Origin: Sphingobacteriales bacterium 44-15 | GTDB lineage: Bacteria > Bacteroidota > Bacteroidia > Chitinophagales > Chitinophagaceae | Reading direction: 5' to 3' | DNA: 64,000 nt | Assembly: GCA_001899685.1 (NCBI GenBank) | Contig: MKWG01000026.1 | Coordinates: forward strand, 17,573-81,572 | Shown here: one piece after another, positions 1-64,000 of the stretch | How positions within the stretch are numbered: position 1 is the first letter of the stretch | Layout of the letters: every line of letters begins with the position of its first letter | Made by a program: the position numbers and the translations under genes | The notes under the pieces: model-generated | Told to the model about the DNA's origin: nothing | The model's database searches: none | The model's input: the letters and a program-made list of their open reading frames with translations, nothing else

Positions 1-638
1 CAAAAACCGATCTTTCCCGCCTCAACCGCAGAATTTACGTGCAAGGCAAGCGCATAATCGGGCTCCGGAAATCTTGTAAATAACCCGTCTTCAATCATGT
101 GTAATGCACCTAATCCAGTCTCTTCAGCAGGTTGTGCTATAAAGACCACAGTACCACTCCAGTTGCTTTTTAGCTGTGATATGATCCTGGCTACACCTGT
201 CCATACCGCCATATGCATGTCGTGGCCGCAGGCATGCATAACCGGAACGGGATTACCTTTTTCATCTTTCGCCTGTATCCTGCTGGCATAAGGAACATTG
301 GTTTTTTCTGCTGTGGGCAGAGCATCCATATCTGTACGAACCAGTACTACCTTTCCCGGGCCGTTATGCAGAACACCTACAACACCGTAGCCTCCAACGC
401 CGGTTGTTACCTCAAAGCCTGCATGCTCCAATTCCTTTGCCATGCGGGCAGCAGTCTCTTTTTCCTGCAACGATAATTCCGGGTTAGCATGCAGATACCG
501 GTACAGGTCAACCAGTCCGGCATATTCTTTATTTAACAGGGCGGTTATCCCCGAATGATTTCCCGACTGCGAAAAAACCGTCAGACAGCTCATAAGCAAA
601 CCTGCTACAAGGCTGCTCTGCTTATGGTATTTAATCAT
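1..638 (-). CDS. M20D-family amidohydrolase/metallopeptidase, C-terminal part beyond the window
   Basis: The reverse strand is open from an ATG at 638 to the window edge, giving 212 residues. Residues 1-24 look like a signal peptide ending after VFSQ, so the enzyme is probably periplasmic. RTDMDALP (101-108), HACGHDMHM (135-143) and QPAEE (169-173) match the di-metal ligands and catalytic Glu of M20D amidohydrolases, which hydrolyse N-acyl amino acids or indole-3-acetyl/hippurate-type amides. The start was chosen because the secretion signal begins there. The lid domain and the C-terminal metal ligand lie outside. The substrate cannot be told from this part. Confidence 0.9.
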   Translation of the reverse strand, partial: MIKYHKQSSLVAGLLMSCLTVFSQSGNHSGITALLNKEYAGLVDLYRYLHANPELSLQEKETAARMAKELEHAGFEVTTGVGGYGVVGVLHNGPGKVVLVRTDMDALPTAEKTNVPYASRIQAKDEKGNPVPVMHACGHDMHMAVWTGVARIISQLKSNWSGTVVFIAQPAEETGLGALHMIEDGLFTRFPEPDYALALHVNSAVEAGKIGF

Positions 639-697
639 TATTGTCCGACTAAAAACATTTAAAATCAATGAAGCCCTTTGCTGTAGCGGGTTTTGCT

Positions 698-728
698 CCC
701 TCTCCGCAAGGAGAGGGCTGGGGTGAGG
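698..728. repeat. Intergenic hairpin repeat (CCCTCTCC...GGAGAGGG + GGGGTGAGG)
   Basis: A short inverted repeat CCCTCTCC-GCAA-GGAGAGGG is followed by CTGGGGTGAGG. A diverged copy with the same layout lies at 11548-11588. It sits between the stop of the DUF1080 gene and the start of the M20 gene, in a gap of about 180 bases that otherwise holds nothing recognisable. Confidence 0.6.
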
Positions 729-822
729 CGATCGGCTGAATTTCCAACGATTAATAATATTTGTCAGCCAATAATGATATTTAATGTACGGTTTCATATA
801 TTCCTGTTACCATGTATAATTT

Positions 823-2040
823 TTATAGCTCGCATATATAAATATTGGCAAACTGAAAAAGATTGTTATCTGCATGGTCATCCTGTAGCGCGATAGCGCC
901 TTCTGCCGGAATACCCGGCAGTTGCGCATTGCTTATCACCGTTTCATTGTTGAGCACAACAGTTATACGATCGCCTTTTAATGTGATCACAAAACGGTTC
1001 CATTCTCCCGGCGGTCTGTCTGCTTTTTTTACCGGAGTTACTCCCGCCCTTATTTCGGGAGGAAGATCTTTATCTACCCTGTATCCATAAATTTCTCCTG
1101 AGCCGATATAACGATAGCCGATGTTCACCTGGCTTTTAGAATTCCCCCTGAGATAGATGCCCGTATCCCCTGCATAGGGAACTTCCACCTGCTGCACGCT
1201 GCCATCTGCATTGAGCGCGTTTTCCCCATTAGGCAATACAACAGGCGACAATGCCGGCTCAGGCTTCCTCGTTAAACGCACATCGGCTACCAGTATAAAA
1301 TCCCGGAACGACTTTTTACTCCACAGGCATTTGTCTTTCTCGCTGCTCCTGCCATCATAGTTGATCACCCGGCTCTGCGCAGTCCAGTGTCCTTCGTGCC
1401 CTGGTTCCATTTTCCAATGCCGCAGGTCTGTGTTGTTGTAAAGCGACTGAAAATGAAAGCTGCCAGGATCGCCTTCCGTTCTTTTGGTTTTTGTGGAAAT
1501 GTCGCGGAGAGATATAGCTCTCACAAAAAAAGAAGTACTGTTTGATACAAAACTAAAATGCCTGTGAGCTGATGCCTCAGGAACCGTAAAACTGGTATAT
1601 TTATCACCATTCACCCATACCGTAGTCAAGCCCTGGTCGCATAATATTTTGTAACGATCCCAATGACGATCGCCGGCATTTTCCTTACCTGTTTTGAAGA
1701 TGATCTTTTCCCCGGCGGGAAACGGGGAGCCCACCGATGGGAGCATATCGGTATGCAAAACCAGGAAGGCATTGGTATCTGCATGCTGCGGTAGATAATC
1801 AAACTCCAGCATAAATGCTTCATACGCATTTTCCGAGCTCAGGTATGCCGGCACTTTCCCGGCGCATGCAATATGCCCGTCCTTCACCAGCCAGTTACCG
1901 GGCGCCTGGTTGACATTGATCCATCCTGTTAAATCAACCCCGTTAAATAATGATACGCTCTTTCCTGGTTGCACATGCCTCCCGGAATGACAGGATATTG
2001 TCAATAATACAATAAGCAACGCCGTGATCCTGGCTGTCAT
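823..2040 (-). CDS. Secreted lipoprotein with two DUF1080 (3-keto-disaccharide hydrolase) domains
   Basis: The 405-residue protein starts with a lipoprotein signal (MTARITALLIVLLTISC, lipobox LTISC at 14-18), so it is probably anchored in a membrane. Two DUF1080 jelly-roll modules follow. The first begins near residue 29 (SLFNGVDLTGW), the second near residue 200 (LYNNTDLRHW); the second has the longer loop with GDTGIYLRG. DUF1080 proteins include hydrolases/lyases of 3-keto-glycosides. It starts 2 bases after the stop of the Gfo/Idh/MocA gene, so the two are cotranscribed. That pairing fits a pathway in which the oxidoreductase makes a 3-keto sugar and DUF1080 cleaves it, but the substrate is inferred, not seen. 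Confidence 0.85.
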   Translation of the reverse strand: MTARITALLIVLLTISCHSGRHVQPGKSVSLFNGVDLTGWINVNQAPGNWLVKDGHIACAGKVPAYLSSENAYEAFMLEFDYLPQHADTNAFLVLHTDMLPSVGSPFPAGEKIIFKTGKENAGDRHWDRYKILCDQGLTTVWVNGDKYTSFTVPEASAHRHFSFVSNSTSFFVRAISLRDISTKTKRTEGDPGSFHFQSLYNNTDLRHWKMEPGHEGHWTAQSRVINYDGRSSEKDKCLWSKKSFRDFILVADVRLTRKPEPALSPVVLPNGENALNADGSVQQVEVPYAGDTGIYLRGNSKSQVNIGYRYIGSGEIYGYRVDKDLPPEIRAGVTPVKKADRPPGEWNRFVITLKGDRITVVLNNETVISNAQLPGIPAEGAIALQDDHADNNLFQFANIYICEL

Positions 2041-2042
2041 CT

Positions 2043-3368
2043 TTATAAAACTTTTGATTGGCCCGGAAATGAGATTGGGTAGTTCCCGTTTTTATCAGGC
2101 TTTACCGGAGGCTCGCTATCCCAGTCTAACTGCATTGGAGCAAGCACCAATGCCGAATTCAACGCATCATCCCATTCCACCATTTTCCCCGAATGAACGG
2201 CCATGCGTCCCATAATGGTTGTCATAGTGCTCATAGCGCCCCATTCAGTATCGTTGAGGGACTTATTATTCCTGATCGCATCAAAAAAAACCTCATGCTC
2301 TATCTGGTAAGCGCTTTCGGAATCTTTGTTAGGATTGCGCCATACCCTTTCTCCCTCGCTGTTCCTTATTCCTGCCTGTAAACTCGCTGTTCCGTTGCTT
2401 CCATAGAAATAAGCACCCCCTTTATTCCATGTTCCTTCAATATGCCGGATCTGGCTGTTGAGCTTTGTTCCATCTGCATATTCGTATTCGATAAAAAAGT
2501 GATCGAAAATATCGCCTGTATCCGGGCCGGTTAGCGATGATCTGCCGCCCATTCCCTGCGCTCTTACCGGACAGGCATTTTTTGCCCAGTTCACCACATC
2601 GGTGTTATGTATCTGCAGCCCGGCGGGAGACCCGGCCCAAAGCCAGTTAAAATATCTCCAGTTGCGAAGCTGGTATTCCAGTTCCGTTTGCCCTGCCTGC
2701 CTTTGTACTTTCTTTACCGGCCCGATCAGGTAGTAATCGGTTACAGAAATGATCCGCCCAATGGCGCCTTCCCGGATCTGCTTTACCATTTCCTTATAGC
2801 CCGGATCATACCTGTTTTGCAAACCCACCACCACCTTTAACCCCTTAGCATCCGCCAGTTTACCGGTTTCCAGTATTTTGCGGATGCCCGGTGCATCGCT
2901 TGCCAGGGGCTTTTCCATGAATACATGCCTGCCGGATTTAACGCATGCTTCAAAATGCAGGGGACGAAAAGCAGGTGGAGTGACCAATAAAACCGCATCG
3001 GCTGCTGCTATCGCTTTACTATATCCATTCAATCCTACAAACTTATTCGAAGCCGGTACCTTTACCTTATCCTTTATAGCATCTATCTTTAACAACGTAT
3101 TATAAGTTTCGTCCAGCTTGTCTTTGAATACATCCGCCATAGCAACCAGCACCACATTCTGATTTGTTTTTAATGCATCCACTGCTGCACCCGCTCCCCT
3201 GTTTCCACAACCAATCAATGCGATCCTGATCGGGTCGGCCTGTATTTTCCTGCCCGAAGCCTGCGACTGAAGCGCTGAACCAAGGATGATCCCTCCAGCC
3301 AATACTGAAGAATCTTTCAGGAAATCCCTGCGGCTATTACTTTTTAAACTTTTGTCGTTTAAGATCAT
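2043..3368 (-). CDS. Tat-exported Gfo/Idh/MocA-family oxidoreductase
   Basis: This is a 441-residue NAD(P)-dependent oxidoreductase. The Tat signal SRRDFLKDSSVLAGG is at about 12-26; the Rossmann motif ALIGCGNRGAG and the family signature FMEKPLA follow. A longer reading from 3479 would overlap the upstream gene by about 100 bases and put an unlikely stretch before the Tat motif, so the ATG at 3368 is preferred; it lies 10 bases after the upstream stop. The family oxidises or reduces sugars and their derivatives. With a DUF1080 gene directly downstream, a role in 3-keto-sugar metabolism in the periplasm is likely. Confidence 0.9.
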   Translation of the reverse strand: MILNDKSLKSNSRRDFLKDSSVLAGGIILGSALQSQASGRKIQADPIRIALIGCGNRGAGAAVDALKTNQNVVLVAMADVFKDKLDETYNTLLKIDAIKDKVKVPASNKFVGLNGYSKAIAAADAVLLVTPPAFRPLHFEACVKSGRHVFMEKPLASDAPGIRKILETGKLADAKGLKVVVGLQNRYDPGYKEMVKQIREGAIGRIISVTDYYLIGPVKKVQRQAGQTELEYQLRNWRYFNWLWAGSPAGLQIHNTDVVNWAKNACPVRAQGMGGRSSLTGPDTGDIFDHFFIEYEYADGTKLNSQIRHIEGTWNKGGAYFYGSNGTASLQAGIRNSEGERVWRNPNKDSESAYQIEHEVFFDAIRNNKSLNDTEWGAMSTMTTIMGRMAVHSGKMVEWDDALNSALVLAPMQLDWDSEPPVKPDKNGNYPISFPGQSKVL

Positions 3369-3378
3369 ACTACATTGT

Positions 3379-4020
3379 TTATTCAAAATGAAAAGAACCG
3401 AAATTATTGTACTCATGAAAATTGCCGCTATTTGTAAAGAGCGCCCATAAAGTCTCCTCCTGTTCATGATCGTAATCAATCCTGTACAGGTTACCCTTCC
3501 ATTTTGAGCCGGGAACCGGAGGTTTATCCAATACCGGCTTCATTAATGTGTAAGGAATAAAAAACTCTGCTGTCCAGCCTTTTACCGAAGCCCCCGGTAA
3601 CCGCTCCCCGCCTTGTGCCGTTACCGCATGCTTTGTCTTCCGGTCATCGGGATATTGGAACGGGATCCACCTGTTAAGGCTGCCGCCCGAATTAAAAACA
3701 ATCAATGGCAGTTCATAATTCAATGGTGATATTTCGTATTCAAAGTAATTGGTTTGCGAGATGTCCGGCTGCAGAAAAACTTCTACCACATCTTCTTCCC
3801 ATAGCGGCATGAGATCCTGCTGCATCGCTGCCGTTAATATATCATCCTCACACCTGAACAAACAATAAATGCCTGTTGCAGAATACAACAGCTTTGCCTT
3901 CGTTTCATTCCTTTTTCCGTTGCCCATTAAAAAAGGAATATCCATCCATGCGGTCTTATTCCACTGCAGTGCATCTCCTTTGCCGGTAATATTAAAATCA
4001 TGTGTTTGCTTTACTATCAT
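3379..4020 (-). CDS. CBM9-like carbohydrate-binding protein
   Basis: The 213-residue protein resembles stand-alone CBM9-like sugar-binding domains of Bacteroidota: an early W-x-x-ipF segment, a conserved LFRCEDDIL strand, WEEDVVEVFLQPD near the middle, YFEYEISPLN after it, and W-x-AEFFIPY near the C-terminus. No signal peptide is visible, although its presumed partners are exported. It is the first gene of a three-gene operon transcribed leftward, divergent from the DeoR-type regulator at 4276. Binding of a mono- or disaccharide is inferred from the family. Confidence 0.75.
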   Translation of the reverse strand: MIVKQTHDFNITGKGDALQWNKTAWMDIPFLMGNGKRNETKAKLLYSATGIYCLFRCEDDILTAAMQQDLMPLWEEDVVEVFLQPDISQTNYFEYEISPLNYELPLIVFNSGGSLNRWIPFQYPDDRKTKHAVTAQGGERLPGASVKGWTAEFFIPYTLMKPVLDKPPVPGSKWKGNLYRIDYDHEQEETLWALFTNSGNFHEYNNFGSFHFE

Positions 4021-4275
4021 TATAGATCTTTACAGCTTTACTGAACGAAAAATGAAACCGGAGCTCTTTGCCATAAAACATCATATATCCTGATTATTCT
4101 TCGTTTAACATTACCTCTTATTAATTTCATTTCATTTCGATAAACGTTTCAAATATATCAATTTACTTTATATTTTTATTATTTTTTTTCACAACCTTTC
4201 AAAACCTTCATGCAAAAAATTCTATCCTTATGCAAAGACAAACGCTTATTTTGCATTTATTAAGAATATAAGCAT

Positions 4276-5055
4276 ATGCGCAAATCAGGAGACAAAACCA
4301 CCTTACAACGCAGGGTAATTATACTTGAAGAACTGGAAAAAAAAGGACAGGTAGACGTGAACTCGTTAAGCAAAGCATTAAAGGTAAGTGAGGTTACCAT
4401 ACGCAATGATCTTAGAAGACTTGAGCAAAAAAATGCTTTGATCCGGGCACGGGGCGGAGCGATCAAGATAGACAGGGTAGGGATAGATTTTACGATATCC
4501 GACAAAAACAAGCAAAACTTCGCTCAAAAGAAACGTATCGGTAAAGCTGCAGCGGGTTTAATCGAGCCGGGTGATACCATCATTCTTGACTCCGGAACCA
4601 CCACTATGGAAATAGCAAAGAATCTAGGAACCACGGGAGAGCTAACTGTGATTACCAATGCAATGAATATCGCAAATCAACTGGCTGAACATCCTGAGGT
4701 GAACGTAATTATTCCAGGGGGCTCTTTGCGTAAAAATTCTCTTTCGCTTATTGGACCAACGGCTGAAGAAAGCTTTAAGAACTACTTTTGCGATAAACTG
4801 TTCCTTGCCGTTGACGGGTTCAGCGTTACGCATGGATTATCAACTCCCAATGTGGAAGAAGCGCACCTGAACAGGGTAATGATATCTATTTCAAAACAGG
4901 TAATAGTAGTTGCTGACTCCACCAAATTTCACAAAAGGAGCTTTGCATTTATTGCAGATACCGATGATATCGATGTTTTGGTTACGGATGAGGGGATCCC
5001 GGAGGAAGATCAAAAGAAATTAGAAACTGCCGGCATTAAAGTTGTTATTGCATAG
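4276..5055 (+). CDS. DeoR/GlpR-family transcriptional regulator
   Basis: The 259-residue protein has an N-terminal winged helix-turn-helix (VDVNSLSKALKVSEVTIRND, about 26-45) with the DeoR signature LRRLEQKNALIRARGGA. The C-terminal sugar-phosphate sensing domain follows, with LDSGTTT at 104-110 and VDGFS near the end. These proteins usually repress sugar operons and are released by a phosphorylated sugar. The gene is divergent from the CBM9-Gfo/Idh-DUF1080 operon across 255 AT-rich bases, so it is the obvious candidate regulator of that operon. No clear palindromic operator could be fixed by eye in the gap. Confidence 0.9.
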   Translation: MRKSGDKTTLQRRVIILEELEKKGQVDVNSLSKALKVSEVTIRNDLRRLEQKNALIRARGGAIKIDRVGIDFTISDKNKQNFAQKKRIGKAAAGLIEPGDTIILDSGTTTMEIAKNLGTTGELTVITNAMNIANQLAEHPEVNVIIPGGSLRKNSLSLIGPTAEESFKNYFCDKLFLAVDGFSVTHGLSTPNVEEAHLNRVMISISKQVIVVADSTKFHKRSFAFIADTDDIDVLVTDEGIPEEDQKKLETAGIKVVIA

Positions 5056-5246
5056 TCACTCCCTCCTCCCCTATCAATATAACATGCCTGCCGGTGGTAT
5101 GATCTGCAGGTTGACGGTATTTTTATCAAAATACCTTAGTGAGCAAAATGTTTTCACACCTATCCCAAAGATTATTCCTCTTCCCTTCCCAAAGCATAGT
5201 TCTCTTAATATTTTTTGCCATTCCCGCCAAATACTCGTGCCATAAT

Positions 5247-5268
5247 GGCGAAAAACTGAAATGCGCCC
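5247..5268. repeat. Solitary arm of the GCGCATTTCA(n)TTTTCGC inverted-repeat family
   Basis: GGCGAAAAACTGAAATGCGCCC matches the right arms of the MITE-like elements at 11518-11620 and 54668-54771. No left arm was found nearby. It is the only recognisable item in the gap between the DeoR regulator and the KTSC gene (5056-5324). Confidence 0.5.
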
Positions 5269-5324
5269 CCGGTCAGGCGAGCCAGGCGCCTGAATATTGT
5301 TCAGCTTAAAGAAAAGAACAGGAC

Positions 5325-5522
5325 ATGCCTTCATCAGTTATACGCTCCATCAGATATAATGAAGCAAAGCAGCTTCTGACCGTTGAATTTGTATCCGGTG
5401 CAGTATACCATTACCAACAGGTGCCGCCATCCATCTATAAAGCTTTCAAAGATTCAGAAAGCAAAGGAATTTATTTCAATGATCATGTCAAGGATAAGTT
5501 TCATTTTGAGCGGGTAAATTAA
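5325..5522 (+). CDS. KTSC-domain protein
   Basis: The 65-residue protein matches the small KTSC domain over its whole length: it begins with the strand SSVIRSIRYN, continues with LTVEFVSGAVYHYQQVP and ends with FNDHVKDKFHFERV. The domain is named for its similarity to the C-terminus of some lysyl-tRNA synthetases, and its function is not known. It stands alone about 100 bases upstream of the LigD-like gene. A short ORF on the other strand (5074-5334) overlaps its start and is considered spurious. Confidence 0.8.
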   Translation: MPSSVIRSIRYNEAKQLLTVEFVSGAVYHYQQVPPSIYKAFKDSESKGIYFNDHVKDKFHFERVN

Positions 5523-5623
5523 ACCACAGCCTTGTTTAATCGCCGGGTCAGGTTTAAAAAGGCATGGTTTTTTATTATTAGCCGGCAGAACCTTTCATAT
5601 AATTATTACAAAAATTAAATTAT

Positions 5624-7723
5624 ATGAGCCCGGCAAAATATAACAGGTATGCCAATACCACAGATATTACTGTAAAGGACAAATCTGTTATCTCGAAAAA
5701 GACAATTGAACAAATGAGTAATTCAGATATTAACGCACTGATCAGCATGGGGAAAGAAAAACGCTTCTTTGACCATATCCCTGCACCCATGTTAGCCACA
5801 TTGGTAGACAAGCCCTTTGATGCCGAAGGATGGCTTTATGAGATCAAGTGGGATGGCTACCGTACCCTTGCCTTCATGAACAACGGCAATGTTGAATTAA
5901 AGTCGCGCAATAATAAATCCTTCAGCGAAAAGTTTTATCCTGTTCACGATGCACTCAGAGAAAAAAAGTTGAATGCAGTTATTGACGGGGAGATCGTAGT
6001 AGTGGATGATAATGGTCATGCTAACTTTGGCGCACTGCAGAACTGGAGAAGCGAAGCCGACGGAACGCTGCTGTATTATGTCTTTGATATCCTCTGGTGC
6101 AATGGCTATGATGTGACCCGGCTTCCGCTTACAAAACGACAGCAGATCCTGAGAGGTATTTTGAAAGAAGATGACATTATCAAAGTCAGCCAGGCTTTTA
6201 AAACTTCCGGAATAGAATTTCTAAAAGCCGCCCGGAGCATGGGTCTGGAAGGGATTATGGCCAAACGGGAAGACAGTACTTATCAAACAGGCATCCGCAC
6301 AAAAGACTGGTTAAAAATAAAAGCTAATAAAAGGCAGGAAGTCATTATCGGCGGGTTTACCAGAAACGCGGATACTAACAAGCCATTCAGTTCACTCCTG
6401 GTAGGTGTTTTTAATAAAGGCAAGCTGGTGTATACCGGTAAGATCGGTACGGGATTTAACATTCAAATGCAAAAAGAGATGATGCAGCAGTTCAGGCCTT
6501 TAATAACCGGCAAACCTCCCTTTGCAGAAGAACCAGACGTCAACAAGCCGGGCAGGTTCCGGCCGGATCCTCCAAAAGCTACTGCCACATGGCTGAAACC
6601 CAGGCTCATTTGCGAGGTAAGCTATGCCGAGATCACTACAGACGGGGTAATGCGCCATCCTTCTTTCGAAGGAATGCGCGGGGATAAAGCACCAAAAGCG
6701 GTCAGGCTGGAAAAGGAAACACATGTTGAGGATATCCCTGAAGTAGCGAACGCCGCAAACATAAATATCGTCGCCCCTGTAAAAAGTGGCCGCAAAACAT
6801 TGCTTAACCCGTCGGAAGAAACCCAGGTAAAAAAGATCAACGGGCATGAATTAAAATTTACCAACCTGAGTAAAGTTTTCTGGCCTGACATTAAAGGAAC
6901 CAAGCGCGACCTGCTCAATTACTATTACCAGGTAGGTCCTGTTATACTTCCCTATTTAAAGGACAGACCTATGTCTTTGAACCGATATCCTAATGGTATT
7001 AACGGAAAGAGCTTTTATCAAAAAGACTTTACAGGAAAAATCCCTGACTGGATCAATACTTATCTATATCACAGTGAAGCTGACGACAGGGACAGGAATT
7101 ACATAGTATGCAAAAAGGAAGAAGACCTGCTGTATATGGCCAACCTGGGCAGCATTGAAATGAACCCATGGAGCAGTAAAGAACAAACGCCTGACAATCC
7201 TGACTGGTGTGTTATTGATCTGGATCCCGGTAAGAACTCATTTGAGCAGGTAATAGAATGCGCCCGGGTGACCCGGAAGGTACTCGATACACTTGGCGTT
7301 CCTTCTTATTGTAAGACATCAGGCTCAACAGGATTGCATATATATATCCCGTTGGGACGTAAATACACTTACGAAGCTTCAAAAGAATTTGGCAGAATAA
7401 TAGCTACCATAGTCAACCGGGAGCTTCCCGGGTTTACCAGCATTGAACGTTTAACAACAAAAAGGAAAGGTAAGATGTATATAGATTTTTTGCAGAACCG
7501 CCCACAGGCAACACTTGCCGCACCATATTCCGTGCGTCCGAAACCGGGAGCCACTGTGTCTATGCCCTTGCATTGGGACGAAGTAAAGAAAGGACTTAAG
7601 ATGAGTGATTTTACCCTTTATAATGCAGTGAAAAGGATCAGCAAAATCGGAGACATATTTATACCGGTCCTTAAAAAAGGCATAGATCTCAAAAAAGTGA
7701 TGAAAGCGCTTGACAGATGGTAG
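5624..7723 (+). CDS. ligD: LigD-type ATP-dependent DNA ligase with primase-polymerase domain, lacking the phosphoesterase domain
   Basis: The 699-residue protein has a ligase domain first and a primase-polymerase domain last. The adenylated lysine is K75 in EIKWDGYR (73-80); LKSRN and EGIMAKR are further ligase motifs. The polymerase part starts near residue 405 with ELKFTNLSKVFWP and contains the metal-binding DLDPG, SGSTGLHIYIP and IDFLQN. LigD with Ku carries out bacterial non-homologous end joining. The N-terminal 3'-phosphoesterase domain found in many LigD proteins is replaced by about 45 residues of unclear nature. No Ku gene lies in the window. The next gene is a small basic protein. 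Confidence 0.9.
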   Translation: MSPAKYNRYANTTDITVKDKSVISKKTIEQMSNSDINALISMGKEKRFFDHIPAPMLATLVDKPFDAEGWLYEIKWDGYRTLAFMNNGNVELKSRNNKSFSEKFYPVHDALREKKLNAVIDGEIVVVDDNGHANFGALQNWRSEADGTLLYYVFDILWCNGYDVTRLPLTKRQQILRGILKEDDIIKVSQAFKTSGIEFLKAARSMGLEGIMAKREDSTYQTGIRTKDWLKIKANKRQEVIIGGFTRNADTNKPFSSLLVGVFNKGKLVYTGKIGTGFNIQMQKEMMQQFRPLITGKPPFAEEPDVNKPGRFRPDPPKATATWLKPRLICEVSYAEITTDGVMRHPSFEGMRGDKAPKAVRLEKETHVEDIPEVANAANINIVAPVKSGRKTLLNPSEETQVKKINGHELKFTNLSKVFWPDIKGTKRDLLNYYYQVGPVILPYLKDRPMSLNRYPNGINGKSFYQKDFTGKIPDWINTYLYHSEADDRDRNYIVCKKEEDLLYMANLGSIEMNPWSSKEQTPDNPDWCVIDLDPGKNSFEQVIECARVTRKVLDTLGVPSYCKTSGSTGLHIYIPLGRKYTYEASKEFGRIIATIVNRELPGFTSIERLTTKRKGKMYIDFLQNRPQATLAAPYSVRPKPGATVSMPLHWDEVKKGLKMSDFTLYNAVKRISKIGDIFIPVLKKGIDLKKVMKALDRW

Positions 7724-7892
7724 CGAATGAATAGACCATTGTTATGGTTCCGGAGGAGATGAATACAAAAGAGGGTATAACTTATTCAATCCGCTTTTCA
7801 CATTTTATTTCCGGCATCATATTTCCCCGTATATATTAACTGCCCGTGATCTTTGAAATCTTCATTATCGTAATCCAATAAAACAAAAGAAT

Positions 7893-8048
7893 ATGATACG
7901 AAAATTAACATCGGGAAAATACAGGCTCTATTCCTTAAAAACAGATCCTAAAACACACAAACGCAGGAATCTCGGAACATTTGATTCTTTAGAAGCGGCA
8001 AAAAAGCATGAGAAAGAAGTGCAATATTTCAAAAGGCATAAAGGATAG
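7893..8048 (+). CDS. Small basic hypothetical protein (51 aa)
   Basis: An ATG at 7893 opens a 51-residue frame ending with TAG at 8046-8048. The product starts MIRKLTSGKYRLYSLKTD and ends KKHEKEVQYFKRHKG. It is rich in Lys and Arg and has the look of a conserved short family (strand-strand-helix: GKYRLYS, RNLGTFDSLEAAKKHEK). I recall similar small proteins annotated as hypothetical in other bacteria, but know no function. It lies 170 bases after the LigD-like gene on the same strand, so a link to DNA repair is possible but only by position. A near-consensus box GATCTTTG lies just upstream. Confidence 0.7.
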   Translation: MIRKLTSGKYRLYSLKTDPKTHKRRNLGTFDSLEAAKKHEKEVQYFKRHKG

Positions 8049-8152
8049 AAATATTCTCCACAATAGAGAATGTATTTGCATAAAACAGGCAATATATTTC
8101 TCAGTGAGGATTTACAGCCTTTTTGCAAAAAACATTTAAAAACTTATAAATT

Positions 8153-8488
8153 ATGAACCAGCAGCAAACAAGCCAGCTTATTACCCTGCTCAATGATTGT
8201 GCGCGTGTATGTAATCAATGCGCCGTTGCGTGCCTGAACGAAAAAGATCCCGGCATGCTGACAGCATGTATAAAATCAGATCTGGATTGTGCCACCTTAT
8301 GTCATACGGCAGCGGTATTCCTGGAACGCAGCTCCGGAAATACAGATGCTGTATTATCAGTTTGCGGAGTTGTTTGTGATCATTGCGCTGATGAATGCGA
8401 AAAACACAGTCACATGGAACACTGCCGCGTGTGTGCGGAAATATGCAGGCAATGTGCCGAAGCCTGTCAGCAGATGGAACATATTTAG
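8153..8488 (+). CDS. Four-helix bundle copper-binding protein (DUF326, Csp-like)
   Basis: The 111-residue protein has a high number of cysteines at helical spacing, for example CARVCNQCAVAC, CIKSDLDCATLC, CGVVCDHCADEC and CRVCAEICRQCAEAC, with histidines near the end. This is the pattern of DUF326/Csp copper-storage four-helix bundles, which hold Cu(I) ions in the core. No signal peptide or Tat motif is present, so the protein is likely cytosolic. It is flanked by the small basic gene and by convergent glyS; no other copper gene is near. Confidence 0.85.
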   Translation: MNQQQTSQLITLLNDCARVCNQCAVACLNEKDPGMLTACIKSDLDCATLCHTAAVFLERSSGNTDAVLSVCGVVCDHCADECEKHSHMEHCRVCAEICRQCAEACQQMEHI

Positions 8489-8503
8489 TATTAAGTCAGG
8501 CAA

Positions 8504-8549
8504 ATTATGCCTGTATGTTATCGCGAAAAGTGAGAAGATAAGGGGAAAG
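8504..8549 (+). repeat. REP-like interspersed repeat, copy 1
   Basis: Starting 15 bases after the copper-protein stop codon, about 46 bases (ATTATGCCTGTATGTTATCG, then GAAAAGTGAGA and GATAA) match, with few differences, the reverse complement of 19934-19979, which lies just behind glpF. The copy continues into a CGTGAAA/TCTCAC-type tract (8551-8580). Confidence 0.6.
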
Positions 8550-8634
8550 GATGTTTCACGTCTCACATTTCACGTTTGACACAACACTATCACTAAGTTT
8601 ACATAAACAGCCAAATAAACAATAATAGCGGGCG

Positions 8635-10098
8635 CTACCTGATCTTCTCTTTTACCAGGTCTTTTACCCTGCTGATAGGGAGCCTTTCCTGTTCCATGGT
8701 ATCGCGATACCGGATGGTAACGGTATTGTCTTCTTTGGTCTGGTGATCTACCGTTATGCAGAAAGGGGTACCGATGGCATCCATCCGGCGGTAGCGTTTC
8801 CCGATAGCGTCTTTTTCTTCATAGAAGCAATAGAATTCTTCCCTGCAATCCTTCATGATGTCGCGGGCGATTTCGGGCAAGCCGTCTTTTTTAGTCAACG
8901 GAAGAATGGCAAGCTTAATGGGCGCCAGCCTGGGAGGTATATGTAAAACAACCCTGGAATCAGTAGTGCCGTCTTCTTTGGTAATAGTTTCTTCATCATA
9001 AGCATGCGACAGTATCAGCAGGAACATCCTGTCCAGACCAATAGATGTTTCAACCACGTTCGGAACATAATTGCCATAGGGCTTGCCTGTTGTCTCATCA
9101 ATATCATTATCAAAATACTGGAGCTTTTTCCTGCTGTATATCTGGTGCTGGCTCAGGTCATAATCGCCACGGCTATGTATGCCTTCCACTTCTTTGAAAC
9201 CAATCGGAAATTCGAATTCTATGTCGCAGGCTTCTTTAGCATAATGAGCCAGCTTAACGTGATCATGATACCGGTATTTTTCCGCGGGGAGCCCAAGGCT
9301 TAAATGCCACTGAAGCCTTGCATCTTTCCAGTATTTGTACCATTCTCCTTCTGTTCCGGGGCGTACAAAAAACTGCATTTCCATCTGTTCAAACTCACGC
9401 ATCCGGAAAATAAACTGCCTTGCCACGATCTCATTCCTGAAAGCCTTGCCGGTCTGCGCTATCCCGAAAGGCACTTTCATCCGCGCTGTTTTCTGCACAT
9501 TCAGGAAATTGACAAATATACCCTGTGCCGTCTCGGGGCGCAGGTAAACGATATTATCCTCTTCATTAGCAGCAGCAACAGCGCCGAATTCTGTTTTAAA
9601 CATCAGGTTAAACTGCCGGATATCCGTCCAGTTGGCAGTGCCGCTTACTGTACATTTTATCTTATTGTCATCTATAAGCTTTTTCAGGCCGGCAAAGTCT
9701 TCTGCAGCGAGTAATTTATCCATGGCGGCAAGGAGCTCCTCTCCTGCTTCGGGGGAAAGCGTTTCAGCATGCGCTTCCAGCAAATGGTCTACACGATATC
9801 TTTTTTTGCTGTCCTTATTATCAATCATCGGGTCGCTGAAGTTGTCCACATGCCCTGAAGCTTTCCATGTAGTCGGGTGCATAAAGATAGCAGCATCCAC
9901 CCCCACGATATTTTCATGCAACTGGGTCATGCTTTTCCACCAGTAATCACGGATATTCTTCTTTAATTCACTGCCCCAGGGACCATAATCATATACGGCG
10001 CTCAGCCCGTCATATATTTCACTGTTGGGAAATACAAATCCATATTCTTTGGCGTGCGCAATGATCGCCTGAAACCTGTTATTATCGCTGCTTGACAT
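8635..10098 (-). CDS. glyS: Glycyl-tRNA synthetase (single-chain, class II)
   Basis: The 487-residue protein aligns over its length with the alpha2-type glycyl-tRNA synthetase found in Bacteroidota and eukaryotes. The N-terminus GFVFPNSEIYDGLSAVYDYGP, the motif-2 region FRNEIVARQFIFRMREFEQME and the motif-3 region SIGLDRMFLLIL are clear, as is the C-terminal anticodon-binding domain (PIKLAILPL). It charges tRNA-Gly. The start is preceded after a few bases by a good -7 box (10106-10113), so the leader is very short. The next gene downstream in transcription is convergent. Confidence 0.97.
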   Translation of the reverse strand: MSSSDNNRFQAIIAHAKEYGFVFPNSEIYDGLSAVYDYGPWGSELKKNIRDYWWKSMTQLHENIVGVDAAIFMHPTTWKASGHVDNFSDPMIDNKDSKKRYRVDHLLEAHAETLSPEAGEELLAAMDKLLAAEDFAGLKKLIDDNKIKCTVSGTANWTDIRQFNLMFKTEFGAVAAANEEDNIVYLRPETAQGIFVNFLNVQKTARMKVPFGIAQTGKAFRNEIVARQFIFRMREFEQMEMQFFVRPGTEGEWYKYWKDARLQWHLSLGLPAEKYRYHDHVKLAHYAKEACDIEFEFPIGFKEVEGIHSRGDYDLSQHQIYSRKKLQYFDNDIDETTGKPYGNYVPNVVETSIGLDRMFLLILSHAYDEETITKEDGTTDSRVVLHIPPRLAPIKLAILPLTKKDGLPEIARDIMKDCREEFYCFYEEKDAIGKRYRRMDAIGTPFCITVDHQTKEDNTVTIRYRDTMEQERLPISRVKDLVKEKIR

Positions 10099-10105
10099 AA
10101 GGGCG

Positions 10106-10113
10106 CAAAGATA
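10106..10113 (-). promoter_or_regulatory. glyS promoter -7 box (TATCTTTG)
   Basis: On the reverse strand TATCTTTG matches the Bacteroidota -7 consensus TAnnTTTG exactly. Transcription would start about 6-7 bases downstream, leaving only a few bases before the glyS ATG at 10098. The -33 element is weak. Confidence 0.5.
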
Positions 10114-10140
10114 GGAGGATTTTGTTTAAGGTGTAGGGGG

Positions 10141-10255
10141 AGGAGTTGCAAGTTTCAGGTTGCAGGTTTCGGGTTGAGCCTCTCACATTTCACGTCTCGC
10201 GTCTCATTCTTACAGCTTACCACTTATCACTTATCTCTTACCACTAACTACTCCC
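10141..10255. repeat. Intergenic tract of GTTTCAGGTT and TCTCAC/TTTCACG units
   Basis: The stretch contains GTTGCAAGTTTCAGGTTGC, then CTCACATTTCACGTCTCGCG and several CTTAYCAC units. Related units recur at 8551-8580, 20797-20878, 45790-45930, 58412-58461 and 61421-61540. It separates the convergently oriented 3' side of the SUI1 gene from the glyS promoter. Confidence 0.5.
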
Positions 10256-10258
10256 CCC

Positions 10259-10600
10259 TCACACCCTCGCCGCTTTCTTATACCCTTTTTTTTGCAGCCA
10301 TTGCAGGGTCTTATCCCGCTGGTCGCCCTGTATAATGATCTCTCCGTCTTTTACAGAGCCCCCTGTACCGCAAAAATTTTTTAATTTTTTACCTAATATT
10401 TCAAGATCTTCCGCGCTTCCCCTGAAACCGTAGATGAGGGTAACGGCTTTGCCTGCACGATGTTTGGTGTCCAGCACAATCCTGAGCACCTGCTGATCGG
10501 GAGGCAGAGTAACTGCATGCTTTTCCTCTTCTTCAAATGAAAAAGAAGGGTCGGTACTGTATACATATCCCCGGTTATCGGGCTTATTCTTTTTCGACAT
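10259..10600 (-). CDS. SUI1-family translation initiation factor (YciH-like)
   Basis: The 113-residue protein has a polar N-terminus (about 35 residues) and a SUI1/eIF1 domain with VTLIYGFRGS, LKNFCGTGGSVKDGEIIIQG and LQWLQKKGY. Bacterial members such as YciH resemble eukaryotic eIF1 and are thought to influence start-site fidelity on the 30S subunit, but they are not essential in the species tested. It begins 11 bases after the nadC stop, so nadC and this gene form a leftward operon. No odd features were seen. Confidence 0.9.
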   Translation of the reverse strand: MSKKNKPDNRGYVYSTDPSFSFEEEEKHAVTLPPDQQVLRIVLDTKHRAGKAVTLIYGFRGSAEDLEILGKKLKNFCGTGGSVKDGEIIIQGDQRDKTLQWLQKKGYKKAARV

Positions 10601-10611
10601 GAGGGTCGTTT

Positions 10612-11466
10612 TTATTTTAAGACAGCCTTAAGGCTCAGGTCTGCGCTTACCGCATGATGTATCACGGCGCCTATGCTTACATAGTCTACGCCTGTAGCAG
10701 CATAATCAGTAACATTCTCGAGGTTGATCCCGCCGCTGGCTTCCGTTTCAAACTTTTTGTCAATGATCTCCAATGCACTCCTGAGCTGTTCCGGGGTGAA
10801 ATTATCCAGCATGATACGGTCTATCTTCCCATACGCCACTACTTTTTTAACATCTTCAAACGTTCTTGTTTCTACTTCTATCTTCAGCCCCGGCTTTTTT
10901 TGCTGCACATACTGCCATGCCTTTTCTATTGCTTTCTCAATACCTCCGCAATAATCGATATGGTTATCTTTAAGCATGATCATATCATACAATCCCATGC
11001 GATGGTTGAGCCCACCGCCTATACGCACCGCTTCTTTTTCGAGCAAACGAAAATTAGGCGTCGTTTTTCTTGTATCTAAAAGCCTCGTGTGATATCCCTT
11101 CAGCTTGTCGGTATACTGCCTGGTAAGGGTGGCTATACCGCTCATACGCTGCATACAGTTCAATACAAGCCTTTCGCACTGGAGAATAGTATATACTCTG
11201 GCATCCACCTCAAAGGCGTCCTCTCCATACCTCATTATATCTCCGTCCTTTTTCATTGCATTGAATACGATGCCCGGCTCAATGTACCGGAATATTTTTT
11301 CAGCTACCTGCATGCCTGCAAGAATGCCATCCTGCTTGATTTTTAAAACAGCTTTGCCTTCGGCCTCAGGCTGAATAGCGCTTAATGTTGAGTGATCTCC
11401 TTCGCCAATATCTTCCTCCAGTGCATTTTTTATAAGCTTTTCAAGTGCTGATTCGTATGATCTCAT
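10612..11466 (-). CDS. nadC: Nicotinate-nucleotide pyrophosphorylase (carboxylating)
   Basis: The 284-residue enzyme converts quinolinate and PRPP into nicotinate mononucleotide, the third step of de novo NAD synthesis. Typical family features are GDHSTLSAI near the N-terminus, LDTRKTTPNFRLLEKEAVRIGGG for PRPP and quinolinate binding, NHRMGLYDMIMLKDNH, and ASGGINLENV with DYVSIGA near the end. No nadA or nadB is in the window. A -7 box sits so close to the ATG that the mRNA could be leaderless. Confidence 0.97.
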   Translation of the reverse strand: MRSYESALEKLIKNALEEDIGEGDHSTLSAIQPEAEGKAVLKIKQDGILAGMQVAEKIFRYIEPGIVFNAMKKDGDIMRYGEDAFEVDARVYTILQCERLVLNCMQRMSGIATLTRQYTDKLKGYHTRLLDTRKTTPNFRLLEKEAVRIGGGLNHRMGLYDMIMLKDNHIDYCGGIEKAIEKAWQYVQQKKPGLKIEVETRTFEDVKKVVAYGKIDRIMLDNFTPEQLRSALEIIDKKFETEASGGINLENVTDYAATGVDYVSIGAVIHHAVSADLSLKAVLK

Positions 11467-11470
11467 GCGG

Positions 11471-11478
11471 CAAATCTA
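11471..11478 (-). promoter_or_regulatory. nadC promoter -7 box (TAGATTTG)
   Basis: TAGATTTG on the reverse strand matches TAnnTTTG. Its last base is 5 bases before the nadC ATG (11466), so transcription would begin at or next to the start codon. The -33 region is not convincing. Confidence 0.4.
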
Positions 11479-11507
11479 CTGATTAAGATATTACAGCGCA
11501 GCGCTTA

Positions 11508-11629
11508 CCTGTTTATCGGGCGTATTTCAAATTTTCGCACCATTTCTCCCCTCTCTGCTGCGCGGAGAGGGGATTGCAGGGGTGAGGGAAATATGTGCCG
11601 CGAAAATTTGAAATGCACCCCTGTTTATC
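11508..11629. mobile_element. MITE-like element with terminal inverted repeats and a 10-bp flanking direct repeat
   Basis: Terminal repeats GGGCGTATTTCAAATTTTCGC (11518-11538) and GCGAAAATTTGAAATGCACCC (11600-11620) are near-perfect inverted copies. They are bordered by the direct repeat CCTGTTTATC at 11508-11517 and 11620-11629, as expected for a target duplication. The 60-base interior holds the CCCTCTC...GGAGAGGGG repeat (11548-11588) and no ORF. A second element with the same ends lies at 54668-54771. Confidence 0.55.
11548..11588. repeat. Hairpin repeat CCCCTCTC...GGAGAGGGG + GGGGTGAGG, copy 2
   Basis: The stem CCCCTCTC-TGCTGC-GCGGAGAGGGG is followed by ATTGCAGGGGTGAGGG. It is the counterpart of 698-728 and forms most of the interior of the MITE-like element. 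Confidence 0.55.
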
Positions 11630-11739
11630 TGACCCGTTATCATATATCAACACAGGAAAATATCAGATCGTGCAGTTAATCCGTTCATCGGTCATTTCTT
11701 ACAGAAAATCGAAGAAAACTATCTATGCAGCGAATAGAG

Positions 11740-11770
11740 TTTAAAAGGAAAAAGACATTGACCATCTTTG
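11740..11770 (+). promoter_or_regulatory. Promoter of putative small RNA copy 1
   Basis: A -7 box CATCTTTG (11763-11770) lies 20 bases after TTT (11740-11742). It fits TAnnTTTG except for the first base. The core ACCATCTTTGTATTGTCAAC that includes the box is identical in the second copy, including sequence past the expected start point. Confidence 0.45.
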
Positions 11771-11775
11771 TATTG

Positions 11776-12088
11776 TCAACGCTGATACAAAATCTAAACC
11801 CTTGAAAAGCTTAAATGAATAACCTTGAATAACGGCCCGTTTTTGATTCGTACCCGATACCATGAAAACTGATCTGAATCCCGAATCCCTGAACTACCCC
11901 TTTAGCATATCCAAATCCCGAGAAAGATTTATCAACCTCTAACCGATTCCAATACCTGAGAAAGCTACCGTTAAGACTATGATTCACCGATTTCCAGCCT
12001 GGATATGCAACCCGTAAACCCGGTAGATGCTTAGACAACCTCTGATGATAAAAATTTTAAGCCGAACAGTGATGTTTGGCTTTTTTTT
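11776..12088 (+). ncRNA. Putative small RNA copy 1 (orphan transcription unit)
   Basis: The unit runs from the promoter-like core at 11761-11781 to the terminator at 12060-12088. It is C- and A-rich and poor in G, and it contains only tiny ORFs. Collinear blocks shared with the copy at 19413-19802 on the other strand are the 5' core, GAATCCCTGAA (11883-11893), CCCCTTTAG (11897-11905), CCAAATCCC (11911-11919), AACCTCTGA (12037-12045) and an AGCCG terminator stem. A shared start, body and end with divergence between them argue for a conserved RNA rather than chance. I know no described family that it matches. A 75-residue ORF on the other strand (11811-12038) is not supported. Confidence 0.55.
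12060..12088 (+). terminator. Rho-independent terminator of putative small RNA copy 1
   Basis: The stem AGCCGAACA (12060-12068) pairs with TGTTTGGCT (12073-12081) around a GTGA loop, with one G-U pair. It is followed by eight further Ts. Confidence 0.8.
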
Positions 12089-12132
12089 GAATGTCTTTTC
12101 ATGATTATCATCATTCGCTGACCACTAAGCTG

Positions 12133-13482
12133 CTATACCCTGCTTTCAAGCCCCAGGCGCCTGGAGATATCTGAAGTAAATATATTATCAGGATCGTATT
12201 TGCTTTTTATTGACAGCCAGTCCAAAAACTGAGGGTACATTTTTTGAAACATCTCTTTGTTGAGCATGGCATCTTTTCCCAGGTACAATCTTCCCCCTGC
12301 TTTCAAAACCACTTCATCTAATTTTTGGGTGAACGCTTTCAATTGCTTTGTTACGGGGAAATCAATAGCAAGCGTATAGCCTTTGAACGGGAATGATAAG
12401 AGCCCTTGTCCTTCCCCCATCTTTTTAAATACATTCAGGAAAGGAGTGCACCCGCTTGAGGCAATCATTTCAAGGATCAGCGCAAGCGTGGCTGCCCCGT
12501 CTTTTTCGGGGATAACGAATTGATACTGGATGAACCCTCTTCTGCCATATCCCCGGTTCCAGAGATTGATCATATCAAGCGGGAAAAAGAATTTTTCGTA
12601 ATGCACAAATTCCTTCGGCGAATTTTGAACAAAGGCGATCAGGCGGTTGAGTACCCGTACCGTAAAATTATTTAATGCAAAAGCCGGGAGGAAAAAAGGT
12701 ACTGTTAATTTAGATATGCTATGCACTTTCAGAGGGTCCTTTTTCAACGTCTCCGGCAATTCATCCAGCCTGGCTGCATCCCCCACCGTCAGTACCCCGC
12801 TTCCCAGTTTTTTACCTTTTGCAAGAGGGTCTATCCACGCTACTGAATAGTTATAACCCTGATATTTTTCAACTGCTTCAAGCATTTCCTCCAGGTTATT
12901 CACCTTTACAGACTTCTGCTTGAAGTAAGTGGTTTCAATTTTCCTTAGCCTGATCTTTGCCGTCAGGATCACGCCTAAGAGCCCAAGCCCGCCGAAGTTT
13001 GCCATAAACAGATCAGGATGCTCCGTCCTCGAAGCAGTTACAATGCTTCCGTCTGCCAGTAGTATAGTGAAAGAGACCACACAGTTAATAAAAGATCCGT
13101 CCGCGTGATGTGCTTTGCCATGTATATCGTTGGCAATAGCGCCCCCTATGGTCACGAATTTCGTTCCGGGGCATATCATGGGCAACCATCCCCTGGGAGC
13201 AAAATAAGTGATGATCTCTTCAAGGCTTGTGCCGGCTTCGCATGCCAGTATGCCCGTAGCTTCGTCCCATGCCAGGAAACAATGCATGGGGATACATATA
13301 CCAACATTCTTATTTTGATTGGTTGCCTGGTCGCCGTAGCTCCTGCCAAGGCCCCTGGCAATAACATCTTTTTGTCCGATCAGTGATCTCCATGCCTCGG
13401 TGTTCCCGGGAGAAAATACATACGATTCAGCACCCGGGAAATTTCCCCAGCCGGCAATGGTTTGTAGATGTTTCGCTGCCAT
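12133..13482 (-). CDS. FAD-dependent oxidase of the DprE1 / aldonolactone-oxidase family
   Basis: The 449-residue protein has an N-terminal FAD-binding domain with ARGLGRSYGDQA and TIGGAIANDIHGKAHH-GSF, the latter resembling the mycobacterial DprE1 flavin-binding region, plus a C-terminal cap domain and the final YDPDNIF motif of the family. DprE1 oxidises decaprenyl-phosphoryl ribose; sugar-lactone oxidases are relatives. The substrate here is open. A start at the TTG at 13500 is possible, but the ATG at 13482 is preferred because a promoter box (13498-13505) overlaps the longer version. No DprE2-type partner is adjacent. Confidence 0.85.
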   Translation of the reverse strand: MAAKHLQTIAGWGNFPGAESYVFSPGNTEAWRSLIGQKDVIARGLGRSYGDQATNQNKNVGICIPMHCFLAWDEATGILACEAGTSLEEIITYFAPRGWLPMICPGTKFVTIGGAIANDIHGKAHHADGSFINCVVSFTILLADGSIVTASRTEHPDLFMANFGGLGLLGVILTAKIRLRKIETTYFKQKSVKVNNLEEMLEAVEKYQGYNYSVAWIDPLAKGKKLGSGVLTVGDAARLDELPETLKKDPLKVHSISKLTVPFFLPAFALNNFTVRVLNRLIAFVQNSPKEFVHYEKFFFPLDMINLWNRGYGRRGFIQYQFVIPEKDGAATLALILEMIASSGCTPFLNVFKKMGEGQGLLSFPFKGYTLAIDFPVTKQLKAFTQKLDEVVLKAGGRLYLGKDAMLNKEMFQKMYPQFLDWLSIKSKYDPDNIFTSDISRRLGLESRV

Positions 13483-13497
13483 AATTATTAAACGCTG

Positions 13498-13526
13498 CAA
13501 AATTAAGTTTTAGTGGGGCAGGCAAC
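13498..13526 (-). promoter_or_regulatory. Promoter of the DprE1-like gene
   Basis: On the reverse strand GTTG (13523-13526) is followed after 17 bases by TAATTTTG (13498-13505), an exact TAnnTTTG match. The start point would lie about 9 bases before the ATG at 13482. Confidence 0.45.
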
Positions 13527-14875
13527 TAATTTTTGGCAATACTTTCCATATTTATCAAGCCAACTACAATATCCATCACATTGGTTTGTGTAGGACCGGT
13601 GATAATAAGACTGCCTGTTTGTTTGAAAAAAGAATAGGCATCATTATTCAAAAGATATTGTTCAGCATCTATGCCGTCTGGTGGCATCGCAGTAAACGAT
13701 GCATTATCTATCACAGCGCCGGCCGCATCAGTAGGGCCATCTGTTCCATCAGTGCCCCCCGAAAGAATGGTGATATGCATATTGGCAGCCTTCAGTTCCT
13801 TTTGCAGATGGCATAATGCTGCCAGTACAAATTCCTGGTTGCGCCCGCCCCTGCCTGAACCTTTAACCGTTACGGTTGTTTCTCCTCCCCACAACAGGCA
13901 TCCCGGTTGATCACCGGGCAGTTGCTTTAACTGCTCTGTAAAGTATTTTGCCTGGAGGGAAGCTTCACCCGACATAGGTGGCATAAGCACATGTGTATCA
14001 TAGCCGAGTGAAGAAGCTTTTCTTGCCGCCGCCTGGAGCGCCACTTCGTTGGTTGCAACGATCTTATTGTATACTTTTTCAAAACATTTATCACCCTGCC
14101 GCGGGGTGTCCTTAATTTTTTTTTCAACACCCTGCCGCAGCCAGTCTACAACAGATCCCGGCAGCATATCCATCAGTTGGTAATACTGAATAATATGCCA
14201 TGCATCTTCAAACCCGGTATTATCAGCCACCGTTAAGCCGCTGGCGATCACAGAGAGATCATCCCCCGGCACGTCGCTTATTAGCAGCGCGATCACCGTT
14301 GCTGCAGTATAGTGCATAAGCTGGCCGCCTTTGATCAGTGATAAATGTTTCCTGATAGTATTAACTTCATCAATGGCAGCGCCGCAGTTCAGCAATGCCT
14401 GCACTGTCAGTTGAACATCCTCTAATGTACAGCCGGGCGGCCAATCAGCCAGCAATGCAGAGGCCCCGCCGCTGACCAGCATAATGATAAGGTCATCCGG
14501 AGTGCTGTCCTTAAATATTTCCACGACAGCTTTACCTCCTGCAATACTGTTTTCATCCGGCACGGGATGACCGGCTTCTATGGTTTTACAGATGCGCAAG
14601 GGAAGCGCATGATGATATTTGGTTACTACAATGCCTGCATCAATATGCGATCCGACGATCTTTTCAGTTTCGAGCGCCATAGAGGAAGCGGCTTTGCCGG
14701 CAGCTACCAGGAAAACCCGGTTAACGGATGCAATGTCAACCCTGCGCCCGGCGATGATAATAAAATCATTTTCCACACGGACATGCATTGGAATAAAGTG
14801 TTCCGGTTTAACCGCTTCCACTCCTGCAAGGAAAATAGCCGTAGCATCGATTGTAGACATCCCCGAAATTAACAT
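13526..14875 (-). CDS. Glycerate 2-kinase (DUF4147/MOFRL family)
   Basis: The 449-residue protein has the DUF4147 N-terminal domain (VFLVAAGKAASSMA, about 54-67; GHPVPDENS; LVSGGASALL) and the C-terminal MOFRL domain (GRGGRNQEFVLAAL, SGGTDGTDGPTDAAGA). Proteins of this family phosphorylate D-glycerate to 2-phosphoglycerate; older annotations call them hydroxypyruvate reductase. It is transcribed leftward and stops just at the promoter of the DprE1-like gene, and is divergent from the FadN-like gene. A second possible start lies at 14860. Confidence 0.92.
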   Translation of the reverse strand: MLISGMSTIDATAIFLAGVEAVKPEHFIPMHVRVENDFIIIAGRRVDIASVNRVFLVAAGKAASSMALETEKIVGSHIDAGIVVTKYHHALPLRICKTIEAGHPVPDENSIAGGKAVVEIFKDSTPDDLIIMLVSGGASALLADWPPGCTLEDVQLTVQALLNCGAAIDEVNTIRKHLSLIKGGQLMHYTAATVIALLISDVPGDDLSVIASGLTVADNTGFEDAWHIIQYYQLMDMLPGSVVDWLRQGVEKKIKDTPRQGDKCFEKVYNKIVATNEVALQAAARKASSLGYDTHVLMPPMSGEASLQAKYFTEQLKQLPGDQPGCLLWGGETTVTVKGSGRGGRNQEFVLAALCHLQKELKAANMHITILSGGTDGTDGPTDAAGAVIDNASFTAMPPDGIDAEQYLLNNDAYSFFKQTGSLIITGPTQTNVMDIVVGLINMESIAKN

Positions 14876-14921
14876 TAGTTTCCAAAGACAAAAACCTTTA
14901 TCACTTCATCTGATTTTATAT

Positions 14922-14929
14922 TACCTTCG
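14922..14929 (+). promoter_or_regulatory. Possible promoter -7 box of the FadN-like gene
   Basis: TACCTTCG matches TAnnTTTG with one change and stands 21 bases after TTTA (14897-14900). The palindrome at 14938-14953 follows immediately, at the expected start of transcription. Confidence 0.35.
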
Positions 14930-14937
14930 GAATTAAA

Positions 14938-14953
14938 TTAGTTGTTTAACTAA
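14938..14953. promoter_or_regulatory. Candidate operator TTAGTT-GTTT-AACTAA upstream of the FadN-like gene
   Basis: This is a perfect 6-bp inverted repeat with a 4-base spacer. It lies 28 bases before the ATG and just downstream of the likely -7 box. AGTTGTTTA and AACTAA also occur in the palindrome before etfB (25928-25961), which suggests one regulator for both. Confidence 0.45.
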
Positions 14954-14981
14954 CTATTTCTTTCTCCTTAAAAATTCACAG

Positions 14982-17393
14982 ATGAAACGTATCATCAGGA
15001 AAGTAGCTGTTCTTGGCTCCGGCGTTATGGGATCGCGCATAGCCTGCCATTTTGCAGGGATCGGTATAGAAGTACTGTTGCTGGATATAGCTCCTGCAGC
15101 ATTAAGTCCTGCAGAACAGGCAAAAGGGCTTACTATAGATAATCCTGCTGTAAAAAACAGGATCGTAAATGAGGCTCTTGCAGCAGCAGTGAAGTCCAAC
15201 CCCTCTCCTATCTATACCCCCGACGTGGTGAAAAAGATAAAGACCGGCAATTTCACAGACAATATGAAAGATATTGCCGGTTGCGACTGGATCATTGAAG
15301 TGGTGGTAGAGCGGCTTGACATCAAGCAGTCTGTGCTTGGCGAGGTGGATAAATATCGTACGCCCGGCACGCTTATCACTTCCAATACTTCAGGTATTCC
15401 TATACACATGATGGCTGAAGGAAGAAGCGAGGATTTCAAAAAGCATTTCTGCGGCACACATTTCTTTAATCCCCCGCGCTATCTGCGTTTGCTGGAGATC
15501 ATCCCCACAACATATACTGAAAAGGAAGTGGTGGATTTTCTGATGCACTATGGCGACCTGTACCTCGGTAAGGCTACCGTGTTGTGTAAAGATACTCCCG
15601 CTTTTATAGCCAACAGGGTAGGTGTGTTTGGCATAATGTTCATATTTAAGCTGATGGAAAGGATCGGCTTATCTATTGATGAAGTGGAAGCGCTGACAGG
15701 TCCGGTATTGGGCAGACCCAAATCTGCTACGTTCAGAACTGCAGATGTGGTAGGGATTGATACGCTGGTGAAAGTGGCAAAAGGAGTGTATGATAATTGC
15801 CCGGGTGATGAAGCGAGGGAGGTTTTTAAGATCCCCGCATGGCTGGAAAAAATCGTGGCAAACAACTGGCTGGGTGATAAAACAGGACAGGGTTTCTTCA
15901 AAAAGATCAAAGGAGCTTCCGGTTCCTCAGAGATTTTGGTGCTCAACCTGGATACTATGGAGTATGAAGCGCGGAAAAAACCAAAGTTTGCTACTATTGA
16001 AACTGCTAAGCCGGTTGAAGATCTTGCCTCACGTATAAAAGTACTGATGTCGGGAAAAGATAAAGCCGGCGAATTTTGCAGGCTTTTCCATTATGGATTG
16101 TTTTCCTATGTATCTCATCGCATCCCGGAGATCTCGGATGAGATTTACCGTATAGACGATGCTATGAAAGCCGGTTTCGGCTGGGAAATCGGCGCTTTTG
16201 AAACCTGGGATGCTTTAGGTGTTGAAAAAACGGTGAAAGCCATAAAAGAAGCCGGATTTTCTGTAGCGCCCTGGGTAGACGAAATGATCGCAAAGGGCAC
16301 AGCTTCATTCTATAAGATAGAAGAGGGTAAGCAGTTATGTTATTCCCCGCAGGCGGGAACGTATATTCCAACAGTTGCCGGAGATACTTCAGATGCATTT
16401 ATCGTGATGAAGAATTTTGCCGGTCAAACAGTTTGGAAAAACAGCGTTGCCAACGTATATCACCTGGGCGATGATGTGCTTGGGCTGGAGTGGCATACGA
16501 AAATGGGAACCATAGGAGGGGAAGTGCTGGAAGGCATACAAAAAGCTATTGCTCTTGCAGAGGAAAAATATAAGGGACTGGTCATTGCCAATGATACTCC
16601 GAATTTTTCAGCGGGCGCCAACGTGGGGATGATATTTATGTTTGCAGTAGAGCAGGAATATGACGAACTGGATATGGCCATAAGAGCCTTTCAGAATACT
16701 ATGATGCGGGCCAGGTATTCAAGCATTCCCGTAGTTGTGGCTCCCCATGCTCTTTCCCTGGGCGGGGCCTGTGAGCTTAGCCTTCACAGCGATAAGGTAC
16801 TGCCGGCGGCAGAAACATATATAGGTCTTGTGGAGCTGGGCGTAGGATTAATACCCGGCGGAGGAGGTACCAAAGAGTTCACCTTGCGTGCGGCAGATGA
16901 AATGCACGTTGACGAACCTGATACAATTACATTGAAAAACAGGTTCCTGACCATCGCTACTGCCAAAGTATCCACGAGCGCCTTTGAAGCTTTTGACCTT
17001 GGTATATTACGAAAGGGGCATGATGAAGTGATCATCAACCAGGACCGGAGAATAGGAGCTGCGAAAGCGAGTGTAATCGAGATGTTTGATAACGGGTATA
17101 CACAACCCTTGCAGCGTAAGGATATCAGGGTGGCAGGACGGTCTGTTTTAGGTGCTTTATACGCAGGGATCAATGGTATGCAGCGGGCTAATTACGCTAC
17201 AGACCATGATGCTCTTGTAGCTAAAAAGCTGGCTTATGTAATGTGTGGGGGAGATCTCACTGAGCCTGCATTTGTAAGCGAGCAATACCTTCTCGACCTG
17301 GAGCGCGAGGCTTTCCTGAGCCTTTGCGGGGAAAGAAAAACGCTGGAAAGAATACAAAGTGTGCTCAAAGGAGGTAAACCGGTACGGAATTAA
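14982..17393 (+). CDS. fadN: 3-hydroxyacyl-CoA dehydrogenase / enoyl-CoA hydratase fusion (FadN-like)
   Basis: The 803-residue protein begins with the NAD-binding 3-hydroxyacyl-CoA dehydrogenase domain (VAVLGSGVMGSRIACHFAG, about 8-26; FFNPPRYLRLLEIIPT; KDTPAFIANRVG) and ends with a crotonase-type domain (NFSAGANVGMIF; GGACELSLHSDKV; GLIPGGGG). This domain order is that of FadN, not of FadB/FadJ, where the hydratase comes first. It hydrates enoyl-CoA and oxidises 3-hydroxyacyl-CoA in beta-oxidation. No thiolase or acyl-CoA dehydrogenase follows in the window, but etfAB, the electron acceptor for acyl-CoA dehydrogenase, carries a similar operator. Confidence 0.93.
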   Translation: MKRIIRKVAVLGSGVMGSRIACHFAGIGIEVLLLDIAPAALSPAEQAKGLTIDNPAVKNRIVNEALAAAVKSNPSPIYTPDVVKKIKTGNFTDNMKDIAGCDWIIEVVVERLDIKQSVLGEVDKYRTPGTLITSNTSGIPIHMMAEGRSEDFKKHFCGTHFFNPPRYLRLLEIIPTTYTEKEVVDFLMHYGDLYLGKATVLCKDTPAFIANRVGVFGIMFIFKLMERIGLSIDEVEALTGPVLGRPKSATFRTADVVGIDTLVKVAKGVYDNCPGDEAREVFKIPAWLEKIVANNWLGDKTGQGFFKKIKGASGSSEILVLNLDTMEYEARKKPKFATIETAKPVEDLASRIKVLMSGKDKAGEFCRLFHYGLFSYVSHRIPEISDEIYRIDDAMKAGFGWEIGAFETWDALGVEKTVKAIKEAGFSVAPWVDEMIAKGTASFYKIEEGKQLCYSPQAGTYIPTVAGDTSDAFIVMKNFAGQTVWKNSVANVYHLGDDVLGLEWHTKMGTIGGEVLEGIQKAIALAEEKYKGLVIANDTPNFSAGANVGMIFMFAVEQEYDELDMAIRAFQNTMMRARYSSIPVVVAPHALSLGGACELSLHSDKVLPAAETYIGLVELGVGLIPGGGGTKEFTLRAADEMHVDEPDTITLKNRFLTIATAKVSTSAFEAFDLGILRKGHDEVIINQDRRIGAAKASVIEMFDNGYTQPLQRKDIRVAGRSVLGALYAGINGMQRANYATDHDALVAKKLAYVMCGGDLTEPAFVSEQYLLDLEREAFLSLCGERKTLERIQSVLKGGKPVRN

Positions 17394-17443
17394 GATCCGG
17401 GGTTATTTTACCACAAAGACGAGGGAATAAAAATTAAAAAGAA

Positions 17444-17480
17444 AACCCGGCGACACATATCAGCCGGGTTTCTTTATTAT
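17444..17480. terminator. Bidirectional terminator between the FadN-like gene and atpC
   Basis: The stem AACCCGGC (17444-17451) pairs with GCCGGGTT (17463-17470). A T-rich tail follows on the plus strand, and A-rich sequence on the other side (17431-17445) gives Ts on the minus strand, so it can serve both convergent genes. Confidence 0.8.
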
Positions 17481-17494
17481 TTTTTAAACAATGA

Positions 17495-17749
17495 TCAGAT
17501 CTCGGAAGCGCCCTCTACCAGCACTGCCACTTTATTGTTCAGCACTTCAGCAAAACCGCCATTGATATTGTAGGAAGCACCGGCTCCGGTTTTATCTTTC
17601 AATATTTTGATACGGCCTGTGCCAAGGGCAGCTACCAGGGGAGCATGCCTGTTAAGTATTTCAAGCGACCCGTTTATCCCGGGCAGTTGCACACCATATA
17701 CTTCACCGCTGAACAGCTTACGCTCTGGAGTTAATATCTCTAATTCCAT
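17495..17749 (-). CDS. atpC: ATP synthase F1 subunit epsilon
   Basis: The 84-residue protein matches the N-terminal beta-sandwich of the epsilon subunit: LEILTPERKLFSGEVYGVQLPG, LNRHAPLVAALGTGRI and GGFAEVLNNKVAVLVEGA. It is short because the C-terminal helical hairpin is missing, as is common in Bacteroidota. Epsilon links the catalytic head to the rotor of F1Fo ATP synthase. It follows atpD by 17 bases in the same transcript. The remaining atp genes are not in this window. Confidence 0.95.
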   Translation of the reverse strand: MELEILTPERKLFSGEVYGVQLPGINGSLEILNRHAPLVAALGTGRIKILKDKTGAGASYNINGGFAEVLNNKVAVLVEGASEI

Positions 17750-17766
17750 TTGGTATTGTTTTGTAA

Positions 17767-19269
<1,503 letters not shown>

Positions 19270-19304
19270 TTAAAATATTTTAAGGTATATGGGCAAATGT
19301 GCGG

Positions 19305-19335
19305 CAAAGGTAAGGTTCGGCAAATAATTGTCCAA
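19305..19335 (-). promoter_or_regulatory. atpD promoter (TTG-N20-TACCTTTG)
   Basis: On the reverse strand TTG (19333-19335) is followed after 20 bases by TACCTTTG (19305-19312), an exact -7 match. The predicted start is near 19298, giving a leader of about 30 bases. Confidence 0.6.
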
Positions 19336-19412
19336 TTTGAAAAGGGAATATTTTAAAAATAGATCGAACTGTTTGATACATATTTTCCACCTGCGGGAAG
19401 AATCGTTAATAC

Positions 19413-19439
19413 AAAAAAAAGCCGCGCTTTTGCACGGCT
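19413..19439 (-). terminator. Rho-independent terminator of putative small RNA copy 2
   Basis: On the reverse strand AGCCGTGC pairs with GCGCGGCT around an AAAA loop, followed by Ts (the A run at 19413-19420 on the plus strand). The stem begins with the same AGCCG as in copy 1. Confidence 0.8.
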
Positions 19440-19802
19440 CAATCTTTTGAAATCTTGTCAGAGGTTAATGAACGGTTTGGTACGGTTTTCTACAAGGTAC
19501 TGACGGATTTCGGTTCTTAGGGTTGGTTGATTTCAAATATCGGATTGTGGGTTGATGGGTTTTACATAGCTTATTTTTTTATCAGTTTTTGCATTGACAT
19601 TGGATAACAGTGTGATTTTTCAGATGGTTTGGATCTGGCTTACTCAGGTTTGGATTCTTGGGGATTGGGGTTTTCTAAAGGGTCGGGGCATTTTCAGGGG
19701 ATTTGGGTTTTCTTCTCAGGGTTCGGGTGTTTTCTAAAGGGTGCCGGTTTTTCAGGGATTCAGAAATCAGGGATCTTGGGGTTTTCGTTGTGTCATCGTT
19801 GA
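19413..19802 (-). ncRNA. Putative small RNA copy 2 (orphan transcription unit)
   Basis: This unit is transcribed leftward in the 730-base gap between glpF and atpD and is about 390 nt long. From 5' to 3' it contains the core shared with copy 1 (19797-19817), GAATCCCTGAA (19761-19751), CCCTTTAG (19741-19734), CCAAATCCC (19706-19698) and AACCTCTGA (19466-19458), then the terminator. The body is a string of AACCC, AATCCC and CTGAA words with almost no G runs, and it has no convincing ORF. Compared with copy 1 it is about 80 nt longer, mostly in the AC-rich part. The function is unknown. Confidence 0.55.
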
Positions 19803-19807
19803 CAATA

Positions 19808-19815
19808 CAAAGATG
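19808..19815 (-). promoter_or_regulatory. Promoter -7 box of putative small RNA copy 2
   Basis: CATCTTTG on the reverse strand lies within the 21-base core that is identical to copy 1 at 11761-11781. The -33 position has only a weak GTTC. Confidence 0.4.
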
Positions 19816-19933
19816 GTAAGAACCCGGCGCTTACTGAACTTAATTCGATAGATAACCGGATAGTATCGTTTTTTGGTAAAAAAGCTTCGATTAGCTGAAA
19901 AAACAAACCCGGCCCGGGGATACCGGAAAATGC

Positions 19934-19979
19934 TTTCACATTTATCGTCTCACTTTTCACGATAACATACAGACATAAT
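19934..19979 (-). repeat. REP-like interspersed repeat, copy 2
   Basis: The reverse complement (ATTATGTCTGTATGTTATCG, then GAAAAGTGAGA and GATAAATGTGAAAG) matches 8504-8549 over about 46 bases. It lies 15 bases behind the glpF stop codon, the same distance as copy 1 from its upstream gene. Confidence 0.6.
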
Positions 19980-19994
19980 CGGCTTGACCTAGCA

Positions 19995-20708
19995 CTAAGA
20001 TTGCAGGACAAATTTAAACAGGAGCGCGGCCAAAACACCGCCCGTAATAGGAGCGATCACCGGAAGCCAGGCATAACCCCAGTTACTATCGCGCTTATTC
20101 TTTATAGGAAGTATGGCATGCATGATACGGGGGCCGAGATCCCGCGCAGGATTAATGGCATAGCCGGTAGGACCACCAAGGCTCAAACCTATGCCCAGCA
20201 CCAGCAAGGCTACAGGCAGTGCATCCAGGGCGCCTAATTTCATTTCAGGCTTTGAAAGCAATAATACGCCCAGCACCAGCACAAAAGTGCCGATCGTCTC
20301 GGTAATAAAATTATGAACAGGGCTTTCAATAGCAGCATCTGTACAAAAAGTCCCCAGCTTTAAATCAGGATCCTGTGTGGCATCAAAATGTTGTTTATAA
20401 GCAAGCCATACCAGGAATGCACCTATCATTGCACCAAGCATCTGCGCCAGGAGATAAGCAGGCACTTTGCTCCACTCAAAGCTGCCTTCTACTGCAAGCC
20501 CTACGGTAACGGCAGGGTTAAGATGAGCCCCGCTCACTGCAGCAGACGCATATACACCGGTGAACACGGCTACAGCCCAGCCAAAAGTAATGGCGATAAG
20601 CCCTCCCTTATTTCCCTTCGTTTTGTCGAGTATTACATTGGCAACAACGCCACAGCCTAAAGTGATCAATAATGCAGTGCCGGTGAGTTCTGCTACAAAT
20701 GGGCTCAT
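19995..20708 (-). CDS. glpF: MIP-family aquaglyceroporin (glycerol facilitator)
   Basis: The 237-residue inner-membrane channel has six hydrophobic segments and the two NPA half-helices: SGAHLNPAVTVG (59-70) and GYAINPARDLGPR (182-194). The Asp after NPAR is typical of glycerol-conducting members rather than strict water channels. It lets glycerol enter by diffusion. glpK and glpD are in the same window at 45972-49082 but far away, so the three do not form one operon. The gene is followed by a REP-like repeat. Confidence 0.92.
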   Translation of the reverse strand: MSPFVAELTGTALLITLGCGVVANVILDKTKGNKGGLIAITFGWAVAVFTGVYASAAVSGAHLNPAVTVGLAVEGSFEWSKVPAYLLAQMLGAMIGAFLVWLAYKQHFDATQDPDLKLGTFCTDAAIESPVHNFITETIGTFVLVLGVLLLSKPEMKLGALDALPVALLVLGIGLSLGGPTGYAINPARDLGPRIMHAILPIKNKRDSNWGYAWLPVIAPITGGVLAALLFKFVLQS

Positions 20709-20796
20709 AAAGCAAGCTTGTTATTTAAAATAATTCTGGAAAAATAAAAAACTATTCCGGCATTTCCAGCAGCAGCAAAATAAAAAGATAAACGTC

Positions 20797-20878
20797 AGAT
20801 GTGAGATGAGAGACGTCGGGCGTGAAAAGACAAATGTGAACGCTGAAAGTCTCTCGTTTCACGTCTCTCGTTTCACTA
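20797..20878. repeat. Hairpin-forming GAGACG/CGTGAAA tract between rocD and glpF
   Basis: GTGAGATGAGAGACGTC, then CGTGAAAAGAC, is partly complementary to GTCTCTCGTTTCACGTCTCTC (20849-20869). The tract lies just behind the rocD stop codon and could act as a transcript end. Confidence 0.5.
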
Positions 20879-20910
20879 TTATTCATTGTTCATAAATACA
20901 ACGCGGCGTA

Positions 20911-22152
20911 CTAGTCCAAAACCTTCAGGCTCTTTTCAATAATTCCCACACATTCCATTATCTGCCCGGCAGTAATGACAAGCGGAGGCGCCAGCCTGAT
21001 CTTATCGCCATGTGTAGGCTTTGCCAGCAATCCGTTCTCCATGAGCTGCAGGCACAATTGCCAGGCAGCTTCCTTATTGGAATGCTTTATAACAATAGCA
21101 TTCAGCAGCCCCTTTCCCCTGATAAGATCAATATGCGGCGAATGGATTTTTTTTAATTCTTTTCTCAATAGCGTTCCCATGTCTTCAGCATTTGCCGCCA
21201 TGTTTTCATCTGTTAATACTTTCAGGGATGCGATGGCTATACTGCAGGCAAGCGGGTTTCCCCCGTATGTTGATCCATGCTCGCCCGGTGATATGGTAAG
21301 CATAATATCGTCATCTGCCAGCACCGCGCTCACCGGCATTGTTCCGCCGCTCAGCGCCTTGCCCAATATGAGAATATCGGGTTTTACCTCCTCATGATCG
21401 CAACAAAGCATTTTTCCGGTACGGGCAAGCCCGGTCTGTATTTCATCTGCAATAAACAATACATTCTTTTCTTCACAAAGCGATTTAGCTTTTGCAAGAT
21501 ACCCTTCATGCGGCACACGCACTCCCGCTTCTCCCTGTATGGGCTCTACCAGGAAACCGGCAACATATTCATCATTCAACGCTTCAGCCAGCGTATCAAT
21601 GTCATCATATGCTATTATTTCAAAACCGGGAGTGAAAGGTCCGAAGTGCTTTGTAGAAGCCTCGTCGGTGCTGAACGATACCACGGTTGTAGTCCTGCCA
21701 TGAAAATTACCATCGCAAACTATGATCTTCGCCATTCCCGGAGGAATTCCCTTAACATCATAGGCCCAGCGGCGGCATAGCTTAATGGCTGTTTCCACTG
21801 CTTCCACACCGGTATTCATGGGTAACACTTTATCATAGCCGAAAAGTGTGGTAATAAACTTTTCGTATTCTCCCAAAGGCTCACTGTAAAACGCCCTTGA
21901 TGTGAGGGTAAGCTGCTGCGCCTGCCGCACCAGCGCATTGATGATGCGCGGATGACAATGTCCCTGGTTAACAGCAGAGTAACCGCTTAAAAAATCGTAG
22001 TATTTTTTACCATCCACATCCCATACATATACTCCTTCCCCACGGTTGAGCACTACAGGAAGAGGATGATAATTGTGTGCGCCATACCGGTGTTCAAGCG
22101 CTATATACTGTTGCGTCAGATCAGACGAATTGCTTGTTTGGATCATAATCAA
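20911..22152 (-). CDS. rocD: Ornithine--oxo-acid aminotransferase
   Basis: The 413-residue class-III PLP enzyme matches ornithine aminotransferase from the start ([43 protein letters not shown]). [28 protein letters not shown] and the PLP lysine region [10 protein letters not shown] are present. It converts ornithine plus 2-oxoglutarate to glutamate semialdehyde and glutamate, linking arginine breakdown with proline. An alternative start two codons in is possible (MIMIQ). The gene stands alone; no arginase is adjacent. Confidence 0.96.
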
Positions 22153-22247
22153 AGAAAATTAACCACGAGAGAGACTGTTCACAAAAAAGTAAAAAAATTG
22201 CAAAAAAATAACGAAAATTAGATATATCGTTTAGCCCGGCTTTGAGC

Positions 22248-22386
22248 CTTTGCCTGCCTGACTAGTCATTCAGGCGGGCGTAATTCCTTCGGGTACTTTG
22301 CGGAACCACAAATGAAATACAAAGCCTGCCTGTCGGCAGTCAGGTTTTTCGCCCGCCTGAATGATCTTCAGATCGGGCAGGCAAAG
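22248..22386. repeat. Long imperfect palindrome CTTTGCCTGCC...GGCAGGCAAAG
   Basis: The outer arms CTTTGCCTGCC (22248-22258) and GGCAGGCAAAG (22376-22386) pair, and the inner arms CATTCAGGCGGGCG (22267-22280) and CGCCCGCCTGAATG (22350-22363) pair perfectly. Both flank about 70 bases that hold CCTGCCTGTCGGCAGTCAGG. It occupies the 442-base gap between rocD and ispE, which has no other gene. Confidence 0.6.
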
Positions 22387-22473
22387 ACCTCAAAGAAATG
22401 ATAACTTGTTTCAATCCTTCTAATGAGCTAAAAATCTAATAGGTATATCCCATGTTTTGCAGGCGCGCCTGCC

Positions 22474-22492
22474 GGATAATTGAAATGCGCCC
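22474..22492. repeat. Solitary arm of the ATTGAAATGCGCCC repeat family
   Basis: GGATAATTGAAATGCGCCC resembles the arms at 5247-5268, 11600-11620 and 54752-54771. No partner arm was found nearby. Confidence 0.4.
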
Positions 22493-22595
22493 AACAATAA
22501 GCTATTGATGATCCAGGAAATCAAGATTGAGTTCTAAAAAGGATAATATGTATGCTTTCCGTATGATATGCAGCATTTACGATGCAATATACGTT

Positions 22596-23480
22596 TTATC
22601 CGATGATCCGGAGCAGGGGATAATTCTCCCATTGCATTTTTTTTGGAGCATCCTTTGCAAAAATGCCATACACGGTAGAACCTGTTCCCGTCATTGCTGC
22701 AAACAGGGCGCCTTTGGCATAAAGCGTTTCTTTAACAGCAGCTATTTGAGGATATTGCCTTAATACAGGTTCTTCGAAATCATTCTTTATCAAATTTCTC
22801 CACGCTGTTAACGGCTGCTTTATAAGCTCATTAAGTTTTTGTGAAGGTATGACGGGAGTAAGCTGCGAAAATGCCCAACCTGTATCGACATGAATACCCG
22901 GATTAATAAGCACTATAGTATATTCCGAAAGATCAATTGAAACATGCTCCATTTGCTCTCCCCTGCCGGTAGCAAAGCATGCTGTATTATTTATAAAAAA
23001 AGGACAATCACTCCCCAGCTGAAGCGCATATGTTGTTAGCTCCCTGGCAGACAACCCTAATTCGAAAAGGCGATCCAGCAAAAGCAGCGTAAAAGCCCCG
23101 TCTGCAGATCCGCCTCCCAGCCCGGCGCCTGCAGGAATTGTTTTGTGTAAATGAATAGTAAGCGGTGATATTTCCGGGAAATCTTTTCTTAACAATGCCG
23201 CGGCTTTCAGGCATATATTATCAGTAAGTGCTCCCGGAACAGTTATCCCGGATAAATGTAACGTATCCGGCTGGCTACTTTTCCCGTTCCGGCTGCCGGC
23301 GATGACTTCAAGAATATCATACCAGGGCAGGGGATAAAATATCGTTTCTATATTGTGATATCCGTCTTCCCGTTTGGAAGTAACGTTCAATCCGATATTA
23401 ATCTTACAGTTGGGAAATTCCAGCAAGGACTGTGCATTTAACAGGGTACTAATATTTTTTCTTCCTGTGGTTGATCTCAT
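22596..23480 (-). CDS. ispE: 4-diphosphocytidyl-2-C-methyl-D-erythritol kinase
   Basis: The 294-residue GHMP kinase phosphorylates CDP-methylerythritol in the MEP isoprenoid pathway. FPNCKINIGLNVTSKREDGYHNI near residue 22-44 and the ATP loop IPAGAGLGGGSADGAF are diagnostic; MTGTGSTVYGIF is near the end. The ATG at 23480 overlaps the preceding nuclease gene by 32 bases and adds about 20 residues to the usual start, so a TTG start near FPNCKIN is an alternative. Translational coupling to the upstream gene is likely. Confidence 0.93.
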   Translation of the reverse strand: MRSTTGRKNISTLLNAQSLLEFPNCKINIGLNVTSKREDGYHNIETIFYPLPWYDILEVIAGSRNGKSSQPDTLHLSGITVPGALTDNICLKAAALLRKDFPEISPLTIHLHKTIPAGAGLGGGSADGAFTLLLLDRLFELGLSARELTTYALQLGSDCPFFINNTACFATGRGEQMEHVSIDLSEYTIVLINPGIHVDTGWAFSQLTPVIPSQKLNELIKQPLTAWRNLIKNDFEEPVLRQYPQIAAVKETLYAKGALFAAMTGTGSTVYGIFAKDAPKKMQWENYPLLRIIG

Positions 23481-24045
23481 CGCGTATGGCGATGGCTCTC
23501 AAATAATCTTCCTGCTCAAGCACTTCACTCAGCAACTGATTCAGCTCTTCGAGCGACATCCCTTTAAGATCTTCTTTACCGCCGGCAGATTCTTTTACGA
23601 GCTGCTCTTCTTCGGTTTTCTTCTTTTTCCCGGAATCTTCCATTAATATGCCGGCGCTTTCAAGTATATGCTCATAAGTATAAATGGGACATCCAAAGCG
23701 TACAGCCAATGCAAGCGCATCAGATGTGCGTGAGTCAATTTCAACAGTATCATGCTCGCTGCTGCAAAGCAGCTTGGAATAAAATATCCCTTCCTGCAGG
23801 TCGCTGATTATAATTTCATGCAGCTCTACATTGAAGGCCATCATGAAATTTTTCATCAGATCATGGGTAAGCGGCCTGCTGGGCTGCATTCTCTCCAATG
23901 CCACAGCTATTGCCTGCGCCTCAAAGCCACCAATCACAATCGGCAACCTCCTCAATCCATTCGTTTCACCCAGTACAACAGCATAAGAATGCGTCTGGGT
24001 AATACTATGTGATAATGCTACTATTTCCAGTTCTATTTTCTTCAT
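23449..24045 (-). CDS. Bifunctional nuclease (DUF151/BFN) family protein with C-terminal UVR motif
   Basis: The 198-residue protein has a BFN domain (residues about 1-140: LPIVIGGFEAQAIAVALE, LTHDLMKNFM, DSRTSDALALAVRFGCPIY). A charged linker and a UVR motif follow at the end (EELNQLLSEVLEQEDYLRAIAIRDEI). BFN proteins of plants and bacteria have been reported to cut RNA and DNA; UVR motifs mediate interaction in UvrB/UvrC and in Clp adaptors. This combination is frequent in Bacteroidota. It is the first gene of a pair with ispE. Confidence 0.88.
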   Translation of the reverse strand: MKKIELEIVALSHSITQTHSYAVVLGETNGLRRLPIVIGGFEAQAIAVALERMQPSRPLTHDLMKNFMMAFNVELHEIIISDLQEGIFYSKLLCSSEHDTVEIDSRTSDALALAVRFGCPIYTYEHILESAGILMEDSGKKKKTEEEQLVKESAGGKEDLKGMSLEELNQLLSEVLEQEDYLRAIAIRDEINHRKKKY

Positions 24046-24096
24046 AATCTGTTGCGAATGTACAAGAAATTTGTAAAAAGGGAAATCCCGGAAAGC

Positions 24097-24131
24097 TTAA
24101 AAAAAAACCGCCCCGATTTAAATCCGGACGG
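24097..24131 (-). terminator. Terminator behind etfA
   Basis: On the reverse strand CCGTCCGGATTT pairs with AAATCGGGGCGG (24108-24131, one G-U and one mismatch), followed by nine Ts (the A run at 24099-24107). It separates the etf operon from the nuclease gene. Confidence 0.75.
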
Positions 24132-24155
24132 TTGTAAACGAAGGAACGTGTTTTC

Positions 24156-25124
24156 TCATGCTACGCCTTTCAGCTTTTTAACTTCTTCAATAATTTTAGG
24201 CACTATTTCAAAAGCATCACCCACGATGCCATAATCTGCCGCTTTAAAAAAGGGCGCTTCGGGGTCTTTATTGATCACAACAATCGTTTTACTTCTGTTC
24301 ACGCCGGCAAGATGCTGGATAGCGCCGGAAATACCGATAGCAATGTACAGGTTAGGAGCTATAGCCAGTCCTGTTTGGCCCACATGCTCATGATGAGGTC
24401 TCCAATGCGCATCTGCTACAGGACGGCTGCAGGCCGTAGCAGCTCCTAATAATTTAGCGAGCTCTTCAATCATTCCCCAGTTTTCAGGACCTCTCAGACC
24501 TCTGCCACCGCTCACCACGATATCAGCTTCACTCAAAGGAACTTCACCTTTCACTTTATTGACGCCTGTCACTCTTACTTTAGTTGCACCCACCTGGGCG
24601 CTAAAGGATAATATTTCTGCCTTTGCATCGCCCCGGGCAGTAATTTCATACGAGTTCGGATTAAGCGCTATGATCTTTATATCAGTGTTGATCGCAATAT
24701 TGGCAAATGCCTTACCGGAGAACACTGTTTTCTTTACAACAAAACCATTTGTGGTATCGGGCAAAGCCACCGCACCGGTAACAAGACCTGCTTTTAGCTT
24801 AACAGACAGCCGCGGAGCAATATGCTTACCATCTGCATTGTTAGAAAAAATAATCACTTTTGATTTGATCGCATCAATTACCTGTGCTATTGCTCCGGTA
24901 AAAACCTGAGCATCAAAATGATTGAGCGCTTCATTATCCACATGATGTATTTTCTGCAAACCATATTTTCCCAGTGCAGCAATATCATCTGTTACCTTTC
25001 CAAGAATTACGCCTTCTGCCGTATCTCCTGTTTGCTCAGCCACAGCCACACCGTAGCAGATAGCTTCAATAGATGCTTTTTTTACCTGTCCTTCCGACTG
25101 ATCTATAAATATTAAAACGGGCAT
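24156..25124 (-). CDS. etfA: Electron transfer flavoprotein subunit alpha
   Basis: The 322-residue protein has the N-terminal ETF domain ([13 protein letters not shown]) and the C-terminal FAD-binding domain with [30 protein letters not shown] and [16 protein letters not shown] is a soluble FAD heterodimer that takes electrons from acyl-CoA dehydrogenases and passes them to the respiratory chain. It lies 34 bases after the etfB stop and shares its transcript. No ETF-quinone oxidoreductase is nearby. Confidence 0.96.
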
Positions 25125-25158
25125 GATTATTTTTTTATCATTTAAGGATAGGGATATG

Positions 25159-25902
25159 TTAAATTACTTTGGCTTCTTCGTGCAGGAGCCTTACCAGCTC
25201 TGCCGGGTTATCGGCAGGAACAAGCTTCACACCGGCTTTTGCCGGAGGCAGCTCAAAATTTACGACAGCAGTAAGATGGTCTGCCGCCACAGGCTCTACT
25301 ACCTTCAGGGGCCTGGTACGCGCTGCCATGATACCTCTCATATTAGGGATTCTTGCCTCTGCCATTCCTTTCTGGCAACTGATCACTGCAGGAAGGTTAA
25401 CCTCACACTCTTCTTCCCCCCCTTCAATTTCTCGGGTAACAGTAGCTTTACTGCCTTCAACCTCAAACTTTATCGCCAGCGCTATATACGGAGCTTCCAG
25501 GCACTCAGCTACCATACCGCCAATAGAAGAACCGTTAAAATCAATAGTTTCTTTCCCGGTAAATACAAGATCGTAGCCGCCCTGTTTGGCCACTTCAGCT
25601 ATTTGCGTTGCAATAAAGTAGCTGTCATTGGTATCGGCGTTTACTCTTATTGCCTCGTCACCGCCCAATGCCAGCGCCTTACGTATAATGGGATCCGCAT
25701 CTGCAGCGCCCACCGTTACCAGGTGAATGACAGTGGAAGCATCCTTTTCCTTCAATTCAATTGCCCGCACAAGCGCATACCATTCATCATAGGGATTGAT
25801 TATCCATTGCACGCCATCAGTAGCGAATTTCGTATTGTTATCGGTGAAGGCTATTTTTGCCGTAGTGTCTGGCGATTTGCTGATACAAACAAGTATTTTC
25901 AT
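25159..25902 (-). CDS. etfB: Electron transfer flavoprotein subunit beta
   Basis: The 247-residue partner of EtfA starts MKILVCISKSPDTTAKIAF and has the nucleotide (AMP)-binding region LVFTGKETIDFNGSSIGGMVA and the recognition loop LPAVISCQKGMAEARIPNMRGIMAAR, which docks to dehydrogenases. A longer start at 25950 would add 16 residues unlike the family and would cover the palindromic operator, so the ATG at 25902 is chosen. It heads the etfB-etfA operon. Confidence 0.96.
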   Translation of the reverse strand: MKILVCISKSPDTTAKIAFTDNNTKFATDGVQWIINPYDEWYALVRAIELKEKDASTVIHLVTVGAADADPIIRKALALGGDEAIRVNADTNDSYFIATQIAEVAKQGGYDLVFTGKETIDFNGSSIGGMVAECLEAPYIALAIKFEVEGSKATVTREIEGGEEECEVNLPAVISCQKGMAEARIPNMRGIMAARTRPLKVVEPVAADHLTAVVNFELPPAKAGVKLVPADNPAELVRLLHEEAKVI

Positions 25903-25927
25903 TGAGTTGTGCTTGATCAAAAATAAA

Positions 25928-25961
25928 GCATAAATAAGTTGTTTATGCAACTAATTTATGC
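25928..25961. promoter_or_regulatory. Candidate operator upstream of etfB (14-bp inverted repeat)
   Basis: GCATAAATAAGTTG and CAACTAATTTATGC form an inverted repeat with one mismatch around TTTATG. It begins directly after the -7 box. It shares AGTTGTTTA and AACTAA with the palindrome before the FadN-like gene (14938-14953). Confidence 0.5.
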
Positions 25962-25962
25962 A

Positions 25963-25970
25963 CAAATATA
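25963..25970 (-). promoter_or_regulatory. etfB promoter -7 box (TATATTTG)
   Basis: TATATTTG on the reverse strand matches TAnnTTTG exactly. Transcription would begin inside the candidate operator (25928-25961), a position suited to repression. The -33 element is not clear. Confidence 0.5.
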
Positions 25971-26014
25971 ACAACTTAATGAATTAATCATTTTATTTTT
26001 TAAAAACAGGCGCC

Positions 26015-26329
26015 GTGGAAAGAATTGAAAAAATTTTGACTCTTTTAAAAGATAATCCAACCGATAATTTTTTGCAGCATGCACTTGCGCTCGAATATAT
26101 TAAAACAGGAGAAGACGCTGCAGCAAAGCAGATTTTCCTTGACCTTTTAGAACGCGACCCTTCTTATACCGGTTCCTATTATCATTTGGCAAAGCTGTTG
26201 GAACGAACAGGCGAGCAGGCTGCTGCCATCAACTGGTATAAACGGGGAATGGTTGAGGCGCGGAAGCAAAATGACACGAAGGCCTATAATGAACTGGAAG
26301 CTGCCTGCGAAGACTTAGCAGACAGTTGA
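26015..26329 (+). CDS. Small TPR protein
   Basis: The 104-residue protein, with a GTG start, contains about two and a half tetratricopeptide repeats: DNFLQHALALEYIKTGEDAAAKQIFLDLLERDP, then GSYYHLAKLLERTGEQAAAINWYKRGM. Such repeats mediate protein contacts; the partner is unknown. It lies 21 bases upstream of tilS on the same strand, so the two are probably cotranscribed. It is divergent from etfB. The GTG is preferred because no ATG comes before the first repeat. Confidence 0.8.
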   Translation: MERIEKILTLLKDNPTDNFLQHALALEYIKTGEDAAAKQIFLDLLERDPSYTGSYYHLAKLLERTGEQAAAINWYKRGMVEARKQNDTKAYNELEAACEDLADS

Positions 26330-26350
26330 CCGGGAAAAACCTTTAACCCA

Positions 26351-27730
26351 ATGCAAGACCGGTTGCTCTTAGATGATTTTAAATCTTACGTTGAAAAAGA
26401 AAAACTGTTTCACCCGGAGGATGTGTTATTGCTGGCAGTTAGTGGCGGCATAGATTCTGTAGTCTTATGTGAGCTCTGCAGGCTGTCAGGTTATCCGTTT
26501 GTAATTGCACACTGCAATTTCAATCTCAGGGGAAAAGAAAGTGAAGAAGATGAAATTTTTGTAAGGCAGCTTGCCGACCGCTATCAGGTCCCCATACTGG
26601 TAAAGCGTTTTAATGCCATTGAATTTGCCGGACAACACAAAACTTCCATACAGGTAGCAGCCCGTGAGCTCAGGTATGACTGGTTCAATGATATCGTAAA
26701 CGGAAATGATTTACGCGGTTATCCCGATAATAATACTATTCCCCGCTACATCGTAACGGCACATCATGCGGATGACAACATTGAAACAGTATTAATGAAT
26801 CTCTTTAAGGGAACAGGCATAACGGGGATGAAAGGGATGCTGCCCAAAACAGGAAAACTCCTGCGGCCGCTTTTGTTTGCTCCCAAAGCCCGGCTACACA
26901 GCTTTGCAGCCGGGCAGCAGCTCTCTTACCGGGAAGATTCAAGTAATTTATCAGACAAATACTCCCGTAATTATATCCGCCACCAGGTTTTGCCACTGAT
27001 AGAAAAGATCTATCCCGGCGCTGCGGAAAACATCACCACCAGTATTGAGCGATTCAGGGAAACGGCCTTTCTGTACCATGAAGCCATTGGTCAATACAGG
27101 AAAAAGCTGCTGCAATACAGGAACAATGATGTATACATACCTGTGTTAAAACTGTCTGCCGTAATTCCGCTACATACTGTAATGTATGAAATTGCAAAAC
27201 AATATGGCTTTACTTCCGGGCAAACAGGCGAGATAGTAAAGCTGCTCCACAGTGACAGTGGAAAATATATACTCAGCTCCTCCCATCGCATATTGAAAAA
27301 CCGTAACTGGCTCATTATTTCTCCTGTCACGGAAGTTGCTCAGCAGATCAGGGTGATTGAGTCCGGAGCAGACATTATTTATTTCGAAGACGGCTGCCTC
27401 AGCATGAAGAAGAAAAAGCTGGCGCCGGCTTTTATTAAAACCGGCGCCGATGCTGCCGTGGCAATGCTGGATATAAAACATATCCGGTTTCCCCTCCTGC
27501 TCCGGAAATGGCAACCCGGCGACTATTTTTATCCTCTTGGTATGCCCAAGAAAAAAAAGCTGTCACGTTTTTTTATTGATAAAAAGCTGTCGCTTGCCGA
27601 TAAAGAGCATGTATGGGTACTGGAGATGAATAAAAAGATCATCTGGGTGATCAACCACCGGATTGACGACCGGTTTAAAGTCACGGATAATACGAAGGAA
27701 ATACTGGAGCTTCAATTCCGACCCGCTTAG
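26351..27730 (+). CDS. tilS: tRNA(Ile)-lysidine synthetase
   Basis: The 459-residue enzyme attaches lysine to C34 of the CAU-anticodon tRNA-Ile so that it reads AUA. The PP-loop motif SGGIDS (31-36) is near the N-terminus; HCNFNLRGKESEEDE and YIVTAHHADDNIETVLMNLFKGTG complete the catalytic N-type ATPase domain. The C-terminal TilS domain has KWQPGDYFYPLGMPKKKKLSRFFID. Its last 4 bases overlap the convergent rhomboid gene. Confidence 0.96.
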   Translation: MQDRLLLDDFKSYVEKEKLFHPEDVLLLAVSGGIDSVVLCELCRLSGYPFVIAHCNFNLRGKESEEDEIFVRQLADRYQVPILVKRFNAIEFAGQHKTSIQVAARELRYDWFNDIVNGNDLRGYPDNNTIPRYIVTAHHADDNIETVLMNLFKGTGITGMKGMLPKTGKLLRPLLFAPKARLHSFAAGQQLSYREDSSNLSDKYSRNYIRHQVLPLIEKIYPGAAENITTSIERFRETAFLYHEAIGQYRKKLLQYRNNDVYIPVLKLSAVIPLHTVMYEIAKQYGFTSGQTGEIVKLLHSDSGKYILSSSHRILKNRNWLIISPVTEVAQQIRVIESGADIIYFEDGCLSMKKKKLAPAFIKTGADAAVAMLDIKHIRFPLLLRKWQPGDYFYPLGMPKKKKLSRFFIDKKLSLADKEHVWVLEMNKKIIWVINHRIDDRFKVTDNTKEILELQFRPA

Positions 27731-28371
27731 CGGTTTAATATACTGCGCATAAAATCTCCCAGTACATCGGTATGGTTGGTGGAAAACGCTTTTACGGCAA
27801 TAACTGTAAATACAACGCCAAAAAGCGCTCCAAAGAAATGAGCCACGTGGCCAATATTACCTGTGCCTTTTTTAGCAAGATAAGCGGAAAGCGCAAGGAA
27901 CAGGATACCAAACACATACCCGGGTATATCAAAAGGAATGAACATGAACCGTATAGGTAACTGCGGCTGTAGCACAATACCGGCAAAGATAACTGCGGAT
28001 ACAGCTCCTGAGGCTCCGAGGGCGGTATAGCCATACACATTTTTGTATTTTATGTAATCCGGGATCGTAGACACAATCAAGGCGCCTATATACATAATTA
28101 TAAAGAACAGCTTTCCTTTTTCTCCAAAGAAATATGGTGCAGAAAAAAGATGATCTTCTACAAATACGCCAAACGAGTAAAGCGACAGCATGTTAAATGA
28201 AAGGTGTATATAATCTGCATGGATCAATCCGTAGGACAGAAACCTGTAATACTGGCGGTTATTCTTTATCACAGCAGGCCAAAAGATAAGCTCAGCCTTC
28301 ATTTTATCGTTATTAAGCGACACTATGGATACTATACAGGTAATGATAACAATGATCAGTGTAATGGACAT
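27727..28371 (-). CDS. Rhomboid-family intramembrane serine protease
   Basis: The 214-residue membrane protein has about six transmembrane segments. The catalytic Ser121 lies in LGASGAVSA, the His is H178 in HVAHFFGALFG and the oxyanion Asn is N60 in HLSFNML. It cleaves within transmembrane helices; the substrate is unknown. The start at 28371 gives a first hydrophobic helix directly. It is convergent with tilS (4-base overlap) and follows rlmH by about 60 bases in the same direction. Confidence 0.92.
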   Translation of the reverse strand: MSITLIIVIITCIVSIVSLNNDKMKAELIFWPAVIKNNRQYYRFLSYGLIHADYIHLSFNMLSLYSFGVFVEDHLFSAPYFFGEKGKLFFIIMYIGALIVSTIPDYIKYKNVYGYTALGASGAVSAVIFAGIVLQPQLPIRFMFIPFDIPGYVFGILFLALSAYLAKKGTGNIGHVAHFFGALFGVVFTVIAVKAFSTNHTDVLGDFMRSILNR

Positions 28372-28429
28372 GCAGAGATTTTTACGAAGATAATAGAAAG
28401 CATGTTAAGCGGCGTTATCCTGCGTTAAA

Positions 28430-28903
28430 TTATGCATGGTGATATTTTTCATTCCGTAAAATAGTGCAGGCACGGTATACCTGCTCTGCAAGAATAAGAC
28501 GGACAAGCTGGTGAGGAAAAGTGAGCTTTGATAACGACCATATATAATTAGCACGTTGGATAACCGACTCATGAAGCCCGTATGCGCCTCCTATTAAAAA
28601 AATGAGCTGCTTCACGCTTTCATTGGCCTTTGCCTGTAAAAAAGCGGCAAGGGCCGGGGAGCTCATAGACTTACCCGTTTCATCCAGCGCTACAAGAAAA
28701 TCGTCCTTTTTCAAAAAATCAAACAGGGAGGCTGCTTCTTTTTGCTTTAGTTCAGCTTCCTGTAAAACAGCAGCATTCTTAGGGGGAACGATGATCTTCC
28801 AATCTATGGGATAATACCGCGCAATACGTTTGGTAAAATCTTCTACGCCTGGCCTGACGTATAGCTCATGCGCTCTTCCTATAGCATAAAAGTGGATCTT
28901 CAT
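28430..28903 (-). CDS. rlmH: 23S rRNA (pseudouridine1915-N3)-methyltransferase
   Basis: The 157-residue SPOUT methyltransferase has FLIGGAYGL at the SAM-binding knot and the conserved end LTFPHQLVRLILAEQVYRACTILRNEKYHH. It methylates pseudouridine 1915 in helix 69 of assembled 70S ribosomes. The gene starts only 4 bases after the stop of the polysaccharide deacetylase gene, so it is likely carried on the end of the exopolysaccharide transcript. Confidence 0.96.
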   Translation of the reverse strand: MKIHFYAIGRAHELYVRPGVEDFTKRIARYYPIDWKIIVPPKNAAVLQEAELKQKEAASLFDFLKKDDFLVALDETGKSMSSPALAAFLQAKANESVKQLIFLIGGAYGLHESVIQRANYIWSLSKLTFPHQLVRLILAEQVYRACTILRNEKYHHA

Positions 28904-28907
28904 ACTA

Positions 28908-29975
28908 TCAGTGCCTGGTTTGCTTCAAAATATTTTCCGCCAGCTTCGACATGGTAACAGACTGAAAATTATATTTCAAATGCAGCTTTTTATAGTGCTT
29001 CAAAATTTTCTCCAGGAATGCAAAATTCTTATCCTGGTTTATCCCAAAGTTATGCGGGTGCCACCACAAATGATAAGTCAGGTTGTTTTTAGCAGCATAG
29101 GTCATTCCCTTCTTTATCCTCATCAGCCTGAGCGGTTCTAATATTGCCAGAGAAGGGGAATAAGGACGAAGAAGTCGGCTGGAAGGAATATCCACGGGGA
29201 ATTTACTTTGGAGATATTCCATGCTGTAACAATTCTGCCCTGATAGATTAATATAGGAATCCATCATCCTGAGCACTCTTCTAAAAACTTTCTTCAATCC
29301 TGAACCGTATGAGCCACCGATGGAGAACAGCAATCTCAAAGGAACACTTTTTATCTCCTTTGTTGAATCATATATCCAATGCGCCTCATTCCCCCTGTAA
29401 GCCGTGATCCCCAGGGCTGTGCACACTTCAGCATACAATGGATTGTATTGATTGCGCGGGAAGATGACAGAAGTAACAAAGATCCCATAGGTTAATGCTA
29501 TATTCTTCGCGGCAACCATGTCTGCCCTGAACTGTTCTATTGTTTGTCCGGGCGCCAGGCAATAATAATGAGAAAAAGTATGCGTGCTGATCTCGTGTTG
29601 CGGATGTTGCCGGATAGCTTTAATTAACAAAGGTGCATAATGAAAGGGGTCGTTCGTGTAATCATCCCCGAGCGTTTCCAGGTACCCGTTATAAGGAGAC
29701 AGGTTTGCATCATTATAAGAAGGTAAGTTTTGGGGGACATTTGCCAGCAATGCAGCCTTTGATTCAAAAAAAAGAAAACCTACTGTCGCAAAAGTTGCTT
29801 TTATATCATAAGCGCCAAAGGCATCAAGCAGCTTTGGGATTACAGTATGCACACCTGCAATATTTTTTCCGTATTGCCGGATAGTAACAATATCACGCAC
29901 TCCCCACATCAGCTCAAAGTCTAATGACACAACAAAATTTCCATGATTCATCGTTAACGGCTGCATAAATATCAA
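28908..29975 (-). CDS. Polysaccharide deacetylase (NodB-type) family protein
   Basis: The 355-residue protein has the catalytic Asp strand VVSLDFELMWGV near residue 13, the zinc motif region HEISTHTFSHYYCL and a late HLWWHPHNFG segment, typical of carbohydrate esterase 4-like enzymes. It likely removes acetyl groups from, or otherwise trims, the polysaccharide made by the cluster. No signal peptide is apparent. It follows a glycosyltransferase gene by 15 bases. Confidence 0.85.
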   Translation of the reverse strand: MIFMQPLTMNHGNFVVSLDFELMWGVRDIVTIRQYGKNIAGVHTVIPKLLDAFGAYDIKATFATVGFLFFESKAALLANVPQNLPSYNDANLSPYNGYLETLGDDYTNDPFHYAPLLIKAIRQHPQHEISTHTFSHYYCLAPGQTIEQFRADMVAAKNIALTYGIFVTSVIFPRNQYNPLYAEVCTALGITAYRGNEAHWIYDSTKEIKSVPLRLLFSIGGSYGSGLKKVFRRVLRMMDSYINLSGQNCYSMEYLQSKFPVDIPSSRLLRPYSPSLAILEPLRLMRIKKGMTYAAKNNLTYHLWWHPHNFGINQDKNFAFLEKILKHYKKLHLKYNFQSVTMSKLAENILKQTRH

Positions 29976-29990
29976 TGCCCTTTTATATCA

Positions 29991-31064
29991 TTAAGATTGA
30001 AGAAGTCGCTTATATAACTCCAGGTAATGATCAGTCATCACTTCAATATCGAATTTTTGAACTTCTTTAAAATTTATCTCGGACTGCTGCTTCGCAAAAG
30101 ACTTATCGTCAGCTATTTTTTTAATTTTTTGGGTTAATGCTTCCACGTCACCTGTTTTAAACAATGCGTACTCATTGTTCGAAAACATTTCTTTGATGCC
30201 ATTGACATCTGTACCAAGGAAGGGCGTGCCGGAAGCCATTGCTTCCAGTGCCACACAGGATAAACCCTCCCAATGGCTGGAGAGGATATTGATATCAACA
30301 GATTTCATAAGTCCCGGGATATCCTTCCTTACTCCCATAAAATGTACACGATGCGCCACATTCAGGTCCCGGGCCAGTTGCATACATTCTTTCTCGGTAT
30401 ACCCCTGCCCGGCAAAATATAAATGATAGCGATCGTCGAGGTGCTGCATGGCCTTTATCACCGTATCCTGGTCTTTTGCATCGCTGAACGCTGCCACCAT
30501 TAATAAGGAAACCTGGTTTTCGGGAAGCGGTACCGGCACAGCCTCAGACAGTTCTTTAACATTGACACCGTTATATATCACAGGAATATCGGGGTGCCCT
30601 ATCCTGTTCCATAATACCTCTTTCACGCTTTCACTTATCGCGATCAGGGCATCAAACCTGTCGTATATGAATTTGTCCACCGGCTGTAAATAGGGTTTGG
30701 TAAACCGCCTGTTGGAATTGCTGTGTTCAGTCAAAACATATTTTGCTTTCCGGTTAGCAGGTCTTATTATCTTGGCAAGGGATGTCCAGTATATAGCGGG
30801 GAAAAGATGAACATGAACAATATCGTACTTGTCAAAATATTTAGCTGCTTTAAACACGTTGTAAGGGGAATATAAATGCCTGGATCTTATATTCATAACC
30901 CTGACATTCCTGCTCAATAAAGTTTCGAGAAATGGACCTTTATCTTCGTTAAATAACAGTACATCAGCAGCAATTGCCTTCTTATTCATTACAGGCACAA
31001 AATCAGCGACCAGTTTCTGAGCTCCACCTGCAGTAAGAGAATTAATAACATGTAAAACTTTCAT
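29991..31064 (-). CDS. Family-4 glycosyltransferase (polysaccharide cluster)
   Basis: The 357-residue GT-B enzyme begins MKVLHVINSLTAGGAQKLV, a common GT4 start with the acceptor-side loop, and contains VIYNGVNV, LMVAAFSDAKDQDTVIKA and the donor-binding EGLSCVALEAMASGTPFLGTD. It adds a sugar to a lipid-linked oligosaccharide on the cytoplasmic side. The donor is not predictable. It lies between the polymerase-like gene and the deacetylase, on the same transcript. Confidence 0.93.
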   Translation of the reverse strand: MKVLHVINSLTAGGAQKLVADFVPVMNKKAIAADVLLFNEDKGPFLETLLSRNVRVMNIRSRHLYSPYNVFKAAKYFDKYDIVHVHLFPAIYWTSLAKIIRPANRKAKYVLTEHSNSNRRFTKPYLQPVDKFIYDRFDALIAISESVKEVLWNRIGHPDIPVIYNGVNVKELSEAVPVPLPENQVSLLMVAAFSDAKDQDTVIKAMQHLDDRYHLYFAGQGYTEKECMQLARDLNVAHRVHFMGVRKDIPGLMKSVDINILSSHWEGLSCVALEAMASGTPFLGTDVNGIKEMFSNNEYALFKTGDVEALTQKIKKIADDKSFAKQQSEINFKEVQKFDIEVMTDHYLELYKRLLQS

Positions 31065-31085
31065 GAACTGACTATTTTTTATTGC

Positions 31086-32342
31086 TTATTTCAGGTATGC
31101 CGCTATATCGGGATTAAATTGTTCTAATTGCATCTCTAATTGCTCCGTTTTCTGGATCATGAGTTTTTCAAAATGAAACAGAATAAAGAAAATAAAGAAA
31201 TATTCGTTGGCAAGCAGGTCGCCGGAAAACATTGAATTCAAACCAAAATAAACAAACGTGGCAACCAACATCCGTAGTTTTCTTGACTTAAAAATCAGCT
31301 TATGATATTTTAAAACACTGATATAAATGAGCGCCAGAATAACTAAAGATATTATTCCGTTCTCAAAATAAAGCTCTGCTAAAATATTATGAGGATACCT
31401 TCTCGCATCCTTATGGTTTATAACGTAGCCAAAATTACCTGTACCCGTGCCAAAAAGAAAACTGACGATGCCGGAAAACTGAAGAGCAACATCTATCAGC
31501 ACTTCCCGCTCCTCTGCCGATGTATTTTTGCCGGAATATCTTTCGATAAAAAATGAAGAAGAAAAAAAATCAATTGCATTCAGCAACAAAATAAATACCG
31601 CGAATATCAATATTAAAAAGAATATCGTTTTAACATTCACCGATATATTCTCATTAGCAAAAAATATTACGCATCCGCCAAGCAATGCGATAATAGGGCC
31701 TTTTGATCCCGCGGTGATCATATACAAAAACAGCACCAGCATATATCCGTATAAGAAAAGATTACGCGATTTTTTCTTAGTAATGAACAGCGCCATAAGA
31801 AACAGAAAACCAAGGTACCGGGCTATCCATATCGGATTTAAACCACCATACGAATCAGAATCCTGTTCAAACCCCAGCCTGACGACCTCTCCCTGCACCT
31901 GCATAGATTTAAAGAAAGAAATAGGGTCGCCACACCTGCTATACAAAAGAATCAAAAAAACAGCGCCACAAAAGACAGAGACCTTAGCATAAAGCTCATA
32001 ATTATTTACTATGACCGGCGCATATAAAAAAAACAAAATAATCCAGGTGTATAAAATAAGTATTTTGCTGAACCCGTAATTGGGCGCATTCGTATAAAGG
32101 AGCCCTATACACAAAACCACAAGCAGCATAATAAGATACCTGATTTCCGGTATCGATTGTATTTTGGGACGCCGCAGAAACGCAAATGAAATATAAAAAA
32201 GCATGCTGATCGTGAACAATCCAGCAGGAGCAATAAGGAATGCTTTGAGCGCGATAGGAAAAAAGAATGCCGAATAGCTAAAGAAAGTAGGTATTGCAAT
32301 CCAAAATGCTAAAAACTTATTTGTTTTATTGATGCCATCCAT
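31086..32342 (-). CDS. O-antigen ligase / polymerase-like membrane protein (Wzy/WaaL type)
   Basis: The 418-residue protein is very hydrophobic with about ten or more transmembrane segments. The Wzy_C-like region contains SFLFGTGTGNFGYVINHKDARRYPHNILAELYFENGI, where the large periplasmic loop and PHN motif of O-antigen ligases and polymerases are seen. It probably polymerises repeat units. It sits between the autokinase gene and a glycosyltransferase gene. Confidence 0.85.
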   Translation of the reverse strand: MDGINKTNKFLAFWIAIPTFFSYSAFFFPIALKAFLIAPAGLFTISMLFYISFAFLRRPKIQSIPEIRYLIMLLVVLCIGLLYTNAPNYGFSKILILYTWIILFFLYAPVIVNNYELYAKVSVFCGAVFLILLYSRCGDPISFFKSMQVQGEVVRLGFEQDSDSYGGLNPIWIARYLGFLFLMALFITKKKSRNLFLYGYMLVLFLYMITAGSKGPIIALLGGCVIFFANENISVNVKTIFFLILIFAVFILLLNAIDFFSSSFFIERYSGKNTSAEEREVLIDVALQFSGIVSFLFGTGTGNFGYVINHKDARRYPHNILAELYFENGIISLVILALIYISVLKYHKLIFKSRKLRMLVATFVYFGLNSMFSGDLLANEYFFIFFILFHFEKLMIQKTEQLEMQLEQFNPDIAAYLK

Positions 32343-32407
32343 AATAATGCTTCAATTAGCCTCAGCTCACTTCACAAAAACACCTGAAATATATTTTTAT
32401 ACGCATT

Positions 32408-34840
32408 CTAATGACTTTTCTTTCTAAACCAGGCTGCAATCCCTTTTCTTCGTCTTTCCGGAGCATCGAAATATTCTGAGAAACCATAATTTTTATAGTT
32501 TTTATATTTCATATAGCTTCGCCCTTCACCTACTCTGTTGATAACAGTAGTATATAATCCGCCGGAAGTATTTTCCCTGATCTTTTTGTTAAGTTCTTTC
32601 AGAACAAACTTAAATGTGAAACTGTGACGAAGCACAACAATATTTACATCAGCGTATATGCCCAGCAATGAAGAATCAGTAACCAGGCTATAAGGCGGCG
32701 TATCCAGGATCACGTAATCAAATTTCTTCTTCAGTTCGTCCATCATTATCTTCATCCTGGGACCCAATATTAATTCAGCCGGATTAGGAGGGATGGGCCC
32801 GGCCGGTAATAATGAGAAATCATCATTAAAGCCAGGGACTTCATATAATAAACTATCCAGGGAAACAGTTGCATTACTTAAGAAATTACTGATCCCCTTT
32901 TCAGAAACCACTTTGAGCGCCTGGCTCAACCGTGGTTTTCTAAGATCGAACTCCAGTACAACAACTTTCTTATCCAGCAGGGCAAAACTGGCTGCCAGGT
33001 TCAGGCTTACAAAAGATTTTCCCTCTTCAGGGCGGTGAGATGTTATCAGGATCACCTGAGGCTCTTTACCATCATTCCTTGTAAACCCAACATTGGTACG
33101 GATAACACGAAATTGTTCGGCAATAATAGAGCGGCTTCCTCTTTCAACCACAATCGGGGATTTTTCTTTCTTTGCATACGAGATTTCCCCAAGAACCGGG
33201 GCATTACAGCCCTGCTCTACTTCATCCTTGTCTCCAATTTTATTATCCAGTAAACTCCTGATATATATTATTACTGCCGGCAGGAAAACCCCCAGCAATA
33301 CTGAAATCACAAGAACAAGCTGTTTTTTAGGGCTAACGATACCCGTGCTCCTGGCTTGCTCAATACTACGGGAATCTGCGGTAATAGAAGCCAGCGTAAT
33401 AGCAGCCTCCTCCTTTTTCTGAAGCAGGAAGAAATACAACTGCTCCTTCACCGACTGGTCTCTTTTAATTTGTACAAGGTTTTTTTGGATTGTCGGCATG
33501 CTCTTTATCCGCATAGAGAGCTCAGCGTCTTTCCTGTTAATATTATCCAACGTTATCCGGTACGCTTTTTTCAGGCTCGCGATATTGTCTATCAGGCTTT
33601 CCCGCGTATTTTTTACCTGGTTAGCTACGTCTACGGTAATCGGGTTTTTGGGACCCAGCCTTGTAGTTTGTCTTTCCCGCTCAAGTACTAACTGATTATA
33701 CGCCTGGATCAATGCTGCCAGAGAAGGCTCCAGGATTCCAGATGCCGAAGTAACCATTTTACCATTATCCTGATTGTCCTGCAGGCTTGTCTCAAGCGAT
33801 TCGAGTATATTCAATTGGGTTTCCTGCTGGACCTTTTGCTGATCAACATCTTTCGCCTGGTCAAGGTATATCTGTCCTTCTGTAGGAATATCAGTGATCT
33901 TATTGTTAGTCTGGAACCGCTCCACCTGCCCCTCCACAGTCTGCAGTTCCCGCTCAATTATAGCTAAGCGCCCATTTAGAAACTCAAGCGTATTCGAGCT
34001 AACCTGTTTTTGATCTTCCAGTCCCTGTGATTTATAAATATATATCAGTGAGCTTAACGTCTCTTTTGCCCTTTTCGCATTATGATCCGTAAGTTCAAGG
34101 TTAATAATACTTGCAGTCTTACTGACCGGCTGAATGTTTAAAGCAGCCAGGTAAGCATTAACAGTACTGTTGACTGAATAAAATTTGAAAAGGTATTTAT
34201 TTTCAACTGCTGCAGTATCCTCCTTAACAACAGTGGAATCTTCACTATGCGGGGAAGAATAGTCCAGTTGAAAGATCACACCATTAATGCTATACCATTT
34301 TCCCATTGTTACAGGGAGCGTTTGTCCTTTATCCTTATAATTGATCCACCATTTATTATCGCTTTTTCTCTGTACCACTTCCCATGTAAACGAGTTGGAA
34401 ATGGTATCCGGGTTTGCAATTCTTACCGTTAGCGGGAACTCGTCTCCGAATACAGATCTGTTGGTAAACTTACCTTCTCTTTTAATATCTAGGAATAATT
34501 GTCCTTTCCTTACTGTAGCATCCATCAGGTCGTAGCTATGCAGTACCTCCACTTCATTATCTACCAGTTTTCCGCCTTCGCCAAACTGAAGATCTTTTAA
34601 TAAAGGGTTGTCAAGAAGTCCCGCACCTCCTTTCTTTTCATCTTTCACCAGGATAGCTGATTTCGCTTTAAATACAGGTTCGGCATATCTGTTATACATA
34701 AACCCGAGAGCTACCATGAATATTGTAGATAATAAAATCCATGGCCAGCCATTGAGTATATTAACAAAGACCTGCTTAAGATCAACAGTAGATTCGTCTT
34801 TTATATCGTTTAATAACGCTCTTGTATTTATAGAATTCAT
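32408..34840 (-). CDS. Wzc-like polysaccharide co-polymerase / tyrosine autokinase
   Basis: The 810-residue protein has a Wzz domain with a transmembrane helix near residues 33-50, a long periplasmic coiled-coil region, a second helix near 510-530 and a C-terminal BY-kinase domain. HRPEEGKSFVSLNLA is the Walker A motif, VVVLEFDLRKP the A' motif and YVILDTPP the B motif. A Tyr-rich tail (SYMKYKNYKNYGFSEYF) is the likely autophosphorylation cluster. It controls chain length and export together with the outer-membrane protein encoded next to it. Confidence 0.95.
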   Translation of the reverse strand: MNSINTRALLNDIKDESTVDLKQVFVNILNGWPWILLSTIFMVALGFMYNRYAEPVFKAKSAILVKDEKKGGAGLLDNPLLKDLQFGEGGKLVDNEVEVLHSYDLMDATVRKGQLFLDIKREGKFTNRSVFGDEFPLTVRIANPDTISNSFTWEVVQRKSDNKWWINYKDKGQTLPVTMGKWYSINGVIFQLDYSSPHSEDSTVVKEDTAAVENKYLFKFYSVNSTVNAYLAALNIQPVSKTASIINLELTDHNAKRAKETLSSLIYIYKSQGLEDQKQVSSNTLEFLNGRLAIIERELQTVEGQVERFQTNNKITDIPTEGQIYLDQAKDVDQQKVQQETQLNILESLETSLQDNQDNGKMVTSASGILEPSLAALIQAYNQLVLERERQTTRLGPKNPITVDVANQVKNTRESLIDNIASLKKAYRITLDNINRKDAELSMRIKSMPTIQKNLVQIKRDQSVKEQLYFFLLQKKEEAAITLASITADSRSIEQARSTGIVSPKKQLVLVISVLLGVFLPAVIIYIRSLLDNKIGDKDEVEQGCNAPVLGEISYAKKEKSPIVVERGSRSIIAEQFRVIRTNVGFTRNDGKEPQVILITSHRPEEGKSFVSLNLAASFALLDKKVVVLEFDLRKPRLSQALKVVSEKGISNFLSNATVSLDSLLYEVPGFNDDFSLLPAGPIPPNPAELILGPRMKIMMDELKKKFDYVILDTPPYSLVTDSSLLGIYADVNIVVLRHSFTFKFVLKELNKKIRENTSGGLYTTVINRVGEGRSYMKYKNYKNYGFSEYFDAPERRRKGIAAWFRKKSH

Positions 34841-34846
34841 TTTCCC

Positions 34847-35617
34847 TTATTTTATTCTTGAGATGGCTACAATACCAAGAGATACAAAGCTGGTAATAAT
34901 AGGTATAAGAATATTCAAATTTTGAGACTGAGCCCCTTTACGTTTTACAGGTTCAACGTATACTATATCATTTTGCTTGAGGTCATAATAAGGAGATCTC
35001 ATTATATCGCTGTTGTTAAGGTCGAGGGTAGCTACTTCCACTTTATCAGAAGTCTTCCTGAGTACCTTTATTGTATTTCTTTTGGCAAAAACGGTCAAAT
35101 CTCCTGCCATTCCCAATGCTTCCAGGAGATTCATTCTTTCACCGGCAACCTGCAGTGTAATCGGTCTTGCTACTTCCCCCATTACGGTTACCCTGAAATT
35201 GATCAGTGAAGCACTTACTACAGCATCTTTTAAATACGGCACTACAGCATCCCTTATGGCAATTTTAGCTTCATCTGTAGTTAATCCGGCCACCTTTACA
35301 TCCCCAATCCCCGGAATAGTAACATTCCCTGAAGGAGAAATGGTATATACACTCTGCATCACCTGAGAGTTGGTTCCGGCAGCAACCGCCGCACCCATCA
35401 TATTAAACAACTGGGCTGCTTCAGGGCTGACGCTGCTGATAACGATCTGCATCTGGTCGTTGGCCTGCAATTTCAAAGGACTTTCCGCAGCAATACGAAC
35501 TTCCTGGACCTTGCCCGGATCGCTATTCAAATCCTGAAAATAAGCTAATTGTTTTCCTGTCTTACAGGAGCCTAAGAAAACAGGAACAAAAATAAAAGCC
35601 GAAATTAGTCTGCGCAT
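34847..35617 (-). CDS. Polysaccharide export outer-membrane lipoprotein (Wza-like)
   Basis: The 256-residue protein has a lipoprotein signal (LGSC, Cys18) followed by a polysaccharide-export (Poly_export) domain (SPLKLQANDQMQIVISSVSP) and a SLBB domain (VTVMGEVARPITLQVAGERMNLLEALGMAGDLT). A final hydrophobic segment (ILIPIITSFVSLGIVAIS) may insert in the outer membrane. It forms the export channel together with the Wzc-like protein, whose gene follows after 6 bases. Confidence 0.94.
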   Translation of the reverse strand: MRRLISAFIFVPVFLGSCKTGKQLAYFQDLNSDPGKVQEVRIAAESPLKLQANDQMQIVISSVSPEAAQLFNMMGAAVAAGTNSQVMQSVYTISPSGNVTIPGIGDVKVAGLTTDEAKIAIRDAVVPYLKDAVVSASLINFRVTVMGEVARPITLQVAGERMNLLEALGMAGDLTVFAKRNTIKVLRKTSDKVEVATLDLNNSDIMRSPYYDLKQNDIVYVEPVKRKGAQSQNLNILIPIITSFVSLGIVAISRIK

Positions 35618-35758
35618 GACAAAAATAATATTTAAAAAAATTGGTGAAATCCAACAGGAACTACAACAGTAAATATAATTATAGTTCTGATTGTTGGAGA
35701 ATGATATCTAATTTATATGTACAAATATTCCTGATCATTATAGTATGGACACGCTATA

Positions 35759-36904
35759 TTACCTGCTCTTCAGATAATCAGCCAGGCGTCCCATCTTTAC
35801 ATCCCACGACAAAACCTCTTCAGCATACTTTCTCATATTCTTCTCGCATTCGGTATCCTGCTCTATTTTTTTTAAAAAAGAAACTATCTGCTCAATGTTG
35901 ACCGGCTGCTCCGACGGCTCTACCCTCAAAGCATACGGAAAATCCGGGGGAAAATCATCATCAATTCCTGCATATACGAACGGTATGCCCCTGGCGCAAT
36001 ACTCTCTCGATTTTAAAACTGACAGGTAACGTATATTGGTCCTGTGAATAGCTAATGTGCTGATAGCAAGATCCGTAGCTTCGAGTATATCGTCAAGCTC
36101 CTTCCCGCTCAGGAATCCATGAAAAAAAATATTTTTTAACTCCAGCTTTTCCGCTAATTCTTTTAATTGCGACAATGCGCTTCCTGTACCAACAATATGA
36201 AAATTTATTACATCGTTACCCTTATAGCGGCGCAGCCCTTCCATCAGCCTGTCCAGCCCGTGCCACGGGGAGATCTGGGCAACACAGGTAAGGTTATATT
36301 CCCCGGGGACAGTATTTCTTTTTCTCTTACTGACCGGGGTAGAATCAACCTGGATGCCATTCCCGATAATTAAATAAGGTATTTTATATTTCTTAATATT
36401 GAAATGCTGTTCAAGGATTTCCTGAGTAACGCTAACAATTAAATCAACACTTCTTAATATAGGAGCATAAAACAGGCAGAGGCTTATATAATAAAGATAG
36501 CTTTTTCGCAACAATGCTTCCTGGAAACTGTTAGACAGCAGTTCTAATATTACTTTCTTTTTTGATTGCTTCAGAAGGCGCCACATCCAGAAAGAAGGCA
36601 CACATTCCCTAAGCATAATCACCTCCTCCTGGTCGCCATCCAACAACACCTGTTCGTAGCTTCTTCTTAAAGATTTAACTGCACTCAGTTTGTCCAGGAA
36701 AGACTTGTAAGGCGGAACTTTTGTAGAGATGATGTCTACAAAATCTTCTTTAAAATCTTCCCGACTCCCCTTGCCTAATAAGACCAGCCTGGCATCAATA
36801 TTATTGTTTCTTAACGCCTGCACCTGATAAAGCACCTTTTTTGATATCCCGTTTTTGGGATTACCAAAATACATCGTAACTAACTTTAATTTCAATACTG
36901 ACAT
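35759..36904 (-). CDS. Family-4 glycosyltransferase (first gene of leftward polysaccharide operon)
   Basis: The 381-residue protein has the GT-B fold with a N-terminal start KLVTMYFGNPKNGISKKVLYQ, LIIGNGIQV, CVAQISPWHGLDRLMEGLRRY and FHIVGTGSALSQL. The usual EX7E part is altered (LKSREYCARGIPFVYAG), but keeps the E residue before the glycine. It probably transfers a sugar in repeat-unit assembly. It precedes the export lipoprotein gene by about 140 bases and is divergent from the sugar gene set at 37385. Confidence 0.85.
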   Translation of the reverse strand: MSVLKLKLVTMYFGNPKNGISKKVLYQVQALRNNNIDARLVLLGKGSREDFKEDFVDIISTKVPPYKSFLDKLSAVKSLRRSYEQVLLDGDQEEVIMLRECVPSFWMWRLLKQSKKKVILELLSNSFQEALLRKSYLYYISLCLFYAPILRSVDLIVSVTQEILEQHFNIKKYKIPYLIIGNGIQVDSTPVSKRKRNTVPGEYNLTCVAQISPWHGLDRLMEGLRRYKGNDVINFHIVGTGSALSQLKELAEKLELKNIFFHGFLSGKELDDILEATDLAISTLAIHRTNIRYLSVLKSREYCARGIPFVYAGIDDDFPPDFPYALRVEPSEQPVNIEQIVSFLKKIEQDTECEKNMRKYAEEVLSWDVKMGRLADYLKSR

Positions 36905-37384
36905 TAAGAAAAATTAATATTTAATTACCGCTTTCTGCTTAATTACAACAGATTGTCGCCGGCAGAAATCAATATAACCAAAAGGAAATTGGAAAGAGAT
37001 GAAAAACGAATTACCCGGAAAGGGACTTCATACTCATTTAGGAGTCTGGAGTCGCACAAAGATAATCCTATCTTTCAATTGTGCATATTATGTACTTGAT
37101 AATTTGCTAAACGTCAATCAAATATTAGCAATTTCCCATATCGTCCCCCTGCAACATGCCAATATTTTCTTATTCGGCAGACAACAACTACTTTAATTAA
37201 TTTATATAATTAATTTGCCGTTGAAAAATCTTCAATACTTTATACTAAAAGTAACAATCATGCATTATGTACTCTTACAGTACCAGGCTTTATGCCAGCG
37301 GAATGCTCTACAACCCAAAAATGGTCCTGTGAGAAATATAATTTTATCCCCTTATATATATTATAAAAATTCATTAACCAAAAT
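36905..37384. other. Divergent regulatory region between the two polysaccharide operons
   Basis: These 480 bases are AT-rich and contain no believable gene. They hold a -7 box for the leftward operon (37057-37064), a 7-bp palindrome around it (37058-37075) and an AT-rich TTAATTAATTTATATAATTA stretch (37193-37212) that ends in TTAATTTG. The long untranslated regions on both sides suggest regulated expression. Confidence 0.5.
37057..37075 (-). promoter_or_regulatory. Promoter box and palindrome before the leftward polysaccharide operon
   Basis: TATCTTTG on the reverse strand (37057-37064) matches TAnnTTTG. It is part of the perfect palindrome AAAGATA-ATCC-TATCTTT (37058-37075), a plausible operator or bidirectional promoter element. 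Confidence 0.35.
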
Positions 37385-38551
37385 ATGCATAATACCAAAC
37401 TCTTCCGTATCTCTACCGTTCCTACCAGCTTAAATGTATTACTTAAAGGGCAATTGGCATTTTTACAAAAACATTTCGAGTTAACCGCAGTTTCCAGTGC
37501 CGGCGCCGGTCTCGAAGAAGTAAGAGAAAGAGAAAAAGTAAAAACCCATGCCATTGCAATGAAACGAAATATTTCCCCGTTGAATGATGTAATGTCTTTA
37601 CTCAAACTCTATTTTTATTTCAGGCGGGAAAAGCCGCTAATCGTACATTCCATTACACCTAAAGCAGGGTTACTGTCAATGATAGCGGCAAAAATGGCAG
37701 GAGTGCCTATCCGTATGCATACCTATACAGGATTGATTTTTCCGAGTAAAACCGGGCTGATGCAGAGAATGATGATAACAGTAGATAAGCTGCTTTGTGC
37801 CTGTGCAACAGATGTATATCCTGAAGGGAAAGGCGTAAAAAAAGATTTAGAATCTTATGGTATTACGCAAAAGCCTTTGAAAATTCTGGCAAACGGGAAT
37901 GTAAATGGTATAGACCTTGATCATTATTCCTTGCAGGCGCTTTCTTTAGATCAGGTAAAAAAATTAAGACAGGACCTTGAAATCGCGGATAATGATTTCG
38001 TCTTTGTCTTTGTAGGACGTTTAGTAAAAGATAAAGGTATCAATGAACTGGTACAGGCTTTTGGTGAATTGGGCCTTGGTAATGTGAAATTACTGCTGGT
38101 AGGGCCATTTGAAAGTAAGCTGGATCCGCTTCGTACCGATACTTTAAAAAATATAAAAGAGCATCCAGATATCATTTCCGTAGGTCTCCAAAAAGATGTT
38201 CGTCCTTATTTCGCTATATCGGATGCCCTGGCTTTTCCAAGTTATCGGGAAGGCTTTCCCAATGTGGTGATGCAGGCCGGTGCGATGGAGCTGCCCGCTA
38301 TTGTTACCAATATCAATGGATGCAATGAGATCATACAGGAAGGAGTGAACGGCACCGTTATTCCGTCCAAAAATGTGGAAGCATTGAAAATTGCTATGCG
38401 CCGGATAGTTACCGACGAAGTATACCGGCTTTTTTTAAAAAAGAACGCCCGCCCAATGATCGCCTCCCGTTACCAACAAAAGCCGGTATGGGAGGCACTA
38501 TTAGAGGAATACAGGCAACTAATGCAGAGAAAAGCAGGTATGGCCAACTAA
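37385..38551 (+). CDS. Family-4 glycosyltransferase (first gene of rightward polysaccharide operon)
   Basis: The 388-residue GT4 enzyme starts MHNTKLFRISTVPTSLNVLLKGQL, like the Bacteroidota transferases that act next to a PglC-type initiator. It has VHSITPKAGLLSMIAAKMAGVPIRMHT, a GNGNVNGID-like segment (LANGNVNGIDL), FVFVGRLVKDKGINELVQAF and the donor motif SYREGFPNVVMQAGAMELPAI. The sugar transferase gene follows after 20 bases, so this enzyme may add the second sugar to the initiating lipid-linked sugar. Confidence 0.92.
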   Translation: MHNTKLFRISTVPTSLNVLLKGQLAFLQKHFELTAVSSAGAGLEEVREREKVKTHAIAMKRNISPLNDVMSLLKLYFYFRREKPLIVHSITPKAGLLSMIAAKMAGVPIRMHTYTGLIFPSKTGLMQRMMITVDKLLCACATDVYPEGKGVKKDLESYGITQKPLKILANGNVNGIDLDHYSLQALSLDQVKKLRQDLEIADNDFVFVFVGRLVKDKGINELVQAFGELGLGNVKLLLVGPFESKLDPLRTDTLKNIKEHPDIISVGLQKDVRPYFAISDALAFPSYREGFPNVVMQAGAMELPAIVTNINGCNEIIQEGVNGTVIPSKNVEALKIAMRRIVTDEVYRLFLKKNARPMIASRYQQKPVWEALLEEYRQLMQRKAGMAN

Positions 38552-38571
38552 TACTATATTTATATCCGATC

Positions 38572-39177
38572 ATGTACGTTTCTTTTTTTAAAAGATTTCT
38601 GGATATCTTAATCGCAGGTATAGCTTTTATACTCGCCTTCCCTATATTTTTAATTATTGTGATCCTTCTCTTTTTTGTGAACGGGGGAACACCGTTTTTT
38701 TTCCAAAAAAGACCGGGTAAAAAAGAGAAAATATTTAAAGTGATCAAGTTTAAAACAATGAACGACAAAAAAGATAAGGAAGGAAAGCTTTTACCTGATG
38801 GAAAACGTATGACCAAAACCGGGAAATTTATAAGAAAAACATCTTTAGATGAAATACCTCAACTGCTTAATGTAATAAAAGGAGATATGAGCCTTGTGGG
38901 ACCACGCCCCCTGCTGGTATCTTATCTCCCCTTATATAATGATTTTCAGAAAAGACGGCACGAGGTAAAACCCGGTATTACAGGCTGGGCCCAGGTAAAC
39001 GGGCGCAACAGCATTAGCTGGGAAAGGAAATTTGAGCTGGATATATGGTATGTGGATCATTGTTCCTTTGCCCTGGATTGCCGGATCATCTGGATGACAA
39101 TAAAAAAAGTATTTAAAAGCGAGGGCGTCAATGCGGAGGAAAATATTCCCATGCGTCCTTTTAAAGGTGGGATTTAA
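38572..39177 (+). CDS. Undecaprenyl-phosphate sugar-1-phosphate transferase (PglC/WbaP type)
   Basis: The 201-residue protein has one N-terminal re-entrant or transmembrane helix (about 8-34) and the bacterial sugar-transferase domain with FQKRPGKKEKIFKVIKFKTM, TSLDEIPQLLNVIKGDMSLVGPRPL and HEVKPGITGWAQVNGRN. It starts the repeat unit by moving a sugar-1-phosphate to the lipid carrier. A reading from 38488 would overlap the previous gene and precede the helix with unrelated residues, so the ATG at 38572 is used. Confidence 0.95.
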   Translation: MYVSFFKRFLDILIAGIAFILAFPIFLIIVILLFFVNGGTPFFFQKRPGKKEKIFKVIKFKTMNDKKDKEGKLLPDGKRMTKTGKFIRKTSLDEIPQLLNVIKGDMSLVGPRPLLVSYLPLYNDFQKRRHEVKPGITGWAQVNGRNSISWERKFELDIWYVDHCSFALDCRIIWMTIKKVFKSEGVNAEENIPMRPFKGGI

Positions 39178-39207
39178 AAAAGACATTTGTAAAAAATATT
39201 CATTTCA

Positions 39208-40281
39208 ATGAAGAAAATTTTAATAACCGGCGTAGGCGGTCCCACACCAAGATCATTTGTGAGGGCAGTCAAATGGTTCGGTGGCGCTTATAAAGAACAG
39301 TTCGAGTTTATCGGAACAGATTCCAACCCTCTTGCATACGGGTTGTATGATAAAGATCTGTTTGCTGCTTCATTTGTGGTACCGAGAGCCGACAGTCCCC
39401 AATACTGGAAAAGCATAAATGAGATCATTGACAATCATAAAATAGACGCCGCTATCATTTTGCCGGAAGTGGAAGTATTGGAATGGTCGAAAAACCATCA
39501 CCATATAACCAGGCCTGTAAAGTTACATCTTCCTGATCCCCTTCTGGCACAGCAGCTCGTTAACAAACATCTTTTACATAGTATATTAAAGGATACTGAG
39601 TTTGTACCGTTGTTCACCAAATTAGACCCTCACGATTATTCATTTGCCGATATAAAAAATAAGCTCGGCGACAGTTTCTGGGTAAGGAGCACTGAAGGCT
39701 CAAGCGGATTAGGGTCTTTAAAGATCCAGAATGAAAAAATGTTAGCCCAATGGGTCGCCTTAAATCCCGGCGTTACGGAATTTATTGCCACAGAGTACCT
39801 GCCCGGAAGAAATATGGCCTGTAAGCTATTGTATTATGAAGGGAAACTGCTTGGATCGGCATGTGCCGAAAGAGTGAATTATATTATGGCAAAAGTGGCG
39901 CCGTCAGGAATAACCGGGAATACTTCCTTCGGAAGGCTGCTGAACGAGCCGGGGCTGGTAGACATTTCCATAAACACTCTGCGTACTATCAGCAAGCAGC
40001 TAAACACTCCTTTAAACGGTATATTTACCACAGACTTCAAGGAAGATAGCAACGGCAATGGTAAAATAACAGAAATAAACATCAGGCATGTCGCCTTCAC
40101 TTCATCGCTGGCAGCGGGAGGCGCAAATCTTCCGTTGCGAACCTTGCAGGCTATGTTTTTTGACCTTCCTGAAAATAATCAAACCATTCACTACACTTTT
40201 CCTGAAAATTATATCTTTCTGCGGGATGTAGACGCATACCCTATACTTATGAAGGAAAGTGACTTATTAAAAAACGCCTGA
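39208..40281 (+). CDS. ATP-grasp enzyme of the carbamoyl-phosphate-synthase-like type
   Basis: The 357-residue protein has an N-terminal nucleotide-binding fold (ILITGVGGPTPRSFVRAVKW, IGTDSNPLAYGLYDKD) and an ATP-grasp domain with FWVRSTEGSSGLGSLKI, FIATEYLPGRNMACKLLYYEG and a metal-site strand KITEINIRHVAF. Such enzymes ligate a carboxylate to an amine or other nucleophile. Its position between the initiating sugar transferase and the aminotransferase suggests it decorates an amino sugar, for instance with an amino acid, but this is inferred. It is separated from the aminotransferase by 3 bases. Confidence 0.8.
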   Translation: MKKILITGVGGPTPRSFVRAVKWFGGAYKEQFEFIGTDSNPLAYGLYDKDLFAASFVVPRADSPQYWKSINEIIDNHKIDAAIILPEVEVLEWSKNHHHITRPVKLHLPDPLLAQQLVNKHLLHSILKDTEFVPLFTKLDPHDYSFADIKNKLGDSFWVRSTEGSSGLGSLKIQNEKMLAQWVALNPGVTEFIATEYLPGRNMACKLLYYEGKLLGSACAERVNYIMAKVAPSGITGNTSFGRLLNEPGLVDISINTLRTISKQLNTPLNGIFTTDFKEDSNGNGKITEINIRHVAFTSSLAAGGANLPLRTLQAMFFDLPENNQTIHYTFPENYIFLRDVDAYPILMKESDLLKNA

Positions 40282-40284
40282 ACC

Positions 40285-41421
40285 ATGCAATCAAAAATAT
40301 GGCTCTCTTCGCCGCATATGGGCGGCAACGAAAGGAAATACGTCAATGAAGCTTTCGATACCAACTGGGTAGCGCCGCTTGGACCCAATGTCAATGGCTT
40401 TGAGCAGGATATTGCCCGGTTCCTGGAAGGAAATCACGGGCAGGAAGTTCATGTAGCCGCACTGAGCTCCGGCACTGCAGCTATACACCTGGGATTGATA
40501 TTGCTGGATGTAAAAGCAGGCGACGAAGTGATCTGTCAGAGCATGACGTTTTCGGCCTCTGCAAATCCTATCCTGTACCAGGGGGCTACTCCTGTATTCG
40601 TAGACAGTGAGCCGGATACCTGGAACATGTCGCCGGAGTTTCTCGAAGCTGCCATTAAAGACAGGATTGCAAAAGGCAAAAAGCCTAAAGCCATTATTCC
40701 TGTTCATCTTTACGGTATGCCTGCAAAAATCAGGAAGATCATCACTATTGCGCAACAATATGATATCCCTGTTCTGGAGGATGCGGCTGAAGCATTGGGC
40801 AGCCATATCAACAGACAATATTGCGGTACTTTTTGTGAAATTGCCGCATTGTCTTTTAATGGCAACAAGATCATTACTACCTCCGGTGGAGGAGCATTGG
40901 TGGCAAAAAATGCAGCAATAGCAGAAAAAGCCCGTTTCCTTTCTACACAGGCAAGAGACGCAGCGCCCCATTACCAGCATTCCCATATCGGCTATAATTA
41001 CCGGATGAGCAATATATGCGCAGGTATCGGCCGTGGCCAGATGGAAGTGCTGCAGGAACGGGTACAGCAAAGAAGAGCTAATTATGACTGGTATACTAAT
41101 GTATTAAGCGAAACAGAAGGCATTAAGTTTCTTCCTGAGCCGGAGGGCTATTATTCAAACCGCTGGCTCACCACAGTACTGGTCAAACATTCTTCCAGAA
41201 CAAGAGAGGACCTGAGAACAGCGCTTGATGCAGAAAATATTGAAGCAAGGCCATTATGGAAACCCATGCATTGCCAGCCCATATTTAAAGATGCGCCTTT
41301 CTATGGCGACGGAACGTCCGAAATATTGTTCCGGGACGGGCTTTGCTTACCCTCAGGATCCAACCTTACCGGGGAAGAAAAGGACAGGGTTTTGAAGCAG
41401 ATCAAAAAGGCGCTTCAATAG
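40285..41421 (+). CDS. DegT/DnrJ/EryC1/StrS-family PLP aminotransferase (PglE-like)
   Basis: The 378-residue protein begins with IWLSSPHMGGNERKYVNEAFDTNW, common to aminotransferases of UDP-4-keto sugars such as PglE. ALSSGTAAIHLGLILL, LEDAAEALGSH and the PLP lysine in SFNGNKIITTSGGGAL are seen. It likely makes a 4-amino sugar nucleotide for the first sugar of the repeat unit. The acetyltransferase (PglD) that often accompanies it is not adjacent. It is the last gene of the rightward operon. Confidence 0.94.
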   Translation: MQSKIWLSSPHMGGNERKYVNEAFDTNWVAPLGPNVNGFEQDIARFLEGNHGQEVHVAALSSGTAAIHLGLILLDVKAGDEVICQSMTFSASANPILYQGATPVFVDSEPDTWNMSPEFLEAAIKDRIAKGKKPKAIIPVHLYGMPAKIRKIITIAQQYDIPVLEDAAEALGSHINRQYCGTFCEIAALSFNGNKIITTSGGGALVAKNAAIAEKARFLSTQARDAAPHYQHSHIGYNYRMSNICAGIGRGQMEVLQERVQQRRANYDWYTNVLSETEGIKFLPEPEGYYSNRWLTTVLVKHSSRTREDLRTALDAENIEARPLWKPMHCQPIFKDAPFYGDGTSEILFRDGLCLPSGSNLTGEEKDRVLKQIKKALQ

Positions 41422-41454
41422 TAAACCCTGTCGTTTTATAAAGTATTGCTGATA

Positions 41455-42057
41455 TTATAGTGTTTTGATCTTTATATTGCGCCAGCTCACTTTAATGCCG
41501 CCGCCATCATGGATCTGCAGGGCTATAAACCCATCGCCCTGTCCTATCTTTTCGTCCTTCAATGTGATCATCTCATGACCATTCAGCCAGGTAGTCACCT
41601 CATCTCCCACTACCCTGATACGGTAGGTATTCCATTCTCCAAACTTCAGGTACTTGTCTTTTTCCGGTGCGGGCTGTATCAGCCAGCCACGTCCGTAAGA
41701 TTCGTATATGCCACCGGTATTATGTCCCGGAGGAGCTACCTCTGCCTGCCAGCCGCTTATCTTCACGCCTTCGATGGAGGAACGGAAAAACACGCCGCTG
41801 TTACCATTGGCCGACTGCTTGAATTGCAGCGTCAGATCAAAATTTTTATAATTCTTATCTGTAGAAAGATAACCGTACGCTTTATCCGGCCCGCTTTCAC
41901 ACACCAGCAGGCCATTGTCAACGTACCATTTCTCCGTGCCATGTATCGTCCAGCCGCTAAGGTCTTTGCCGTTAAATATTGAAACTGCCTTTTGGGCGAA
42001 CGAGCTGTTTGTCGTTAGTAAAAATGCCGCAACAAAAAAAACCAGTATTTTGTTCAT
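41455..42057 (-). CDS. Secreted DUF1080 (3-keto-disaccharide hydrolase) protein
   Basis: The 200-residue protein starts MNKILVFFVAAFLLTTNSSFAQ, a classic signal peptide, and then has one DUF1080 jelly-roll domain: SIFNGKDLSGWTIHG, WYVDNGLLVCES, GVFFRSSIEG, ISGWQAEVAPPGHNTGGIYE, WNTYRIRVVGDEVTTWLNG and GFIALQIHDGGG. It is a single-domain relative of the protein at 823-2040. A start at 42108 would put a second hydrophobic stretch before the signal peptide and is rejected. It is convergent with the aminotransferase gene. Confidence 0.88.
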   Translation of the reverse strand: MNKILVFFVAAFLLTTNSSFAQKAVSIFNGKDLSGWTIHGTEKWYVDNGLLVCESGPDKAYGYLSTDKNYKNFDLTLQFKQSANGNSGVFFRSSIEGVKISGWQAEVAPPGHNTGGIYESYGRGWLIQPAPEKDKYLKFGEWNTYRIRVVGDEVTTWLNGHEMITLKDEKIGQGDGFIALQIHDGGGIKVSWRNIKIKTL

Positions 42058-42111
42058 ATTAATGTATGTATGTGTTAAAATAAATAAATCAAGAATAAAA
42101 TCTATCATGCT

Positions 42112-43737
42112 TTATACCAGCATTGTAACAGGATTTTCCAGGTATTGTTTAAATGTTTGAAGAAATGCCGATCCTACTGCGCCGTCAACGCTTCTGTGAT
42201 CACAGCTTAACGTGATCTTCATTATGTTGGTAACCCCAAAGCCATCCCCTTTTTTAACCACCGTTTCTTTAATGCGCCCCACAGCCATAATAGCACTGTC
42301 GGGCGGGTTGATGATAGCGGTAAATTCATCAATATCCATCATCCCGAGATTGGAGATAGTGAAGGTGTTACCGGTAAATTCATTAGGCTGCAGCTTTTTA
42401 TTGCGGGCCTTTCCGCTCAGCTCTTTGCTTTCAGCAGCAATCTGGCTTAATGATTTCTGATCGGCGAAGCGAACAACAGGCACGATCAATCCGTCTTCAA
42501 TTGCCACGGCAATACCGATATGTATATGATGCCACTGGCGGATGGTGTCATTCATCCAGCTGCTGTTGACTGCAGGATGCTTGCGCAGCGCCATAGCGGC
42601 TGCTTTCACTACCATATCATTGAAGCTGATCTTTACAGGGCTTATCTCGTTCATCTGTGCTCTTGCAGCCATGGCATTATCCATATTGATCTCCATGGTG
42701 AGATAAAAATGAGGGGCGCTGAATTTGCTTTCGCTCAACCGGCGGGCAATCGCCTTCCGCATCTGGCTCAGGCTGATATCAGAATATCCTTCCGTACCCG
42801 GCACTGCAGTAAATGCAGGAACTCCTGCAGCCGCGGCAGGAGCAGCAGAAGTTTTGGCTGCTGACGGAACAAAATTGTCAATATCTTTCTTAATGATCCT
42901 TCCACCGTCTCCTGATCCCTGCACCTGCTTGAGGTCAACGCCTTTTTCCTGCGCTATTTTTTTAGCCAAAGGAGATGCCTTGATACGCCCGTTTTCAGAA
43001 GAAGACAAAGCCACAGGAGCTTCCTGTTGTGGTGCAGCAATGGCAGCAGCTTCAGTTTTTCCCGCCACAGGCGCCGTGGAAGAAGACGCTCCTCCCGGGC
43101 TCTTCAGAGAAGCGACCAACCCGCTTACATCAGTACCTTCTTTTCCTATGATAGCTATTACATCATTCACCTTGGCCGTGCCGCCATCCGGAACGCCGAC
43201 ATACAACAACGTCCCTTCCGTATACCCCACTACTTCCATAGTGGCCTTATCCGTTTCCACGTCCGCCAGATTATCGTCGCTTTTTACTTTATCACCCACT
43301 TTTTTATTCCATGCCACTATTTTCCCTTCACTCATTGTATCGCTGAGCAAGGGCATCCGTATCACAGTTACTCCAAGTTGCTCCGGCGTTACTGAAGGAG
43401 CGGCTTCTTTAGCCGGTTCAGCTTTAGGAGCAGCTTCAGCTTTAGGAGCTTCCGTTGCAGGAGCAGCATTGCCACCGAGCACCGATTTGTAGTCTTCTCC
43501 TTCCTTTCCGATTACAGCAATAACATCATCCACTTTTGCACTTTTCCCTTTTTCAACACCAATATATAATAAAGTACCTTCATTATAGCTGTCCAGTTCC
43601 ATAGTGGCCTTATCCGTTTCTACCTCTGCCAATAAATCACCAGATTTCACCTTGTCGCCCACTTTTTTATGCCATTCTACAATCACTCCCTCGGTCATAG
43701 TATCACTCATCCTGGGCATTTTAATAACTTCAGCCAT
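42112..43737 (-). CDS. Dihydrolipoyl acetyltransferase, E2 of pyruvate dehydrogenase
   Basis: The 541-residue protein has two lipoyl domains (each with ETDKATME, lipoylated Lys) starting at MAEVIKMPRMSDTMTEG and at VIRMPLLSDTMSEG. Ala/Pro-rich linkers, a peripheral-subunit binding domain (IKASPLAKKIAQEKGVDLKQVQGSGDGGRI) and the catalytic domain ending in SCDHRSVDGAVGS follow. It passes the acetyl group to CoA in the pyruvate dehydrogenase complex. A frame from 43815 adds 26 residues before the typical start and is rejected. E1 and E3 genes are not adjacent. Confidence 0.95.
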   Translation of the reverse strand: MAEVIKMPRMSDTMTEGVIVEWHKKVGDKVKSGDLLAEVETDKATMELDSYNEGTLLYIGVEKGKSAKVDDVIAVIGKEGEDYKSVLGGNAAPATEAPKAEAAPKAEPAKEAAPSVTPEQLGVTVIRMPLLSDTMSEGKIVAWNKKVGDKVKSDDNLADVETDKATMEVVGYTEGTLLYVGVPDGGTAKVNDVIAIIGKEGTDVSGLVASLKSPGGASSSTAPVAGKTEAAAIAAPQQEAPVALSSSENGRIKASPLAKKIAQEKGVDLKQVQGSGDGGRIIKKDIDNFVPSAAKTSAAPAAAAGVPAFTAVPGTEGYSDISLSQMRKAIARRLSESKFSAPHFYLTMEINMDNAMAARAQMNEISPVKISFNDMVVKAAAMALRKHPAVNSSWMNDTIRQWHHIHIGIAVAIEDGLIVPVVRFADQKSLSQIAAESKELSGKARNKKLQPNEFTGNTFTISNLGMMDIDEFTAIINPPDSAIMAVGRIKETVVKKGDGFGVTNIMKITLSCDHRSVDGAVGSAFLQTFKQYLENPVTMLV

Positions 43738-43894
43738 AATATATATGAAATTTAAGTTTAAGATGTAGTTTGGAAGGTCGAAATTAAGGCAAAAACAGTA
43801 AATGGAACGGAGCACGATAAACTTTTCTACCCCGAAAGGTACAGCGGCATTACAGCTGTACGCATCAAAGCTTTTCTTCCGGATAAATGGCAGG

Positions 43895-45703
43895 CTAATA
43901 ATCCAGCTCCATCTTAAGGCGGTCTCTCAACTCCTTCACCATCGGGTATTCTTCTATCATTTTAAGATACTGCTCCCTGCTGTTCAAAGGACGTTCTACG
44001 GGAACATTGTTGTCTGCGCTTTCCTGCAAAACGATATTATAAGTTAATGTGCGATTGTTATAGAATGCCTGCAGGTATTCTATCAGCGAACCCCTTTCCT
44101 GCTCTATAAATTTGAGCTGGAGATTATTTTCCACAATAATATCAAAGTTATTGGCAGCTGTCACCTGCAGTCCGGCCAGCTTAAAATTGGTAACAGCAGA
44201 ATGGTTTTTCTGCTCTTCCAGCTTTTCTATATATTTTTCCCATGCGTGCCGGAGGTTTTCAATAGTGAGCGCTTTAGCCACATCCCTCACCTGATTGTTT
44301 CGCTCAGCTATCTGCTGGCGTATTTTAGACAAAGCACCCAATGCCGGTTGCACTATCGCATTTGCAGTTTCGACACCTGCCGGCATTTTTTGCGGTGGTA
44401 TGGAAGGAGAGGTTTTTATGGCTGCCGGTTGTTTGCTTTCAACAGTAGTTTCAATCACCAGCTTTGCTTCCTGCTGAGGTTTTTTGTAGTCCTGCGTTTT
44501 TGTTTCAGCAGGTTTTTGAGCTACAGGCGCTATGTGCCTGAAGGCGACAGGACGCACTGCTTCACTCAGTTTTTTTTTACCGGCTCCGCCGTCATTCACC
44601 AATTCAAATGCCTGGTTAAGATAAGTAAGCTTAATGAACGTAAGCTCTGCATGCAGCTTTTTATTTCTCGCTCCCTTGTAGTTCAGCTCTGCTTCATTAA
44701 GGATATTCAGCGCGCTGATCAGCCATGAAGGAGAAAGCTTTTTGGCAATATCAGCATAGCGCTGCTTAAAGCTTTCCACCACTTCAAGCAACCCTGCAAT
44801 TTTTTCGTCTTTACACACCAGCACATTCCTGGCAAACTCAGCAAAGCCGTTTAACACCAGGTCTCCTTCAAACCCTTTCCTGTTAATGTCATCATACAGG
44901 AGCATTACAGCAGGCAGGTCTTGCCGGAGCATTGCTTCCGTCAGCTTAAAATAATAATCGTCATCAAGAATATTAAGGTGCTCAAGTGTGTTGCCATAGC
45001 TCAGCTCCCCATTGGTGAAGCTCACGATCTTATCAAGTATGCTGAGCGCATCACGCATACAGCCGTCACTCTTTTGCGCTATTACCTGCAGCGCTGCTTT
45101 TTCTGCATGAATATGTTCCTTATCTGCGATCTCCTGCAGATGGTCAACCGTATCATTGGGAGTGATGCGTTTAAAGTCGAATATCTGGCAGCGGGATAAT
45201 ATAGTAGGTAATATCTTATGCTTCTCGGTGGTAGCGAGAATAAAGATGGCATAAGGCGGTGGTTCTTCCAGTGTTTTCAGGAATGCATTAAATGCCGAAG
45301 AGCTGAGCATGTGCACTTCATCTATGATATACACTTTATATTTTCCTGCCTGTGGGGCAAAGCGTACCTGCTCCGTAAGGCTCCTGATATCATCTACCGA
45401 GTTATTACTGGCGGCATCCAGCTCATGAATGTTAAGCGATGTGCCTTCATTAAAAGATTTGCAGGACGTGCAGGTATTACAGGCTTCGCCATCCGCCTGT
45501 ATATTTTCACAATTGATGGTTTTGGCAAGTATCCTGGCGCAGGTAGTTTTCCCAACCCCTCTCGGGCCACAGAATAAAAAAGCATGCGCCAGTTGCTTGT
45601 TTTTTATCGCATTCTTTAGTGTAGTGGTGATATGCCCCTGCCCTACAACCGTATTAAAAGTCTGGGGGCGATACTTACGTGCAGATACAATAAAATTATC
45701 CAT
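43895..45703 (-). CDS. dnaX: DNA polymerase III subunit gamma/tau
   Basis: The 602-residue clamp-loader ATPase has FCGPRGVGKTTCARILAK (Walker A), a four-cysteine zinc module with CENIQADGEACNTCTSC, VYIIDEVHMLSSSAFNA (Walker B) and FILATTEKHKILPTILSRCQ (sensor 1 and SRC). The C-terminal part after about residue 380 is low-complexity and then a tau-like domain. A programmed frameshift site could not be identified. It loads the sliding clamp at replication forks. A -7 box lies about 20 bases before the ATG. Confidence 0.96.
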   Translation of the reverse strand: MDNFIVSARKYRPQTFNTVVGQGHITTTLKNAIKNKQLAHAFLFCGPRGVGKTTCARILAKTINCENIQADGEACNTCTSCKSFNEGTSLNIHELDAASNNSVDDIRSLTEQVRFAPQAGKYKVYIIDEVHMLSSSAFNAFLKTLEEPPPYAIFILATTEKHKILPTILSRCQIFDFKRITPNDTVDHLQEIADKEHIHAEKAALQVIAQKSDGCMRDALSILDKIVSFTNGELSYGNTLEHLNILDDDYYFKLTEAMLRQDLPAVMLLYDDINRKGFEGDLVLNGFAEFARNVLVCKDEKIAGLLEVVESFKQRYADIAKKLSPSWLISALNILNEAELNYKGARNKKLHAELTFIKLTYLNQAFELVNDGGAGKKKLSEAVRPVAFRHIAPVAQKPAETKTQDYKKPQQEAKLVIETTVESKQPAAIKTSPSIPPQKMPAGVETANAIVQPALGALSKIRQQIAERNNQVRDVAKALTIENLRHAWEKYIEKLEEQKNHSAVTNFKLAGLQVTAANNFDIIVENNLQLKFIEQERGSLIEYLQAFYNNRTLTYNIVLQESADNNVPVERPLNSREQYLKMIEEYPMVKELRDRLKMELDY

Positions 45704-45722
45704 ACCTCTGTTGCGCTTTATG

Positions 45723-45730
45723 CAAATGTA
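45723..45730 (-). promoter_or_regulatory. dnaX promoter -7 box (TACATTTG)
   Basis: TACATTTG on the reverse strand matches TAnnTTTG and lies 19 bases before the ATG at 45703. The leader would be about 14 bases. The -33 element is weak (TTTC). Confidence 0.5.
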
Positions 45731-45797
45731 AGGGAAGTAGTAATGCGGAAATATCAGAATATTACAGTGTGGAAATATGGGGGAATACGGAGTTACA

Positions 45798-45875
45798 GGT
45801 TACAAGTTTCAGGTTTCAGGTTTCACATGCACTGTTCAGGCTTCCGGTTACAGGCACAACCTGAAACTTGTAACC
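45798..45875. repeat. 18-bp perfect inverted repeat GGTTACAAGTTTCAGGTT between dnaX and glpK
   Basis: GGTTACAAGTTTCAGGTT (45798-45815) is the exact reverse complement of AACCTGAAACTTGTAACC (45858-45875). The 42-base interior holds further TTTCAGG and TTACAGG units, and CTCTCACATTTCACC tracts follow to 45930. A related unit occurs at 10149-10170. Confidence 0.65.
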
Positions 45876-45971
45876 TGAGTCTTATGCCTGCAACCTTCTC
45901 ACCTCTCACATTTCACCTCTCACCCTCTCCATATCCCATTTTTCTTTATCTTCAAACCCAAAGATTGCTAT

Positions 45972-47465
45972 ATGTCAACTTATATTCTTTCTTTAGACCA
46001 GGGAACAACAAGCTCACGCGCTATTATTTTTGATAAGAACGGTTCGATAATTTCTGTTGCTCAAAAAGAATTCAGGCAGATATTTCCACAGCCGGGATGG
46101 GTGGAGCATGATCCCAACGAAATATGGAGCACACAGTTGGGAGTAGCCGCCGAGGCGATAAGCAAAGCCGGGCTGAGCATTGAAAATATCGCAGCCATAG
46201 GCATTACCAACCAGAGGGAAACAACCGTAGTATGGGAACGCAACACCGGCAAACCAATATACAATGCCATAGTATGGCAGGACAGACGCACTGCGGCCTT
46301 CTGCGATGAGCTCAAAGCAAAAGGAACAGATAAAATCATACAGCAGAAGACAGGGCTGATTATTGACGCTTATTTTTCAGGCACCAAGGTGAAATGGATA
46401 CTTGATAATGTAGAAGGTGCAAGAGAGAAAGCAAATAAAGGGGACCTGTGCTTCGGCACTATTGATTCCTGGCTGCTGTGGAACCTCACCAAAGGGAAAA
46501 TACATGCTACCGATGTATCCAACGCTTCCCGTACGCTATTATTCAACATACATACATTACAATGGGATGGCGAGCTTGAAAAGATATTCGATATACCCGG
46601 CAATATGCTTCCGCAGGTAAGAAGCAGCAGCGAGGTATACGGCGAAACGCAAAACATACTCACGGCCCATCACATTCCCATTGCCGGTATAGCCGGCGAT
46701 CAGCAGTCTGCTCTCTTCGGGCAAATGTGCACGCAACCCGGCATGGTAAAAAATACTTATGGTACCGGTTGCTTCATGCTCATGAACACCGGTGAAAAAG
46801 CTGTACCATCCCAAAACAACCTGCTCACAACGGTAGCATGGAAGGTGAATGGCATCACCCAGTATGCGCTGGAAGGCAGTGTGTTTATTGCCGGCGCCGT
46901 TGTGCAATGGCTCAGGGATGGGTTAGGCATTATCCATTCTTCATCTGAAGTGGAAGCGCTTGCGCAGAAAGTAGCCAATAGCGAAGGCGTATATATTGTT
47001 CCTGCCTTTGCCGGACTGGGCGCGCCTTACTGGGACCAGCATGCAAGAGGGAGTATATTTGGTATGACAAGAGGCACCACCGCTGCACATATTGCAAGAG
47101 CTGCGCTCGACAGCATTGCTTACCAAACCGTTGATGTATTAAAGGCAATGGAATCCGATTCCGGTATTGCTATTAAAGAACTGAGAGTAGACGGGGGCGC
47201 AACCGTCAACAACCTGATGATGCAGTTTCAGAGCAACGTTTTGGATACGCATGTCATCCGGCCCAAAGTGATTGAAACAACGGCGCTCGGGGCGGCTTAT
47301 CTTGCAGGCCTGGCAGTAGGTTACTGGAAAGATATGGATGAAATAAAAGCTCAATGGGAAGCGGAGAAAACCTTTATACCTGATATGACGGAAGTCAGCC
47401 GCAATCAATTATACAAGGGATGGCTCAGGGCAGTGAAGGCTACCCAGGCCTGGGCTGCCGTATGA
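45972..47465 (+). CDS. glpK: Glycerol kinase
   Basis: The 497-residue FGGY kinase starts [21 protein letters not shown] and has [22 protein letters not shown], the [12 protein letters not shown] loop and [13 protein letters not shown], all characteristic of glycerol kinase. It makes glycerol 3-phosphate from glycerol that enters through GlpF. glpD follows after 54 bases, so the two form an operon. A start further upstream is not supported because the region is a repeat tract. Confidence 0.97.
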
Positions 47466-47519
47466 CGTTTGTAACTGCCATATATTTATTGAAAATGAAA
47501 ACAAAAACAAGAGCAGTTT

Positions 47520-49082
47520 ATGAACAGGGCTGAAATGCTGGCAAGGCTTGAAAAGGAAAAAGAATGGGACATAATCATTATCGGCGGGGGCGCTACAGGA
47601 CTCGGCGCAGCAGTAGACGCCTCTTCAAGAGGGTATAAAACTTTGCTGCTGGAGAGGCTTGATTTTGCCAAAGGCACATCAAGCCGGGCTACCAAGCTGG
47701 TACACGGCGGCGTCAGATACCTGGCTCAGGGAAATATAAAGCTTGTGATGGAAGCTTTAAGAGAAAGAGGGCTGCTATTAAAAAATGCCCCTCATCTCAC
47801 CCGCAACCAGGCGTTTGTGCTCCCTTCCTATAGCTGGCGCGGAAAATGGTTTTACGGTATAGGACTTAAGATCTACGACCTGATGTCGGGTAAGCTGAGC
47901 ATAGGAAAAACAAAGCTGCTTTCTTCAAAAACAACAGCACGGTATCTTCCCGCAGTAACTACAGACAGGCTCAGCGGCGGTATCCTGTATCATGACGGGC
48001 AGTTTGATGACGCCCGCCTGGCACTGAATCTTGCTCAAACCGCTGCAGAGCAGGGCGCTGTAGTGCTGAACTATATGGAGGTATTTGATCTTGATAAAGA
48101 AAAGGATAAGGTATCAGGTGTATTTGCTGAAGATATCCTGAGCGGAAAAGAATATGAGCTGAAGGCCAAAGCCGTGATCAATGCTACCGGTGTATTTACC
48201 GACGATATCCTGGAGATGGACGATGAGCGCCACCACCATATTGTCTCTCCCTCGCAGGGAATTCATTTTGTGGTGGACAAAAAATTCTTTCCCGGTGATC
48301 ATGCCATGATGATCCCAAAAACAGATGACGGCCGGGTGCTGTTTGCTGTGCCCTGGCATAATCATGTCATTATAGGAACAACAGATACGCCGGTGCAGGA
48401 ACCTTTGCCCGAGCCTACTCCTCTTGATGAAGAGATCGCGTTTATTTTTCGCAACATCAACCGCTATCTCACCACCAATATAACCAAAGCAGACATCAAA
48501 ACCGTTTTTGCAGGATTGCGCCCGCTGGTAAAGGCGCCCGGGCAAAAGAATACGGCGCTGATGCCGAGAGATCATACTATTATCGTATCTAAAAGCAATC
48601 TTATTACTATTACCGGTGGTAAATGGACCACCTATCGCAGGATGGCAAAAGACGCCGTTGACAATGCTGCTTTTGTATCTAAGGTCACCCGGAAACCATG
48701 CATTACTGAAACACTGCACATACATGGCTGGACCGAAGATCCTGACAGCAAAGAGACTTTACGTTTTTACGGCAGCGATGCAGCAGGGATAAAACAACTG
48801 ATGAATGAAAATCATTTTTTAAGCGAAAGGCTTCACCCTGCATTTGATTATACAAAAGCAATGGTAGTATGGGCTGTACAAAAAGAAATGGCAATGACAA
48901 TAGAAGACGTGCTGGCAAGAAGAATGCGAATGCTGTTCCTGGATGCGCAGGCGGCAATAGATACAGCGCCGGCTGTTGCAGCAATTATGGCGAAGGAAAT
49001 GGGCAAAGATGACAACTGGGTAAAAGAGCAGACAGAACAGTTCACAGCCCTGGCAAAAAAATACCTGTTGCCGCAGGCATAG
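47520..49082 (+). CDS. glpD: Glycerol-3-phosphate dehydrogenase, FAD-dependent
   Basis: The 520-residue flavoprotein has DIIIIGGGATGLGAAVDASSR (FAD dinucleotide-binding motif), GTSSRATKLVHGGVRYL, FAVPWHNHVIIGTTDTP and ITGGKWTTYRRMA, typical of membrane-associated GlpD. It oxidises glycerol 3-phosphate to dihydroxyacetone phosphate and reduces quinone. It completes the glycerol pathway with glpK (upstream, same operon) and glpF (19995-20708). No GlpR-type regulator gene is adjacent; the DeoR-family gene at 4276 is far away. Confidence 0.97.
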   Translation: MNRAEMLARLEKEKEWDIIIIGGGATGLGAAVDASSRGYKTLLLERLDFAKGTSSRATKLVHGGVRYLAQGNIKLVMEALRERGLLLKNAPHLTRNQAFVLPSYSWRGKWFYGIGLKIYDLMSGKLSIGKTKLLSSKTTARYLPAVTTDRLSGGILYHDGQFDDARLALNLAQTAAEQGAVVLNYMEVFDLDKEKDKVSGVFAEDILSGKEYELKAKAVINATGVFTDDILEMDDERHHHIVSPSQGIHFVVDKKFFPGDHAMMIPKTDDGRVLFAVPWHNHVIIGTTDTPVQEPLPEPTPLDEEIAFIFRNINRYLTTNITKADIKTVFAGLRPLVKAPGQKNTALMPRDHTIIVSKSNLITITGGKWTTYRRMAKDAVDNAAFVSKVTRKPCITETLHIHGWTEDPDSKETLRFYGSDAAGIKQLMNENHFLSERLHPAFDYTKAMVVWAVQKEMAMTIEDVLARRMRMLFLDAQAAIDTAPAVAAIMAKEMGKDDNWVKEQTEQFTALAKKYLLPQA

Positions 49083-49109
49083 AAAAACCTTGATTTCCGC
49101 GACAGAATA

Positions 49110-49658
49110 TTATTCTAATATATATTCAATATAACGGTCTGTTGGATTATCCTTTGGAACAATCTTACACGGGTTTCCTAAAACCAGTGAAAAAGGAGGA
49201 ACATCAACATTTACAAAAGAGTTAGGGGCCACTAAAACATTATCGCCGATATTTATATTTCCGACAATAACAGAACCTGTTCCAATCCAAACATTATTTC
49301 CAATGGTCGGAAACCCATTTAGCCTGCCCCTGTTAGCCTTCCCTATCGTTACATTATGAGCAATATTACAATTCTTCCCGATTTTTGCTTTAGGACTAAT
49401 AACGATGGTTCCAAAATGCCCGATATAAAAGCCTTCTCCGATCTGGGTTGTATATGGAATTTGTATTCCGAATTTAAACGAATATCTACGAAGAAGCACT
49501 CTGTACAGTAACCACATTGGCGAGTACTTTCTGCATTTAGAAATTTTTCTTACAATATACATATATCTGAACCCGGGTGTCAGAAGTCCTCTAAGGAGCC
49601 CCTTCGTACCTGTCAGACCATCATATCTATAGAGGTCAGCTTTGATTACTCTATCCAT
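49110..49658 (-). CDS. Serine acetyltransferase-like hexapeptide-repeat transferase
   Basis: The 182-residue protein starts MDRVIKADLYRYDG and has a left-handed beta-helix from about residue 75 on (IGEGFYIGHFGTIVISPKAKIGKNCNIAHNVTIG; IGNNVWIGTGSVIVGNINIGDNVLVAPNSFV), ending VLGNPCKIVPKD. The LbH pattern and the N-terminal helices are those of CysE-like acetyltransferases encoded in polysaccharide loci. Whether the acceptor is serine or a sugar is open. A start at 49754 would add 32 residues with no family match. It is convergent with glpD and is transcribed in the same direction as the radical SAM gene. Confidence 0.82.
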   Translation of the reverse strand: MDRVIKADLYRYDGLTGTKGLLRGLLTPGFRYMYIVRKISKCRKYSPMWLLYRVLLRRYSFKFGIQIPYTTQIGEGFYIGHFGTIVISPKAKIGKNCNIAHNVTIGKANRGRLNGFPTIGNNVWIGTGSVIVGNINIGDNVLVAPNSFVNVDVPPFSLVLGNPCKIVPKDNPTDRYIEYILE

Positions 49659-49773
49659 TTTAAAAAATATAAATTTAGGATTGGCATTTGTTACATTTGG
49701 TTCACCATGATTCAGGCGGCAACCGAAACCCAATAAAGATACAACAGTTGACAATTACACTGTCAATAACGCA

Positions 49774-51084
49774 CTAATGCGCAAAATTCACTTCGTAAAC
49801 TCCTTTTATTCTTTCTATCGGTGGATTGAAATATCCAAATTTCAGATCGGGAAATTCTTCATGGATCAGTTCCATCAATTGTTTTACTCCCATACATTCA
49901 CCGGTTTCATTCACGCTGATCTTTCCCATATACCAGTCGGGATCAATATTGAAATTGCGCCACTGGATCATAGACAGCCCTGTTTCGATAATTAATTTTC
50001 TAAGGGCTTCATATTCTTCAACGCTATCTGTCATCCCCGGAAAAACAAAGTAATTGATGGATGCCCAGCCACCATAGCTACGAACAACTTTGAGACTTTC
50101 AACAATATCTTCAAAGCTGTAATTATTGGGACGGTAATACGCTTCATAGATATGCTTGCGGGCAGAGTTGGTGCTTACCCGTATGCTGTTAAGTCCTGCT
50201 TCACATAATGCAGCAACTGCAGCCGGCTTTGAGCCATTAGTATTAATATTGATGCTGCCTTTGTCAGTATGTTTTCGGATTTCCTTAATAGCTTTTGCTA
50301 TCGTTTCCCACATCAGCAACGGTTCTCCTTCACAACCCTGCCCAAAGCTGATCAAAGGAAAAGGAGCTGTTTCAAGATGAGGCACCGTAAACTCAACAAT
50401 TTCTTCAGCCGTCGGCTTAAAATTCAACCTGTCCTGGGTAGACGGTATGGATTCTTCCTCCGGTTGAAAAGATATACAACCAATACAGTTGGCATTACAT
50501 GCCGGTGATGAGGGAACGGGACACTCCCATCTTCCCATAAAATAATTTCTTGCTGCGGGACAGTGATAAGTAAGGCAACAGTTTTCTGCAAGATGCTTTA
50601 CCAGCCGGTTTTGCGGATAAGCCTTCAACAATACCTCAACGCCATGATGGATGGTTGTATCATCATAACCGCTGCATTCCTGGCGTATGTCCTGCTCAAT
50701 GCGGACAGCAGGAACATAAAATTTATCATTCCACCATGCCGCAGCAGTATAACAAAACAGTGGCAACACGGGAGCTTCCGGCGTTGTTTCATACGCTGCA
50801 ATATACAGTCCGGTATGTGCAGGAGGAATAAATGCAGCTACGGCCCAGCCTTTGGTACACAGGCGCATTTCACCGGTATGTACATCAATACCGATGCCGC
50901 GCCTGCCGGGCAATTCATATAATGATCCGCCATCAGGCAATTCTATCCAGTCTTCCACGGATACGGGAAGCGCGTCCCACCCCGTTCTGCCTGCAGCATA
51001 CAGGGAAGTATCTTCAAATATCTCTCCTTTACCGTTGGAGTATAATAAATATGGTGATTGAGTTAAAGGCATATAGTTAATCAT
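49774..51084 (-). CDS. Radical SAM protein of unknown function
   Basis: The 436-residue protein has a radical SAM cluster motif CNANCIGC (Cys196, Cys200, Cys203), with LISFGQGCEGEPLL and SININTNGS following as in the AdoMet barrel. Its N-terminal 190 residues are not recognised, but contain further cysteines before the cluster (NCCLTYHC, WECP), which could bind a second Fe-S cluster. The reaction is unknown. The ATG at 51084 overlaps the ftsY stop by 8 bases; an alternative ATG at 51072 avoids this. It is translationally coupled to ftsY or nearly so. Confidence 0.85.
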   Translation of the reverse strand: MINYMPLTQSPYLLYSNGKGEIFEDTSLYAAGRTGWDALPVSVEDWIELPDGGSLYELPGRRGIGIDVHTGEMRLCTKGWAVAAFIPPAHTGLYIAAYETTPEAPVLPLFCYTAAAWWNDKFYVPAVRIEQDIRQECSGYDDTTIHHGVEVLLKAYPQNRLVKHLAENCCLTYHCPAARNYFMGRWECPVPSSPACNANCIGCISFQPEEESIPSTQDRLNFKPTAEEIVEFTVPHLETAPFPLISFGQGCEGEPLLMWETIAKAIKEIRKHTDKGSININTNGSKPAAVAALCEAGLNSIRVSTNSARKHIYEAYYRPNNYSFEDIVESLKVVRSYGGWASINYFVFPGMTDSVEEYEALRKLIIETGLSMIQWRNFNIDPDWYMGKISVNETGECMGVKQLMELIHEEFPDLKFGYFNPPIERIKGVYEVNFAH

Positions 51085-52054
51085 TTGCCGCTGTCTGCTC
51101 CAGGTTAAACAGGCTGTCTACAAATTCATGCTTATTAAATACCAGCAGGTCTTCCATTTTTTCCCCGACGCCGATAAATTTTACCGGGATCCTGAACTGG
51201 TGAGCTATGGATAAAACCACTCCCCCTTTCGCTGTTCCATCTAATTTGGTAATTGTCAAAGCAGTAACATCTGTGGCTGCGGTAAATTGTTTTGCCTGTT
51301 CCAGAGCGTTCTGCCCTGTAGAGCCGTCGAGCACCAGCATCACCTCATGAGGTGCGCCGGGAATTACTTTTTGTATCACCCTTTTTATTTTGCCCAGCTC
51401 TTCCATCAGGTGTGTTTTATTGTGCAGGCGGCCCGCCGTATCAATCAATATGATGTCAGCTCCTCTTGCCACCCCGCTGGTTACCGTATCAAACGCTACG
51501 GAAGCCGGGTCGCTCCCGGTCTCTTTTTTAACGATAGGCACTCCCACTCTTTCACTCCATATCGTCAACTGTTCCACGGCTGCTGCCCTGAAAGTATCTG
51601 CAGCGCCCAGCAAAACTGATTTACCGGCTTTTTTAAAATTATATGCCAGCTTGCCTATAGTGGTTGTTTTCCCTACCCCGTTCACGCCTACCACCAGCAT
51701 TACATAGGGTTTGGCCGGCAGCCCGGCGGTGAAATCGTAAGCATCTTTTTCAGATGCATCTGCCAGAATGGATTCTATTTCTTCCTGTAATATTGTATTC
51801 AGCTCAGAGGTGTTGAGATATTTATCTTTTGCAACACGGGCTTCTATCTTTTCAATGATCTTCACGGTAGTTGTAATACCCACATCAGCGCTCACCAGCG
51901 CATCTTCAAGATTATCAAGCACTTCTTCATCTACTGTGCTTTTGCCTGCAACAGCCTTGGTGAGCCTGGACAAAAAACCTGTCTTGGTTTTTTGCAATCC
52001 CTGGTCGAGAGTTTCTTTTTCTTTTTTGCCAAACAACTTTCCAAAAAATCCCAT
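51077..52054 (-). CDS. ftsY: Signal recognition particle receptor FtsY
   Basis: The 325-residue GTPase has an N domain (about 25-100) and G domain with GVNGVGKTTTIGKLA (G1), DTFRAAAVEQL, DTAGRLHNK and TKLDGTAKGG, ending in the FIGVGEKMEDL family signature. The acidic A domain of the E. coli protein is almost absent, as in many Bacteroidota. It docks SRP-ribosome complexes at the membrane. The gene lies downstream of the L28-L33-DUF4295-GNAT genes and overlaps the radical SAM gene. Confidence 0.97.
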   Translation of the reverse strand: MGFFGKLFGKKEKETLDQGLQKTKTGFLSRLTKAVAGKSTVDEEVLDNLEDALVSADVGITTTVKIIEKIEARVAKDKYLNTSELNTILQEEIESILADASEKDAYDFTAGLPAKPYVMLVVGVNGVGKTTTIGKLAYNFKKAGKSVLLGAADTFRAAAVEQLTIWSERVGVPIVKKETGSDPASVAFDTVTSGVARGADIILIDTAGRLHNKTHLMEELGKIKRVIQKVIPGAPHEVMLVLDGSTGQNALEQAKQFTAATDVTALTITKLDGTAKGGVVLSIAHQFRIPVKFIGVGEKMEDLLVFNKHEFVDSLFNLEQTAAND

Positions 52055-52063
52055 ACAACCGGT

Positions 52064-52594
52064 TTAATAGTATAAGTTGAAACGCATGAGAAAATCATCC
52101 TGCGTCATTTCATTAAAATAATTAAAAACAGCGGTTTCATAGATCACAAATCCGGCCTTTTGGTAAAACTGTATTGCCTTGGTGTTTTCCTGCCATACCT
52201 GCAGCCATATAAGGTCGTATTTGCCCATTGCAGCCATTTCTTTGCACTTGTCCATCATATCCTTACCCACTTTTACGCCCTGGTATTCCTTCAGTACATA
52301 TATTCTTTCGAGTTCAATAGTATGTTGCTGTTCAAGTCTTTTAGCTTTCCTGTCGCTCCTGAGTTTAGTAAATGCCGCAGGCTTTCCGTCTAAAAAGGCG
52401 ATATAGAAAGTAGCCTGGGAATTATTGAGCTCAGCAGCTATTGCATCAGGAGAAAACCTTTTCTCCACGTAGCTCTCAATCACCCCGTTGTTCGTTACTT
52501 CTGCATAAGTCTCTACAAATGTCTTGCGCCCAAGATCTACTATAATATCACGGTCTTCGGGAGCTGCCTGGCGTATAAAAATATTGCTTTTCAT
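52064..52594 (-). CDS. GNAT-family N-acetyltransferase
   Basis: The 176-residue protein has the GNAT acetyl-CoA loop ELERIYVLKEYQGVKVGKDMM and the later motif LIWLQVWQENTKAIQFYQKAGFVIYET. It is similar to the Spermine/spermidine or PaiA-type acetyltransferases, which cannot be told apart by eye. The substrate is unknown. It lies 9 bases before ftsY and about 75 bases behind the DUF4295 gene, so it is part of the same transcript. Confidence 0.88.
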   Translation of the reverse strand: MKSNIFIRQAAPEDRDIIVDLGRKTFVETYAEVTNNGVIESYVEKRFSPDAIAAELNNSQATFYIAFLDGKPAAFTKLRSDRKAKRLEQQHTIELERIYVLKEYQGVKVGKDMMDKCKEMAAMGKYDLIWLQVWQENTKAIQFYQKAGFVIYETAVFNYFNEMTQDDFLMRFNLYY

Positions 52595-52668
52595 AAAATT
52601 CTTAAAAATGACAAAAGCCGTCGCGGTATTAACGTGACAGCTTTCTCTGCTCTTTTTAAGTAAGGGAC

Positions 52669-52842
52669 TTATTTCTGAGCCAGGAATTCTTTGATCTTGT
52701 CTTTATGAACAATAGCTTCTTTAAAGGTATAAGCACCCGTTTTGGGGCTGCGTACAGCACGTACAACTTTAGTCCAGTTCTTTGCTTCTGCGGCTGCTTT
52801 CTGGTCTTTTGTCTTTATCGCTGTTTTTGCTGCTTTTGCCAT
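52669..52842 (-). CDS. DUF4295-family small protein
   Basis: The ATG at 52842 opens a 57-residue Lys/Ala-rich frame (MAKAAKTAIKTKDQKAAAEA at the start and KDKIKEFLAQK at the end). This matches the small DUF4295 family found in Bacteroidota next to rpmG. It may be a ribosome-associated protein, judging by its basic composition and its place behind L28 and L33. No function is known. A hairpin (52866-52910) lies between it and rpmG. Confidence 0.88.
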   Translation of the reverse strand: MAKAAKTAIKTKDQKAAAEAKNWTKVVRAVRSPKTGAYTFKEAIVHKDKIKEFLAQK

Positions 52843-52865
52843 GATGTATAATTTGAAAATGGGGA

Positions 52866-52910
52866 ATTTGAAAATTTGAAAATGAAAAAGTGATTTTCAA
52901 ATCTTCAAAT
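52866..52910. promoter_or_regulatory. Hairpin between rpmG and the DUF4295 gene
   Basis: ATTTGAAAATTTGAAAAT (52866-52883) pairs with ATTTTCAAATCTTCAAAT (52893-52910), with one mismatch over 18 bp and a short loop. It lies in the gap of the ribosomal-protein operon and could process or attenuate the transcript. There is no T run long enough for a clear terminator. Confidence 0.5.
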
Positions 52911-52913
52911 AGT

Positions 52914-53096
52914 TTATTTAATCTCTTTGTGAACAGTAACTTTCTTCAAAATAGGATTGTACTTCTTTAACTCCAGACGTTCAGGGGTATTCTTTTTATT
53001 CTTGTTACTGATGTAACGGCTGGTACCCGGCAGGCCACTGTTTTTGTGCTCCGTGCATTCGAGTATCACCTGTACCCTGTTACCTTTCTTCGCCAT
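52914..53096 (-). CDS. rpmG: 50S ribosomal protein L33
   Basis: The 60-residue protein matches L33 ([41 protein letters not shown]). It lacks the four zinc-binding cysteines, so it is the zinc-independent form. It follows rpmB by 25 bases. It binds near the E site of the large subunit. The downstream DUF4295 gene is typical for the phylum. Confidence 0.97.
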
Positions 53097-53121
53097 GATA
53101 GATTATTTTTAAAATTGTTTA

Positions 53122-53358
53122 TCAGATTTTTTCTCCCTGCGCTCTCAATTCCTTTACAATAGTATAAAGCCCTCTTTTGTTGATAGTACGCAAACCTTCG
53201 GTAGAAACCTTTAGTGTGATCCACTTATCTTCCTCAGCCAGGAAAAAACGTTTGGTCTGCAGGTTCGGTAAAAACCTGCGTTTTGTTTTTATATTCGAAT
53301 GCGATACATAGTTACCAGTCATAGGAACTTTACCTGTTATCTGACATACTCTGGCCAT
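53122..53358 (-). CDS. rpmB: 50S ribosomal protein L28
   Basis: The 78-residue protein begins [20 protein letters not shown], has [19 protein letters not shown] and ends in the [16 protein letters not shown] segment of L28. It lacks the zinc-binding cysteine set of the other form. It is the first gene of the rpmB-rpmG-DUF4295-GNAT-ftsY operon, with a good promoter just upstream. Confidence 0.97.
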
Positions 53359-53378
53359 AATCCTGTTTTTTGGGACGG

Positions 53379-53409
53379 CAAAGTTCAGGAAAATATCATT
53401 ACTGTCAAA
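53379..53409 (-). promoter_or_regulatory. rpmB operon promoter (TTTG-N19-GAACTTTG)
   Basis: On the reverse strand TTTG (53406-53409) is followed after 19 bases by GAACTTTG (53379-53386), which fits TAnnTTTG except for the first base. The predicted start is about 14 bases before the rpmB ATG. Confidence 0.55.
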
Positions 53410-53515
53410 AAGATTTTATCTTTTTTCATCTCTTTTCAACCATAAAAATAAGACGGGAGGCGTTAACTGGTGTAATAATTGTAATAATAGCTGCATCCAA
53501 ACCGCCTATATCCAG

Positions 53516-54622
53516 ATGAAACCAACAGGGAATTTATTATCCGGTAATGAAAAGCCAGCTACAGGGCGCATGCCGGTCTCCGGCTTAAAACATGCAGGTA
53601 TTTTAGCAGGGGGTAAACCTTTTCTGCTGATAATCATAATAGTTATGCAGGGTATGATCACCCATGCGCAATGCCCGGATGTCGCCGCTGTTTTCCCGAA
53701 AGACTCCATTATCATATGCGCCGATACTACTTACAAATTAGTTTTGCCTGCTAAACCCGGCATCTCATATACCTGGAATACTGCTGAAACCGCCAATGCC
53801 ATTGACATACATCAATCCGGTAAATACTGGGTGACGGTAACCGACGGCGCATGCACACCGGTAACAGATACCGTATTTATACTTTTTAATTCGCTTATCC
53901 TGATCCCCAACGTAAAAGATACGCTGCTATGCCTTAATAAACCCGCCCCGCCAATGCAGGCTTATGGTCAAAACCTCGTCTGGTACAGCTCCCCCACAAG
54001 CACGGATGGCTCGCATACAGCCCCCATTCCCTCTACCGCCGATACCGGGAGCACTTATTTTTACGTGTCACAAACCATACTTGGCTGCGAAAGCCCGCGG
54101 GCGAAAGTAATTGCCGAAGTAATAGATAAACCCAGTTTTGATCTTGGGGAAAATATTATAATCCCCTGCGGGGCGCCGGGGGTAGTGCTGCAAACGGTAG
54201 CCCAAAAATATACCAGCTATCTGTGGCAGGACGGGAGCAGCAACAATGAATTTCTGGCAACCGAAGCAGGGAAATATGTTTTGAAAGCCGAGAATATATG
54301 TGGCAGACTGATAGATACCGTTGAAACTGTTCTCTGCAATACCCGCTGTCTTAATTTTCCAAACGCTTTTACTCCAAACGGAGATGGCAGGAATGAGCTA
54401 TTCAGACCCGGAGCTTTTTGCCCTATCACTAAATATATCTTTACGGTTTACGATCGTTTCGGCAGGCAGGTGTTTCATTCCACCAATCCCAACGAAGGCT
54501 GGGACGGCAGGATCAGCGGCAAAAAAGCAGACATAGGCACCTATATCTATTATTGCATATATGATGACTTCATGCTAAAAAGGCAGCTCATGCTGAGAGG
54601 CTCTGTAACGCTTATAAAATAA
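53516..54622 (+). CDS. Secreted protein with gliding motility-associated C-terminal (T9SS type B) sorting domain
   Basis: The 368-residue protein has a long N-region with a hydrophobic signal segment (KPFLLIIIIVMQGMITHA, about 34-51) and Ig-like/SprB-type repeats (SYTWNTAETANAIDIHQSGKYWVTVTDGAC; SYLWQDGSSNNEFLATEAGKYVLKAENICG). The C-terminal sorting domain is CHU_C type: FPNAFTPNGDGRNELFRPG, YDRFGRQVFHSTNPNEGWDGR and YIYYCIYDD. It is likely exported to the surface by the type IX system. The start could be at the second or later Met (53573 region), since the signal segment is unusually far from residue 1. Confidence 0.88.
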   Translation: MKPTGNLLSGNEKPATGRMPVSGLKHAGILAGGKPFLLIIIIVMQGMITHAQCPDVAAVFPKDSIIICADTTYKLVLPAKPGISYTWNTAETANAIDIHQSGKYWVTVTDGACTPVTDTVFILFNSLILIPNVKDTLLCLNKPAPPMQAYGQNLVWYSSPTSTDGSHTAPIPSTADTGSTYFYVSQTILGCESPRAKVIAEVIDKPSFDLGENIIIPCGAPGVVLQTVAQKYTSYLWQDGSSNNEFLATEAGKYVLKAENICGRLIDTVETVLCNTRCLNFPNAFTPNGDGRNELFRPGAFCPITKYIFTVYDRFGRQVFHSTNPNEGWDGRISGKKADIGTYIYYCIYDDFMLKRQLMLRGSVTLIK

Positions 54623-54667
54623 TGTCTTTTACCTCCTTCCTGTATCGCAGTATACATTACAGGGTGC

Positions 54668-54771
54668 GGCGCATTTCAATTTTTCGCAGGCGGCAACACC
54701 TGTCTGTAGAATCTGTGGGAGTGTCTCACCGATCGGAAAGTTGCGCATGGAGCGAAAAATTGAAATACGCC
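54668..54771. mobile_element. MITE-like element, copy 2 (inverted arms without clear target duplication)
   Basis: GGCGCATTTCAATTTTTCGC (54668-54687) and GCGAAAAATTGAAATACGCC (54752-54771) are inverted copies with a 64-base interior. The interior differs from that of copy 1 (11518-11620), so the ends are the conserved part. It lies between the sorting-domain gene and glnS. The flanks share only a short AGGTG-like word. Confidence 0.5.
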
Positions 54772-54792
54772 TTAAGGTGTTACAATTCCTTA

Positions 54793-54822
54793 TTGTATCT
54801 TTAACGCCGTCCTTTACTTTTG
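54793..54822 (+). promoter_or_regulatory. glnS promoter (TTG-N19-TACTTTTG)
   Basis: TTG (54793-54795) is followed after exactly 19 bases by TACTTTTG (54815-54822), a full -7 match. The start point near 54829 leaves a leader of about 16 bases before the ATG at 54845. Confidence 0.65.
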
Positions 54823-54844
54823 CTTAAAAAACGGGGTAGAACCA

Positions 54845-56509
54845 ATGATCGAAGAAAAAAGCCAGAATTTTATTGAGGAAATAATAGAAGAAGATCTAAA
54901 AAACCATAAATATACTCAAATCATCACCAGGTTCCCGCCGGAGCCCAATGGCTACCTTCATATAGGACATGCTTCCAGTATATGTCTCAATTTCGGGCTT
55001 ACCAAAAAGTTTGGCGGTTATACCAACCTGCGGTTTGACGACACCAATCCCGTAACAGAGGAAACAGAGTATGTAGAAAGTATTAAGGAAGATGTAAAAT
55101 GGCTGGGGTTTGAATGGAAAAATGAGCTGTATGCCTCAGACTATTTCGATACCCTATACCAATACGCTATAAAGCTGATAAAAGCAGGACTGGCTTATGT
55201 GGACGACAGCACATCAGAAGAGATAGCTGCATTAAAAGGAACGCCCACTGAGCCCGGCAAAAACAGCCCCTACCGCGATCGCAGTGCAGAAGAAAACCTG
55301 GAGCTTTTTGAGAAAATGAAAGCAGGGGTTTTCCCTGATGGCAGTAAAACGCTGAGAGCGAAAATTGATATGGCGCATCCCAATATGCTCATGCGCGATC
55401 CAGTGCTTTACCGCATTAAGCATGCGCACCACCACCGCACCGGCGACAAGTGGTGCATATACCCTATGTATGATTTTGCGCACGGCCAGAGCGACAGCAT
55501 TGAAAATGTTACCCATTCTATCTGTACGCTGGAATTTGTTCCGCACAGGGAGCTATACGACTGGCTTATTGAAAAGCTGCAGATCTACCCCTCAAAACAA
55601 TACGAATTTGCCCGGCGCAATCTCACTTATACTATCACCAGCAAACGTAAGCTGCTCCAACTGGTGAATGAAAATTTTGTAGATGGCTGGGATGACCCGC
55701 GCATGACCACGGTAAGCGGTATGCGCAGAAGAGGATTTACCCCCGAAAGCATAAGAGAATTTTGTGAAAGAATAGGAGTAGCTAAAAGAGAAAATCTTGT
55801 AGATATGGGGCTGCTGGAATACTGTGTGAGAGATCATCTCAACAAAGTTGCCCAACGCCGCATGGCTGTGCTTGACCCTGTAAAACTTATTATTACCAAC
55901 TATCCTGAAGGGCAGGTAGAAGAAGTAATGAGTGAAAATAACCCCGAAGAAGAAAATGCCGGGGGAACAAGATCCCTGTCCTTCTCGGGGGAACTCTGGA
56001 TAGAAAGAGAGGATTTTATGGAAGTGCCTGCAAAAAAATGGTTCAGGCTGGCTCCCGGCGCTATGGTACGGTTAAAGAGCGCTTATATTGTAAAGTGTGA
56101 AAGTTTCAAAAAAGACGACCAGGGAAATATCACCGAAGTGTATTGCAGCTATCTCCCCGAAAGCAAAAGCGGTAATGATACCTCAGGCGTACACGTAAAA
56201 GGCACTATTCACTGGGTAAGCGTACCACATGCAGGCCTAGCCGAAGTTCGCCTCTACGACAGGCTGTTTAATGTAGAAAATCCCGCTGTGGAAGAAGGGG
56301 ATTTCAGAAGCTATATTAATCCCGACTCCTTAAAAGTGATCAAAAATGCCTATATAGAAGCTTCTTTAAAAGAGGCTCATCCCGGAGAAAAATTTCAGTT
56401 TATACGAAAAGGGTATTTTACCCCGGATAAATATTCAACGCCTGAGCACCTGGTATTTAACCGCACCGTAACTCTGAAAGATACCTGGGCAAAGGAAAGC
56501 AGAAAATAA
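54845..56509 (+). CDS. glnS: Glutaminyl-tRNA synthetase
   Basis: The 554-residue class I enzyme has the GlnRS signature [17 protein letters not shown] (HIGH motif at 39-42), RFDDTNP and a KMSKS-like loop TSKRKL (the second residue is T where M is usual: ITSKRKL). The C-terminal anticodon-binding beta-barrels are present, with [15 protein letters not shown] and [10 protein letters not shown]. It charges tRNA-Gln directly. The gene stands alone behind a strong promoter. Confidence 0.97.
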
Positions 56510-56583
56510 CCTGTTCTTTGCCGATACTGTCTTTCCGGAGCTTAAACCAAGATTTTTAACCACCCTCTTTTATAACCCAAGCC

Positions 56584-58404
56584 ATGCGCCAACTATTTTT
56601 GTTCCTGTTGTTTTTTTGTACGCTGCGTGCCTTTTCCCAACCTGAAAATTATACGACAGCCAATGCCCATTCGCATAATGATTATGAAAAGCCCGCTCCT
56701 TTCCGGGAAGCCTACGATCAGCAGTTCGGCTCCATCGAAGCAGATATTTTTCTGCAGGATGGAAAGCTCATTGTAGCCCACCAGGAAGATCAGCTGGCAG
56801 CAGGCAGGACACTGGAGTCGCTCTACCTTGATCCGCTGGCAAAGTGTATTGAAAAAAATAATGGCACGGTATACCGCGACAAAATGAGGCAACTGCAATT
56901 GCTTGTAGATATAAAAACCGGATCAGTGCCCACGCTGAATAAACTTATTGAAATTTTAGGCCGCTACCCCGCACTCACTTCAGCTCCGTCTTTAAAAATT
57001 GTGATCTCCGGCAATCGCCCGGCTGCAGAAGACTTTAAGAACTACCCGGCATATATATACTTCGACGGGGAATTAAGCGCCACTTACCCGGAAGGGGCAT
57101 TGCCGAAAATAGAAATGCTGAGCGATAATTTCAAAAAGTATTCCTCATGGAATGGAAAGGGTATCCTGCCCGAAGCAGACCGTACCAGGGTAGAAGCTGC
57201 CATAAAAAAAGGGCACGATCTGCAAAAGAAAGTACGCTTCTGGAATGCTCCCGACATCATCAATGCATGGTATGGCTTCATGGATCTTGGCGTTGACTAT
57301 ATCAATACCGATCATATTGAAGCAATGGGCACCTTCCTGCGCCAGCTTGCCAACAGGTCGTATACCTCTCCCGCTTCCTATACCCTGTATACCCCCCGGT
57401 ACAGGAATGACGGCACTACAAAACCTGTAAAAAATCTGATCCTTCTTATCGGGGACGGCACAGGGCTTGCACAATGGTATGCGGGATATACTGCCAATGG
57501 CGGGGCATTGAATGTATTCAATATGCGGTATACCGGGCTGTCCAAAACAAGCTCGTACGACAGCTATATTACCGATTCAGCGCCGGGCTCTACAGCTTTT
57601 TCTTCCGGGGTAAAAACAAATAACCGGGCTGTGGGAGTGGATCATACAGGGAAAGCATTAACCCTGCTGCCCGATATATTTATCCGGCGCAATATAAAAA
57701 CCGGCATCATCACCAGCGGAGACCTTACGGATGCCACTCCTGCTGATTTTTATGCCCATCAATCAGAGCGCGACAGCAGCGCCCCTATCCTGAATGATCT
57801 GCTTTCTGCCCATGTTGATATTATTATGGGTAAAAAGCCTGAACTGAAAAACAATGACGGGCTCGACCAGAAGCTGGCAAAAAAGTTCAATATTGTCAGC
57901 TCAGTCCGGGAAGTCAAACCCACTACAAAAATGCCGCTGATGGTAGCCGATGACAAAGCCGGACTTACTGTACTGAAAGGGAGGGGCGACTGGTCTGTTG
58001 AAGCATTTGAAAAAGCTATATCCCTGCTCTCCCAAAACAAAAACGGCTTTTTCCTGATGCAGGAAGGCTCACAGATTGATGACGGCGGGCATAGCAATAA
58101 AATACCCGTAGTTGCAACTGAAGTAATGGACCTTGACCAGGTAATAGGGAAAGCCATGGAGTTTGCTGACAGTAATGGAGAGACGCTTGTGATAGTGATC
58201 GCAGATCATGAAACAGGAGGACTGACTTTAACCGGCGGCGACTATAAGAAAAGATATATCAGCGGGCACTTTTCTACCAATGATCATACGGCTGTCCCGG
58301 TGCCGGTATTCGCTTATGGCCCGGGATCCCAATTTTTCTCAGGAGTATATGAAAACACTGAAGTGTTTCAAAAGATACTAACGGCGATGGGTATACGTCC
58401 GTAA
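56584..58404 (+). CDS. Secreted fusion of a phospholipase-C/GDPD-like domain and alkaline phosphatase
   Basis: The 606-residue protein has a signal peptide (MRQLFLFLLFFCTLRAFSQ). Residues 22-255 form a PI-PLC/glycerophosphodiesterase-like TIM barrel: NAHSHNDYE (His-containing start), FGSIEADIFLQDGKLIVAH and LLVDIKTG. From about 270 on it is an alkaline phosphatase: LIGDGTG (D291), YITDSAPGSTAFSSG (nucleophile S332), EGSQIDDGGHSN and IADHETGG. It may release phosphate from phosphodiesters in two steps, in the periplasm or outside. The fusion order is clear; the substrate is an inference. It is convergent with the gene at 58474. Confidence 0.9.
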   Translation: MRQLFLFLLFFCTLRAFSQPENYTTANAHSHNDYEKPAPFREAYDQQFGSIEADIFLQDGKLIVAHQEDQLAAGRTLESLYLDPLAKCIEKNNGTVYRDKMRQLQLLVDIKTGSVPTLNKLIEILGRYPALTSAPSLKIVISGNRPAAEDFKNYPAYIYFDGELSATYPEGALPKIEMLSDNFKKYSSWNGKGILPEADRTRVEAAIKKGHDLQKKVRFWNAPDIINAWYGFMDLGVDYINTDHIEAMGTFLRQLANRSYTSPASYTLYTPRYRNDGTTKPVKNLILLIGDGTGLAQWYAGYTANGGALNVFNMRYTGLSKTSSYDSYITDSAPGSTAFSSGVKTNNRAVGVDHTGKALTLLPDIFIRRNIKTGIITSGDLTDATPADFYAHQSERDSSAPILNDLLSAHVDIIMGKKPELKNNDGLDQKLAKKFNIVSSVREVKPTTKMPLMVADDKAGLTVLKGRGDWSVEAFEKAISLLSQNKNGFFLMQEGSQIDDGGHSNKIPVVATEVMDLDQVIGKAMEFADSNGETLVIVIADHETGGLTLTGGDYKKRYISGHFSTNDHTAVPVPVFAYGPGSQFFSGVYENTEVFQKILTAMGIRP

Positions 58405-58411
58405 GAGAAGA

Positions 58412-58461
58412 GAGACGCGAGATGTGAAAGGTGAGAGCTGACCTTTCACGTCTCACGTCTC
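58412..58461. terminator. Hairpin of GAGACG/GTGAAAGGT between convergent genes
   Basis: GAGACGCGAGATGTGAAAGGT (58412-58432) pairs with ACCTTTCACGTCTCACGTCTC (58441-58461) over 21 positions with two mismatches. There is no T run, but its place 8 bases after the phosphatase stop and 13 bases before the end of the convergent gene suits a shared 3' barrier. Confidence 0.5.
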
Positions 58462-58473
58462 ACGGATATTCAT

Positions 58474-58911
58474 CTATTTTTCGAAGAAATACCAGGTCAT
58501 AAATACGATAAACAGTATCAGGAACCACCATCTCCAGCTTCCGCCCCAGTCATTTTTCTCCGCGATGCCGGTTGTCGCAACCTCCGGGAGCATGTTACGC
58601 CTGAAAAAGGATAGAAAATCATAAAACCCGTCCTGTACTATGCGCCTTCCTTTATGGCCGGGTTCAGTGTTAAGCGCTTCAATATATATATTGGTGCTGC
58701 TGTCTGAAGCTTTGTGAAGTGTAACAGAAATCATTATTATAGTGAACGATTTCACCCATCCCAGCACAAAAGAGTTACCTGAATGCCCCTTTCCTTCCAA
58801 AGCAACCTCATCTTCAAGCAGTTCGTGAAGTGCATCCTTTACTGTATCTAACTCCTTATCAATCTTTACAACAGTACTGATGGGCGATATGGTTGTACCC
58901 TGGTTCATCAT
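58474..58911 (-). CDS. Hypothetical tail-anchored protein
   Basis: This 145-residue protein is not recognised. The first 90 residues are predicted soluble and partly helical; the C-terminus has one hydrophobic segment (WRWWFLILFIVFMTWYFF, about 126-143) directly before the last two residues, so it should be anchored by its tail. There is no signal peptide. The start has two adjacent ATGs. It is convergent with the phosphatase fusion and divergent from the small gene at 59182. No function is proposed. Confidence 0.6.
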   Translation of the reverse strand: MMNQGTTISPISTVVKIDKELDTVKDALHELLEDEVALEGKGHSGNSFVLGWVKSFTIIMISVTLHKASDSSTNIYIEALNTEPGHKGRRIVQDGFYDFLSFFRRNMLPEVATTGIAEKNDWGGSWRWWFLILFIVFMTWYFFEK

Positions 58912-59181
58912 TTATCTGACATTGTATTCTACTACCTACATGCAATGACCTTGCCACATTAGTAATTACCATTCTGTTATATACTACATTTTATTAATGC
59001 TTTCTGAAAATCATATTTTTCATAGCGCTTTAGCGACCCTCTGTCTCCTGTTACCGGCAGGCATAACCCGGCTTTTGGATTAAAAACAACATCTTAAAGC
59101 ATTTTTTTTGTCATCTTATAATATTTGTTCCGGTTTGTAGTTATATCCTTATTAATCCAGTATCACTACAAATCATTTCTC
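58912..59181. other. Gene-free stretch between hypothetical protein and small sorting-like gene
   Basis: Nothing recognisable was found in these 270 bases apart from AT-rich sequence with TATAATATTTG near 59117, a possible promoter for the next gene without a fitting -33 element. Confidence 0.3.
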
Positions 59182-59478
59182 ATGGGACAAATCAAAAACA
59201 TTGAAGTAGAATTTCCGTCCGTAGTAAGAGAACTGCTTTCACTGCGCATTAAAGACGAACAACTTGTTAACCCGGTATTTGAATACACTATCACAGATTC
59301 GGAAAAGAAAGTCTGCCGCAAGGGAAAATTTAACGGGCTTGAAGTACAGATGAGAGTGGCACATCTTAACAGTGGGAAATATTATTTTACATTGAATGTT
59401 ACCGACGGGAAAAGTTTCGTGTATGCTTTCGAAAAAAAGCCACGCGCAGGAGATATACTTGAGTTCATGGCATCCTGA
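59182..59478 (+). CDS. Small protein resembling a stand-alone T9SS type A sorting domain
   Basis: The 98-residue protein starts MGQIKNIEVEFPSVVRELLS. The second half (FEYTITDSEKKVCRKGKFNG, VAHLNSGKYYFTLNVTDGK and SFVYAFEKK) has the strand pattern of the Por-secretion C-terminal (type A) sorting domain, in which a two-line motif ends in GxYxxxL and a basic end. No signal peptide is present and there is no cargo domain, so it cannot use T9SS in the usual way. The match is by eye and moderate. An upstream ATG (59125) adds an implausible hydrophobic start. Confidence 0.5.
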   Translation: MGQIKNIEVEFPSVVRELLSLRIKDEQLVNPVFEYTITDSEKKVCRKGKFNGLEVQMRVAHLNSGKYYFTLNVTDGKSFVYAFEKKPRAGDILEFMAS

Positions 59479-59980
59479 TATCCCGGAACATTCATCAGGG
59501 CAATCCCACCAGGTTTAGGTCCGGCTTTTCGCCGGCAGCACTGTGCTCAAAAACAGATTTTAGACAGTATAGTCATTAAAAGAACGCGATTTTTCAGGTA
59601 AAACCGGTTTCCTTTTACGTCTCCTGAAAAATCCTTCCTGTATCCCTTTGCTGCAGTATTATCATAAGTGAAAATCGCCTCATTCAATGCTTTCCGCTTT
59701 CCTTCTGCTTTGCCTTCAGCTTCAGGTGCCGATATCCTGTTTTACCCAGTCATATATAAGTCTTAAAAATATCTTGAAGACTTTCCCAATGAACCATGCC
59801 ATTCCCGGTAATAATCTTTCCTTCTCCTGAAACGCCATACGCCCATTTATTGCCCCAGGCGGCACATGCAGCGTAGCTGTATCCTGCAATGAAAATCCAG
59901 GCAAACGTTTGTGCTAATTTACCGTAACAGCATTATTACTGAATATTTTATAGAACTTGCAACTACTAAAAAAGTTATAC
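59479..59980. other. Intergenic stretch with a possible gene remnant
   Basis: These 500 bases precede the GH109 gene. Apart from the putative fragment at 59750-59932 no gene, repeat or RNA was seen. The stretch is not strongly AT-rich and has no clear promoter box before the GH109 start. Confidence 0.4.
59750..59932 (-). pseudogene. Possible gene remnant without start codon
   Basis: One reverse-strand frame is open for 60 codons to a TGA (59750-59752) with protein-like sequence such as WIFIAGYSYAACAAWGNKWA and GKIITGNGMVHWESLQDIF, but it has no ATG, GTG or TTG near its beginning; a TAA precedes it at 59933. It could be the broken end of a former gene. Another frame in the same stretch (59722-59904) has an ATG but looks less protein-like. 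The match to any family is unknown. Confidence 0.25.
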
Positions 59981-61408
59981 ATGAATACCAACCGCCGAAA
60001 ATTCTTACGCAATATCTCCCTCGGTGCAGGAGCAGTTGCAACAGGCATTCCAACGCTTGCCAGCGCATTTGATGCAGCTACAGATGAACAGATGCAACGT
60101 TCATCAGCCAAAGAAAAAACTCCCCCACGTTTTAACATGTGCGGGTATGCTGCACCCAAGCTGGATGTAGTGAGAGTGGGGATCATAGGATTAGGAATGA
60201 GGGGAAGCGGAGCTGTCAGCAGGTTGAGCTATATAGACGGACTGGAGATCACAGCGCTTTGCGATAAACTCCCCGACAGGGTAACCAAGGCTCAGGCAAC
60301 CCTCGAAAAAAGAGGAAGGCCAAAAGCAAAAGAATACAGCGGGGAAGAAGGATGGAAAGCATTGTGTGAAAGCAATGATGTAGATCTTATATATACACCC
60401 ACGCCATGGTATCTGCATGCGCCCATTGCTATATATGCCATGAAAAATGGCAAGCATGCAGCAACAGAGGTAAATGCGGGTCTGACCCTCGATGAATGCT
60501 GGCAGTTGGTGGAAACCTCTGAAGCCACAAAAAAGCACATGATGATGCTGGAAAACTGTTGCTATGATTTCTTTGAGCTGCTTACGCTGAATATGGCACG
60601 CAACGGGCTGTTTGGAGAGCTGATCCATGCAGAAGGCGCTTACCTGCACGACCTGAGCAGGGAATACCTGTTCAACAAAAACGGTTATCAGGACATGTGG
60701 CGTTTAAAGCAGAATTACCTGCATAACGGCAATCTGTACCCTACACACGGGCTCGGACCTATTGCACAATGTATGAATATAAATCGTGGGGATAAAATGG
60801 ACTATATGACCAGCATGAGCTCCATTGATTTTACACTCGGCGATATTGCCAAAGAAATGGCTGCCAGGGATGATTTCTTTAAAGAATTTGTAGGTAAACC
60901 CTACCGCGGCAATATGAGCACTACATGCATCAGGACCAACAAGGGAAAAACACTGATGCTCCAGCATGATGTATCTACCATTCGCCCTTACTCCCGCATT
61001 CACCTGGTAAGCGGCACTAAGGGTATCGCACAAAAATACCCCGAACCTGAGCGCATTGCCTTTGGGCATGAATGGATAAAAAAGGAAGAGCTGGATGCCC
61101 TGTATGAAAAATACACTCCACCGATCGTAAAACATATAGGCGATATTGCCAGGGAAGTTGGCGGGCACGGTGGTATGGACTTCATGATGGACTGGAGGTT
61201 AATTGACTGCCTCAGAAATGGTTTGCCGCTGGATCAGAACGTGTATGATGCAGCATCATGGAGCTGTATCTTACCGCTGAGCGGAAGATCAGTTGGCAAG
61301 AAATCCCTGACGGTTGATATCCCTGATTTCACCCGGGGCGCATGGCAGACCAATAAGCCTGTTGATCTGACATTGGACGGCGGGGGAAATACAGGAGTAA
61401 GGAAATAA
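59981..61408 (+). CDS. Tat-exported Gfo/Idh/MocA protein resembling GH109 alpha-N-acetylgalactosaminidase
   Basis: The 475-residue protein begins with a Tat signal (NRRKFLRNISLGAGAVATG). VRVGIIGLGMRGSGAV is the NAD-binding motif, and the later signature YTPTPWYLHAPIAIYAMKNGKHAATEV with VETSEATKKHMMMLENCCYDFFELLTLNMARNGLFGELIHAEGAYLHDL agrees well with GH109 proteins such as the Elizabethkingia NagA. GH109 cleaves alpha-N-acetylgalactosamine with NAD as a cofactor. The ATG at 59981 fits the Tat signal; a start at 59957 is not needed. It is followed by a strong terminator. Confidence 0.88.
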   Translation: MNTNRRKFLRNISLGAGAVATGIPTLASAFDAATDEQMQRSSAKEKTPPRFNMCGYAAPKLDVVRVGIIGLGMRGSGAVSRLSYIDGLEITALCDKLPDRVTKAQATLEKRGRPKAKEYSGEEGWKALCESNDVDLIYTPTPWYLHAPIAIYAMKNGKHAATEVNAGLTLDECWQLVETSEATKKHMMMLENCCYDFFELLTLNMARNGLFGELIHAEGAYLHDLSREYLFNKNGYQDMWRLKQNYLHNGNLYPTHGLGPIAQCMNINRGDKMDYMTSMSSIDFTLGDIAKEMAARDDFFKEFVGKPYRGNMSTTCIRTNKGKTLMLQHDVSTIRPYSRIHLVSGTKGIAQKYPEPERIAFGHEWIKKEELDALYEKYTPPIVKHIGDIAREVGGHGGMDFMMDWRLIDCLRNGLPLDQNVYDAASWSCILPLSGRSVGKKSLTVDIPDFTRGAWQTNKPVDLTLDGGGNTGVRK

Positions 61409-61430
61409 TGGGGGATAACGTGAAAGGATA

Positions 61431-61479
61431 AACGATAAACGTGAGAAGCAAGCTTCTTCTTCACGTTTATCGTTTTTTT
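61431..61479 (+). terminator. Terminator behind the GH109 gene
   Basis: AACGATAAACGTGA (61431-61444) pairs perfectly with TCACGTTTATCGTT (61461-61474), followed by Ts to 61479. The loop GAAGCAAGCTTCTTCT can pair with itself. CACGTTT and TCTCACGTTTC units of the same kind as elsewhere continue to 61535. Confidence 0.85.
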
Positions 61480-61537
61480 GTTTGTTGTTTTACGTTTCTT
61501 GTTTCACTTCTCACCTCTCACGTTTCTCGTCTCACCT

Positions 61538-63712
61538 CTATCGCCTCTTCATCCCGGCTTCTGCATTTGTCATAAACACCCACTTTATCTTCGGCTGATA
61601 ATGGAAAGGTTTCCCTTTGGCCGACGCCGGCTGATTGCCCTGCAGAATGCCTTTCTTATTTTTGCTTACACTCAATATTGTCCGGCTGTAGCTTCCTTTT
61701 TCATAGTCAAATGTTTCCCCGTCATCATCATACAGTACAAAGCTGTTTTCTTTTGTACCGTAATATCGCACTTCCAGTGGAAGTATCTCATCCGCAGTGG
61801 GCGCCTGGCGCTGCGGGGGTATCATAGGTATGATAGCGCCGTCTTTCACAAACAATGGTATTTTGTCTAAAGGCGCAGTAATATCAATCACTTCATTTTC
61901 TCCCGCGTAATTGCCGGTATAGAAATCGTACCATTTGTCCGCAGGCAGATATACCTTCCTGTTTTTTTCTCCTGCGAATACCGGGGCAACCAATATATAA
62001 TCACCCATCATATACTGGTCTTTTATTTCCGATACGGTATTCAGCTTATAAGGATTCTTCGTAGCGTCAAGCTCACCGCTTACCTGTTTGGTACCAAAGC
62101 CAAAGCCCTCTGCCAGCGGCATGGCCCTGAAAGGAGGCTTACCTTCAAAATGATATTGCGCAAAGCTGCTGTAGATATATGGGATAAGCTGCATGCGCAA
62201 CATAGCCACATCCTGTACCGCCTTTTCTACTTCGGGAAAAGACCAGGGCTTGGTGCCGTCTGCCCATGCATTGAGCATCGCCATGGGAGAAAAACATACC
62301 GTTTGCATACGGCGCACCCACTCTTCTGCAGACTGTGAGGCCCTAACTTCGGGCGTCCACAATACGCCTATAAAGCTGCTGTTGATGAGTGCAGTAATAA
62401 AATCTTTATGACTGTAATAATCATTGTAGATCACATAAGGCAGCGCGCTGGATCCCGCGTTGGAAGCCCTTACCAGCCCGTAAGTGCGCTGGTTCCTCTC
62501 CCTGAACCAACCGGCAGTAAGCTTCTGGATCTTCAGCCCGTATAGCTGCCGCATCTGTTCTCCCGACAAGCCGGAGGGGAATGTTGCCACATCAGGCCAA
62601 AGCCAGTTGTCAAACCCATCCACTTCATCAATCTTATACCCGCTTACACCGATGTTGATATGACGGGAAAGAAAATGTTCTTTTAAAATTTGTTGGGTCT
62701 GCGGCAGTGTAATATCAGGCACTATGCCATTCCATACAGTATGCGATCCGGAAAGATTATATAGTTTCTTATACAGGCTCCCCCTGGGAGAGATATAAGG
62801 ATTGAGCCAGAGATTAGTCCTTATACCTTTTTGCCGCAACGCAGCATTGAAACCCACAGGGTCGGGGAACCTTGTGCCATCCCACTCCAGAGTGCACGGA
62901 TAAGACATGCTTTGCCAGCCAGGTTCCACGCCGATGAAATCAAGCGGGAAATGATGCGCTTCAAATTCATTCGCTTCAGCAATGATCTGGTCCTGATTGA
63001 ATAAAGTAGGTACTCTTTGCGTAAAGCCCAGCCCCCACTTGGGAGGGAGACAACCACCGCCATTCATAAGATTATACCGTTGCACGACCTCCATAGGAGA
63101 AGGCCCGCCGAAAACATATATCTCCACGCCTTCACCCGGCACATTTACTTCCACTGCATCAGAATAAGGTTGCGCATCCCATGATCTATCCGTATTCCGG
63201 TCTTTCAGCTCCGGCGGATGCCTGCTGTCTTTCCTGACAGCTGTACCCGCGTATACGGTAATATACCTTGCCGCATCTATCAGTATGCCATACCCGTTTG
63301 ATGATACATAAAAAGGTACCGGGGCATGTGTTCTGCCGTTATCGCTCCCGCCATAATGATCAACATGAAGATTTAATATCCGGCCGCGCTGATTGACAGT
63401 TTTAAAATTCAATCCCAAACCAAATAATGTCTCCGCGCTATCCAGCGGAAAACGAAGCGCAATATGATCGCCGTTCACCTGTGCAACAATATCCTGCTGC
63501 GGCAACGGGAAATTTACAGCAGGCAAAAGCTGAAGCGCTCCCGTATTGGGAATATTATCAGCTATCTTCAACAGGCTCAATGCACTTTTTCCAACCGTAG
63601 TTTTCCAGATCCCCGGTTGCACCATTGTCCATGTCAATTGCTGCTGTTGTGCAAAAACGCAACGTGCAGCAGTAAAAAGAATAATGGTCAATAACACTTT
63701 TTTCACTGTCAT
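61538..63712 (-). CDS. Glycoside hydrolase family 31
   Basis: The 724-residue protein has a signal peptide (MTVKKVLLTIILFTAARCVFA) and a beta-sandwich N-domain. The TIM barrel contains LDFIGVEPGWQSMSYPCTLEWD, GIRTNLWLNPYISPRG and YKIDEVDGFDNW, where D362 is the likely nucleophile. C-terminal beta-domains follow, one with PLFVKDGAIIPMIPPQ. GH31 covers alpha-glucosidases, alpha-xylosidases, alpha-galactosidases and others, and the specificity cannot be given. It starts 7 bases behind the GH95 gene, on the same transcript. Confidence 0.93.
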   Translation of the reverse strand: MTVKKVLLTIILFTAARCVFAQQQQLTWTMVQPGIWKTTVGKSALSLLKIADNIPNTGALQLLPAVNFPLPQQDIVAQVNGDHIALRFPLDSAETLFGLGLNFKTVNQRGRILNLHVDHYGGSDNGRTHAPVPFYVSSNGYGILIDAARYITVYAGTAVRKDSRHPPELKDRNTDRSWDAQPYSDAVEVNVPGEGVEIYVFGGPSPMEVVQRYNLMNGGGCLPPKWGLGFTQRVPTLFNQDQIIAEANEFEAHHFPLDFIGVEPGWQSMSYPCTLEWDGTRFPDPVGFNAALRQKGIRTNLWLNPYISPRGSLYKKLYNLSGSHTVWNGIVPDITLPQTQQILKEHFLSRHINIGVSGYKIDEVDGFDNWLWPDVATFPSGLSGEQMRQLYGLKIQKLTAGWFRERNQRTYGLVRASNAGSSALPYVIYNDYYSHKDFITALINSSFIGVLWTPEVRASQSAEEWVRRMQTVCFSPMAMLNAWADGTKPWSFPEVEKAVQDVAMLRMQLIPYIYSSFAQYHFEGKPPFRAMPLAEGFGFGTKQVSGELDATKNPYKLNTVSEIKDQYMMGDYILVAPVFAGEKNRKVYLPADKWYDFYTGNYAGENEVIDITAPLDKIPLFVKDGAIIPMIPPQRQAPTADEILPLEVRYYGTKENSFVLYDDDGETFDYEKGSYSRTILSVSKNKKGILQGNQPASAKGKPFHYQPKIKWVFMTNAEAGMKRR

Positions 63713-63719
63713 AATCTGT

Positions 63720-64000
63720 TTATTTTATCCGGGAAGTAATATCATATCGTTTACCCGCCATCGTTTGTATTTTTATTTTTTTATCCAGGTATTTCACTTC
63801 GCATTCTCCTCCTGCTTTGGATTGCAGCATCACACGGGTAAGCCGACCGCCTTTCCAATCTATATCAAGGGTATAGCCGCCCCTTGCACACAAGCCCTTC
63901 ACCGACCCGTCTTTCCATGCCGGAGGCAATGCCGGCAAAAGCTCGATAAAACTTTCCTGGCTTTGCAGCAGCATTTCTGCAATGCCTGCGGTTGCTCCAA
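63720..64000 (-). CDS. Glycoside hydrolase family 95 (alpha-L-fucosidase-like), C-terminal end
   Basis: The reverse strand is open from the window edge to the stop at 63720, giving the last 93 residues (GATAGIAEMLLQSQESFIEL, LPALPPAWKDGSVKGLCARGG, DIDWKGGRLTRVML). This matches the C-terminal region of GH95 enzymes, including the AEMLLQS helix and the final beta-domain. GH95 members remove alpha-1,2-fucose or alpha-galactose. Its catalytic part is outside the window. With GH31 it forms an operon for trimming branched glycans. Confidence 0.85.
   Translation of the reverse strand, partial: GATAGIAEMLLQSQESFIELLPALPPAWKDGSVKGLCARGGYTLDIDWKGGRLTRVMLQSKAGGECEVKYLDKKIKIQTMAGKRYDITSRIK

Follow-up and report, generated by a model that had tools for sequence, protein, structure and literature searches.

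Two loci in a bacterial genome point to a multicopy Chitinophagaceae family of candidate RNA genes with a three-box promoter

The two copies and their surroundings

Two related loci, copy 1 and copy 2, lie between protein genes of the window, the whole 64,000-nucleotide stretch of DNA that was analyzed. Copy 1 is read on the plus strand between a quinolinate phosphoribosyltransferase gene (nadC; 10612-11466, minus) on its left and an FAD-dependent oxidase gene (12133-13500, minus) on its right, to which it is convergent. Between nadC and copy 1, at 11524-11614, an inverted repeat with 15-base arms (ATTTCAAATTTTCGC / GCGAAAATTTGAAAT) was seen by eye; it encloses a CTCCCC-GGGGAG-like stretch and looks like a small repetitive element. 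Copy 2 had been placed at 19413-19817 by the initial annotation and is indeed present there, on the minus strand and hence not in the same orientation as copy 1. It is flanked upstream by an aquaporin-type gene (19995-20708, minus) and downstream by atpD (17767-19266, minus), toward which it is directed on the same strand. The promoter boxes were defined from a gapless alignment (A2) of 12 members together with column counts, and the starts of both RNAs, which are of the long type termed class A below, were placed from the -7 box. The features are as follows.

11687..11690, plus: copy 1 box 1, the ATCG core of ATCGAA, its four columns invariant in 12/12 members
11705..11714, plus: copy 1 box 2, AAAATCGAAG, its TCG 21 bp from the TCG of box 1
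11731..11741, plus: copy 1 box 3, CGAATAGAGTT, overlapping the expected -33 region, its CG 21 bp from the CG of box 2
11763..11770, plus: copy 1 -7 element CATCTTTG, from which the conserved core runs on to 11781
11777..12088, plus: predicted class A RNA of copy 1, ~310 nt, G-poor
12060..12088, plus: intrinsic terminator of copy 1, AGCCGAACA-GTGA-TGTTTGGCT and a T run
19305..19335, minus: TTGGAC ... TACCTTTG, promoter-like, located past the terminator of copy 2 and before atpD
19413..19439, minus: intrinsic terminator of copy 2, with a stem that co-varies across eight atpD-linked orthologues
19413..19802, minus: predicted class A RNA of copy 2, ~390 nt
19808..19815, minus: copy 2 -7 element CATCTTTG, from direct reading and column counts
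19837..19847, minus: copy 2 box 3, CGAATTAAGTT, from alignment A2 and column counts
19864..19873, minus: copy 2 box 2, degenerate AAAAACGATA, from alignment A2 and column counts
19888..19891, minus: copy 2 box 1, from alignment A2 and column counts

Direct reading of 11740-12088 for copy 1 and of 19413-19895, on the minus strand, for copy 2 bore out the five collinear blocks described at the outset, namely, ACCATCTTTGTATTGTCAACG (the 21-base core), GAATCCCTGAA, CCTTTAG, CCAAATCCC, and AACCTCTGA, as well as the shared AGCCG at the start of the terminator stem. The genome-wide search for the core that had been suggested located the exact 21-mer at only two sites in the whole 6.0-Mb genome, copies 1 and 2; with up to three mismatches, one further site was found on another contig, 5' of a protein gene as judged by eye. 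With copy 1 as the DNA query, copy 2 was matched over 30 bases only (93%, E 2.3e-5), and the pair by itself is therefore thin evidence; it is the larger family, described below, that exceeds what chance would give.

Copy 1 was found by eye beside the same oxidase gene in a relative locus (L014), and in seven other fetched loci, chosen by eye, an orthologue of copy 2 precedes atpD and is co-directional with it, giving eight aligned sequences. This placement would fit copy 2 being a mere transcription-attenuation leader of atpD, with copy 1 a relocated relative, a reading that we regard as very improbable. The promoter-like element that follows the copy 2 terminator is separate and is kept in all eight aligned loci, suggesting more to copy 2 than an atpD leader, and copy 1 faces a convergent gene; the leader explanation for copy 2 was set aside on the first of these grounds. 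In the eight orthologues the terminator stem was altered on both sides, with 93.8% of cells pairing. Shuffles reached its covariation score in 0/500 cases, its number of pairs altered on both sides in 48/500, and its number of additional pair types in 334/500.

The shared promoter and its distribution

The shared promoter consists of three direct TCGAA-like boxes spaced 21 bp apart, plus CATCTTTG. In the 12-member alignment, the boxes stand at -77 (ATCG), -59 (AAAATCGAAG), and -33 (CGAAT) relative to the A of CATCTTTG, an element that resembles the Bacteroidota -7 consensus, given as TAnnTTTG (PMC9723704). With 21-bp phasing, all three boxes would face the same side of the DNA helix, an arrangement required for binding by regulator dimers in tandem.

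Both copies had been credited with a promoter and a terminator of their own, and this was upheld by the wider set: of 116 promoters, 103 were followed by an intrinsic terminator called by an automatic finder (101 of the calls distinct, the 116 including two sites present twice, in the overlapping loci L091 and L149), compared with 41/600 random window positions and 84/600 random starts outside ORFs of at least 150 codons. Thirteen promoters were without a call. By eye, a hairpin followed by T's beyond the limits of the finder was present at L009, L066, L095, L099 (at 953), and L102, a hairpin whose T run was weak at L083 and L098 (two matches each), and a hairpin without a T run at L147 (at 3480); the remainder were L079 (partial sequence), L042, and L076.

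A sequence-only promoter model, R1, gave 77 matches at E ≤ 0.0055 in 12 same-genus genomes, with 3 to 9 per genome and about six each; seven of the matches had gone into building the model, and tandem and orthologous RNAs within the counts are not independent. All but five of the 77 (weak or unfetched) were read downstream. This genome has six R1 matches, corresponding to three class A and three class B RNAs. With about six promoter matches in each same-genus genome, some of them in tandem, and two positions conserved by eye, the initial description of copy 1 as an orphan unit had to be dropped. When only the three-box pattern was searched for in the same 12 genomes, 64 sites were obtained versus 1 for the reversed control. 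All 64 lay within 60 nt of an R1 match, and 61 preceded a called terminator (lists matched by hand); in same-genus genomes, the three-box pattern therefore marks RNA-type genes almost exclusively.

Farther out, the 21-mer with one mismatch allowed was present in 4/294 family genomes, and the exact 21-mer was found at 20 loci in the public genome collection. Nine of these were followed by G-poor sequence with the same repeat language (L020, a partial locus, among them), in records named Bacteroidetes/Bacteroidota, Chitinophagaceae, Terrimonas sp. NS-102, and Agriterribacter humi; the remaining 11 did not resemble the copies, several being 5' of protein genes. Under stricter filters and samples than those of the same-genus count, R1 matched 21/195 family genomes at E ≤ 1e-4, and R2, a broadened model built from the 116 promoters, matched 54/294 family genomes and 24/101 genera at E ≤ 0.001, genomes used for building included. 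Some weak R2 matches in the family (L177, L178, L179, and L180) did not resemble class A once read, so that 54/294 counts promoter matches rather than proven RNAs. In the order sample, R1 matched 2/149 genomes, both from the same family, and none beyond it; R2 matched 8/296 genomes outside the family, all weakly (best E 3.9e-5), and reading six of these eight turned up no likely member.

Related cores were also observed outside the family. At L018, L184, and L185, ssb-type genes are preceded by a core resembling that of the family (CATCTTTGyA-TGTCAA or AATCTTTGCAGTGTCAA) and accompanied by repeats that are of the AAACGACTAC type or related to it, the SSB domain being confirmed for L184 and the other two assigned by eye; these cores are possibly a separate ssb control element in other Bacteroidota families. 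In a contig named Saprospiraceae, a gene for an RNA-binding protein of the TROVE/Ro60 type (L022:2163-3775) is preceded by the exact core CATCTTTGTATTGTCAACG, which may be chance. In L011 and L023 (contigs named Saprospiraceae and Phaeodactylibacter), the core is followed by 200 to 350 nt without an obvious gene and then by a hairpin and T run, as seen by eye; these are possibly further RNA genes without G-poor repeats.

Two classes of RNA

The sequences downstream of the promoters support a division into long, G-poor repeat RNAs (class A) and short, mostly UAGGAUA-bearing RNAs (class B). The non-B RNAs numbered 76, of which 44 were from the same genus and 32 from elsewhere; 67 were labeled class A and 9 were left unlabeled by the rule. 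Class A RNAs were about 165 to 470 nt long (67 RNAs so labeled) and are represented in this genome by both window copies and L059. Their bodies are A/C-rich and G-poor, with C exceeding G in 75/76 non-B RNAs; the base content of the body (G 0.15 and C 0.26 in copy 1, G 0.12 and C 0.29 in copy 2) agrees with the C/A-rich, G-poor character first noted.

The motif ATCCnnnGAAA occurred 56 times versus 1.6 expected in the 44 same-genus RNAs and, with equal strength, 47 times versus 1.7 expected in the 32 RNAs outside the genus set. Statistics on spacing, ORFs, and the 3' block were drawn from 36 class A RNAs, after exclusion of L009 and L014 (wrong end calls) and L042 (no call). Among these, the distance from ATCC to the next GAAA was 7 in 51 instances versus 2.4 expected; another peak lay at 12 to 13, and successive (T/A)GAAA showed a spacing peak at 18 to 19 nt. 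The repeat unit, AUCC-N3-GAAA, is degenerate and often has a further CC before it. Class A-type RNAs had medians of 7 ATCC and 7 GAAA; copy 1, with 4 of each, was below both medians, and copy 2 had 9 and 10, respectively. Near the 3' end, ACCTCTGA was present in 22/36 class A RNAs versus 0.4 expected. Relatives thus share promoter, terminator, and repeat unit, in keeping with the earlier proposal of a regulatory-type RNA family whose ends are kept while the repetitive middle varies. Across the window as a whole, ATCCnnnGAAA was not enriched (4 versus 3.15 expected, two of them inside the copies), and hence no putative mRNA targets of a class A-binding protein were seen there.

Compared with dinucleotide shuffles, the bodies were on average less folded, with fold z values of +0.5 (se 0.14, n = 44) and +1.1 (se 0.21, n = 32), positive in 31/44 and 25/32, respectively; a minority folds as well as or better than the shuffles. 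For the whole RNA, z was -0.09 for copy 1 and, with its terminator, -2.24 for copy 2, so neither counts as strongly folded. Without the terminator, the values were +1.18 and -0.25, so that the copy 2 body is not less folded than its shuffles. C-rich, G-poor, unstructured bodies of this kind may resemble rut sites, and the class A body might be a Rho-type element, either a Rho decoy or a means of Rho-controlled elongation before the terminator. We consider this improbable, however, as rut sites need no unit with a preferred internal spacing and a co-varying intrinsic terminator would be redundant.

The longest ORF averaged 23.5 codons in the 36 class A RNAs versus 36.1 in shuffles, which upholds the claim that the region holds no credible ORF and led to rejection of a protein gene. 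Descent of the copies from a decayed mobile element or protein gene, the outcome named at first as a refutation, is scarcely credible. Tandem members do occur, and two copies in one genome (L045 and L054) are identical over the stretch read, as remnants of a mobile element could be. Against this, neighborhoods are kept, the terminator co-varies, the bodies have diverged yet promoter and terminator are kept, and the short ORFs do not fit a protein gene.

Class B RNAs were 122 to 173 nt long (25 RNAs) and are represented in this genome by L060 and a tandem pair in L061. Genes of this class were observed in rows of two or three in L061, L065, L067, L071, and L073, each with a three-box promoter. 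When RNAs were counted by length, which replaced a circular, motif-based B label, UAGGAUA was present in 20/30 RNAs of ≤180 nt (0.275 in shuffles) and in 0/71 longer RNAs; it was likewise absent from the 76 non-B RNAs, a comparison in which the B label drew on the motif itself, and from L060 of this genome. Its mean unpaired probability exceeded 0.65 in 14/20 cases. The motif is close to GUAGGAUA, reported as bound by the Bacteroides RRM protein RbpB of B. thetaiotaomicron and quoted from earlier work in a 2025 paper (PMC12119571). RRM_1 genes were found in 12/12 same-genus genomes, with 3 to 5 each. The link to RRM proteins is limited to class B, because class A is without UAGGAUA.

The same paper describes Hfq, ProQ, and CsrA as generally missing in Bacteroides (PMC12119571). 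Hfq was found in 0/12 same-genus genomes at E ≤ 0.01 (5/14 control genomes positive), so that the family does not fit the Hfq-dependent sRNAs. CsrA above the cut-off was likewise found in 0/12, with two weak sub-threshold matches (E 0.009) and with 3/14 control genomes positive, E. coli included; a strict CsrA-type sponge was therefore rejected.

Duplex energies between class A and class B were compared with those of shuffled class A for 33 pairs, which are not independent, from five genomes. The z value was below 0 in 24/33, with a mean of about -0.43 and a range of -3.24 to +1.87. This slight lean was not enough to retain the idea that class A sequesters class B by antisense pairing, and two same-genome combinations went the opposite way (z +1.45 and +1.87). 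The same figures bear on a broader reading, possible if rather doubtful, in which class A RNAs would be base-pairing sRNAs with redundant seeds (AUCC..., ACCUCUGA) that, much as FopS does, target mRNAs or further RNAs, perhaps assisted by RRM proteins. Such a role would suit strands that are open, C-rich, and G-poor and that carry short repeated motifs and a conserved 3' block, as would the slightly better pairing with class B of the same genome; FopS is multicopy, has a single-stranded 5' stretch, and binds near start codons (PMC11697453). However, no pairing targets for class A were found within the window, the lean toward class B is small, and degenerate units would, as an argument only, suit protein contact better than a seed.

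Proposed mechanism and comparison with known RNAs

On the evidence of sequence, copies 1 and 2 are members of a multicopy Chitinophagaceae RNA-gene family of noncoding type, with a probability of about 0.9. The status of the family as RNA genes is strongly supported, and it may belong to an RNA-based control system. Class A is best read as a multivalent ligand, because its body is open and carries several degenerate, near-regular sites with otherwise little conservation. A single activator, occupying all three boxes from one side of the DNA, would switch the whole RNA set. Class A would then act as an open, multivalent ligand in which each AUCC-N3-GAAA is a docking site for a single-strand RNA-binding protein, and expression of the set would titrate that protein away from mRNAs; class B RNAs would be ligands of an RRM-1 protein through UAGGAUA. 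That class A serves as a protein sponge is put forward tentatively. The combination of an RNA family, one activator, class A multivalent ligands, and class B RRM ligands is, as a whole, the best explanation of the comparative data, and we give it about an even chance. It is a good deal more speculative, and unlikely as it stands, that these elements form a Csr-like global circuit without CsrA, in which one activator would control sponges (AUCC-N3-GAAA) and UAGGAUA ligands that titrate RRM-1 or other RNA-binding proteins and so reset translation.

For bacteria without Hfq, ProQ, and CsrA, in which sRNA action is little understood, a family recognizable by its diagnostic promoter, its repeat unit, and a class with an RRM-type motif offers a practical starting point, as one experiment each could be directed at the activator, the protein bound, and the targets. 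The R1 and R2 promoter models make the family countable, whereas open RNAs as such would be hard to find by RNA-structure search.

The initial annotation knew of no family with these features, and at the gathering threshold Rfam 15 had no match in the window, sub-threshold matches being far below the cut-off; in 11 relative loci it returned one tRNA only, outside the RNA. 6S RNA was rejected, as the window and these loci gave no gathering-level match to the Rfam 6S covariance models, and no tRNA or tmRNA was present in the window. No published description of a three-box RNA family was found in literature searches that were partly aimed at other subjects.

CsrB and RsmXYZ are sets of several co-regulated sponge RNAs in which the bodies vary and a short repeated motif and an upstream control element are kept. 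Class A is alike in its variable bodies, kept short repeat, and kept upstream element; it differs in that the repeat of those RNAs is GGA, whereas class A is G-poor with the repeat AUCC-N3-GAAA and CsrA is not over the cut-off in any of the 12 genomes. The cia-dependent sRNAs of streptococci are paralogues united by a direct-repeat promoter. That promoter type is shared, but here three boxes stand at 21 bp, the phylum is another one, and the bodies bear repeats.

FopS and GibS, paralogous Bacteroides sRNAs, are described as single-stranded over a stretch that precedes an intrinsic terminator and as linked to an RRM-1 protein (PMC11697453). The likeness lies in the single-stranded stretch with its terminator and in being multicopy sRNAs of Bacteroidota, along with a putative RRM-1 link, for which the present family shows UAGGAUA in short RNAs and RRM genes in the genomes; the combination of single-stranded body and intrinsic terminator was found for class A on average, though not in every member. 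Class A differs in its length, its internal repeat unit, and its three-box promoter. The comparison with FopS, which is defined by a 5' R1 seed element, covers body, terminator, and promoter. Rfp18 of Flavobacterium is, like the present family, a conserved Bacteroidota sRNA, occurring outside one species, but is described as likely strongly folded, and the accessible part of that paper does not mention a three-box promoter (PMC9723704). The family is judged to be real and is apparently unnamed. Its broad kind, paralogous sRNAs, is known, and its open repeat design and three-box promoter are unusual.
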